Assembly (NCBI GenBank): GCA_003233175.1 | Contig: QIKY01000082.1 | Coordinates: 1-42,686 of the forward strand | DNA: 42,686 nt | DNA from: Planctomycetaceae bacterium | Lineage (GTDB): Bacteria; Planctomycetota; Planctomycetia; Pirellulales; Pirellulaceae | Reading direction: 5' to 3' | Part shown: piece by piece, positions 1 through 42,686 of the stretch | How the letters are laid out: every line of letters starts with the position of its first letter | Numbering within the stretch: position 1 is the stretch's first letter | The notes under the pieces: model-generated | Databases searched by the model: none | What the model was told of the DNA's origin: nothing | What the model saw: only the letters and a program-made list of their open reading frames with translations | Made by a program: the position numbers and the translations under genes

Positions 1-3000
1 CGTCGACGCCGTCGATCGAACCGGTCACTAATTCTCCGCGTTCCGCGAAGCCGACGATGATGTCGTCGATAAACAAACCTTCAAAGTTGTTATTTTGCCC
101 TCGCAACGCGCCGGGGTACGTACTGAAGCCGTCGTTGAAGGCGCCGAAGAAGTCGCCATCGAGGCGGGTGTTCAGACCAAACGGCCCAGCATCAAATACG
201 GTGTTGCCGACCAGCTTAATGAAGTTTTCGTACGTGGGGAAAACACTTTCTCCAGCCGCGAAGGCCGCCGGCGCCAACCCTTGATTGAGCGAGTTGGCAA
301 GTTGGTCGCGGACCTGAACCTGGGACATCGAAGAAAGCAGCGGGACTGAAATGGCGCCGGTCGCCACACCCGGCAAACCTTCCACCACGATTGCCGGAAG
401 CGGGGCGCCCGCTCCAGGCGATTGCTGGATGGTGAGCGTGGTCTGGGTGAAAAGGTCTTCCAGGTTCACGCGGTTATTGTTCAGGTGCGGCGTAATTTCG
501 AGACCGGAATTCTCGATCGCGGCGGAAAGACTCGCCGCAGCCACGTTGGCCGACTGGCCCGGTGAAATCGGAATGGGAGTCACGCCTTCGGGCCGCAACG
601 CCGTGGCGCCCGGCGAGAAGGTGAAGTTAAAGCCGTTCAGATCAACCACTTCGCCCACCCGATTGGCCGACACGCTCAAGTTGCCCGCCAGCCGCTCTGC
701 TTCGATAGCGTCGGTGATCGTTTGCGCGATCACATCGGCCGGCGAGGCGGAAGCTTCCGGAATGAAGGGGATGGCCACGGCGTTGGGGTCTGAAACGCCG
801 GGTGTGCCGGTTTGTCGTAAACGCTGCGAGCCTGCGGTCGAAAGCACGACGCCCGGCAAACCGCCGCTCGCTTGGGCGCCGCCCAAATGCACCTGACCGG
901 CGCCAACGTTCAACGGAACGATGCCATCGGCCGCGCTCAGCAGACCGCCGCCGCCGCCGATCACTGAATTGATCGCCGCGACGATCAGATCGGCCACTTC
1001 ATTTTGGATGCCCGGCACGCCGGTGCTGCCCATTGCGGGAGTGCCGCTGACATCGACCTGATTCGGCGCAAAAGAGCCCAGTCGCACGCGACCGGCGCCC
1101 AAGTTGATAGGCGTCAGATTGGGAAGCGAGGCTTGAATCGCCTGCACGACGGCGTTCGCTACTTCATCCTGGCTCGAAAGCGTGGTGATTGTTACGGCAA
1201 CATTGCCGGGCGTGATCGAAGCCGGGCTGCTGGTGTCGAACTCGAAGGTGATATCTGGTCCGCCAATGCCGTCGTTGACGGTAAAGGTGTCGCCATCGAA
1301 TACGCCGCCGAAGGAGCCGCCTTCAAAGGGTATATTCAACTCGACATCAACCAATACGTTGACCAACTGGCTGCCGGTAATGGATTGAATTTGATCGGTG
1401 TCGAATTCGAAAACCACATCCTGCCCCGCCTGATTACGAATCGTGAACGACTCGCCATCGAGCACGCCGGCGGTGGGGCCATCGACCAGAGAGGCGCCCG
1501 AAACCGGCACCAGCAGGCTATAGCCCGAATCGAACTCAAAGGCCAGCGGCGCGGCGGTTGTCGAATCGCCAATACGGAAAGTGTCGCCATCGCTGAATTG
1601 CGAACCATCAGCAACGCGAATACTCCGGCTGAAGGTGTTGTCGGAATCAAATTCGAAGGTGACGGGAATATTAAGGCCATCGTTGAGCGTGATTGTTTCA
1701 CCATCGCGGAAGGCGTCGCCGGTGGGCGCCACGAGCGTGTAGCCTAGGTCGAGTTCAAACGCTTGCCCGTCGACATTAACTTGCTGCCCATCGCGAAGCT
1801 CCGAAGCCGGACGCGTGCGCAGCTCAATGCCGCCCGTGTTGCCGATGTCGAACGAGCCGGCGGTGGAAAAATCGAACCGCAGTCGGATATCGTCACGACC
1901 GGCGAATTGGCTCAGGTCGATACGAGCCTGCCGCCAGCCGTTGGTGTTGTCGTAGAACTCTTGAATGCCCAGACGACTGGTCTCTTCAACGAGTTGAAGC
2001 GTTTGAGAAAACGGCCCTAGGTCGAATTCGTCAAAACGCACGCTGTCTCGGAAAGAATCGTTCGTACCGAGCAACTGCCACTGGCCCTGGTCGAAGAAAT
2101 TGGGGTCGTCCGAAGATACATACACCCGGAAGCTGTCGCGAATGCTGTTTCGGGGAGATGGGAACGGATTGTAGTCCGTGTTTTCGGTGTCGAGGAAATA
2201 ATTGAAGTACAGAACCGGCTGGTCGGCGGGGTCGTACTCTTTCAGGCTGAACGTGTTGCTCATCACGCTGCCCTGGGCGCCGCCGGGGAATTCGTAATTG
2301 CGGCTGAAGCCGGAGCCGTCGGTGCTGTTGACTTGGCCCAGACTACGGTTGCCGGTGACGGTGGTTTGGAATCCTCGGAAGGTATTGGAAACCTGCCGCA
2401 ATTCGTTGCCGAAGTACAGGCTGGAGCCGCCCCGAACCGCGATGCGGGTGTCGGTGACGGGAACATCCAGACCGTGGCCGGCATCGAGGCCGCGCCGATT
2501 GCTGACCTGCCAGAGGTTGTAGTCGAGGTTGGAGAAGGCGATGCCGGTGGCGCCGAACCTGCCGGTGGAAACGCTGGTGGCGCCTCCCTGGAAAATCGGC
2601 AGCAGATTGCCTTGCGTGTCGAACGCATACAGGTTTCCGGAGAAATCCATGCCGAAGAGCGTGTTGGCGTAACGGCCGCCTTCCAGGTTGAAGGGGCCGG
2701 CCGCTAATGCGGAAAACCGAATGCCTCCGCCGCCCGGGCCGCCGGTGAGGAGGTCGGTCGAGGTTTCGATGAAGTCGACATCGACATTCGCCATGCCGGT
2801 GAGGAAATTCAGCGGCGCAGTCTGGCTGGGGTTGTCGATCCGATACAAGCCGCCCTGGTCGCTCACCAACCACATGGTGTTTCCGAGAAACGCCATGCCG
2901 CTGATATCGCCGCCGGGTGCTTGGCCGCCCAAGGTGAAGGGCGAATTGGAGCCAATCGAGACTTCGCCAAAGGGGTCGATGTTGGACGAGGTGAGGTTAT

Positions 3001-6000
3001 CGGGCGTGGGTGGAATAATGGCGGTGTCGACGATGAACGTGGCTGTGTTTCCGGGCGGCGTGGAGGGAATGGCCGTCACGCCGGCAAACGCCTGAGCGTT
3101 GAATGTCGCGATGATGCTGGCCGTGACCACATCGCCGGAATCGCTGACCAAAAACGGAACCGCGATATTGCCGTTGGTCGGCGGCAATCCGTTGGTCGGC
3201 GTGACGCCATCGCGTTGCATGGCGGCGGTCATGAATTGCGCGTTGGCGAAATCGCCGACTTGCGCCCCGCGGAAATTCACGCGAGTTCCCTCGGTTCCCG
3301 ACGTAATATTCGGCACGCCAGGAATCGGCAACAGCGGATTCCCCGGCACGCCGTTCATTACGTCGACAATCGCCTGGTTCACGTCTCCCGGACCGAACGT
3401 TTCCTCAATGCGAATAGCAATGGCCAGGGGGTCGACCGTGCCATACTCCGTATTCGTATCCACCACGACGCCGGCGTTGCCGCCGCTAATGGTAACGGCC
3501 GTATCGCCCAGGAGCGTGATCCGCCCATTGGAAAGCACCGCCCGAGCGTTGAATGTTGTAGTAGAAAATTGCGTGTTGATGGCGTTGATGATCGCGGTCA
3601 CGATTTGGGCCGAGAGCGCCGTGGCGCCGTTGTACGGAACCGCAATGTTGCCGGGCGGCACCGGGTTATTGCCGTTGGTGTCGCTCAATTGGAACACGCG
3701 GGTGATCGGCGTGGCGGAATCGTCGGCAATCGTGATCAGGGCGCCGTCGGTCAGACCGCCCAACGCAAACGATACCGGAAGCAAAACACGGCCGGCGTCG
3801 AATTCAAAACGTTGGCCATCGAGCAGGAATGATTCGCCATCCCGGAAGAATTGGGCCTGCGCTAAATCAAAGTCCACCAGCGCTTCAGGGCCGCTATTCA
3901 GTTCAAACACGCCCACACTGTTCACCGTCCCGTTGGGGAAGCCGTTCACCGGATCGACCACGCCATCGTTGACGCCCACGTCGTACAGATCGCCATCTCG
4001 GAGAAGCCGTTGCGTGACCGGCTGCAGACCGGAAGTGTCGATCGCGGTGGCGTTGGGTGTGAGAATAACCGAAACGCCGTTGCCTACGAGATCGATCGCG
4101 GTTTGAATTTGGCCTCGATCAATCGCGTTGGTGGCGGCGCGGCCTAATCGGGCTTGCCCAGGATTGGGAACCGCGGTGCCGGGCGCCGTGCCATTGCCGT
4201 CGAACGTGCTGGCGTCAAACTGAAAAAGAATGTTGCGATCGTAATTCGTTCCCGAACTAAATGGCGAATCGCCGCGCCGACCGGCTGCAAACAACCGAGA
4301 GGCTTCGGGAGTGAACGCCACGGCGTCGAATGCCACGCCCCACCCAACCCGCGTGCCGTTGCCGCCGCCCACCGGGTGCGCCACGACGGGGTTTCCGGCG
4401 TTATCAGGCTCATACGTGATAATGCCATCGTCGCCCAGAATGGTGGCGGCGGCATTGCCGGTGTCGAATCGAATGAAGTTGCCAGCGATGGAATCGCGCG
4501 GGCTGTCGTTGGCGCCCCGGTTGTCGATTCTCAGGCCAAACAATTGGCCGTCGCCGCGAAGCGCGAGGTCGCGGACAGCGACATTGCCCCGGCCCACGCT
4601 GGTTTCAAACTGGCCCGTGAAGGGATCAACCGTGCTGATCGTGGTCTGGTTGCTGCCGGCCTGGCTGACGAACAGCGTCACGTCGCCGAGGCTGAAGGGA
4701 ACCGCCGAACCGGCCGTGCCGTTGTTTCGAGGAAAGAGCGTGGTTTCCGGCGGATCGAACGTACCGCCGCCGACGGCGCCGATGCGGTCTTGCGCGATGC
4801 GGTTGATCGAATCCAACGGTTCCAGCCGCACCAAGGGGTTGGCCGGGTTGCGCTGCGTGAACTGATCCAGCGCCGCCGGGATGGTTGCATTGGAGGAAAT
4901 GGCCAGCGAGTATGTTCCCACCGGCAGTTGGATGGGGCCGAGCAGCGGATCGAGCGAGCCGATCGAACCGCGAGAAAGGTCGTCCACGTTGGCGCTTTTG
5001 AGAGGCGCGGGCCGATCCTCGGCTACGCCCGAATCTCGACTAGTGACAACCAGGCGGCCATTGGAATCGAAAATGGAAAGCGTGGTGTTCGCCCGGCCGA
5101 ATGCGTCGGCGTAATCAACGTCGAACACCAAACCCGCGGAATAATTCAGCGGGACTTGCGAATTTTCAAACTTGATGGAATCGTAGAGCACATCGAAAGA
5201 GTACCAATCGACATCGCCGGGCGTGTCGAGGTTGCCGCTCACCGAGAGTGCGCCGCGGCCGGTGGTCAGGACATTGCCGATATCTTGTGCGCTGCCGCGC
5301 GTGCCGTTGGGACTGGAATCTTCGGCGATTTCGCCCAAGAGCGGTGAATTAGCGACCTGCCCCAAGACTTCAACGCCATTGGTGGCGTAACTAATAGCAG
5401 CAAAGCGAACCGTCGTTCCGGCGACTTCGTCGGTCTCGCGGAGCCGGATTTGCAACTGGTAAACACCCGACGATTGGCCGCCCAGGAGATCTTCCCCCGG
5501 CGTGCCGAGCATGTCGCTGCTGCTACGCACGCGAACAAAGTAGGTGCCGAACGCGCCCGGCGAACCGGGCAACACAACTCGCATGCCGGCGTCGGCGGGG
5601 TTCGTCCCCCAGAAGTCACGGTCGATAAAATCTTCTTTGTTGAGAATGTTGACGTCGTCAACCGGAATACGTTGGGTGTTGGCGAAGAGTAATTTCGAGC
5701 TATCGGCCAAGCCGAGCTGGCCTTTCTCGACCAGGTCTTCAGCGAGTGAATTGTCGGAGCGGGCGATCACCAAACCGTTGCCGTCGACCACTTCCACCAC
5801 GGTATTGAGCGCAAAGGTGGTGCGATCAATATCGAACCAGACTTCCGTGCCCGTTTGGGCGCTGAAGCTGTAGATGTCGATGTCTTTGTTTTCAGCCAAA
5901 AAGCCCTGAACTTCAAAACCCAAACGACGGTTTTCATCACCCGATTTTTCGTTCGGCGCCAACGCGCCAAGGAACTGGGCGTTGGCCGGAGTTGCGTTCA

Positions 6001-9000
6001 CGCCCGGCGAGTTTTCATTCGCCGCTTCTGTTTCGGTAACGATCTCGACATTGCGATCATTCGAATACTGTTCGATTGCCACGCTGCGCCAATCGCCCGC
6101 TTGCGGGAACGACAAACCGGCGTCGTTGTTCGTATCGAGCTGGACCTGCCCGTTGAGCTTCAAACCCGCACCGACGCTGTCGTCCGCCAAGGAGGTCAGA
6201 ACCACGGGGCGGCCCGGCTGCCCAACGATTTGCAGCGTGCCGCCGATGCGGTCGTCAATCTCAAGCGGACGCCCCATCGCGGTGAATCCGGCGTCGGGTC
6301 CGAAGAGCTTCACGACCAAGCTTTCCGAGCCGCTGCTTTCCAGCCGCACGCCGCCGTAGGTTTGAAAATCGGGTATGAGAATTTCATCCCGCACGACGTG
6401 AACGATGTCGGTGTCGTCCCAGACGCTCTGCGTGGTGATCGCCTGCCCGCGAACAACCATGCCGTTGATGGCGTTGAAGTTCGTGATCGAATTCTCGATG
6501 CGGTTACCGCGAATGAGCGGGCCTTGGTTGTCGCCGAAGGCCGTGATTTGGTCGATACCGCCGGTGGAGCGGCCGGGATCGGTGATGAGGAAATAGTTCA
6601 GGGAGTTGACGTTGATATTGATTGCCGGCGCGATCGTGCCGTCGACCACGACGGTTTCGCGAATGGTGTTGTTGACGATGATCGGTTGGGCGCCCTGCAC
6701 AAAAATGGCGCCGCCCGCATTGATGCCGCGGCCGGCCCGGGTGACGTCGTCCGAGGGGCCTAGTAATTTCCCGCCGTTGGCGTTGAATTCAACAACGCTG
6801 TTGGTCAAGCGAACATCGGCCTGGCGGATTTCGATCGCGTTGAAGGCCGCGAAACCGCCGTCAATGCTGGTCACGCCGCCACCGTAGGCAACCACCGCAT
6901 GATCAATACTGGCGGTGCTGGTTTGGCCGAAGTACAACCCGCCCCAGTCGGCGGGCGCCGCCGGCGACGTGCTGCCGCCGCTGGTCGCGAATGTGGATCC
7001 GGCGCCGTAACGCGTATCGAACAACGACGTGAACACCACCTCATCGCCGTCGCGGCCTTCGGCGATCAACTGCCCGCCGAGCCTGGTTTCGATTCGTGAA
7101 TTATCCAGCTTGACCACCACTCCCGGATCAACCACCAAACTGGCGTCGGTGCGAGCGAGGTTAATGGAGGTGGTGGGCGTGCTTAGCGCACCGCCGGCGG
7201 TGGAGCCGTCGTCCAGAATGGTGCGCGTCGCGGCTGGCTGCTGGGAAGCCAGCGTGAAGGGGCTGAAACCGGCGCCATCGCCCAGGTCGACGCTACGATA
7301 CACCCGTTGTGAAACGAAGCGGCCTTGGGTCGGTAGGAAGGTGCGCAAGCTGATCGCATTGCGGCCGGAATTGGGAATAAGAATGGTGGAGTTACTGGCG
7401 TCGGAAGGCGTCGTTTCGTTGCCGTCGACGTCGACAAACGTCACAACATAGCGAATCGTGGCGGTGGGCAGGCTGCCGCCGGATTGCGTGAACAACGGAA
7501 TCGGGGCTTGCGCCGGCAGATATTCGAGTTGGCGAGGACCGCCCGCCGTGCCTTCCACGATCAAATTCTCAGCCACCACATGCACGATGTCGGTATCGTT
7601 CCAGCGGCCGGCGACGGTTTGTGTTTCGAGGTTTTGCCCGGCGGGCGTATTGACGCGCACAAACAGGCCGTTGATCGTGTTGTCTTCGATGATCTGCGCG
7701 CCCGGAGCCGCGTCGGGGTTGGGGTCTGGAATGGTTTGGGAAAGAACATTGCCGCGAATTTCGGGGCCGATCCTGTTGTAATCGAGGGTGAAAGGCCCGC
7801 CGGCTTGCGACGTTGGGTCGTTGAAATTCGACTCTTCGAAGCTATCGGGGTTGGCCGACATGGCCGCATCGGCGCTGAGCACGATCGTGTTGAAAGCGAT
7901 CGTGGGTCGGGCGTCGGTCATGTGAATCGGGGCGACCACCTGCTCCACCGACCCCAAGGAAACCAGCCCGCCGCCGTAGCGCAATTCGGCGTGGCTGATC
8001 TGATTCAGGAAAATTCCCTCGCGTTCGTAATCGAGCCGGCCGTCGCCGGCGGCCCGGTCGACATCGTTGCGAAACACCAAACCACCCCAATTTCCCTGGC
8101 TCGGCGTTTGGTCGATGTTAGGGTTGGTGTCGGCGCCGATCGTTTCATCGTCGTACGACGTGAAATAGACGCTCGAATTGGGCGTGCCCAGCACCTGCAA
8201 CGCGCTGCGGCTTTGATTCACGCCCGGCAGCGAACTGCCCACGTTCACCGTCGAACGCCGCATCTTGAATACGGCGCCGGCGTCGATCATTACCGTCACG
8301 CCTTCGGGCACGTCAAGGCTGCCGCCGTCTTCCAGAGGCTGCCCCAGAATCGGATCAAAGCCGATCACATAAGGCAGACGTTGCGAAAGATCGCCGCCGC
8401 CCAGCGGACCGTCGTTACCCACGATTCGCAATACGAAATCGGGCCGGGGTCGATTCAACGCCTCGGCAATCGTGCGATTATCGGCGATGAATTGCAACGC
8501 CGTATCGATCTGATTGTAAGGATTCGCCAACGTGCCGTCGGGGTCGGGATCGCCGGGGGCGGGCTGATTCGCCTTGTCGACATAAATCGTGCTCGACTGA
8601 CTGGTGATCACGGGACTGGCCGGCGGCAAAGCGCGGAACCAAAAATTGAACACACCTCCCGCCACGCCATCGGCGTCGCCATCGAGGGCGGTTGGCGACG
8701 CTTGGCCGCTTCCATCTGGACCGGTGGTGTCGGCGTCGACAATGCTTTCGTTGGCCCGCGGACGGAACGCCATGCGCAGGTCGTAATCGCCTTGCGTGAG
8801 TCCGCCGATGCCGGTGTTCACGTTATTGGGGTCGTAGGCGTCGTTGCCGCTGGCCGAAACGCCCACGAAATAAACGCCCGGCGTTAGCTCAAGCTCCAGG
8901 AAGGAATCTTCGCTGAAGTAATTGTCGTTTTGGGAGATCAGCGTTTTTGAGCCGTCGCCATTTTCCCGGTAGAGGGCCAGCCGGGTGTCAAGAAAACTGG

Positions 9001-11041
9001 AATCGTTTTGTCGTTCGGCGATGGTTTCGGCGCTGAAACGCCCGGTATCGTTGACTTCGAATCGATACAGATCAATGTCGATGCTATCAGGGCGGAACAA
9101 ATACTGCCCATGGACGATGTCGTGGTCGCCGGGAAGAATGCGTTCGCCGCGATTCAAAAACGGCGAACCGTCGGGAACGAGAGAGGCTTCTTCGCCCTTG
9201 ACGGTAAGCGGCGGCAGGTCGAAGGTGTCGCCCAAGCCGAGAATGAAGCCGATGGAATCCATCGCCTCTTCAAAAAAGTCTTGAATAAAGGTGTTGTCCC
9301 AACTGACGGCGTTATTGAGAACGACGGTCTCTTGGCCGTTGAACGTGTTGCCGCCGGCGGCGCTCGAGATTCCATTGGGCCCGGTGGCGGCGTTGGGAAT
9401 CACGCCGCGAACATCGCCCGCCGCGACAATAATGCCGTCGTTGTCGGTTTCGACAAACTGCACGCCCAGGTAATTGGCGTAGAACGAGAAGACTTCCCGC
9501 ACGCGCTGGCGTTGCTCTTCAGTGATCACGTTCTCGAGCGTTTGGCCGGTAATCGGGTGGACGCCGTAAATCGTTTGAAAGTTATAAGAGATCGTCGCCA
9601 CGCCATCGGTGATGTCGGGGTTGTCGAGTCGCGCTGTCACTTCGGGAGAAAAATATTGCGCGGCCAGAAAGGGATCAGGGCTGAAGTGCGACTCAGGCCC
9701 CGTATCCCGATGCCCAGGGTCTTTGAGCGAACCGGGGAAAATCACCGGCAACGCCTGAGGATCGATCGTCGAGGAAACAACAATACTCCGCGCTCCCGGC
9801 TGGGAGCCGGGATTGAACGAGAAATTGAACTCCGATAGATCGGTGGCGGTGCCGAAACTGGAGCCGGGGTCCGCCAACAGGAGCGGAGAATAATTGATGG
9901 CCGCAGTCGCGATATCAACGCTGGCCGACCCCGAAGCGATGGACGCCGTAAGCAAATTGCTCGCCAAGGCGTTGTTGTTGAGCGCATCGACAAACTGTTG
10001 CGACGTCGTCTCGCTGCCAGCCGCCGTGTTGAGGTCGACCGTAATCACCCGCCCGGCAACCGTAACGGTCGGCTCCACGGGGTTCGAACCGGCGGAATGG
10101 TCGCTCTTCGTGACGACCACCGAAATCGCCGCCCCTTCAGACACCGTCAATTTGGGAGTCAACCGGATCGAGACCAGATTGCCCGTGTTAAAATCGCTCT
10201 CGACGGCAACGCCCGCCACGACCGTTGCCGGCGTTTGCGGAACGACTTCGTTTGTGCCAATTCGCAGCCGATATGTGCCAGGACCAGACGAAAGTTGCTC
10301 GATCGGTCGGGAAAACGTGAGTGTGGCCGTATCGGCGTTTGCGTCGTAGGCAACCGAAGATGGCGTGAACGAAACGTCGTCATCATTTTCAACCGTATCG
10401 TTCGTGAAAATGAGTTGGTAGAAATTCGGGTTCTCCGCCGACGCCTCGTCCAGATCGTCATCGTTGAAATAGACCACCACCTGATCCCGGAGTTGGCTCA
10501 GGGAGCCATCTGAGGCGCGGCTGATCGGTTGCGGCACCACGGAAAGAACTTGCGCGCCAAGATTCAATTGGAATGAAAACGGCACCTGCAACGCGCCGAT
10601 ATTTTCATAAATGTCGCCGTTGGTGTTCTGGAGCTGGGTGTCGCCCGTAATATCGACGGTGTATTGGCCATCTGCCAACGTTTCGTCGAAACGGAAAACG
10701 ACCTCATTCGGTTGTTCGCCAATCCCCACGAAGCCGGGGTCGATGACCATGCCATCGGAGGTGCGAGTGACCTGAATCGCGCTCACCGACGCGGGGTCGA
10801 TGACTTGCCCGTCGTCGAAGCGGAACACCAGATCGGTCGGCGCGATGTCGCGCACCGAACCGTCGAATAAAATAGAGCCATTATTCGGCTGAACGGCCAC
10901 CAACTCCGGACCTACGGCCAGAAGCATGCGGTCTTCCAGTGTTTCCAACTGCATTTCACGATGCTGCAATGCATTATTGCGGCGCTGTTGACGCCGGCGT
11001 TTTTTGGATCGCAACGACGGACGTGAACGTCGAACGCTCAT
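1..11041 (-). CDS. Giant modular extracellular protein, 3' end outside window
   Basis: At least 3680 codons are open without a stop down to base 1. The ATG at 11041 follows a GAGG ribosome site 7 nt upstream. The N terminus is very basic (residues 1-25), followed by LETLEDRMLLA (residues 32-42), which matches the planctomycete LEPR-XLL-type export motif. Approximate layout: beta-sandwich/Ig-like stretches to residue 430; a metzincin-like fold with a destroyed zinc motif around 480-620; a pre-peptidase-C-like domain with DIDLYRFEV around 640-760; two beta-helix-like regions around 810-1680; further PPC-like domains around 1690-1990 (DIDIYSF, DVDWYSFDV); propeller-like stretches around 2050-2850; a jelly-roll-like stretch around 2930-3080; and several modules ending in FEFD around 2380-3270. 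The last readable part contains FIDDIIVGFAERGE, a phrase I associate with large planctomycete surface proteins. Likely role: secreted or wall-bound adhesion or matrix protein. The domain names are family-level inference. Confidence 0.93.
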   Translation of the reverse strand, partial: MSVRRSRPSLRSKKRRRQQRRNNALQHREMQLETLEDRMLLAVGPELVAVQPNNGSILFDGSVRDIAPTDLVFRFDDGQVIDPASVSAIQVTRTSDGMVIDPGFVGIGEQPNEVVFRFDETLADGQYTVDITGDTQLQNTNGDIYENIGALQVPFSFQLNLGAQVLSVVPQPISRASDGSLSQLRDQVVVYFNDDDLDEASAENPNFYQLIFTNDTVENDDDVSFTPSSVAYDANADTATLTFSRPIEQLSSGPGTYRLRIGTNEVVPQTPATVVAGVAVESDFNTGNLVSIRLTPKLTVSEGAAISVVVTKSDHSAGSNPVEPTVTVAGRVITVDLNTAAGSETTSQQFVDALNNNALASNLLTASIASGSASVDIATAAINYSPLLLADPGSSFGTATDLSEFNFSFNPGSQPGARSIVVSSTIDPQALPVIFPGSLKDPGHRDTGPESHFSPDPFLAAQYFSPEVTARLDNPDITDGVATISYNFQTIYGVHPITGQTLENVITEEQRQRVREVFSFYANYLGVQFVETDNDGIIVAAGDVRGVIPNAATGPNGISSAAGGNTFNGQETVVLNNAVSWDNTFIQDFFEEAMDSIGFILGLGDTFDLPPLTVKGEEASLVPDGSPFLNRGERILPGDHDIVHGQYLFRPDSIDIDLYRFEVNDTGRFSAETIAERQNDSSFLDTRLALYRENGDGSKTLISQNDNYFSEDSFLELELTPGVYFVGVSASGNDAYDPNNVNTGIGGLTQGDYDLRMAFRPRANESIVDADTTGPDGSGQASPTALDGDADGVAGGVFNFWFRALPPASPVITSQSSTIYVDKANQPAPGDPDPDGTLANPYNQIDTALQFIADNRTIAEALNRPRPDFVLRIVGNDGPLGGGDLSQRLPYVIGFDPILGQPLEDGGSLDVPEGVTVMIDAGAVFKMRRSTVNVGSSLPGVNQSRSALQVLGTPNSSVYFTSYDDETIGADTNPNIDQTPSQGNWGGLVFRNDVDRAAGDGRLDYEREGIFLNQISHAELRYGGGLVSLGSVEQVVAPIHMTDARPTIAFNTIVLSADAAMSANPDSFEESNFNDPTSQAGGPFTLDYNRIGPEIRGNVLSQTIPDPNPDAAPGAQIIEDNTINGLFVRVNTPAGQNLETQTVAGRWNDTDIVHVVAENLIVEGTAGGPRQLEYLPAQAPIPLFTQSGGSLPTATIRYVVTFVDVDGNETTPSDASNSTILIPNSGRNAISLRTFLPTQGRFVSQRVYRSVDLGDGAGFSPFTLASQQPAATRTILDDGSTAGGALSTPTTSINLARTDASLVVDPGVVVKLDNSRIETRLGGQLIAEGRDGDEVVFTSLFDTRYGAGSTFATSGGSTSPAAPADWGGLYFGQTSTASIDHAVVAYGGGVTSIDGGFAAFNAIEIRQADVRLTNSVVEFNANGGKLLGPSDDVTRAGRGINAGGAIFVQGAQPIIVNNTIRETVVVDGTIAPAININVNSLNYFLITDPGRSTGGIDQITAFGDNQGPLIRGNRIENSITNFNAINGMVVRGQAITTQSVWDDTDIVHVVRDEILIPDFQTYGGVRLESSGSESLVVKLFGPDAGFTAMGRPLEIDDRIGGTLQIVGQPGRPVVLTSLADDSVGAGLKLNGQVQLDTNNDAGLSFPQAGDWRSVAIEQYSNDRNVEIVTETEAANENSPGVNATPANAQFLGALAPNEKSGDENRRLGFEVQGFLAENKDIDIYSFSAQTGTEVWFDIDRTTFALNTVVEVVDGNGLVIARSDNSLAEDLVEKGQLGLADSSKLLFANTQRIPVDDVNILNKEDFIDRDFWGTNPADAGMRVVLPGSPGAFGTYFVRVRSSSDMLGTPGEDLLGGQSSGVYQLQIRLRETDEVAGTTVRFAAISYATNGVEVLGQVANSPLLGEIAEDSSPNGTRGSAQDIGNVLTTGRGALSVSGNLDTPGDVDWYSFDVLYDSIKFENSQVPLNYSAGLVFDVDYADAFGRANTTLSIFDSNGRLVVTSRDSGVAEDRPAPLKSANVDDLSRGSIGSLDPLLGPIQLPVGTYSLAISSNATIPAALDQFTQRNPANPLVRLEPLDSINRIAQDRIGAVGGGTFDPPETTLFPRNNGTAGSAVPFSLGDVTLFVSQAGSNQTTISTVDPFTGQFETSVGRGNVAVRDLALRGDGQLFGLRIDNRGANDSPRDSIAGNFIRFDTGNAAATILGDDGIITYEPDNAGNPVVAHPVGGGNGTRVGWGVAFDAVAFTPEASRLFAAGRRGDSPFSSGTNYDRNILFQFDASTFDGNGTAPGTAVPNPGQARLGRAATNAIDRGQIQTAIDLVGNGVSVILTPNATAIDTSGLQPVTQRLLRDGDLYDVGVNDGVVDPVNGFPNGTVNSVGVFELNSGPEALVDFDLAQAQFFRDGESFLLDGQRFEFDAGRVLLPVSFALGGLTDGALITIADDSATPITRVFQLSDTNGNNPVPPGNIAVPYNGATALSAQIVTAIINAINTQFSTTTFNARAVLSNGRITLLGDTAVTISGGNAGVVVDTNTEYGTVDPLAIAIRIEETFGPGDVNQAIVDVMNGVPGNPLLPIPGVPNITSGTEGTRVNFRGAQVGDFANAQFMTAAMQRDGVTPTNGLPPTNGNIAVPFLVSDSGDVVTASIIATFNAQAFAGVTAIPSTPPGNTATFIVDTAIIPPTPDNLTSSNIDPFGEVSIGSNSPFTLGGQAPGGDISGMAFLGNTMWLVSDQGGLYRIDNPSQTAPLNFLTGMANVDVDFIETSTDLLTGGPGGGGIRFSALAAGPFNLEGGRYANTLFGMDFSGNLYAFDTQGNLLPIFQGGATSVSTGRFGATGIAFSNLDYNLWQVSNRRGLDAGHGLDVPVTDTRIAVRGGSSLYFGNELRQVSNTFRGFQTTVTGNRSLGQVNSTDGSGFSRNYEFPGGAQGSVMSNTFSLKEYDPADQPVLYFNYFLDTENTDYNPFPSPRNSIRDSFRVYVSSDDPNFFDQGQWQLLGTNDSFRDSVRFDEFDLGPFSQTLQLVEETSRLGIQEFYDNTNGWRQARIDLSQFAGRDDIRLRFDFSTAGSFDIGNTGGIELRTRPASELRDGQQVNVDGQAFELDLGYTLVAPTGDAFRDGETITLNDGLNIPVTFEFDSDNTFSRSIRVADGSQFSDGDTFRIGDSTTAAPLAFEFDSGYSLLVPVSGASLVDGPTAGVLDGESFTIRNQAGQDVVFEFDTDQIQSITGSQLVNVLVDVELNIPFEGGSFGGVFDGDTFTVNDGIGGPDITFEFDTSSPASITPGNVAVTITTLSSQDEVANAVVQAIQASLPNLTPINLGAGRVRLGSFAPNQVDVSGTPAMGSTGVPGIQNEVADLIVAAINSVIGGGGGLLSAADGIVPLNVGAGQVHLGGAQASGGLPGVVLSTAGSQRLRQTGTPGVSDPNAVAIPFIPEASASPADVIAQTITDAIEAERLAGNLSVSANRVGEVVDLNGFNFTFSPGATALRPEGVTPIPISPGQSANVAAASLSAAIENSGLEITPHLNNNRVNLEDLFTQTTLTIQQSPGAGAPLPAIVVEGLPGVATGAISVPLLSSMSQVQVRDQLANSLNQGLAPAAFAAGESVFPTYENFIKLVGNTVFDAGPFGLNTRLDGDFFGAFNDGFSTYPGALRGQNNNFEGLFIDDIIVGFAERGELVTGSIDGVD

Positions 11042-11190
11042 ATACCAACCTCGGATCAGATACCATAGCTACCCAAAGGCCCCAGGTTCCGCATTGCTGC
11101 GAGAGCAATCGCTACGGAAATGGGTAATGAAATGACGCAACCGTTTGGGAATTAGGATGTTGGGTGAATAGGTCTTGGCAGACTCTGACG

Positions 11191-11218
11191 ATTATAATTG
11201 CCTAAAACGGCAATACAA
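11191..11218 (-). promoter_or_regulatory. Sigma70-like promoter of the giant gene
   Basis: On the minus strand there is TTGTAT (11218-11213) as a -35 and a perfect TATAAT (11196-11191) as a -10, separated by 16 nt. Transcription would begin near 11184, giving a leader of about 140 nt before the ATG at 11041. No other good candidate lies between this site and the start codon. Confidence 0.55.
11197..11214. promoter_or_regulatory. Inverted repeat filling the promoter spacer (possible operator)
   Basis: ATTGCC-6 nt-GGCAAT is a perfect 6-bp inverted repeat occupying exactly the stretch between the -10 and -35 hexamers of the giant gene promoter. A dimeric repressor or activator site is plausible from the position; no regulator is identified. 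Confidence 0.35.
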
Positions 11219-11672
11219 GTAAACGGGGGGACTGTTCTCTGTTTTACCTATGTTTGCCATTCTAATTGCCGTCGGACGCTTTGCTAGACAGCAATTCCGG
11301 CCGAATCCAGACTCGCGCGACATGGCATGACCGCGCACGTACAACCGGAAAAATCAGCAGCCCGGAATTCTTAGATGGGCGGCCCGCTGGGTTTGTTCCG
11401 TTGCAGGCGAAAAAACTGTGCGAATCCCTTGCAGCGGCATGAAAAGGCGGGAAACACCCCTCTAAGGCCGGGTGTGTCACAATCCACAAGGGCTGTTGTT
11501 TATACGTAAGTCTTTGGCTTTGGGGTCCGAAGGTCATCCAAGCGGTGGTATTGAGCAGGAAATTGTCATTCGTTATTTGACAATAGTCATTTGTCATCGG
11601 CGGGAGCGAGCGGAAAATCGATCCCGGCAGGCTCCAAGCCAATTTCCGCGATGGGAGAGATCGAACTCCATA
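11219..11672. other. Gene-free spacer upstream of the giant gene
   Basis: I see no credible gene here. The short frames on both strands have no ribosome site or recognisable protein. The stretch holds AT-rich pieces around 11540-11600 and leads into the palindromic repeat that starts at 11673. Confidence 0.5.
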
Positions 11673-11837
11673 CTTCGTGCTCTTCGCGTCCTTCGTGGTG
11701 ATCTTATCTGGCCAAACGATTCTCACCGAAGCAAGATAACCACGAAGGACGCGAAGAGCACGAAGGGGAAGGGCCGGAAGTCTCAGAGAACAAAACGTTT
11801 GACGTCAGCCTTCAATTTGGTGTTGTTGAAGTTTTTG
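11673..11837 (+). repeat. Dispersed repeat A1 with 27-bp palindrome arms
   Basis: Left arm 11673-11699 and right arm 11739-11765 form a perfect inverted repeat (core CTTCGTGCTCTTCGCGTCC). A tail continues to about 11837 with AGAACAAAACG and CAATTTGG followed by GTTGTT. The same arms, the same tail and the same order occur inverted at 23985-24162. Read as protein, the arms give the phrase TTKDAKSTK, which I know as a frequent spurious product in planctomycete and verrucomicrobial annotations. The tail overlaps the last codons and stop of the methyltransferase gene. Confidence 0.8.
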
Positions 11838-12687
11838 CGGCGTCGGCGGCGGCTTTTTGCATGGCGATGGCGCTGACCACGTAGGTCCGATGCCCCATTT
11901 GCCATTTCCAGGGTCGCACCACCTGAACCCTACCCACTTGGGGGTGGAGGTCGGGGTCGGAGCGGAGTTGTTCCGCAATGGCGAAGGGATTCGCGCCGGT
12001 GAAGAAATTCCCGGCTTGCACCGCCAACTCCAGCATTTCGGGCAGCTGTTCGTCGGGTACGGCGTCGAGCCCCAGCCAAGTGGTGGAAGAAACCACGTCG
12101 GTGAAGAGAATGGCCATGCCGCCCGGCCGCAACAGCTCCAGCATCAGCCGCAAATGGCCCCAACGCAGCGCCAAAATCAAGTCCACAAACTGCGGATGTT
12201 GCTCTCCCAGCGTATGGCACGCGCTATCGAACAGTTGTGTGAGCAGGCAGTTGGAGCTTACCACATCGAACGGCTGGCCGAGTTTCGCCGGGGCGGCGTG
12301 GCGCGCCTGTTGGATGCATTTTTCCACATTTTCCGACGCGGCTGGCGTATCGGGCTGGAATTTATCGAGCAGGGGCGTCGCGCCCGTGAGGTCGACCTTT
12401 CCATGCAGTACGACGTTGTCCGGCGCCGTGGGCAGTTGTTTTTCGACGCCCAGGGCGAGGGCTTTGTCGTCGAGGTCGACCAGATGCACTTCATCGTAGG
12501 CAAAACCGAGGCGAGGCAGTTCAATATCGTTGCAATTTCCCGCGCCGAGAATTGCGATGCGTTTCCCAGCCGGGTCGACAGCGCCGGTGAGTAGGTCGGT
12601 CACGAAGCGACGATGCCCAGCATAAGACGACCAATCGTCTTGCGTCTTCTTATTGCGTTGTTTCTGGAGTTGAAGTACGCGTTTCAT
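11812..12687 (-). CDS. Class I SAM-dependent methyltransferase-like protein
   Basis: 291 residues. The Rossmann motif I is LGAGNCNDIELP (about 47-58), followed by an acidic strand end HLVDLDDKA (about 68-76) where the ribose of S-adenosylmethionine would bind. A later segment, ELLRPGGMAILFTDVV, is the usual strand after the catalytic region. The substrate is not predictable. The ATG overlaps the stop of the receiver gene by 4 bp (ATGA), so the two are probably translationally coupled and may share a function. The last codons, encoding TSTTPN, lie inside a dispersed repeat, so the present C terminus may have been remodelled by repeat insertion. Confidence 0.8.
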   Translation of the reverse strand: MKRVLQLQKQRNKKTQDDWSSYAGHRRFVTDLLTGAVDPAGKRIAILGAGNCNDIELPRLGFAYDEVHLVDLDDKALALGVEKQLPTAPDNVVLHGKVDLTGATPLLDKFQPDTPAASENVEKCIQQARHAAPAKLGQPFDVVSSNCLLTQLFDSACHTLGEQHPQFVDLILALRWGHLRLMLELLRPGGMAILFTDVVSSTTWLGLDAVPDEQLPEMLELAVQAGNFFTGANPFAIAEQLRSDPDLHPQVGRVQVVRPWKWQMGHRTYVVSAIAMQKAAADAAKTSTTPN

Positions 12688-13091
12688 GCGTCGGCGCCGG
12701 AATTCGGGCGGGTTGCCTGCTGTTGGATATAGGGCTGCAATATCTGGCCGGCGTTTTGGTGAAACTGCCCGCGCGTGAGCACTTCATCGCAGCCGGCTTG
12801 GCGCGCTGCTTTCAGTCCAGCGACGCGCACATGGGCGTCGTAAGCGATGACCGCGCCCGGCGGCGAGTTGTGTTCTTTCAACGCCGCCACGACCTCTTTC
12901 ACATCAAGGCCAGGTGTGGCTAGATCAAGAATCACCAGTTCGGGTATTTCGGTGTCGGCCTTTCCGCCAGCCGCGCGGCTGAGCAGTTCGGCCGGCGAAG
13001 CAAACATTTCGACCGCCGCGTCCAAGGCCCGCGCAGCGCCGGTAATGTGCGACGAGAAAAAAAGATCAGCGGTTAGATATAGTATTGTCAC
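12684..13091 (-). CDS. Receiver-like (CheY-fold) protein, degenerate
   Basis: 135 residues from a GTG start. The pattern is that of a response-regulator receiver domain alone: strand 1 TILYLTAD, the phospho-acceptor site in ELVILDLATPG (Asp about 56), then AVIAYDAHV and GCDEVLTRGQF. The conserved Ser/Thr after strand 4 is replaced (AYD), and the conserved Lys-Pro after strand 5 reads Arg-Gly, so phosphorylation-dependent switching may be altered or lost. There is no output domain. It lies 43 bp downstream of the PII gene and overlaps the methyltransferase, forming a short run of same-strand genes. No histidine kinase lies nearby. Confidence 0.72.
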   Translation of the reverse strand: MTILYLTADLFFSSHITGAARALDAAVEMFASPAELLSRAAGGKADTEIPELVILDLATPGLDVKEVVAALKEHNSPPGAVIAYDAHVRVAGLKAARQAGCDEVLTRGQFHQNAGQILQPYIQQQATRPNSGADA

Positions 13092-13134
13092 GAGCGGCTA
13101 GGTTTCGTTTCTTGGGTATTTCGCCACGGCGGGC

Positions 13135-13482
13135 TCACACGGCTTCCGGACCCTTGGTTTCCCGTCCGATTCGAATGACGTCGTCCACTGGCAAGACAAA
13201 CACCTTGCCATCGCCGACGCTCCCCTCCGAACCGGTGCGGGCCACGCGCGTGATGGTTTCCAGGGTGCGTTCGAGAAAGTCGTCGTTGACGACGATCTCC
13301 AACTCGATTTTCCGCAGCAGGTTGATTTTGTATTCCACACCCCGATACATAGCCGTTTGCCCGCGTTGCCGTCCGTATCCTTGGGCGTCGCAGACGGTCA
13401 TGCGTTCCACGCCGATTTTATCGAGTGCGTACTTCAAGGCGTCGAGCTTGGTGGGCTGTATAATGGCCACGATCATTTTCAT
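13135..13482 (-). CDS. glnB: PII nitrogen regulatory protein
   Basis: 115 residues, close to the usual 112. PII trimers sense ATP/ADP and 2-oxoglutarate and control nitrogen transport and assimilation. Visible hallmarks: the IIQPTKLDALK start, YGRQRGQT before the T-loop with Gln39 (2-oxoglutarate/ATP site), the uridylylation-type tyrosine in YRGVEY (Tyr51), Lys58, and the ARTG...GDGKVFVLPV segment with the ATP-binding lysine. Three extra residues (within SEGSV) sit between ARTG and GDGK, and Lys9 is Gln, so it is a divergent GlnB/GlnK. A GGAG site lies 10 nt before the ATG. No amtB or glnA is in the window; the neighbours are two arginine-catabolic enzymes. Confidence 0.93.
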   Translation of the reverse strand: MKMIVAIIQPTKLDALKYALDKIGVERMTVCDAQGYGRQRGQTAMYRGVEYKINLLRKIELEIVVNDDFLERTLETITRVARTGSEGSVGDGKVFVLPVDDVIRIGRETKGPEAV

Positions 13483-13618
13483 GTGGCGTCACTCCGAGAG
13501 TGTGATTTTTTCAAAGAGCCTACTTTGGCAATTCGCGGTTCGTCGTCCCGCGTCACTCTAACATAGCGGTCTGGTTCCCATTCGGGTAGCTGAGTTGGAT
13601 ACGCCCTGCATGTGCCTC

Positions 13619-13740
13619 GTTTAACGGCAAGCCGCAGGCGGCTGTGTTTTGAGCCAATGCGTTCGGGCATACAATAAAACGCAGTCGCCTGCGGCTTGCC
13701 GTTAAACGAAAATGTGCCATTTTCAACCGTGAGTGGTATA
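13619..13740 (+). repeat. Palindromic repeat B1 (TTAACGGCAAGCCG family)
   Basis: Arms 13619-13651 and 13676-13708 pair over about 33 bp with two mismatches, followed by a conserved flank ending GTGGTATA at 13740. A full second copy lies inverted at 39461-39585, and a one-ended degenerate copy at 23567-23608. It sits between the PII gene and the arginine dihydrolase-like gene, so it could also act as an RNA hairpin in the spacer. Confidence 0.8.
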
Positions 13741-13766
13741 AATTCTCACCTGCCGCTCGCCTTGTT

Positions 13767-14603
13767 CTAAGAAAGACCAGCCTTCCAATTCGCCGCATCT
13801 TCGCCGTCCAGCCGCAAGGTGAGGCATTTGGCGCTGCCGCCCGCTTTCATGAACTCATCCAAGGGCGTTTCACGCGGCTCAAATCCGCTTTCTCGTAACG
13901 ACGCATGCAACTTGGGGCAGCCAACGTTCGTGAGCACCGTTTGCCCGACAACCACCGCGTTGCAGGCAAAACGCCGGGCTTCTTCCGGCGAGACTTCAAT
14001 CAATTGCGAGATAGATTCTCGCAGCACGCGGCGTCCGTACGTGTCGAAGGCGGGCGGGTAAATCAAGGCGGCGTCGGGCGTCAGGGGACAAAAGCAAGTA
14101 TCGAGGTGATAATAATAGGGGTCGATCAATTCCAACGGCAACACGCGCACGCCGAGCATTTCGCCGATGAGCTGATGCGCCAATGCGTCGCTTCGCATGC
14201 GGTACCCGGCGAAGAGCGTATCGCCGCAGAACAGGGCGTCGCCGGCGCCTTCAAAAAAAAGGTCGGTTCGCGGCAGCGTCTGTACTTGAAACCCGGCTTC
14301 ACCGAGGCGGGCTGCGAAATGTTGTTCTTCGCCTTGGCGTTGGGAATGGCGAAAATGCGCCAGCACCGCCGTGTTTTGAAAAACGATGGCGGCGTTGGCC
14401 GTGAACACCAAATCGGGTAGATCGGGCTGCGGCGCGACGAGCGAAATTTTGGCGCCGCATTCGAGCAGCATTTGTTCCAACGCCCGCCATTGCTGCATCG
14501 CCAGGACGGGGTTGGCTCGCCGCTGGCGACTCATCCAGGGATTGATTTCATACACGATATCGAAGTGTTTGGGCGAGCACATCAGAAGATGAGGTTGCGG
14601 CAT
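13767..14603 (-). CDS. Arginine dihydrolase / DDAH-like guanidino-group hydrolase
   Basis: 278 residues of the guanidine-modifying enzyme superfamily (beta-alpha propeller). Visible catalytic features: LPDLVFTANAAIVF with Asn70, FEGAGDAL (Glu118), YYYHLDTCFCPL (His166) and GGSAKCLTLRL with nucleophile Cys260. As I remember it, the cyanobacterial arginine dihydrolase ArgZ uses Asn71, a His near 168 and Cys264, which line up at almost constant offset. The predicted reaction is therefore arginine to ornithine, CO2 and two ammonia; arginine deiminase or dimethylarginine hydrolase activity is the alternative. It starts 15 bp after the LOR/SDH gene stop, the partner domain fused to it in ArgZ/AgrE. 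An AGGA site precedes the ATG. Confidence 0.85.
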   Translation of the reverse strand: MPQPHLLMCSPKHFDIVYEINPWMSRQRRANPVLAMQQWRALEQMLLECGAKISLVAPQPDLPDLVFTANAAIVFQNTAVLAHFRHSQRQGEEQHFAARLGEAGFQVQTLPRTDLFFEGAGDALFCGDTLFAGYRMRSDALAHQLIGEMLGVRVLPLELIDPYYYHLDTCFCPLTPDAALIYPPAFDTYGRRVLRESISQLIEVSPEEARRFACNAVVVGQTVLTNVGCPKLHASLRESGFEPRETPLDEFMKAGGSAKCLTLRLDGEDAANWKAGLS

Positions 14604-14618
14604 GGTGTTTTTCCTGGC

Positions 14619-15887
14619 CTATGGCGCCGCTTCAAGCGATTTCAGCTCCTCGACCAACGCTCGCAGGAAGGGCTCGACGTCGGTCACCAAACCGGTGGTT
14701 TGAAAAGAACCGCGATCATTGAGTTTGATCACCGTCGAGGGGTTGATATCGACGCACACCACCTTGACCCAAGCCGGCAGCAAATTGCCCACCGCAATGG
14801 AATGCAGTGTGGTCGCGATCATCAAACAAAAGTCGATATCTCGCGTTCCGGCGCGCATCAGCGACTGCGCTTCCAGGGCGTCGGTCACGACATCGGGCAG
14901 CGGCCCATCGTCTCGAATGCTGCCGGCGAGAATATAGTCGATGTTATTTTTTACGCACTCATACATGATGCCCGAAGTGAGCAATCCCTGTTCAACGGCT
15001 GGCCGAATCCCGCCGATGCGGCGCAGGCGGTTGATCGCCCGCAAATGATGTTCGTGCCCCGCTTCCACAATACCGCCGCTATCCAGCCGGACGCCCAAAC
15101 TGGTGCCGAACATCGCCTGTTCGATATCATGAACCGCCAGCGCGTTGCCGGCGAACAAGCGATGCAAATAGCCGCCGCGAATCAGCCAACTCAGATATTC
15201 GCCGCTGCCGGTGTGTACGATAGCCGGCCCGCCCACGAGCAATATTTTGCCGCCCGCCCGGCGAATATTGAACAGGGAACGAGCAATCTCGCGAACCGCC
15301 GCGCCTTTGGGTTTCTCCGTGGAAACGGCGCTGTTCATGAACTCAAACCCCGCCGACTGCGTGTTGCGTTCGTGCGGCGTGACACGCACCCCCGCATGGC
15401 CGACCACCACGCTCTGGCCTAAAACCGCTTCGCACATCGGCAGGCAACGGGCGCGATTTTTGGCGGCGTCGAACACGATGCCGCAATCCATTTCCTGGTC
15501 GTGGACAAGAATCCATTCGCCGTCCACTCGTATTTCGGTGCGTTGGTTGGTGGTGGCGTAAAAGCTCTCGGGAAACGCGCCCCCGACATCCACCGGCCGC
15601 AGTCGGCAGTCTTGTTTAAGAACCGGCGTAGCGCCGTGAGCGGAAATAGTTTTTATGATCTTACCAAGCTTCTCTTCGGTGTCGGCCCGCACTTCAATGC
15701 GGGCGAAGCTCGGATCGGCCAGATTTTGGCCGACGTCGATTTTGAGAATTTGAAACGACCCTCCCGCCGCTTTGATGGCGTCGAGAATTTTGGGCAGAAT
15801 CAGGCTGTCGATGATATGTCCGCTGACCTCCGCCACTTCGCGGAAGGGCGCAGAATCACTGCTGCCCACATGCGTATCCTGGCTCAT
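14619..15887 (-). CDS. LOR/SDH-domain ornithine cyclodeaminase homologue (TIGR00300 type)
   Basis: 422 residues from the ATG at 15887, chosen because GGAGGAGCC lies 8 nt before it; the longer upstream frame adds 92 residues without family character. The protein matches the LOR/SDH conserved-domain family: an N-terminal regulatory-like half (GHIIDSLILPKILDAI, SFARIEVRADTEEKLG) and a C-terminal dinucleotide-binding half (KILLVGGPAIVHTGSGEYL, LFAGNALAVHDIEQAMFGTS, VCVDINPSTVIKLNDRG). Known archaeal relatives and the C-terminal part of cyanobacterial ArgZ/AgrE convert ornithine to proline and ammonia with NAD. With the downstream arginine dihydrolase-like gene it would give a two-step arginine-to-proline route. 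Confidence 0.87.
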   Translation of the reverse strand: MSQDTHVGSSDSAPFREVAEVSGHIIDSLILPKILDAIKAAGGSFQILKIDVGQNLADPSFARIEVRADTEEKLGKIIKTISAHGATPVLKQDCRLRPVDVGGAFPESFYATTNQRTEIRVDGEWILVHDQEMDCGIVFDAAKNRARCLPMCEAVLGQSVVVGHAGVRVTPHERNTQSAGFEFMNSAVSTEKPKGAAVREIARSLFNIRRAGGKILLVGGPAIVHTGSGEYLSWLIRGGYLHRLFAGNALAVHDIEQAMFGTSLGVRLDSGGIVEAGHEHHLRAINRLRRIGGIRPAVEQGLLTSGIMYECVKNNIDYILAGSIRDDGPLPDVVTDALEAQSLMRAGTRDIDFCLMIATTLHSIAVGNLLPAWVKVVCVDINPSTVIKLNDRGSFQTTGLVTDVEPFLRALVEELKSLEAAP

Positions 15888-16271
15888 TGACGGCTCCTCC
15901 AAAAGGCGCAACAGACTTTCCTGCTTTCGTTCGACGGCTTCATTATACGCCCGAACGGAAACGGCGCCAGCAAACGACTGCGTACGTGGCTGCGAGGTAG
16001 GTGGTTGCTGGCAACCATCAAAGCAAGAAAAAGAAAACACGCTCAATCGCGAACTCCAACGGCGCGGTTGTCGCCCGACAGGGCCCTGGTAATTTATGTG
16101 GGTTATTCCGGCGAAGATTCCCGGTCGTAACGGTCTTTCTGGCGTCGACGAAAACTCCTGCAAGAACTGTGTGGGTTTGGCTCAAGCAACGCTTGCAGGC
16201 GGGAAGTTTATTGTTAAAGTCGAAGGATCGGTTGAAATATTGACTCCTTTGTTTGCGACAGGTTTCCCGTA
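15888..16271. other. Divergent spacer with possible promoter
   Basis: A perfect TATAAT on the minus strand (15947-15942) lies 55 nt before the LOR/SDH start, with TTGCTG 20 nt further upstream as a poor -35; this may be the operon promoter. A short dispersed repeat lies at 16020-16067. No gene is supported here. Confidence 0.4.
16020..16067 (+). repeat. Short dispersed repeat C1 (AACTCCAACGGCG family)
   Basis: AAAGCAAGAAA, then AACACGCT and GAACTCCAACGGCGCGG. The same word order recurs at 21685-21727, and a shorter piece at 31918-31943. All copies are on the plus strand in gene-free stretches. Confidence 0.6.
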
Positions 16272-16856
16272 ATGGTGAATTCAAGGCGACCCCGCGCCGA
16301 AGAGGTGGAGGAGCTGCTGCTGAACGCGCGTCTACGTGACGAACTCGAACCGTTCTTAGACGAATCGGTCGGTTTGCGCAGCATTCGTGAGCTTCCCACG
16401 CAGGTGGAAAACGACTACTTGGCTTCGATGTTGGCCTGGGAACGCGCGCCCGTGTTGCCGATCAGCCAGTGGTTTGGCGAATCCTTCAATTTGGAACCGC
16501 CCGACGCCCTGGACGACAAAACGCTTCGAGAAGTGCTGCGCCGCACAATCCACCAACTTTACGACGCGCACATCGTGCTGGAATTCACCGAACACCTCTC
16601 CGACCGCAGACTGTACCTGGTGATTTTTCGCGACATTTTGCCCTCGCCGGAAAAGAAGCTCGATTCACCGGGTAATTATTTGCGTTGGCATTGCCTCGAT
16701 ATCGACACCGAAACCGAGACCTGGCTGCGTTACTACGCCACGCCGCAGGAACGCAATGAATGGGCCCTGGAAACGAACGAACCGCTCCCAGAGGCGGAAA
16801 CACCGCCCTTTCCTCGGAAAATGCCCAGTCGTCCGGCCTCGAAGAACGATCTTTAG
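16272..16856 (+). CDS. Conserved hypothetical protein
   Basis: 194 residues, charged, soluble, with no signal peptide or membrane segment. The N terminus is helical and acidic (RAEEVEELLLNARLRDELEP). A central part has LREVLRRTIHQLYDAHIVLEFTEHLSDRRLYLVIFRDILP, shown here only as a pattern of alternating hydrophobic residues suggesting an alpha/beta fold; the tail is Pro-rich. The mention of a DESVGLRSIRELP segment may help a search. I believe similar short proteins exist across planctomycetes but know no function. The reading frame has normal codon use and fills the only gene-sized space here; the ribosome site is weak. Confidence 0.7.
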   Translation: MVNSRRPRAEEVEELLLNARLRDELEPFLDESVGLRSIRELPTQVENDYLASMLAWERAPVLPISQWFGESFNLEPPDALDDKTLREVLRRTIHQLYDAHIVLEFTEHLSDRRLYLVIFRDILPSPEKKLDSPGNYLRWHCLDIDTETETWLRYYATPQERNEWALETNEPLPEAETPPFPRKMPSRPASKNDL

Positions 16857-16944
16857 CATAGCGCGAACATGGCGCCCTGTTTAGCCGCGAGGCGGAAAAG
16901 AATTTACCAATAGACTAGGACGTCCCTCCTCTTACGGTATGTTT

Positions 16945-17190
16945 TCATCCGCCGCTCGCCTGACCAGCCGGTCATTTCTGTTCCTGTTGGCCAACGGCCA
17001 TATTTCACCGTAGCCTGGGGCATCGCCCCAGGTACGATGGCGGATCTTCGTTCGTATTGACCGAAGGCCTTATTCACATCCTGCAAGATGGCGGGTGAAC
17101 TTGGCCTTCGGCCAAGATGAGGACTGTTTTTTTCCCGTTCCTGGGGCGATGCCCCAGGCTATGGTGATCTTGGCCTTCGGCCAAACATAA
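16945..17190. repeat. Cluster of short palindromes
   Basis: Two inverted copies of TAGCCTGGGGCATCGCCCCA (17010-17035 and 17140-17165) and two copies of TTGGCCTTCGGCCAA (17101-17115, 17170-17184), plus a variant at 16986-17000. The phrase GCCGCTCGCCT, seen at 16950 and 17244, also occurs at 13750. The stretch has no gene. Confidence 0.7.
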
Positions 17191-17259
17191 GGGATGTCGC
17201 ATTTGTATCCGGGGCGATGCGTGGCGGTTGGCAAATTTTCATCTGCCGCTCGCCTTAGA

Positions 17260-17290
17260 GAAGCCGGACTTTTTCAAAAAGCCCGGCTTC
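17260..17290. repeat. Hairpin D1 of the AAGCCCGGC family
   Basis: GAAGCCGG-A-CTTTTT and its complement form a near-perfect stem around a single-base loop. The same hairpin occurs at 31565-31597, 36771-36802 and 39699-39732. Here it is more than 400 bp from the nearest upstream gene end, so its role as a terminator is doubtful. Confidence 0.6.
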
Positions 17291-17650
17291 TTGCTTGCAA
17301 CTCGCCGGGATTCTTATTAAGCGATGCTTCCAGCTTGCGCGGCGGCGCACTCATTACAACCGCCCCCACCGCAATCACGTTTGGATTTCCGCCCGGCAAC
17401 TCGCCACTTGAGTTGCAATTGCCGTTCAACTCCGGCTGATAACAACCCTGTATCTACATCTACGCGCGCCGGTAGTGAACCGTATAGAAACATGCGGATT
17501 GCGAAAAATCGGCGGCTGCGGGCCGAGCTGTTTTACCCACGCGGCATGATTTAACACACCCGCATCCTCTGTGGTGCGAACGTCATGCCTTTCGACTGCG
17601 TGAGGCGAAAAAAGTGCTTGCGTAGGTTGCGGCGTGTCAACGGAGGACGC
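17291..17650. other. Leader region before the secretin gene
   Basis: No separate gene is supported. The secretin frame is open back to 17585, but the ATG at 17651 has the better ribosome site (GGAGG, 4 nt before the start codon). Confidence 0.5.
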
Positions 17651-19738
17651 ATGGAAATTTCGGCAGGGCAAACGCCGACCGCGTTAAAGGTTCGCCGCAT
17701 GGCGATGCGGTTGCTGTTGTGCGTCTTCATGTTCGCGCCGCTCGCCCACCCGACGCCGACCGCCCATGCACAAGACGTCGCCAGCCCGCCCAACACCGGG
17801 CCCCTCAGCACCAACCCGCTTAAATATCGACTGCGGGTGCGCGGCGATCTTACGCTCACCGACACCACGCTTCGTCAGGCGTTGTTTACGATCAGCCGAA
17901 CGTGGAAAATTAATATCGTCGTCGGCGATGCCGTCGATGGCTCGGTCAATGGTGTTTTCAAAGACGCTCCCCTCAACGATATTCTCGACGCCCTGCTGCT
18001 GGCCAACGGTTATGGGTATCGACAAGTGGGCCAGAGTTTGGTCGTGATGCCGATCGAGAAAACAGGCGAAACCAATCCGCTCTTCGAAACCGCCACCATT
18101 CGCTTGCAGCGCGTCGACGCCACCGAAGCGCTCGCCGGCGCCAAAATGCTCGTTTCGCCTCAAGGGAAAGTCCACCCGATTCCCTCGGCCAATAGCGTGC
18201 TGGTGGTCGACTTCCCCGATCGCGTCGAACGGGTGCGGAAATTCCTTAAGGCTCTGGACGACGCCACCTCCGACGTAACCGCGGGAACGGCTCGCATCGT
18301 GGCGGCCCAGTTCTCGCCACAGTACATCAGGGCCGAAGACTTACAACAGTCGCTGCAATCGCTGCTCAGCCCGTTGGGAAAAGTCACCACCATCGCCAGT
18401 GAAAATAGAGTCGTGATCGTCGACTCGCCGGAGGTGATCGCCCGCGTGCGAGATATCATCAATCAAATCGATGTTCCCCGCCGGCAGGTTCGCATCACCG
18501 CGCTGGTCTACGACATGAGCATCGAAGACGTCGAAACATTGGGCGTCAATTGGAAACACGCCGCCAAAGCTCGGCCAGACGCCAGCGGGAGTCCTCGGAG
18601 TTTGTTCGCCTTCGATTCACTCATGCAGGCGCCTGCGGCGGCGGGTTCTCCCGCCGGCGTGATGACGTTCATGAACCTCAGTTCCAGCTTCGATCTCACG
18701 TCGGTGATCGACGCCATGAACACCGCCAGCGACTCCCGCCTGCTGGCCGACCCCACCATCATGGTGGTCGATCGCGAACAGGCGACGATCCAAATCGTGC
18801 AGGAAATTCCCTACCAACAACTCACGCAAACCGGCCTCGGCGGGAACATCGGCACCACGGCGTTTCGTGAAGCGGGCGTCACCTTGAACGTTACGCCGCG
18901 CATCTCGAACGACGCCACGATTCAAATCGATGTCACCCCCACCTTCAGCATTCTTACCGGTTTCACCACCAGCGCCTCGCCGCAACCCATTATCGACAAA
19001 CGCGAAACCCACACCATTGTGCGAGTCGCCGACCGACAAACCTTGGTCATCGGCGGACTCCGACAACGCAGCGAGATCGTTACTCGGCGAGGAATTCCCA
19101 AACTCAAGGACATTCGAAACTTCGGCTTCGGCAAACTGTTTAGGTCGCACAAAACATCGATCCGAGAAAGCGAGTTGGTGGTTTTTCTGCACTGTGAAAT
19201 CGTCGGTCCTTGCACCGCAGACCCACCTCGGCAGATCGCCGCCCACGAGCACAGCCGGTATCTGCTGGACACCATGCCCGTGGCGGGAGAGGGGCGGCTC
19301 GATCCTCCGGCGTCGTGTCGGGTGGAACTAGAAGGCGCGCCGTCGGTCGGGCAGTTCATCCCGCAGGCCGACGATTCCCTGCAACTGCTGGAGCCGGAAA
19401 TCGTCGAGCCGGCCGAAGACGCGGCGCTGCCCATTCCACCCCAAGTGGAATCGGCGCCGGAACCTCGCTTGGCGCCGAACCCGCCGCTGGCGTCGTTACG
19501 ACGACTGCCGAGAGTCGGACACGCCGATAAACACATGGCCGACAAACCCCAGACCCCAGCGGCGGCGAACAGGAGCCGGTCGAGCGACAGCCCGTTGGGT
19601 CGGCGTCGAACGTATCCGCCTACTCCCGCCCGTCGCCCGCCGCCGGGAACGCGTCAGGCACAAAACGCGGGCTCGAAAAAACCAAGTGCGGCGGCGGCGC
19701 CCAAGGCGGCTTGGTACAAACGGTTGTTCCCGTTCTGA
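17651..19738 (+). CDS. Secretin (type II/III secretion or type IV pilus outer-membrane pore)
   Basis: 695 residues from ATG 17651. A signal peptide (MRLLLCVFMFAPLAHP, cleavage likely after AHA near residue 41) is followed by an STN/N0 module (TLRQALFTISRTWKINIVV), two N-domain repeats (LQRVDATEALAGAKML; YIRAEDLQQSLQSLLSP), then the secretin core (VDREQATIQIVQEIPY, FREAGVTLNVTPRIS) and the end motif RGIPKLKDIRNFGFGKLF. Such proteins form multimeric outer-membrane channels. After about residue 545 the chain becomes Pro/Ala/Arg-rich and low in complexity, longer than usual secretin tails. No pilus, gsp or ATPase gene is adjacent, so it is an orphan secretin and its partner machinery must lie elsewhere. 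Confidence 0.9.
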   Translation: MEISAGQTPTALKVRRMAMRLLLCVFMFAPLAHPTPTAHAQDVASPPNTGPLSTNPLKYRLRVRGDLTLTDTTLRQALFTISRTWKINIVVGDAVDGSVNGVFKDAPLNDILDALLLANGYGYRQVGQSLVVMPIEKTGETNPLFETATIRLQRVDATEALAGAKMLVSPQGKVHPIPSANSVLVVDFPDRVERVRKFLKALDDATSDVTAGTARIVAAQFSPQYIRAEDLQQSLQSLLSPLGKVTTIASENRVVIVDSPEVIARVRDIINQIDVPRRQVRITALVYDMSIEDVETLGVNWKHAAKARPDASGSPRSLFAFDSLMQAPAAAGSPAGVMTFMNLSSSFDLTSVIDAMNTASDSRLLADPTIMVVDREQATIQIVQEIPYQQLTQTGLGGNIGTTAFREAGVTLNVTPRISNDATIQIDVTPTFSILTGFTTSASPQPIIDKRETHTIVRVADRQTLVIGGLRQRSEIVTRRGIPKLKDIRNFGFGKLFRSHKTSIRESELVVFLHCEIVGPCTADPPRQIAAHEHSRYLLDTMPVAGEGRLDPPASCRVELEGAPSVGQFIPQADDSLQLLEPEIVEPAEDAALPIPPQVESAPEPRLAPNPPLASLRRLPRVGHADKHMADKPQTPAAANRSRSSDSPLGRRRTYPPTPARRPPPGTRQAQNAGSKKPSAAAAPKAAWYKRLFPF

Positions 19739-20129
19739 AATGGGGCGGCAATTCCGCGTTTGGGGGCCGTGCGGTTTTTTGGGGCCGAGCAGTTTTTTAT
19801 TGTTCAAAAAACGGCCTCTATGCTCGTAAAACCACGCCGGCGCGAGGCTGCATCTGAACCGTTATCAATTTTGTGCGTAACAGTTTAAGTGTAGATCTTC
19901 GACTGTGGGAAAGGCCTGTAGTTGAAGAAACCCTCAAATTCTGGATGATAATACCTCCGGCGGTTGAAAATACGGCTTTCGCATTATGTAGGAGTGCGCG
20001 GATATCGAGCCAGACCGTGCGAAGCATCTGGTTTTTCGTCGTAAGTCGTGACCTACCCATGAGATGACGCATTTCATTGTCGATCACATATTTCATTCTT
20101 TTTCTTTTTTCCGAAAATAAGCTTGCCAG
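19739..20129. other. Spacer between secretin and permease genes
   Basis: An imperfect hairpin at 19783-19816 (GGCCG...GTTTTTT with AAAAAAC-GGCC) may end secretin transcription. The rest is AT-richer than the surroundings. Short frames on the minus strand lack ribosome sites. No gene is supported. Confidence 0.4.
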
Positions 20130-21650
20130 ATGTCACATCTATTCGCAGCCGGGGAACCCTGGGTCGGCACTTGGTTGACCTCCCTTTGGATCTTGGGCGC
20201 CGGCGCCCTTCTGGGCTTGGCCATTTTGGCGGCGGTTTGGGCCGTTATTCATCTGATTTCCCGGAAATTTTCAGCCGAGATTCTGCTCGGCATCCAGGAA
20301 GGCGTTTTGAAATACGTTTTGCTGGTTTTCTGTTTCATGGCCGGTTTTGGGGTCGCGGGGTATTTTGTCGCCGTGACGCCCAACGAGATTCTTGAGTCGC
20401 TCTTGGAGCTTCCCCGGGATCACACCGTGACCTACACCTTCGAAATTCCGCCAGCTTCGGGCGAAGGCGATGTCTTGGATGAAATTCCCGAAAAAATCAG
20501 CGTGCCTTTTAAGGGCCGCGAACTTCGTTCCCTGACCTTCAACAGCGACCAGAGCCTAGTCGTCACGCCGGAAGCAGAAGCTGGGTTTACTTCCGCCACG
20601 AAAATTGACGTCGCCGGCAACGAAGCAAAAGTCTGGACGCGCCGCGCCCAGTTGATCAATCCTTTTTCCGACGACCAAGTCGATCATCTCTTTGTGCGAA
20701 ACCAGAGCGAAACGGCGGCCACTCTTTCGGTCACCGTGGAAACAGCGCCAGCACACATGGAAGCCGCCGCCATTCCCGTCACGGCCTTGTTTGTCATGCT
20801 GGTGGTGCTGGCTTATTTAGGCATGCGCACCGCGGCTCCCAAACTTTCAGCCGTCGCGATGGCTACTTCAAAATCGGAAATGGCCCAACCGCTCTACCTG
20901 ATTTTGATGGCCATGGGCTCGGTGTTGCTGGTCACTTTCCTGGTGGTTCCCTACAACACCTTCGGCGAAGACATCAAGGTTCTCAAAGACTCCGGACTGA
21001 CCCTGATCATGGTGCTCTGCATCATTCAGGCGGTGTGGGCGTCGGGCACTTCGGTCTCGGAGGAAATCGAAGGGCGAACCGCGCTGACCGTTCTTTCCAA
21101 GCCGATCGCACGTTGGCAATTCGTGCTGGGAAAATACTTGGGAATTATGTGGTCGGTCGGCGTGTTGTTTTTAGTGCTGGGCGTGGTGTTTTTGATCGTC
21201 GTGGCGTACAAGCCCATTTACGATGGCCGCGAAAGCTCAAAAACCGGTATCCTCTGGACGCTGGTTCATTTCGAGGTGGTGCGCACAATTCCCGGGCTGG
21301 TGCTCGCATTCCTGGAAACAAGTGTTCTGGCTGCGGTGGGCGTGGCCATTTCAACACGTCTGCCGATGTTGGCCAACTTCATATTGTGCTTCTCGATTTA
21401 CGTGCTCGGCCACCTCACGCCCTTGATCATTCAGTCTGATGCACAAGCCTTTGAGCCGGTCGTGTTTGTGGGGCGGTTGCTGGCCACCGTGATTCCCGTT
21501 CTCGATCACTTCAATATCCAGGCCGCGATCGCCTCCGGCGTGGCGGTGCCGTTGAGTTATTTGGGGTGGGCGTTTGTCTACAGTTTGCTGTACAGCGCAA
21601 TATCCATGTTTCTGGCGCTCGTGCTGTTTGAAGATCGCGATTTAGCCTAA
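20130..21650 (+). CDS. ABC-2-type transporter permease
   Basis: 506 residues. Two membrane helices lie near the N terminus (about 18-45 and 62-85), then a soluble extracytoplasmic beta-rich part (about 90-210), then at least six helices to the end. The segment VSEEIEGRTALTVLSKPIARWQFVLGKYLG (quoted here in halves: EEIEGRTALTVLSKPI and FVLGKYLG) is the cytoplasmic signature of NosY/ABC-2 permeases. It probably works with an ABC ATPase in export or membrane remodelling, but no ATPase gene is adjacent. The large periplasmic insert is unusual for a plain ABC-2 permease. The start lacks a clear Shine-Dalgarno sequence. Confidence 0.8.
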   Translation: MSHLFAAGEPWVGTWLTSLWILGAGALLGLAILAAVWAVIHLISRKFSAEILLGIQEGVLKYVLLVFCFMAGFGVAGYFVAVTPNEILESLLELPRDHTVTYTFEIPPASGEGDVLDEIPEKISVPFKGRELRSLTFNSDQSLVVTPEAEAGFTSATKIDVAGNEAKVWTRRAQLINPFSDDQVDHLFVRNQSETAATLSVTVETAPAHMEAAAIPVTALFVMLVVLAYLGMRTAAPKLSAVAMATSKSEMAQPLYLILMAMGSVLLVTFLVVPYNTFGEDIKVLKDSGLTLIMVLCIIQAVWASGTSVSEEIEGRTALTVLSKPIARWQFVLGKYLGIMWSVGVLFLVLGVVFLIVVAYKPIYDGRESSKTGILWTLVHFEVVRTIPGLVLAFLETSVLAAVGVAISTRLPMLANFILCFSIYVLGHLTPLIIQSDAQAFEPVVFVGRLLATVIPVLDHFNIQAAIASGVAVPLSYLGWAFVYSLLYSAISMFLALVLFEDRDLA

Positions 21651-21684
21651 CGCGTTTTATTTGCCGCGCATGCCGACGTGAAGT

Positions 21685-21727
21685 AAAGCAAGAAAACACG
21701 CTGGAAGCGCACACTCCAACGGCGCGG
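21685..21727 (+). repeat. Short dispersed repeat C2
   Basis: AAAGCAAGAAAACACGCT followed by ACTCCAACGGCGCGG, the same family as 16020-16067. It lies between the convergent ends of the permease gene and the SH3-like gene. Confidence 0.55.
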
Positions 21728-21730
21728 CGT

Positions 21731-23095
21731 TCAACGTTTTTTCGCGGCGCGTTCGACGATCACCACGCGGCGGGCCGCAACGTGAGGCAGATTCAACGAC
21801 GGGGAGAAACCGCGCTGCCCGAAAACACCCACCTTCTGCCGCACATAGCGGTGCAGGTTCACCCCCGGCGCGGGAGAAAGCAACAACTTGACTTGCCCGT
21901 TGTCGTCCATGAGCGCGAAGGGCGGCGCTGAACGCGTTCGCGAAACCACCGGCATCAACCAACCCACGCCATCGAAACCAGAATCCGCTGGGGCGTCCGC
22001 GAAAATGCCGTCTGCTCGCTTCTCGGACTGCCCCAATACGGGCGTTTCCAATGCCGCCGCCGTGGCGGTGATCACTATTTCCTCATCACGTTCCATATTG
22101 GTCGAACGCTGGGCTAGGTCGGCAAACTCGCGGATTTTTTTTTGCAAACGTTGAATTTGAGAGCGGGCTGTGGCGGTGTTGGCTGAATCGAGTAGCGCGT
22201 CGGCTTCCACGCTCAGCGGCGCGAAATCCCACTGCTTGCGCGGCTGGGCCGCCATGAGGGAAATCTCGACTTCGATTTCTCCCAACCTTTTCCGCATTTC
22301 GGCGGGCGAAGCTGGCAACGGTCGTAAAATGCGAGGTTTGACGAAGGTGATTGTTTGGCCGCTCTGTTTTTCGATACGTCGTCGGATTTCGACAAACCCT
22401 ACCGCGGCGCCGCTCTTGGCGGCCGACCAATCGCCATTTTTGAAAGCGAGTTTCTCCGGCGGGTCATCGCTAGCGAGGGAGTCGGGGAGAATGTCTGGAG
22501 AGGATTCCGGCGGTGCAAGAATCCGATTCTCAGCGCTCGCCCGAGAAGGAACCAGCGATTGGCCGGAGGAGCCGGCCGTATCTCGCAGGGCGGCATTCGG
22601 CGCCAGCCAGCGAAACTCACCGGCCGGCGGCGAGATTTTATAGAGCTTTTTTTGGGCGTCTTGAGGGTCGGCCACCGCGCCCAGGATTTCCACCACTTCG
22701 CCTAGTTGCAAACGCACCTGCCATTTCAGTGGAGCGCCCGCCAGCGATTTACGCCCCACCCAGGCGGTGGCGTCGGCGGAAATCACTTCCGCCAATTCGC
22801 CCGACGACGACAAACGCAAATGCTCGCCTGGCACCAAACTCAAACTTCCTTCCGGAGGACGTATCGCCAGCCAACCGTTTGGCTCTCGCCGATAAACCTC
22901 CACCTTCGCGCCAGATTGCAAGCTTCCGGTCGTGTAGTGATTCGAACCGGGTCCGCTATGAACGAGCGTTCCGCGTTCGGCCACGATTCCCGTATAGGGA
23001 AACTCGCCAGACGCCGCCCGGCAAACCCCCGCCACGCCAAACGCCAACAGCCACGCAAATAGCCAGGGGCGAACGACGGTTTTGGTATCGGCCAT
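21731..23095 (-). CDS. Secreted SH3-like domain protein
   Basis: 454 residues from the ATG at 23095 (AAAGG 11 nt upstream; a GTG four codons earlier is possible). A signal peptide (LFAWLLAFGVAGVCRA) is followed by a bacterial SH3-like domain (GTLVHSGPGSNHYTTGSL ... EVYRREPNGWLAIRPP, about 30-85) and a second SH3-like strand set (LAGAPLKWQVRLQLGEVVEI, about 115-170). The middle is Ser/Pro-rich, and a helical stretch (AEMRKRLGEIEVEIS to LQKKIREFADLAQRS) could form a coiled coil. The C-terminal 60 residues are basic. Likely a periplasmic or surface protein binding wall or matrix; no enzymatic motif is seen. Confidence 0.75.
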   Translation of the reverse strand: MADTKTVVRPWLFAWLLAFGVAGVCRAASGEFPYTGIVAERGTLVHSGPGSNHYTTGSLQSGAKVEVYRREPNGWLAIRPPEGSLSLVPGEHLRLSSSGELAEVISADATAWVGRKSLAGAPLKWQVRLQLGEVVEILGAVADPQDAQKKLYKISPPAGEFRWLAPNAALRDTAGSSGQSLVPSRASAENRILAPPESSPDILPDSLASDDPPEKLAFKNGDWSAAKSGAAVGFVEIRRRIEKQSGQTITFVKPRILRPLPASPAEMRKRLGEIEVEISLMAAQPRKQWDFAPLSVEADALLDSANTATARSQIQRLQKKIREFADLAQRSTNMERDEEIVITATAAALETPVLGQSEKRADGIFADAPADSGFDGVGWLMPVVSRTRSAPPFALMDDNGQVKLLLSPAPGVNLHRYVRQKVGVFGQRGFSPSLNLPHVAARRVVIVERAAKKR

Positions 23096-23180
23096 GGTGC
23101 AAAACACCTTTCGAAATGAGCGAGATTCGTCCTGTCTGTTTCCAGAAGTGATGCCATCCCACTTGCTGGCGGCTTGGGAT

Positions 23181-23260
23181 CGTTCGAGAATTCATTGTTC
23201 CATTTCACTTTGCCTTGCGTTCCGCAAAGGCGACTACAAGACAATTATTTCTCGAACGCT
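23181..23260 (-). repeat. Dispersed repeat E1 (GTCGCCTTT family)
   Basis: Read on the minus strand: GCGTTCGAGAAATAATTGTC, then GTCGCCTTTGCGG, ending in an inverted copy of CGTTCGAGAA. The second copy at 42436-42503 starts with the same 20 bases apart from one and has the same GTCGCCTTT hairpin. Confidence 0.7.
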
Positions 23261-23371
23261 TCTAACGCAGGGAGGCAGCTTGAATACCGCCGATTCCGTC
23301 TACGGAAAAAACCAAAGTCTTCTATCTAAAGCCGGGCCTCGAATCAAGAGCAACTTGCCTGCTTCCTCGCA

Positions 23372-23490
23372 CCGAGCGCACCTTGCGGTTTGCAATTGGT
23401 ATGGCGTTTGAGGGAAGTGGGGAGAATCTGACCCCTGGGGATGGGGCCGGGTTGGTAAAAATGTCTGCTAGCGGCGACGATTTAGGTGCG
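23372..23490 (+). repeat. Dispersed repeat F1 (GGCGTTTGAGG family)
   Basis: CTTGCGGTTTGCAATTGGTA, ATGGCGTTTGAGGGAAGTGG, GAGAATCTG, GGGCCGGGTTGGTAAAA and GCGGCGACGATTT occur in this order. The same order is found at 24575-24652 (plus) and 28897-29015 (minus). The frame through it reads FEGSGENL, and the other copies give the same phrase, but no ribosome site or continued gene is present. Confidence 0.75.
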
Positions 23491-23566
23491 AGGGGGTCTT
23501 GGCGCCACACGCCCTGTTCTCATCCTGCAGACATGCCAGATATACCCCACACGGCTGGCATTGGCT

Positions 23567-23608
23567 CGCCTAACGAAAAGGCGGCATTTTCAACCGCGAG
23601 CGGTGTAT
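23567..23608 (+). repeat. One-ended copy of repeat B (B3)
   Basis: TAACGAAAAGGCGGCATTTT followed by CAACCGCGAGCGGTGTAT corresponds to the right flank of copies at 13619-13740 and 39461-39585. The main palindrome is missing. Confidence 0.55.
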
Positions 23609-23984
23609 CGCATTTCCCGTGTTCAGGGCGGAAGTTCAGACATCGCTCGGCGGTTTCCGCGTGAATATTTCAACGCGGAGAACGCAAAGTCGCGGAGGGC
23701 CGCGGAGGACCATCGCCGAGATTCGATTTTTATCCTTGTATGGAATTTTGATTCACCAGGAACTGAGCGAATCGATTTTTGGAGCAGCGATAAGTCGGTG
23801 ACGGAATTCATCCGTGTCTACCTGTGCTATCTGTGTTATCCGTGTTAAGAATACGTGAACCGCATCCCCGATCAAGTAAGGGGAACCACCGATGGCGCTG
23901 ATGAACACGGATAACGAAGACTTGAACCTCATTGAAAATAATTGACATTTTCCGAGCAAACCGGCTCTAGCTCCCTGGCGGTTT
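23609..23984. other. Gene-free stretch with degenerate short repeats
   Basis: It contains a CGCGGAGAACGCAAAG-like word near 23670-23710, related to words at 28813-28855 and 34716-34752, and CTGTGTTATCCGTGTTAAG with its partial complement AACACGGATAACG near 23835-23915. No gene is supported. Confidence 0.45.
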
Positions 23985-24162
23985 TCCAGTTACGCCCCTT
24001 GAACAACGCCAAATTGCAGGCCGGCGTTAAGCGTTTTGTTCTCCAACCTGCCGACGCTTCTCCTTCGTGCTCTTCGCGTCCTTCGTGGTGACATTGATCG
24101 TTCGGTGCATCGAGAATTGTTGGCCGAATAGGTTCACCACGAAGGACGCGAAGAGCACGAAG
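23985..24162 (-). repeat. Dispersed repeat A2 with palindrome arms
   Basis: Inverted copy of 11673-11837: arms 24063-24090 and 24135-24162 carry the same 27-bp sequence, and on the minus strand the tail again has AGAACAAAACG and CAATTTGGCGTTGTTCAAG. It lies in a gene-free stretch, which shows that the coding overlap seen for copy A1 is not required. Confidence 0.8.
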
Positions 24163-24574
24163 GAAAGAATTCGACGATCTCTTCCATCGCGTGGTCCTCG
24201 AACGGAAGAGCGTCGGAATAGAAGACTGCGCGGTCATCACCAAGGTAGTCTGGCAACAAAGCCGGCGCCGTCAGCCGACGTTTTAACAGGCCAAGTCCAG
24301 CGGTCCAGCCGATATCCCCACGCCTACTGCGGCGAGGTGTACGCTTGAACACACAAACCACGAGGTGCGCTCCTCGCACCCCTCGCACTGAGAGTCTGTC
24401 CGGAAAATACGAGGGCAAAAACCCGTGAAATGCAGGCTCTGCGCTCGTCCAGTTTTTCCGCCATTCCAACGGAATGCTCGGATTTTCGAGAAAACGTTGA
24501 AAACGCAAGTTCTCCCAACCGGTGTTTGATGCTGCAATTTCAGTAGTATGTATTCCGGATAGACTCTGAGCGAT
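24163..24574. other. Gene-free stretch before repeat F2
   Basis: Short frames are present on both strands but none has a ribosome site or recognisable product. The longest minus frames run through repeat sequence. No feature other than the flanking repeats is visible. Confidence 0.4.
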
Positions 24575-24652
24575 CCTTGCGGTTTGTAGTTGGCATGGCG
24601 TTTGAGGAGGGAAGTGGAGAGAATCTCGTTGGGCGGGGATAGAACCCGGTAG
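24575..24652 (+). repeat. Dispersed repeat F2
   Basis: CCTTGCGGTTTGTAGTTGGC, GGCGTTTGAGG, GGGAAGTGGAGAGAATCT and GGGCGGGGAT follow in the same order as in copy F1 at 23372 and copy F3 at 28897-29015. Confidence 0.7.
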
Positions 24653-24766
24653 TTTGGAGTAGACATGGAGGTTTAGGAGATGAGTGTGTCCGCCACGCAC
24701 AGTCTCACTTCCTGCTGACACAAATCATTTTAAGACCGTTGTTCGGTCGGGGAATATCTCCGATTG

Positions 24767-27454
24767 TTAGTTCGTCGGCGAATTCTTGTTGCGGAAGGCC
24801 CACGACCACTTGTGCAGTTCGATGGCCGGAACAACCATTACGGCAAGTGCGGCAACGACCAGCCACGTCAGCAGCGAGACAGGACTCGTATCCAAGACGC
24901 TCTGCATAAATGGGATGTTCATCACGGCCACATGAATCAGTAACGCCGCCAATGTGCCGGCCAGAAGAATCGGGCTACGCAGCGGAGAGAGTGTGAAAGC
25001 TGATTTTGTTTCCGACCGGCAGTTGCCGATGTGGAAATTCTCGAAGAGCACCATCAGCAGCAACAGCACGTTGCGGGCCTCAGGTGCTTCCCATCCATTT
25101 GCGATCATCCCGTAGAAGGCTCCAAAGCCGATGAACCCTATGGCGAGCGCCGCCACGATGGTTCGTTCGATCATCAACGGGTTGAAAATGCGCTCTCGTC
25201 GAAGGCGAGGCTTTCTGTTGAGAACATCCCCTTCGCTCGGTTCGAACGCCAGGGCCACATCTTGAATGCCGTTGGTGACAAGATTCAACCACAGGATTTG
25301 GACGGGAAGAAGAGGAAGCGGAACTCCTGTGGCCACCGCGAGCCCCATCAAAACGAGTTCCGCCGCGCCGGTTGAGATCAGCAGGTAAATGACCTTCCGA
25401 ATGTTGTCGTAGGCGACACGTCCCTCTTCGATGCCAGCGACAATCGTGGCAAAGTTGTCATCGCTGATGACCAAATCCGCCGCTTCCCGAGCAACGTCTG
25501 TGCCCGCCTTTCCCATCGCCACGCCGATGTTCGCTATCCGCAGGGCCGGTGCGTCGTTCACACCGTCGCCGGTAACGGCCACGAAATGCCCAGCCTTCTG
25601 TGCGGCTTCGACTATCAGGAGCTTCTGCCGGGGAGCAACTCGGGCAAAGACCGACACGCGTTTGACGATCTCGATCAGTTCGTCGGGTGTCTTCGCCATC
25701 AGCTCCGGTCCGGTCACGACTCTGCTGTCGTCGTGCGTCAAATTCAAATCTCGGGCAATGGCTAACGCCGTGACTCGGTGATCGCCCGTAATCATCGAAA
25801 CTTCAATGCCGGATTCATGGCAGGCCTGAATTGCCTCTCGCACGCCGGGTCGCAGAGGGTCGATCATCCCGACAAACCCGAGAAACGAAAGATTGGACGG
25901 TTCAGGCGGAACACACAAACGATCCACCCCTTCGTCTCCTTGCCCTTCTCCTAATGCAAGCACCCGCAATCCACGGCTGGCCATTTCTAATGCCATCGCT
26001 TCGAGCTTGGCTTGATCTTCTCCATCACGACACATCGCCAAGATTCGCTCAGGGGCTCCCTTGACGAAAACTCGCAGGTCGCCGTCGATCTCGTTGAAGG
26101 TGGCGGAGAACTGATGCTCCGACTCGAACGGAATTTCGTTGATTTGCGGATGGGCTTCGAGAGTCGCCTCCCGCAACCAGCCCATCTTGTGGCCGAACGA
26201 AAGCAGGGCAATATCAACGGCGTCTCCTCGCCATTCCCAGTTGCCATTCCGCTGATGCAGGTCGGCTTCGTTACTCAGCACGCCTGCCCGAGCCAATGCT
26301 TCAAGCGCCGGATGACTTCCCGGATCGACCGGCTTATCACCGGCAAGCACCTGACCGCTTGGCGCGAAGCCTGTTCCCGTGACAGTGAATGCCTCGCCAC
26401 TCGGGAGGTTCACCTCCCGCACCGTGAGTTCGTTGACGGTCAGCGTTCCGGTTTTATCGGTGGCAATCAGCGAGCAGCTTCCCAAGCCCTCGACAGCAGT
26501 GAGCTTGCGAACGACAACGCCTCGTCGAGCCATGCGGGTTGTGGCTATCGCTAAAGCCACGGTCATCGCAATCGGTAAGCCTTCAGGAATGGCCGAAACT
26601 GCCAGCGCTATGACAATTAAGAACATCTCGGAAGCCGAGTAGCGACCCAGTGTCACACCGAGCATGCCAATCACCGCCGAAATCGACAGCGTACCAATAG
26701 CAATGATGTTCGTGAATCGTTCCATGCGTTGCAGCAACGGCGGTTTGCCGCCAGTCGTACTAATGACGTCAAGAGCAAGTTGCCCTACGTTCGTCGCCGC
26801 TCCAGTGGCTACAACAATCCCTTTCGACCGGCCACGAGTCACGATGGAGCCGGCGAAGGACATATTTGCTCGGTCGCCAACCGGTGCATTTTCCGGTCCT
26901 TGCCAAAACGGATCTTTTGTCACCGGGAGAGATTCACCGGTCAGCAGTGATTCATCGATTTCGAGACCTCGCGCCGTGAGCAGCCGCAGATCAGCGGGCA
27001 CTCGATTACCCGACTCCAACCAAATGACGTCACCCGGCACGACTTCTTCGGCGGGGATTTCCCGCACTTCGCCATCTCGCTGCACGGCGGCACGGATTTG
27101 CAGAAGCTTCCGCAAGGCATGGCTGCTTTGCTCGGCTTTCCATTCCTGATAACTGCCGATGATGGCGTTGATGACGAGCACGGCGGCAATAAATCCGGCA
27201 TCTTTCAATTCGCCGATAAAAACTGAAACCACCGCTGCAATCAACAAGATGTAGATGAGCGGACTGTAGAACTGCCGCAGGATGATCTGCCAGAGAGCCG
27301 GGGGCGGCTGTTCGGGGAGCGTATTCGGCCCGAACTCCCGCAGTCGAGCTTCCGCTTCGGCGTCCGACAGGCCGGCGTCCGTGGCGTTCAAGGATTCATG
27401 CAAACTCGCAATCGCTACGGTGTGCCACGGCGCCTGCTGTTGTGTGCGTTCCAT
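24767..27454 (-). CDS. Cation-transporting P-type ATPase (SERCA/PMR1-like P2 type)
   Basis: 895 residues, full length. Actuator motif TGES (172-175), M4 motif PEGLP (290-294), phosphorylation site DKTGTLT (Asp333), nucleotide-site KGAPE (465-469) and hinge TGDGVNDAP (628-636) are all intact, so it should be an active pump in the inner membrane. Ion-site residues differ from animal SERCA: M5 reads STGAAEL (SERCA's first site Asn becomes Gly, Glu kept) and M6 reads NLVTNGIQD (the SERCA Asp800 position is Asn). The transported ion is therefore uncertain: Ca2+, Na+ or another cation. It starts 18 bp after the ldhA stop, so the two probably form one transcript. Confidence 0.92.
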   Translation of the reverse strand: MERTQQQAPWHTVAIASLHESLNATDAGLSDAEAEARLREFGPNTLPEQPPPALWQIILRQFYSPLIYILLIAAVVSVFIGELKDAGFIAAVLVINAIIGSYQEWKAEQSSHALRKLLQIRAAVQRDGEVREIPAEEVVPGDVIWLESGNRVPADLRLLTARGLEIDESLLTGESLPVTKDPFWQGPENAPVGDRANMSFAGSIVTRGRSKGIVVATGAATNVGQLALDVISTTGGKPPLLQRMERFTNIIAIGTLSISAVIGMLGVTLGRYSASEMFLIVIALAVSAIPEGLPIAMTVALAIATTRMARRGVVVRKLTAVEGLGSCSLIATDKTGTLTVNELTVREVNLPSGEAFTVTGTGFAPSGQVLAGDKPVDPGSHPALEALARAGVLSNEADLHQRNGNWEWRGDAVDIALLSFGHKMGWLREATLEAHPQINEIPFESEHQFSATFNEIDGDLRVFVKGAPERILAMCRDGEDQAKLEAMALEMASRGLRVLALGEGQGDEGVDRLCVPPEPSNLSFLGFVGMIDPLRPGVREAIQACHESGIEVSMITGDHRVTALAIARDLNLTHDDSRVVTGPELMAKTPDELIEIVKRVSVFARVAPRQKLLIVEAAQKAGHFVAVTGDGVNDAPALRIANIGVAMGKAGTDVAREAADLVISDDNFATIVAGIEEGRVAYDNIRKVIYLLISTGAAELVLMGLAVATGVPLPLLPVQILWLNLVTNGIQDVALAFEPSEGDVLNRKPRLRRERIFNPLMIERTIVAALAIGFIGFGAFYGMIANGWEAPEARNVLLLLMVLFENFHIGNCRSETKSAFTLSPLRSPILLAGTLAALLIHVAVMNIPFMQSVLDTSPVSLLTWLVVAALAVMVVPAIELHKWSWAFRNKNSPTN

Positions 27455-27472
27455 CAGCTCCGTTCTCCGTAG

Positions 27473-28486
27473 CTACAATTTTCCCTTGATTCGTCGGCTT
27501 GTGACCTCATTCTCCGACCGCCCGGTCTCCTCGATGTCCCGGATATTTCTCTGCGTCGTTTCGGCGATGGCTTGTAGCGCCTCCTGCGTGAAGAACGCCT
27601 GATGGCCTGTCACGACGACGTTCGGAAACGTCAAGAGCCGGGCCAGCACATCGTCCGTGATGACCTGCTGGGAAAGATCCTCGAAGAAGTAATCTGCCTC
27701 TTCCTCGTAAACGTCCATCCCCAGTGAACCGATCTTCCCGCTCTTCAGTCCGTTGATGACGGCCTTCGTGTCGATCACGGCCCCTCGGCTTGTGTTGATA
27801 AGCATGGCTCCCGGTTTCATCCGCTCGATTGTCTCAGCGTTGATCAGATACCGTGTCTTGGGGGTCAGTGGGCAGTGCAGCGTGATGATGTCAGCCTGAG
27901 CCAGTAGCTCGTCGAGCGAGACGTACTTCATGCCCAGCACTTCGCAGTCGGCATTCGGATATAGATCGCACCCAAGCAATCGGCACCCGAACCCAGCCAT
28001 GATACGAGCGACGACAGCTCCGATCTGGCCCGTACCGACGATGCCGACCGTTCGACCGTGGAGATCGAACCCCAGCAAACCGTCGAGCGAGAAGTTCCCT
28101 TCACGCACACGGGCAAATGCCCGATGGATCTTTCGGTTCAGTGTGAGGATCAGCCCGACCGTATGCTCGGCGACGGCATGGGGCGAATAGGCCGGGACAC
28201 GGACGACCTTGAATCCGAGTCGCTCGGCAGTTGGGAGATCGACATTATTGAACCCGGCACAGCGCAGAGCAATGACCGTTGTGCCGCCCTCGGCCAACCG
28301 CTCCAACACGGGGGCGTCGAGGATGTCATTCACGAAGACGCAAACGGCAGGAAACCCGCCTGCCAGACTGCTCGTTTCGCTGGTGAGTCGAGGCTCAAAG
28401 AACGTCATTTTATGTCCAAAGCCGCCGTTGGCCCGCTCCAGAAACGTGCGGTCGTAGGGTTTCGTGCTGAAAACGGCGACTCGCAT
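27473..28486 (-). CDS. ldhA: D-lactate dehydrogenase (2-hydroxyacid dehydrogenase)
   Basis: 337 residues from ATG 28486, which follows AGGAGAG by 3 nt; a start 12 codons earlier is less likely. It reduces pyruvate to D-lactate with NADH. Visible features: nucleotide-binding [14 protein letters not shown] (about 147-160), catalytic Arg in NTSRGAVID, the Glu in [15 protein letters not shown], and catalytic His in GHQAFFT. The phrase around [11 protein letters not shown] and [14 protein letters not shown] is close to E. coli LdhA and distinguishes it from glycerate or phosphoglycerate dehydrogenases. It is first in a pair with the P-type ATPase; the pairing suggests use under low oxygen or energy stress. 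Confidence 0.9.
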
Positions 28487-28896
28487 CGATCTCTCCTTTT
28501 TTCTTTCTCTACTGATTGACATTCCGTTTTGAAAAGATTCTCATCACACGCCTATTCTGCATCGCGGGAACACCGCCGTAAAGGCTCGTATGATGCAGCG
28601 GCCAATGGTCTTGTTCGATCTGTTGGCCGCATTCGTTCTTCTTCAGAGTTTGCTGCTTCCTCAACTGCTCGGATCGAAGCGATGACGTCCTCCGCCAACG
28701 GAAACGTCGAGTGACCGGAGGGCGTCAGCCAGTGGATTGATTTCGTACGAAGTTTCAATCCATGCGCCCGCCGGTATCCGATAGGCAATCGCTCCGGCAT
28801 CCCGTGCGAAGAAAAAGGGAAACGCGGAGGTCGCAAAGGGGCGGAGGGCCGCAGAGAAGAAAAAAAATGGCGAAAGGTTAAAAACCAAGGCTTGGC
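28487..28896. other. Gene-free spacer with rRNA-like-sounding repeat words
   Basis: AAACGCGGAGGTCGCAAAGG followed by CGGAGGGCCGCAGAG at 28820-28856 belongs to the same simple repeat family as 34627-34752 and 23670-23710. Nothing else is recognisable. Confidence 0.45.
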
Positions 28897-29015
28897 GACC
28901 ACCAAAACCGTCGCCGGCGCAGTCATTTTACCAACCCGGCTCCAGCCCCGCCCGACCAGATTCTCTCCACTCCCTCCCTCAAACACCACGCCAATTAACA
29001 GGGCGCGCGCAACGG
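28897..29015 (-). repeat. Dispersed repeat F3
   Basis: On the minus strand: TTAATTGGCGTGGTGTTTGA, GGGAGTGGAGAGAATCTGG, GGGCGGGGCTGGAGCCGGGT, TGGTAAAATGACTGC, GGCGACGGTTTT. This is the best-preserved copy of the family found at 23372 and 24575. Confidence 0.75.
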
Positions 29016-29173
29016 TTTCACCTTTTCCGACCGACATTGACCCACTACCGCATTTTGCCGATAATTCAAATAATCGCATATTAAAATGGGCGGTTTGCGT
29101 CGAGTGTGCTTTGTATTCTTCCAGACCGCCGCAAAGGCGGGTTATCCAAGAGATAGACGAGCGATAGAAGCCG

Positions 29174-30448
29174 ATGTCGGTTGCCGAAAATCAAGATCTT
29201 GATCAGTACTGCCTGGACGTCGCCACCCGGGCGAAAGCGGCCACGCTTCAGTTGGCCCAAGCTTCGGGAGCGGTGAAGAATCGGTGGTTGCGTAAGTCCG
29301 CGCGGCGGCTGCGGGAAAACCAGCCGCTGCTCGAAACGGCGAATCAAAAAGACTTGGCCGCCGCGCCCGATTTTGGTTTGACCGACGCCGAAACCGACCG
29401 CCTGCGGCTGACGCCCGAGCGCGTTGAAGGCATCGCCTTGGCGCTGGAGGAAATCGCCTCCTTCCCCGACCCGATTGGCGAAGTGGTGGAGTCGTCGCGA
29501 AGGCCTAACGGGTTGGAGGTCTCGAAAGTTCGCGTGCCGCTGGGCGTCGTGTTCTTCATTTATGAGTCGCGTCCTAATGTCACGGCCGACGCAGCGGCCA
29601 TTTGCTTGAAGAGCGGCAACGCGGTTATCCTGCGGGGCGGCAAGGAAGCCTTCCATTCCAGCCGGGCGATTGTCGACCTGTTGCAGGCGGAACTGGCCGA
29701 ATGTGGCTTGCCCGCCGGAGCGGTGCAATTGGTCTCGACGACCGACCGCGCCGCGGTGGGAAAATTTCTGGCCTTGAATGAATATATTGATCTCGCGATT
29801 CCGCGCGGCGGCGAAGGACTGATTCGGCGCGTGGCCCGGGAAGCCCGCATGCCCGTGATCAAACATTACGCCGGCAATTGCCATGTGTATGTCGACGCAT
29901 TGGCCGACCAAGACGACGCCGAACGTATTCTGATCAACTCAAAATGCCAACGGATGGGTGTTTGCAACGCCTGTGAATCGCTGCTGGTGCATGCCGATAT
30001 CGCGGCTGAATTTCTGCCCAAAATTGCCCGCGCCCTGGGAAAAAACCAAGTGGAATTGCGGGGCGGTCCGCGTGTGTGTGAACTGGTTGCCGGCGCCGCG
30101 CCGGCCACCGAAGACGACTATTACGCCGAGTATTTAGGGCCGCTCATTTCGGCCAAGGTGGTTTCGTCGGTTGAAGAAGCGGTGGCGCACATCAACCAAT
30201 ACGGCTCGCACCACACCGACGCCATCGTTTCGCAAAATCTCACCGCTGTGCGGCGATTCGTGGCGGGGGTCGATAGCGCGGCGGTTATTGTCAATGCCAG
30301 CACGCGGTTCAACGATGGCGGAGAATTTGGCCTGGGCGCCGAAATCGGCATCAGCACCGATAAATTTCACGCACGCGGGCCTTGCGGCATTCGCGAATTA
30401 ACCAGTTACAAGTATGTGGTCTATGGAGAGGGGCACATTCGTTCGTAA
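29174..30448 (+). CDS. proA: Glutamate-5-semialdehyde dehydrogenase (gamma-glutamyl phosphate reductase)
   Basis: 424 residues, usual length. It catalyses the second step of proline synthesis, reducing gamma-glutamyl phosphate with NADPH in the cytoplasm. Aldehyde-dehydrogenase fold signatures: [20 protein letters not shown] (121-140), [29 protein letters not shown], the catalytic Cys264 in [14 protein letters not shown], and the family end motif [19 protein letters not shown]. proB is not adjacent; fliM follows 54 bp downstream on the same strand. The ribosome site is weak. The organism may thus have both this route and the arginine-to-proline route suggested by the genes at 13767-15887. Confidence 0.96.
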
Positions 30449-30502
30449 ACCCCAGTGTTTGCAAACACCAGCCGTTTGTAAACACCAGCCACGGAGGGAC
30501 GC

Positions 30503-31534
30503 ATGGGAGACGAAGTTCTTAGTCAGGCGGAAGTAGAAAGTCTGCTCAGCGCGATGGATACCGGCGCCGCCAATACGGTTGCCGGCGGCGGCGGCGATGG
30601 CCAAGGCGGTGGCGGCGCGCGCCATCGTGAGAAAATCACGCCCTACGATTTCAAGCGGCCGGAACGCGTCGGCAAGGAGCAGATGCGCGGCTTGCAATCG
30701 TTGCATGAAGGGTTCGGCCGAAACTTCGGCGCCGCGCTTTCCGCGCTTTTGCGCAGCATCGTGGAGGTCAAACTAACCAGCGTCGATCAGCTCACGTACA
30801 GCGAATTTGTTTTCAGCCTGGAAAACCCGACCTGCTTCAATCTGCTCAAGGCGGAGCCGCTGGAAGGCAACCTGATTCTCGACATCAACCCCTCGATCCT
30901 CTTCCCGATTATTGATCGGCTCTTGGGAGGCGGCAAGGAAACCGGCGCGCCGGCGCGCCGACCCTTGACGGAAATAGAACTCGGGCTCACCTCGCGAATC
31001 ACCAGCCTTTTTCTCGATGAACTGAAACGCGCCTGGGAGAATGTACTCGAACTCGATTTGTCGGTCGAGCGCGTGGAGAGCAATCCTCAATTGGTGCAAA
31101 TCGTGCCGCCGAACGAAGTGGTGGTGTTGGTCAGCTTCGAACTCACGATCGGCGATTTGCGCGGCATGCTGAACCTCTGCATTCCCTTCAATTCGATCGA
31201 ACGCATCGGCGGCAAACTCCAGAACAACAGTTGGGTGGCCTATGGACGCTCCGAAACCAATGAGCAAACCGTGGCCCAACTCAGCCAGCAACTCGATCAG
31301 GCGTTGGTGGAAGTGGTGGCCACGTTAGCCGAAACTAAAATTCGCACCTCCGACCTGCTAGGACTGCGCGTGGGCGATATCATCACCACGGAAACCGATG
31401 TCAACGCTCCTCTGGAGCTGTCGGTGGGCGGCCTGCCCAAATTCACCGTGCATCCTGGCGCGTTGAAAGGCGCGAAGGCCGTTCGCGTGGAAGCGCCCGT
31501 CGAAGACCGACGGCTAAAACAGCAGGCCGGCTGA
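30503..31534 (+). CDS. fliM: Flagellar motor switch protein FliM
   Basis: 343 residues, near usual. FliM forms the C-ring with FliG and FliN and binds phosphorylated CheY to switch rotation. N-terminal LSQAEVESLLSAM is the conserved CheY-binding helix; a Gly-rich linker (27-40) is followed by PYDFKRPERVGKEQMRGLQSLHEGFGRNF and the middle CheC-like domain with LGGG; the C-terminal SpoA domain starts near TLAETKIRTSDLLGLRVGD. A GGAGG site lies 5 nt before the ATG. No other flagellar gene is in the window, so it is separated from a flagellar cluster and sits behind proA. A strong terminator follows. Confidence 0.95.
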   Translation: MGDEVLSQAEVESLLSAMDTGAANTVAGGGGDGQGGGGARHREKITPYDFKRPERVGKEQMRGLQSLHEGFGRNFGAALSALLRSIVEVKLTSVDQLTYSEFVFSLENPTCFNLLKAEPLEGNLILDINPSILFPIIDRLLGGGKETGAPARRPLTEIELGLTSRITSLFLDELKRAWENVLELDLSVERVESNPQLVQIVPPNEVVVLVSFELTIGDLRGMLNLCIPFNSIERIGGKLQNNSWVAYGRSETNEQTVAQLSQQLDQALVEVVATLAETKIRTSDLLGLRVGDIITTETDVNAPLELSVGGLPKFTVHPGALKGAKAVRVEAPVEDRRLKQQAG

Positions 31535-31564
31535 GGACTGAACATCGAAATTCACGACCAATGC

Positions 31565-31597
31565 AAAAGCCCGGCGTTTTGAAAATGCCGGGCTTTT
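31565..31597 (+). terminator. Rho-independent terminator after fliM (hairpin D2)
   Basis: AAAAGCCCGGCGTTTT and AAAATGCCGGGCTTTT pair with one mismatch around a single G, followed by TTTTATTT. It lies 30 bp after the fliM stop. It belongs to the same hairpin family as 17260, 36771 and 39699. Confidence 0.85.
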
Positions 31598-31605
31598 ATT
31601 TCGGC

Positions 31606-32120
31606 AACTAAGTACCTGTCCAAGATCTATTCCGTGCAATGGTGTTCTGGAATTCCCGCCAAGCCGGAGGCTTGCCAGCCATTAGCCGGCGGTCGAGCGC
31701 AGCGGGCCAACGCAACGAACGTGCATCCCGGCGACGATGCCAGATGTAGCGGGCGCGAGAAACGCCTCAAAACAACGCTGTCATTTTCGCCGCCCACCGT
31801 TGGAGTGTACGCTTTATACCTTCTAACACAACTTGGTAGGTCAGCATTAAACTCCGTGTTTGAAACGCCAAACAGGGGTTATGTTAGGAGCTTTTAGCGT
31901 GTTTTGTTCTCGGACGCACGCTGAATCGCGAACTCCAACGGCGGCTGGCATCCCGCCGGGATGCGGAATGTCGGCGGCTCGTTATCCGGTGGTGTTCGCT
32001 GCGCTCGACCAACCGGCTAATGGCTTTTATCCTTTCAGGATATGAAATCAAGTAGCCTGCGCTCTTCGGCTTTGCCGGCATCTGAAAAACACGGAATAAT
32101 ATTTGGACAGGTGCTAAGTT
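31606..32120. mobile_element. MITE-like element with 31-bp terminal inverted repeats
   Basis: Left end 31606-31636 and right end 32090-32120 are inverted copies (common core ACCTGTCCAA and ATTCCGTG, about six mismatches in 31). Inside is a second inverted pair, 31677-31704 and 31997-32025 (core TAGCCGG...GTCGAGCGCAGCG), and a piece of repeat family C at 31918-31943. No transposase or other plausible frame occurs within 515 bp. It looks like a non-autonomous element or nested repeat insertion. The right end overlaps the stop of the ExbB-like gene. Confidence 0.65.
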
Positions 32121-32419
32121 CCTCGCAGATCCTTCGTTCCCTTCTGCCGTTTTTCAGCGGCGGCGGCTTTGATAAGGAGCCCTATTCCGAGCACCGCGAA
32201 CACGGCGGCGAAGGACAGCCCAATCATTGTCGCCAGCAGCGAAGTCGAGATTCCATTTGCGAGAACGCTGGGCTTGGGCGTCTGCCCTGAAGCCGCGATT
32301 TGGTCAAAAGCGCGAATCATTCCCCAAACCGTACCCGCCAAACCGACCAAAGGCGCGAGCACCGCCAAAAGGAGAAACGCGTTCCCAAATTTTCTCAGCG
32401 TCTGGTGGGATGATATCAT
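32114..32419 (-). CDS. Small MotA/TolQ/ExbB proton-channel-like protein
   Basis: 101 residues with two hydrophobic helices (about 14-34 and 59-84). The phrases GLAGTVWGMIRAF and LANGISTSLLATMIGLSF match the conserved pore part of the ExbB/TolQ/MotA family, whose members are usually about 200 residues with three or more helices. Either this is a naturally short planctomycete form or the remains of a longer gene. Its last codons and the TAG stop lie inside the terminal repeat of the MITE-like element, so the C terminus may have been changed. No ExbD/TolR partner is adjacent. Confidence 0.7.
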   Translation of the reverse strand: MISSHQTLRKFGNAFLLLAVLAPLVGLAGTVWGMIRAFDQIAASGQTPKPSVLANGISTSLLATMIGLSFAAVFAVLGIGLLIKAAAAEKRQKGTKDLRGT

Positions 32420-32479
32420 GCGGTTCGAGTTCCTCAGGCGACAGGCGGGAATAGCGTAGCGGCCATGCTGGCATCTGCA

Positions 32480-33085
32480 TCAGGCTTTCTTAAGTTTTTT
32501 GAGCAGTTTTTCTACGCCGGGCGCAACGCTGCGAACTTTGTTTGGATCAATGCTTCCAAGAATTCCAAAGGAGTGTTTTCCCTTGCCGTATTCGCCTTTC
32601 GGCTGCGCATTGCGAGTTGCCATCTTCAAGGAATCGAAAACTTGTTTTTTTGAAATTGTTTCGACTTTGGTTGTTTTTGGCAGCGATTTTTCGCGGAACC
32701 CCTGCCCGAAATAGTCCTTCAGGCAACCTGGATCGGCCAGAAACCAAGATTCCATACATTCCATCATCAGGTAGACATCGTCGTCCGTTGCGCCGTTTGG
32801 CTTTTGCCATTTATCGCGAGCGAGCAAGTGCGCCCAAGGCTCGTCAGGCGTCTTCGTTACCGGAGCTTCACTGTCGACCAGCAACAGCGGCAATTGGTTT
32901 TCTTTCGGGCGTTTTAACGCCGTACAAAAACTGTCATAGGCATCATTTCGCGAACCACAGGCCACGATTGCGGGCATGCGGCCAGCCAAGCCGGCCTTCT
33001 CAAAAAACTTGCTAAACCCTTGGCGGCATTCTATCTTGAGTTTGTGGCCGTTCCCGCCGCCTTCCACATAGATTTTGATACTCAC
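32480..33085 (-). CDS. TOPRIM-like DUF4276 family protein, partner of the ATPase
   Basis: 201 residues from the GTG at 33085, which overlaps the ATPase stop (GTGA), so translation is coupled. The N terminus, SIKIYVEGGGNGHKLK, and the later LPLLLVDSEAPV match the Glu and Asp-x-Glu positions of TOPRIM-fold nucleases such as OLD; MECMESWFLADPGCLKDYF is a further DUF4276-like phrase. The tail ends in a basic run (KLLKKLKKA). Together with the upstream ATPase it has the layout of split OLD-like pairs known from phage-defence modules. An upstream start at 33148 would add 21 residues without family character. Confidence 0.78.
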   Translation of the reverse strand: MSIKIYVEGGGNGHKLKIECRQGFSKFFEKAGLAGRMPAIVACGSRNDAYDSFCTALKRPKENQLPLLLVDSEAPVTKTPDEPWAHLLARDKWQKPNGATDDDVYLMMECMESWFLADPGCLKDYFGQGFREKSLPKTTKVETISKKQVFDSLKMATRNAQPKGEYGKGKHSFGILGSIDPNKVRSVAPGVEKLLKKLKKA

Positions 33086-34402
33086 CAGCGGTTTCCCCCG
33101 ATCTCGCCGCGACGCCACAACTGCCCCAAGGAATATTTTTCCAGCCACGCCTTCAGTTCCTCGTTTTCCAGACGGCGCATCTGTGATGCCGAGTCTATTT
33201 TATCGCAGACGATCACATCAGCGGGATCGTCAGACATGCAATCGACCAATACTTCGGAATGGGTCGTGACGATCAACTGCGTTCTTTTCGAGGCTTCCTT
33301 GAGCAACTTGCCGACGCTCACCAACACATCGGGGTGCAGCCCCAGTTCCGGCTCCTCTATACAGATCAGCGGCGGCGGTTTGGGGTGGCACAGTATTGCC
33401 AGCAGGCACAGATACCGCAATGTTCCGTCCGACAACCGCGTGGCGGGGATGTTGAATTTCCCTTCTTGGAGAAAAACCTGAACCGTTCCGCCTTGGATAA
33501 TGACATCGAAGTCTTCCACTTCGGGATAAAGATTCTTGAGGTTTTCGAGAATCGCGTTCTTGGCGTCGAAATCTTGGCGTATGGTGTTCAGCACCAACCC
33601 CAAATTCGAGCAATCTTCTGCGAGAAAGTCGTTTCGCTGGTCTGCTCTTTGCGGTTGGCGCGTCGGCGAATTTCGGCCAAACGACCACTCGCGGAAAATA
33701 CGAATGCGACTGTATTCCTCGCCAAGGTAGGTGATTTCAGGATACTGGTCTGGGTCTTTGCGTTGGGCCAGAATCGATTTTTGCCGGTCAAAATCTTCTC
33801 GATAGAGCTTTCGAGGTTCGTCTTCCCCAGCAACGTTGAGTATTGGATTGCCTTCGGGCAGGGAGAAAAAGTGGATGTCGTTGGTCGTTGAGGCCACCAA
33901 GAGGACCTAAAGGAGAGTCTTCAAGATTTTGCTCGCTCACCATTTCACCCCCGATTTCAAACCGCTGCGACGATTCGGTAAACACAATTGCGTGGCGAAG
34001 CATCTTTTGGTCCGTCGTGCGCGGATTGTCGACCAATACTCCAATCGCCGCCGTTGGTTGTTCCCCCTCTCTCCAGTGGTAATCGCTGATTTCGCCGTCA
34101 TCGTCGATGATGCCCACTGTGTCTCCGAGGAGAGCGGCTTCAGATGGAGTCAACGCTTCGGCCAGAGGCGTGTTTCGTTTCTCTCCTTTCCAGAGCCAAT
34201 CGCTGATCCCGCCGCCATCGCGGATATTTTCCGCCATGTCGCCGGGTGCGGATTGAAGTAAAGACAACGCTTCAATCAGATTCGATTTTCCCGAACCGTT
34301 GGGCCCAATCAAGACATTCAGCGGCCGCAGCGGTAAATCAATTCCGTCCCCGTCAAACGACAGCAGGTTTTTCAGAGCGATGCGATGAATGAGTTGCGGC
34401 AC
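33082..34402 (-). pseudogene. AAA/ABC-type ATPase of OLD-like pair, broken by a +1 frameshift
   Basis: Two frames together make one ATPase. The first (34402 to 33788) starts MPQLIHRIALKNLLSF and has Walker A GPNGSGKSNLIEAL. The second (to 33082) has the signature-like PATRLSDGTLRYLCLLA, Walker B LICIEEPELGLHPDVL and the switch histidine in VTTHSE. The first frame should pass to the second between 33909, where the second has a TAG, and about 33890, where the family phrase resumes (NDIHFFSLPEGN). One extra base is enough. No long homopolymer lies there. Assembly error, recent inactivation and programmed frameshifting remain possible; every key motif is otherwise intact. Confidence 0.8.
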
Positions 34403-34550
34403 GGCGTCACCTGTTGGAGTTCAGCCTGGAGGCTGTTTTTTTCCATGTTAGAACATGAAACATGCTAAGCATTCGTTGGAAAATAAGTGACGGACGCCAC
34501 GGAAAAAACACCGCACGCGTCTGTTTGCGATTCAGTAGGAAATCGTTTAA

Positions 34551-34837
34551 CCACAGAGAGCACCGAGACCACAGAGTGTGATCGGCGGCGGTTGCTTTCA
34601 AGTCATGAAGTTTTGGCGCACTTTTCTCTGCGGCCCTCTGCGCGTCTCCGCGAACTCTGCGTTTCCTTTCCCTCGTTGATTCCAGAGAACCACGCCAGCC
34701 GAGAGATTTCGTTTTAACGCAGAGGCCGCAAAGACGCGCAGAGGCCGCAGAGTCGAACTGCGCAATAGCCTGTTCACAACTTGTATTCTTTCTCACTTCC
34801 CCACATTTTCTCGGTGATCTCTGTGTGCTCTGTGGCA
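34551..34837. repeat. Nested palindromic repeat region
   Basis: Outer arms ACCACAGAGAGCACCGAGAC (34551-34570) and its degenerate complement (34811-34837) enclose inner arms 34627-34664 (CTCTGCGGCCCTCTGCGCGT) and 34716-34752 (inverse). The region lies in the 450-bp spacer between ilvB and the ATPase gene. No gene is supported inside; frames there do not continue any protein. Confidence 0.7.
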
Positions 34838-34855
34838 AAACGTTTTTGAAAACCA

Positions 34856-36622
34856 TCACTCCAGAATCATGTCGTCGGCGGTGTGATTCGTGGGAATCAT
34901 GGGGAGTACATGTTCCTGGTAGGGCACTTCCACATCGAGCACGTAGGGGCCGTCGAAATCGATCATTTTTTGCAGCGCCGCGGTGAGATCGGCCTTTTTG
35001 GAAACAGAAGCCGCGCCGCAGCCATAACCCTTGGCAATCGCCACGAAATCGGGGTAGCGCTCCTTGGCGAAGCGGCCGGCGCCCTTGCCCTTCGCTTCGG
35101 CATGATGGATCGGCCCCAAATACGTATGCGCCCGATTGCCTTTCATGAAGCGGTCTTCCCACTGCACCACCATGCCCAAGTGCTGGTTGTTCAGCAGCAG
35201 CACCTTGACGGGAATGTTCTCGCAATGGCAGGTGGCGAGTTCCTGAATGTTCATTTGGAAACTGCCGTCGCCGTCGATATCAATAACCAGCGCATCGGGC
35301 GAGGCGATTTGCGCGCCCATCGCCGCCGGTAGGCCAAAGCCCATGGTGCCGAGTCCTGAACTGGAGAGCCAGGATCGCGGCTGGTGGTGCTTGTAGAACT
35401 GCGCGCCCCACATTTGATGTTGCCCCACGCCAACGGCCACAATCGTTTTTCGTTTTTGGGTGAGCCGCGAAAGTTCGGCAATGGCATGTTGCTGCAAAAT
35501 GCCATCGAACGTTTTGTCGTATTGCAACGGCTGCTGCTGCTTGCGTTTTTGACACAAACCGACCCACTCGGAAATGTCGTCCGGCGGTTCGGCCACGCGG
35601 TTCAATTCGCGCAGCGCGTATTTGGCGTCGCTGAGAACTGGAATGTGGGCAACTTTGTTTTTGTTCAATTCCGAAGCGTCGATATCGATGTGAATGATTT
35701 TGGCGTGCTTGGCGAATTCGGCGAGTTTGCCGGTCACGCGGTCGTCGAAACGAACGCCAATGGCGAGCAGCAAATCACAATCTCGGACGGCCCAATTCGC
35801 GTAGGCGGCGCCGTGCATGCCGAGCATGTCGAGCGAGAGCGGGTCGTCGCTGGGTAGGGCGCCCAAACCCATGAGCGTCATCGTGACGGGTATTCCCGTT
35901 TTGGCGGTGAACCGGCGGAGTTCGTCCGAGGCGTCTGATAAAACCACGCCGCCGCCGCAATAGATCAGCGGACGCTTGGCGAGTTTGATGGCGGCGGCCA
36001 CTTGGCGAATTTGCTCCGGCGGGGCTTGCCGATCTTCCAGCCGATAGCCGGGCAAATCCATGGGCGCATTCCAATCGATGGCCGTCGATTCGAGCTGAAT
36101 ATTCTTGGGCATGTCGATCAGCACCGGGCCGGGGCGGCCGGTCGTGGCGACATGAAACGCCTCGCGCACAATGCGCGGAATGTCCTTGATATCGGTCACC
36201 AGATAATGGTGCTTGGTGATCGAACGACAGATCTCGACGATGGGCACTTCCTGGAAGGCGTCGGAGCCGATCACCGGCGTGGGAACCTGGCCCGTGATCG
36301 CCACGAGCGGAATGCTATCGAGCTTGGCGTCGGCAATACAGGTGACTAAATTCGTGGCGCCGGGGCCGCTGGTGGCCATGCAAACGCCGGGCCGCCCCGA
36401 TACGCGGGCGTATCCTTGTGCGGCAAAGCCGCCGCCTTGCTCATGGCGCGGCAAAATAGTGCGGATCTGATCGCCAAAGCGGGTCAATGCTTGGTGCAGC
36501 GGCATGCTGGCGCCGCCAGGATAGGCGAAAATGACATCCACGCCTTGTTCAACCAACGACTTGACGAGAATGTCGGCGCCCGACAAGATTTCCTCGCCAG
36601 TGGCCTTCGCGGGGGCAGCCAC
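34856..36622 (-). CDS. ilvB: Acetolactate synthase large subunit
   Basis: 588 residues from a GTG start with GGAG 9 nt upstream. It joins two pyruvates (or pyruvate and 2-oxobutyrate) in branched-chain amino acid synthesis, using thiamine diphosphate, Mg2+ and FAD. Visible: catalytic Glu61 in [16 protein letters not shown], the FAD-linked middle domain ([19 protein letters not shown]), and the ThDP motif DGDGSFQMN ... NNQ (450-480). About 19 residues are inserted at 503-521 ([13 protein letters not shown]), so the C-terminal ThDP domain is longer than in E. coli. The regulatory subunit gene ilvN and ilvC are not adjacent. Confidence 0.95.
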
Positions 36623-36770
36623 GGTATACTCTCCTCTTTGCGTAACAAGTTCCAGCGACTAACTTTACAACTATTAAACGGGTCTACAACTATAGGTGTG
36701 TGGACACGAACTTTCAACCATGGGTTCACATTTGGATTGTGCGGAACGATTAAAATCCGGATTAGTTCGG

Positions 36771-36802
36771 AGAAGCCCGGCTTTTTGAAAAAGCCGGGCT
36801 TC
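36771..36802. repeat. Perfect hairpin D3 of the AAGCCCGGC family
   Basis: AGAAGCCCGGCTTTTT and its perfect complement around one G. It lies between the divergent ilvB and fluC genes, so it ends no visible gene on either strand. It is followed by two direct copies of GGGCTTCTGAACCGG (36796-36810, 36827-36841). Confidence 0.65.
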
Positions 36803-36899
36803 TGAACCGGTTATTCTGAGAAACTGGGGCTTCTGAACCGGGATGTCGTTTTAACACGCTTCGGTGGTTTCGCCGAATGGGTCCACTTGAGGGAAACTG

Positions 36900-37280
36900 A
36901 TGAAGGCTGTTCTATTGATCGGACTGGGCGGCGCGCTCGGCGCGATGTGCCGATATGGAATCTCGGCTTCGGCGCAACGCCTGTATGGGCTGGAGTTTCC
37001 GTTGGGAACCCTGCTGGTGAATACGGCGGGTTGTTTGGCGATAGGCGTGATTGCCGGCGGCGCCATGGCCTCGACGCCGCCCATAATTCGAGGGGCGATC
37101 ATGGTCGGATTTCTCGGCGGATTGACCACTTTTTCCACGTTCGGCCTGGATACGATCTCGTATTTCGACAGCGGAAAACCGGGCTGGGCGATGTTGAATA
37201 TCGCGGCGAATGTGGTGCTCAGCCTGCTGGCCGTCGGCGTGGCTTTGTTAATCACCCGGCATTTTTGCCCGCCGGAATGA
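36900..37280 (+). CDS. crcB: Fluoride channel FluC/CrcB
   Basis: 126 residues with four hydrophobic helices, the usual length. FluC dimers export fluoride passively across the inner membrane. Family marks: GGALGAMCRYG near the N terminus, FPLGTLLVNTAGC with the conserved Asn, and GFLGGLTTFSTFGLDT with the Phe-box and central Na+-site threonines. A GAGG site lies 7 nt before the ATG. I looked for a fluoride riboswitch in the preceding 60 nt and did not find a convincing one; a TTCGG/CCGAA hairpin lies at about 36860-36878. Confidence 0.93.
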   Translation: MKAVLLIGLGGALGAMCRYGISASAQRLYGLEFPLGTLLVNTAGCLAIGVIAGGAMASTPPIIRGAIMVGFLGGLTTFSTFGLDTISYFDSGKPGWAMLNIAANVVLSLLAVGVALLITRHFCPPE

Positions 37281-37297
37281 TTTTCTTTGCCGGTAAC

Positions 37298-39424
37298 TTA
37301 CTCTTCCACGACCAAGCCCCGACTGGTGACCTTGGTCACCCCGAAGCCTAAACGCTTGGCTGGGTCGGAGATGCGTTCGGGAATGTCGATTTTTTCAAAT
37401 AACTCAGGATTGGGGCGTTGGTTTTTATCGACGATCGACTGAACCGTTTCGCCTTTGCGCACTTCTACAAAGAACGGCGCGCCGCTGCCGCCCGCCGTCG
37501 CCCAGGCGAGCTGTTTGCCCACGCGCAGTTGTAGCCACGAAATGTACGGCGTGACCGAGGCGCTTTGTTCCGTGCCATCGGTCATCCGATACGTCACCGT
37601 CTGTTGCTTGCCGCGTTTCATTTCCGCCACCAGCGTGACGGCGGCGTCCGGGCTGACGGTCCAGCCGTTGGCTTCAATTTCCTTGCGCAAGGCTTTTTCC
37701 ACGCGCGACGCATACTGGCCGGCTTTTATTTCGAGCCGCACGCTGGAGCCGCGTTTGAGAATCATGAGGGAGTCCAGGTCCAGCGAGGCCGTTGCTTCGT
37801 CGACCTTGGGGCCGGGAAGTTGCACCGCGCCAACGGCCAGCCCCCGATCAGAGCCGGATCGGACCGAAGCAGCATAGACCAGATGGCTGTTGCTGATTTC
37901 GCGGAGCCGCCGCCCGCCAAGGTGGTCGTCGATGGCGGAAAAATCGAATTGATAATTCCAGATCGCGACGCGGTGTTTCAGGCTGAATAGCACCTGTCCG
38001 CGAGGCCCCGAATCGGCCATGATGCGTTGGTCGCCCACCCAGGCGATGGTTGTGCCGAATGGCGTGCCGATCGCTTCGGCTTGGTATTGCAGCGGTTCGG
38101 CTTGTGCATCGGTCAAATCCCAGACGGTGAGCGCGCTGCGGCTGAGTACGGCCAACCGGCGGCCATCATCGGTGACCGCCACCGCCGCGGCGCCGTCTTT
38201 GGCCGGCAGCGTACAGGCCAGACGCCCCGTGGCGGCTTCCAGGATTCGGACTCTTTTATCTTCGGGGAGGAAGAGATACCGGCGGCCTCCGCTGAGCGTG
38301 GACGCGCGCGAGAAGAACGCTTCCTGCTTAACGCGATAGCGCATCGCCTTGGCCTCAACATCCCAGGCGACGATTTCATTTTCCGACCAGCGATGCAGCA
38401 CGATATTGCCATTGACCAGCCGCGCCCACGGTTCGTTCGGCGCGCGTTCCCCAGAGGCGCTCTCCCAGCGAACGATTGGCACGACTTCCTTCTTGCTTGG
38501 CAACGACTCCCACAGCGTGAGCATCGGCTGTTTGCTAAAGACGTCTTCCTTGCTCACCGCATACGTCAACAACCGATGGCTTCGTTGGTGGTAGTCCAGC
38601 ACGATTTCGCCGGCGGGCAGCAACTGCGTCGCCTCAATTTTTTTCTTCGACAGCGAAGCCCAGAGCAATTGCGTGGGTAACTTTTTGGTCGGTCCGTGGT
38701 TTTCAACCGCGACGAGCAACCAAGAGTCGGCGCCTCCCAGCGGGATGACGGCGCCCATCCGATCGTGGGCGTGGCGCATTCCAAAAGCGACGCCGCCCTC
38801 TTCAAGTTTGAAGAAACTGGGCAGCGGGTCGGGCGCGAGCGCCGTGCGATTAGCGCCGCCGGCGGCGAATGCGTCGGAAAAAACACCCTCGGTCACTTGG
38901 AACTTTTCCGTGGGAGGCGGCTCGGGCGCCGATGCCGCCGCCGGCCCAAACTCTTTTTCCTTGCGTTTGATAAAGGCCTGGTCCGATGTGCTCAGCCGAG
39001 CGATCGGCACCTGGATTTCCGACATGTCTTCCTTGCGCAACGTGACGGTTTTGGAATTGATGGCCAGCAGCGCGGCGAGAATCTTGAAACTTCCCGATTC
39101 ATCGGACCACGTTCGCCCTGGCGCCAGGGCGTTCGCTTCGTAAAGAAACCGCACTTCCCTCCGCTTGAAAGCTTGCTGTTTTGCTCTTCCCGCAAATTGA
39201 AATTCGGCCAACACATCGCCGCGCGCGTTTGTATCGACGACCTGGCCGTCCCACCATTTGTTGAGGAAACGGACCTGAACGTCGTCTCCCTTATTAAGCT
39301 TTCGTTTCGATTGTGCCGATGCCTCGGACGCCGCCGCTGTCAATAAGACCGCCGCCGCCAGCAGCGTCAAAACAGCGCTGGATATCATCTGACGGCGTGC
39401 TGGTTTGGCATTCGCTTCGGTCAT
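37298..39424 (-). CDS. Secreted SHD1-domain protein with propeller-like region
   Basis: 708 residues. The signal peptide (SAVLTLLAAAVLLTAA, cleavage after ASA near 38) precedes a Tudor/SH3-like stretch (GDDVQVRFLNKWWDGQVV, 46-94) and an SHD1-like domain (RTWSDESGSFKILAALL ... VPIARLSTSDQAFIKRKE, 104-155), a pairing common in planctomycete secreted proteins. Residues 180-520 have repeated beta-rich segments such as RVRILEAATGRLACTLP and RRLAVLSRSALTVWDL, typical of WD40-like blades. The C-terminal 180 residues hold further beta structure (DAAVTLVAEMKRGKQQTVTY). Role unknown, possibly matrix or protein binding; no catalytic motif is seen. It converges with crcB, with 17 bp between the stops. 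Confidence 0.8.
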   Translation of the reverse strand: MTEANAKPARRQMISSAVLTLLAAAVLLTAAASEASAQSKRKLNKGDDVQVRFLNKWWDGQVVDTNARGDVLAEFQFAGRAKQQAFKRREVRFLYEANALAPGRTWSDESGSFKILAALLAINSKTVTLRKEDMSEIQVPIARLSTSDQAFIKRKEKEFGPAAASAPEPPPTEKFQVTEGVFSDAFAAGGANRTALAPDPLPSFFKLEEGGVAFGMRHAHDRMGAVIPLGGADSWLLVAVENHGPTKKLPTQLLWASLSKKKIEATQLLPAGEIVLDYHQRSHRLLTYAVSKEDVFSKQPMLTLWESLPSKKEVVPIVRWESASGERAPNEPWARLVNGNIVLHRWSENEIVAWDVEAKAMRYRVKQEAFFSRASTLSGGRRYLFLPEDKRVRILEAATGRLACTLPAKDGAAAVAVTDDGRRLAVLSRSALTVWDLTDAQAEPLQYQAEAIGTPFGTTIAWVGDQRIMADSGPRGQVLFSLKHRVAIWNYQFDFSAIDDHLGGRRLREISNSHLVYAASVRSGSDRGLAVGAVQLPGPKVDEATASLDLDSLMILKRGSSVRLEIKAGQYASRVEKALRKEIEANGWTVSPDAAVTLVAEMKRGKQQTVTYRMTDGTEQSASVTPYISWLQLRVGKQLAWATAGGSGAPFFVEVRKGETVQSIVDKNQRPNPELFEKIDIPERISDPAKRLGFGVTKVTSRGLVVEE

Positions 39425-39460
39425 CGGCTGGCCCTTCGCCTTTTGGTCTGGCGGTCGTGT

Positions 39461-39585
39461 TATACCGCTCTCGGTTGAAAATGTCGCATTTTTCGTTTAA
39501 CGGCAAGCCGAAAGCGGCTGTGTTTTTCCGTCTTGCCGGAACGCATTGGCGGCAAACGCAGTCGCCTTCGGCTTGCCGTTAAACG
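39461..39585 (-). repeat. Palindromic repeat B2 (TTAACGGCAAGCCG family)
   Basis: Arms 39494-39525 and 39554-39585 pair over about 32 bp with three mismatches. The left flank TATACCGCTCTCGGTTGAAA corresponds, inverted, to the right flank of copy B1 at 13740. It lies just upstream of the SHD1 gene start. Confidence 0.8.
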
Positions 39586-39698
39586 AGCCATTGCTATCCG
39601 CTTGAAGTACACTTGTACGGCATCACCCATCGCTGACCTAAATATTAAATGGTCGGCCGGGCCGCCGCAACGCTTTGGCCGTTTCATTATTCCAAAAT

Positions 39699-39732
39699 AA
39701 AAGCCCGGCATTTTCAAAATGCCGGGCTTTTT
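39699..39732 (-). terminator. Rho-independent terminator of the thioredoxin-YHS gene (hairpin D4)
   Basis: On the minus strand AAAAGCCCGGCATTTT pairs with AAAATGCCGGGCTTTT around one base, followed by ATTTT. It begins about 46 bp after the stop at 39778. Confidence 0.75.
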
Positions 39733-39777
39733 GGCTGGGGCTTGTCACCCAATCGGGTAACGTTTTCTTTGCGGCGG

Positions 39778-41445
39778 CTATCGGTATTGGCCGCCTGCTT
39801 CGGCCTGACGACGCGCCTGCTCCACGCGGTTGACATAGGCTGTCGGCTGCCGCCAGAAGCGCTCCAAAGCACCTTCGTCGGCAAACAGGAAGATTTGGCT
39901 CTTGTAGAACACGCCGTGATTGCGAACGCCTTCGACCAACTGCCCCGTTTCGGTGAAGCGAACGGCGTCGTATCCCGAGAGCGCGGGGCTGTAGACGTCG
40001 GGTTGGGCGAGAAAGCGTTTCTGTTCTTCAGCACCGGTGAAAAGATACGTGCGGCCCTGATGAATAGCGCCCCATTTCGGATCGCCTTTCGCCCACTTCT
40101 GTTTTTCCGACAACGTGACCGGGCAGAAACCGTCCATGGCAATCGGAGGATGCTGCGGGGCCGCTGCCGGCGGCTGTACTTGAGGCTGCGATGGCTGGGC
40201 TTGAGGCGGCGCCGGCTGGGCTTGAGGCTGCGCTGACAGCTGTTGCTGTGGCGGCGACTGGACTTGTGGCGGCGACTGCGGAGGAGCGGGGCCGACAAAC
40301 TGGTTTTGAACAGGTTGCGAGGGCGCGGGTGTGTTGTAGGCCGGGTTTGAAAAGTTGTTTGGCGATGGGCCGTATTCAGCGGGTTGGCCGTATCCAGCAG
40401 GTTGGTAGTTGCCAGGTTGCTGCGCCCCGCCGTTCAGTCCGGCCGGTGCATTGGCTTGGCCATAACGCGATGCATTTTGACCGTAGTTCCCGGCGATGGG
40501 CGGGTTGGGAGCGCTCGACTGCCCGTATCGGGATTCAGGCGCTCCGTACGCGGGGTTTTGCAGACCACGGGGAGCCGGACCAGCAGCCGGATTACTCACC
40601 ATGCTGGGCTGATTCGCAATGCTCCCGTTGCTGTAGCGGCTGGCGTTCGCCGGCTGAGCCGCCGACGGAATGGCGCCGTAACGCGAAATCGGGCCTTGGG
40701 GCTGCTGCGGATTATTCAAGGGCGAAGTCGGTATTCCGTTGGCGTCAGTGGCATAGGGGTTCGGTTGCGGGCCGGTCGGCGCGGTTGCCGGCGCTGCGCC
40801 GTAGCGAGAACCTTGCGCCGCTGGAATGGAAGCCGGCTGATTGCCAGCCGGTGCGTAGCGGCTTTGTGAGCTTGGCGGGCCGCTGGCGTTGGCCTGAGGG
40901 CCAAGAGGGCCAAAGTTCGAGCCGCCGGAAGAGGCTCGTTGCTCGTATCCTGTTGGCGTCACCTGGCTGTTTTGCGCTGCGGAACTCCGCCCGCCGTCAC
41001 GCACCGCCACGCCTGGAACTAAGGCTCGGCTCCGCGATGAGTCGGCAATCTGATTTACCAGCGAAATGTATTTGTTAGGATCTTGCGGCGATACGCTGCT
41101 GGAGAGTTTGTGGCCAGCCGGAGTGATGATCACATCGGTCGGCCAGCGGTCGACTCCGTAACGGCGAGCGATGTCGGTTCTTCGCTGGCCATGCACCTTG
41201 ACCGGGATATAATTTTTGGAAATGGCCCGAGCGACATCGGGACGCGGGAACACGTTTTGTTCCAAACGTTGGCAAGGCGGGCAATCGTCGGCGTAAAAAT
41301 GGATGAGAACCAACCGATTTTCGCGTGAGGCGATTTCTTGAGCGGTTTGGAGGTCACGCACCCAGGGGATCAAGTCTTCCGCCTGCAGAGGGGCCGCCAG
41401 GAGTGCCATCCAGGCCGTCAGGGCAATCATTCTGATCGCTCGCAT
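39778..41445 (-). CDS. Secreted thioredoxin-like protein with Pro/Gln-rich linker and YHS-like domain
   Basis: 555 residues. A signal peptide (MIALTAWMALLAAPLQA, cleavage near 22) is followed by a thioredoxin-fold domain (about 25-130) with VLIHFYADDCPPCQRLE (redox pair Cys55/Cys58) and the cis-Pro region YGVDRWPTDVII (Pro102). Residues 150-435 are low complexity, rich in Pro, Gln, Asn, Ala and Gly, with repeated ASRYG/ESRYG. The last 120 residues carry two YHS-like units: DGFCPVTLSEKQKWAKGD...YLFTG and YDAVRFTETGQLVEGVRN...FLFAD. YHS domains often bind metals; a thiol-redox and metal-handling role in the periplasm is possible. Divergent from the gene-free stretch beyond 41445. Confidence 0.82.
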   Translation of the reverse strand: MRAIRMIALTAWMALLAAPLQAEDLIPWVRDLQTAQEIASRENRLVLIHFYADDCPPCQRLEQNVFPRPDVARAISKNYIPVKVHGQRRTDIARRYGVDRWPTDVIITPAGHKLSSSVSPQDPNKYISLVNQIADSSRSRALVPGVAVRDGGRSSAAQNSQVTPTGYEQRASSGGSNFGPLGPQANASGPPSSQSRYAPAGNQPASIPAAQGSRYGAAPATAPTGPQPNPYATDANGIPTSPLNNPQQPQGPISRYGAIPSAAQPANASRYSNGSIANQPSMVSNPAAGPAPRGLQNPAYGAPESRYGQSSAPNPPIAGNYGQNASRYGQANAPAGLNGGAQQPGNYQPAGYGQPAEYGPSPNNFSNPAYNTPAPSQPVQNQFVGPAPPQSPPQVQSPPQQQLSAQPQAQPAPPQAQPSQPQVQPPAAAPQHPPIAMDGFCPVTLSEKQKWAKGDPKWGAIHQGRTYLFTGAEEQKRFLAQPDVYSPALSGYDAVRFTETGQLVEGVRNHGVFYKSQIFLFADEGALERFWRQPTAYVNRVEQARRQAEAGGQYR

Positions 41446-41690
41446 GCGTCTCTCGCTTCGGATTTAAGGGCTCGAAATGATATTCTGGCGTGCGTTGCAC
41501 CCAGCGCGTGTCCAGAAGGCTTTGTCATTCCCCTATCGGCCTGTGCGAGTAACGAAGTTTGGTAAAAATTACCGAATGCAGCGATTTTACCAAAACGCGC
41601 GAAGATTCCGGCAGGACGGCGGCTTCCGCCCGCGCCCTGGTTTTTAGGTATAAAGGTGAAGTGGCGGGCGCTTTGGTGAACGAAGCAAAT

Positions 41691-41718
41691 TTGGCTTTTC
41701 GCCGGAAAGTTGTATAAT
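41691..41718 (+). promoter_or_regulatory. Sigma70-like promoter with no gene close downstream
   Basis: TTGGCT (41691-41696) and a perfect TATAAT (41713-41718) are separated by 16 nt. The next supported gene on this strand starts 870 nt further on. Confidence 0.5.
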
Positions 41719-42435
41719 TCGGTGAAGAACGCTATGCCGGCGGCATGCAATGAAAGACCGGGGAGTACGAAAAACCAGGCCGTGCCGGTAAAACAGGAGG
41801 TTTCTGATCGCCAGGATTCGGCCGATTTCTCCGGCGTGGAATAGTTGTTTGCGGTCTCAGCTTGACATCGCCGATGTTTTTGGTAAGAATCCGGTCGTTA
41901 AGAAGTTCTGGATGAACGGAAGCGTGGCTTATGCCAGCACCCAGTGAAGACTGGGAGTTTGAAGCGACGCGGGCGTGTTGCGCCAACGAGTGTTTTGAAG
42001 CCTTGATTGTTCTTTCGCAGAGCAAATTCTCAGTGCAGGCGGCAAGCTCTCAATCTGGTGTCAGGCTCTCAACCTGTTGGCAGGCGCGTCTGATTGGCAG
42101 ACGCATCTGAAACTTTGCCCGTTTTATGATTAGGCGGGCGTGGTCTTTTTCATGGGCGCCTCCATCTGGCGGCTGCTTTTGAATCGTGAATAGGGTTTGT
42201 TTCGCCCTCCTGGAAATCTTGTAGTCTTTGACAAGATTGACTGCGAACCTAAGACCCTGATGTAACAACATCCTCTGGTGGAAAATCACTGAATAGGCGA
42301 TGGGTTCTTGGTCTTTCCGAGGATCGATTTCTCACGGTTTCATGCGGAAACGTTAGTCGCCGACTATTGATGTTTAAATGCGCGTTATCTAGGGCTCTTT
42401 GCCTTTTCATATGCGCTGTCAGAACTGGCTTGGGA

Positions 42436-42503
42436 GCGTTCGAGGAATAATTGTCTTATCGTCGCCTTTCGCAGCGAAAGGCGACACTCCTTTTTGAACG
42501 CTC
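42436..42503 (+). repeat. Dispersed repeat E2 with 12-bp hairpin
   Basis: GCGTTCGAGGAATAATTGTC followed by a perfect hairpin GTCGCCTTTCGC-A-GCGAAAGGCGAC (42461-42485) and a closing GAACGCTCG. It is the same family as 23181-23260. It lies 85 bp before the last gene and could also act in its leader RNA. Confidence 0.7.
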
Positions 42504-42588
42504 GTTGGCGGATTTGGCTCGAAAATTTTGCTCGACTGCGGCCTCACAAATCCCCGGTCGAGCCCTTGTTGTTTTTTTTAGGTGATAT

Positions 42589-42686
42589 ATGGCGAAGAAA
42601 CGGAAGTATCGTTCGGGCCCTCGCGGCGGTGGTCAAGGTGGCGGTGGTCAAGGTGGCGGCGGTCAAGGTGGCGGCGGTCAAGGTGG
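42589..42686 (+). CDS. Gly/Gln-rich repeat protein, 5' end only
   Basis: 32 codons are visible. ATG follows AGGTG with 4 nt between. The product begins with a basic MAKKRKYRSGPR and passes into a repeated GGGGQ pattern encoded by a 15-bp tandem repeat (core GGTGGCGGCGGTCAA) from about 42625 to the window edge. No domain can be recognised. The basic start with flexible repeats suggests a nucleic-acid-associated or disordered linker protein, but this is only inference. Confidence 0.6.
   Translation, partial: MAKKRKYRSGPRGGGQGGGGQGGGGQGGGGQG

What the first reader, a model, noticed from the sequence alone, without database searches (positions are those of the whole stretch)
32480..34402. OLD-like ATPase/TOPRIM pair with a single +1 frameshift in the ATPase
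The ATPase has intact Walker A, signature, Walker B and switch His in two overlapping frames, and the DUF4276-like partner with VEGGG and VDSEAP motifs is intact and translationally coupled (GTGA). Split ATPase/TOPRIM pairs such as PARIS are phage-defence modules; this pair could be a related system. The break falls within about 20 bp, bounded by a TAG in the second frame, without a homopolymer, so inactivation, assembly error and programmed shifting must be separated.
Basis: partly seen in the sequence, partly recalled or inferred. Interest (0 to 1): 0.58.

Follow-up and report, generated by a model that had tools for sequence, protein, structure and literature searches.

The report
Broken copy of HEC-01 defence pair
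A planctomycete genome carries a two-gene module of a known candidate anti-phage type (an ATPase sensor plus a nuclease), but its ATPase gene is split by one frame break not seen in the relatives examined, so this copy is probably dead or misassembled.

Summary
On the minus strand an ABC-type ATPase (34402-33082) is read in two overlapping frames. A DUF4276 gene (33085-32480) follows with a GTGA overlap. Both match PADLOC's candidate system HEC-01 (HEC-01A 7e-128, HEC-01B 2e-81), so this is a member of an already named candidate kind. AlphaFold of the DUF4276 protein (pLDDT 96.5) gives an OLD/AriB-type TOPRIM nuclease (OLD Z 9.8, AriB Z 8.8), with conserved E8, D71xE73, E112 and K168. Some relatives sit next to or inside BREX and type I RM loci, which supports a defence role. 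The frame break is private: 81 of 81 relatives carry the ATPase in one frame. No slip site or RNA structure was found there, so programmed shifting is not supported. Neither gene has decayed at conserved positions, so the break is very recent or an assembly error; raw reads are needed to decide. Ordinary overall: a new, probably inactive, member of a known candidate kind.

The parts
33788..34402 (-). ATPase, first frame: GTG start, Walker A GPNGSGKSN; homology to relatives ends near 33910, then out-of-frame tail to the stop at 33788
34060..34290 (-). Diverged in-frame tandem duplication, copies about 117 bp apart (39 codons), in a surface loop after the WKG motif
   Evidence: (47/68 ungapped, 0 of 2000 shuffles); loop position from the model of relative L134
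33880..33909 (-). Frame-break zone between the two ATPase frames; TAG 33909-33907 bounds the second frame; falls in a variable loop between two strands of the fold
33082..33906 (-). ATPase, second frame: signature LSDGT, Walker B ICIEEPELGLHP, switch His TTHS
32480..33085 (-). DUF4276 protein, OLD/AriB-type TOPRIM nuclease (HEC-01B), 201 aa; E8, D71, E73, E112, K168 present

Best explanation
A member of the PADLOC candidate system HEC-01 in a Planctomycetota genome, whose ATPase gene is interrupted by a single, private, non-programmed frame break. In intact relatives an SMC/Rad50-like (OLD-type) ABC ATPase would act as sensor and holder of a TOPRIM two-metal nuclease encoded by the overlapping downstream gene; a phage trigger would release or activate the nuclease, which cuts nucleic acid and stops the infection, as AriA/AriB do in PARIS. 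Shown here: family, gene order and overlap, TOPRIM fold model, catalytic constellation, defence neighbours of some relatives, uniqueness of the break. Inferred: defence function, nuclease activity, substrate (tRNA or DNA), trigger. In this copy the P-loop half and the signature/Walker B half are in different frames, so no complete ATP site is made, and translation of the first frame stops about 700 nt before the nuclease start, which should uncouple and silence the nuclease. The break is either a very recent mutation or an assembly error.
For: HEC-01A and HEC-01B models match both genes at 7e-128 and 2e-81, and 63 of 63 aligned partners match HEC-01B. 81 of 81 relatives have P-loop and C-terminal half in one frame (in L072 a stop falls two codons before the end). 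The partner was found directly downstream in 66 of 81 by motif and in 11 of the other 15 by HMM (L099 only in part). The fold of the partner is closest to OLD TOPRIM domains and AriB. The ATPase profile A3 hits SMC, retron PtuA, AriA and OLD chains, and the model of an intact relative has the SMC/Rad50/PtuA head fold. Neighbours of relatives: BrxC model PDLC02482 in 10 of 72 upstream proteins, PglXI model PDLC02541 in 4 of 74 downstream; brxA-brxB-brxC-[pair]-pglX in L055 and brxC-[pair]-pglXI in L134. No decay: the partner deviates at 0 of 47 conserved columns; the ATPase halves at 3 of 32 and by 2 substitutions in the C half, inside the 0-14 range of relatives.
Against: No activity of HEC-01 is documented in the papers I could search. 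The window itself shows no other defence gene among the 10 other proteins scanned with PADLOC; the pair lies between FliM, an ExbB-like fragment, a repeat element and acetolactate synthase. A functional origin of the break cannot be excluded from one sequence. Most relatives' nearest neighbours did not hit a listed defence family at 1e-30.
Confidence: 0.8

Rival explanations
1. Assembly or sequencing error: the real gene is continuous and the pair is an intact HEC-01 copy.
For: No decay at conserved positions of either gene; a single clean break; the genome is a 440-contig draft.
Against: No homopolymer at the break; the large neighbouring ORFs of the window are unbroken, so errors are not pervasive. 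Breaks also occur in relatives' nuclease genes, so real inactivation of such pairs is plausible.
Confidence: 0.4
2. Recent true inactivation: a real frame mutation has silenced the module.
For: Broken partner genes are seen in 3 of the 10 closest phylum relatives while the ATPase is readable (L026, L028, L052). The neighbourhood carries a repeat element and an ExbB fragment.
Against: No second lesion in either gene, so it would have to be very young; the relatives' breaks could themselves be sequence errors.
Confidence: 0.5
3. Programmed +1 frameshifting makes the full ATPase from the two frames and tunes the amount of ATPase and nuclease.
For: Both frames conserve their share of the protein; the partner overlaps the end of the second frame.
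Against: 0 of 81 relatives have a break; no stop codon in the first frame at the break and no recognised +1 slip motif (inspection, motifs recalled); the RNA after the break folds no better than shuffles (z 0.35, 128 of 200 at least as good).
Confidence: 0.03
4. The pair is not defence but a housekeeping or DNA-repair ATPase/nuclease (compare Cran1, an OLD protein with a cell-cycle role, PMC12796447, passages read).
For: The window copy is not in a defence island.
Against: Some relatives lie within BREX and beside RM genes, they are scattered across many phyla and archaea, and no match at E 1e-25 was found in 364 of 392 genomes of the phylum, as expected for a mobile accessory module.
Confidence: 0.1

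Closest known systems
HEC-01 (PADLOC-DB 2.0.0 candidate; 'Hma-embedded candidate', from the Payne et al. preprint cited in PMC12988326; preprint itself not seen)
   Same: Both proteins match its two models strongly; same gene order and overlap as its relatives
   Different: ATPase frame is broken; 39-codon duplication; no other defence gene found beside it
PARIS (AriA/AriB; class 4 OLD)
   Same: Separate ABC ATPase and TOPRIM nuclease genes; partner fold close to AriB (Z 8.8)
   Different: Partner is DUF4276, about 200 aa, and matches no AriB model; ATPase matches HEC-01A far better than AriA
OLD nucleases class 1 and 2 (BpOLD, TsOLD, GajA)
   Same: TOPRIM domain with the E / DxD / E / K constellation (PMC6755086 passages) and an ABC ATPase
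   Different: ATPase and TOPRIM are two genes here; second D of DxD is E
Septu / retron PtuA
   Same: Same ATPase head fold and weak profile similarity
   Different: Partner there is PtuB or a retron, not a TOPRIM (recalled)

Membership tests
HEC-01 | ATPase matches the HEC-01A model | tested here: met
   PDLC04177, 2.8e-41 and 7.4e-128 for the two frames
HEC-01 | Adjacent DUF4276 partner matches the HEC-01B model | tested here: met
   PDLC04201, 2e-81 and 1.5e-81
HEC-01 | Anti-phage activity | not testable with these tools
   no experimental report on HEC-01 found; this copy is broken
PARIS | Partner is AriB (DUF4435-type, label recalled) | tested here: not met
   only DUF4276 and HEC-01B models match
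PARIS | Partner has an OLD-type TOPRIM nuclease fold | tested here: met
   8ux9_A Z 8.8, rmsd 4.4 over 164; 8v46_D Z 7.9, rmsd 4.0 over 166
OLD nuclease, classes 1-3 | ATPase and TOPRIM in one polypeptide | tested here: not met
   two overlapping genes in window and relatives
OLD-type TOPRIM nuclease | Catalytic Glu, DxD, second metal-site Glu, Lys | tested here: met
   E8, D71, E73, E112, K168 invariant in 63 of 63; matched to BpOLD E400, D455, D457, E508, K562 by order and spacing, not by superposed coordinates; second D is E here; position 12 (taken as the E404 site) is N here, D in 49 of 63
Programmed frameshift gene | Break conserved in relatives | tested here: not met
   0 of 81
Programmed frameshift gene | Stimulatory RNA structure | tested here: not met
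   z 0.35

The most novel reading that the evidence does not exclude
The frame change is a regulated or reversible off-switch: ribosomes shift at the loop to make full ATPase only at a low or induced rate, which also sets how much of the coupled TOPRIM nuclease is made.
Probability: 0.03. Interest if true: 0.65.

Novelty: new member of a known kind. Interest (0 to 1): 0.25.

Why it matters
It adds a fold-based reading of DUF4276 as an OLD/AriB-type TOPRIM nuclease. That makes HEC-01 a second split OLD-type pair beside PARIS, and its placement inside BREX operons in some genomes suggests a backup effector like the one argued for PARIS-type modules (PMC12839542, passages read). The window copy itself teaches little beyond showing that such pairs break.

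Tried and rejected
Rejected: programmed frameshift. Rejected: membership in PARIS. Rejected: defence island around the window copy (no tRNA). Led nowhere: PDB sequence search with the partner profile (one chance hit at 0.58); the standard repeat finders, which missed the diverged duplication; papers naming DUF4276 (none). AriA was not among the 50 rows shown, which is inconclusive. Not resolved: whether the break is real, as no reads are available. An estimate of the frame-error rate of the whole draft genome was not made.

Rows dropped. A2 holds the window and 62 of the 66 motif-found partners: L078 and L100 were dropped as broken or divergent, L056 and L088 as near-duplicates. A3 holds 36 of 81 ATPases. 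Neighbour scans used 72 of 73 upstream and 74 of 74 downstream proteins that passed a script, from 81 loci; four neighbour ORFs were skipped for stops or unknown residues. My ORF calls for neighbours are simple longest-ORF choices, not a gene finder.

Full report
Observation. The minus strand of 34402-32480 holds an ATPase read in two overlapping frames followed by a DUF4276 gene. Frame A carries Walker A; frame B, one nucleotide on, carries the signature, Walker B and switch histidine. Pfam gives AAA_21 to both halves (4.5e-10 and 3.7e-24) and DUF4276 to the partner (5.9e-18). The likely partner start is GTG 33085, inside the ATPase stop (GTGA).

Identity. PADLOC names the pair: HEC-01A and HEC-01B. 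The window is contig 21 of a 440-contig draft of about 6.0 Mb. The own genome has further HEC-01A-like ATPases on contigs 91, 67 and 100, but only one partner of this subfamily.

Relatives. In 392 genomes of the phylum, 28 have a relative at E 1e-25 or better, the own genome included; the closest is 64% identical. A scan of the GTDB genome contigs kept 80 loci at 57-64% identity by its listing, from many phyla and from methanogenic archaea; one viral-contig locus adds an 81st (L134). No closer copy was found, so the age of the break cannot be set from a sister sequence. In 81 of 81 the P-loop and the rest of the ATPase are in one frame (with ten variant P-loops read by eye). The window's break is therefore private.

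The break. It lies between the TAG at 33909 and about 33880, in a loop that varies in relatives and falls between two strands of the predicted fold of relative L134. There is no stop in frame A there, no +1 slip motif that I recognise, and no unusual RNA structure. Conserved columns are kept on both sides: 3 of 32 deviate in the first half, 2 substitutions in the second half once the misaligned first residues are set aside, and 0 of 47 in the partner; intact ATPase relatives range from 0 to 14 of about 138. The sequence thus shows no decay besides the break. A young mutation or an assembly error fits; I cannot decide between them. Broken partner genes with readable ATPase occur in three of the ten closest phylum relatives (L026, L028, L052); in a fourth, L031, no partner was found.

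The duplication. The first half is about 40 residues longer than in most relatives because of a tandem duplication with 117-bp offset, 47 of 68 ungapped identities in its best part. It is diverged and in frame, so the gene was probably read through it for a long time before the break (inference). It sits in a loop after the WKG motif.

The partner. AlphaFold with 63 sequences gives pLDDT 96.5. The best solved matches are OLD TOPRIM regions (Z 9.8, rmsd 4.0 over 165), AriB of PARIS (8.8), TsOLD (8.2) and GajA (7.5); Foldseek's first four rows are OLD TOPRIMs at E 4e-3 to 5e-2. E8, D71, E73, E112 and K168 are invariant in 63 of 63 and match in order and rough spacing the BpOLD two-metal residues E400, D455, D457, E508 and K562 (PMC6755086, passages). 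The position taken for E404 is N here and D in 49 of 63; N also occurs in two other members, so this is no clear defect.

The ATPase. The profile of 36 intact relatives finds SMC heads, retron PtuA, AriA (1.2e-8) and OLD, and the model of L134 (pLDDT 90.4) has the SMC/Rad50/PtuA head fold (Z up to 21.9).

Context. Upstream neighbours of relatives include BrxC (one model in 10 of 72) and type I specificity subunits (3 of 72); downstream neighbours include PglXI (4 of 74) and single BrxL, BrxH and HEC-06 matches. L055 reads brxA, brxB, brxC, the pair, pglX; L134 reads brxC, the pair, pglXI. A 2026 study describes OLD-ABC/TOPRIM modules recruited to BREX loci as backup effectors (PMC12839542, passages), and a 2026 survey says that several Hma-embedded candidates have shown antiviral activity, naming HEC-06 (PMC12988326, passages). 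The only defence paper I found naming HEC-01 lists it in Desulfovibrio piger genomes (PMC12724379, passage). The window copy has no such neighbours: around it lie FliM, an ExbB-like fragment, acetolactate synthase and a repeat element.

Mechanism. By analogy with PARIS (PMC12409363, passages) the ATPase holds and, on a phage trigger, releases the TOPRIM nuclease. Trigger, substrate and activity are inferred. In this copy neither a complete ATP site nor coupled translation of the nuclease is expected.

Verdict. A new, probably inactive or misassembled, member of a known candidate kind. Interest low to moderate.

Noticed in passing
window 31605-32125: MITE-like element with inverted ends (acctgtccaa...attccgtg) and a central block of about 77 bp that recurs separately in both orientations; 155 matches in the own genome, many at 80-90% identity.
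   Followed up: partly
window 32114-32419 (-): ExbB/TolQ-like ORF that matches only the second half of the family (PF01618 39-117 of 127; ExbB residues 165-247 of 281), directly after the partner gene; possibly a remnant.
   Followed up: partly
L026 = L078, L028, L052: Relatives whose nuclease gene is broken (frame change, in-frame stop, or loss of homology after about residue 87) while the ATPase is readable.
   Followed up: partly
L055 and L134: HEC-01 pair embedded inside BREX operons between brxC and pglX.
   Followed up: yes
G000 contigs 91, 67, 100: Further HEC-01A-like ATPases in the same genome; only one partner of this DUF4276 subfamily was found genome-wide, the window's.
   Followed up: partly
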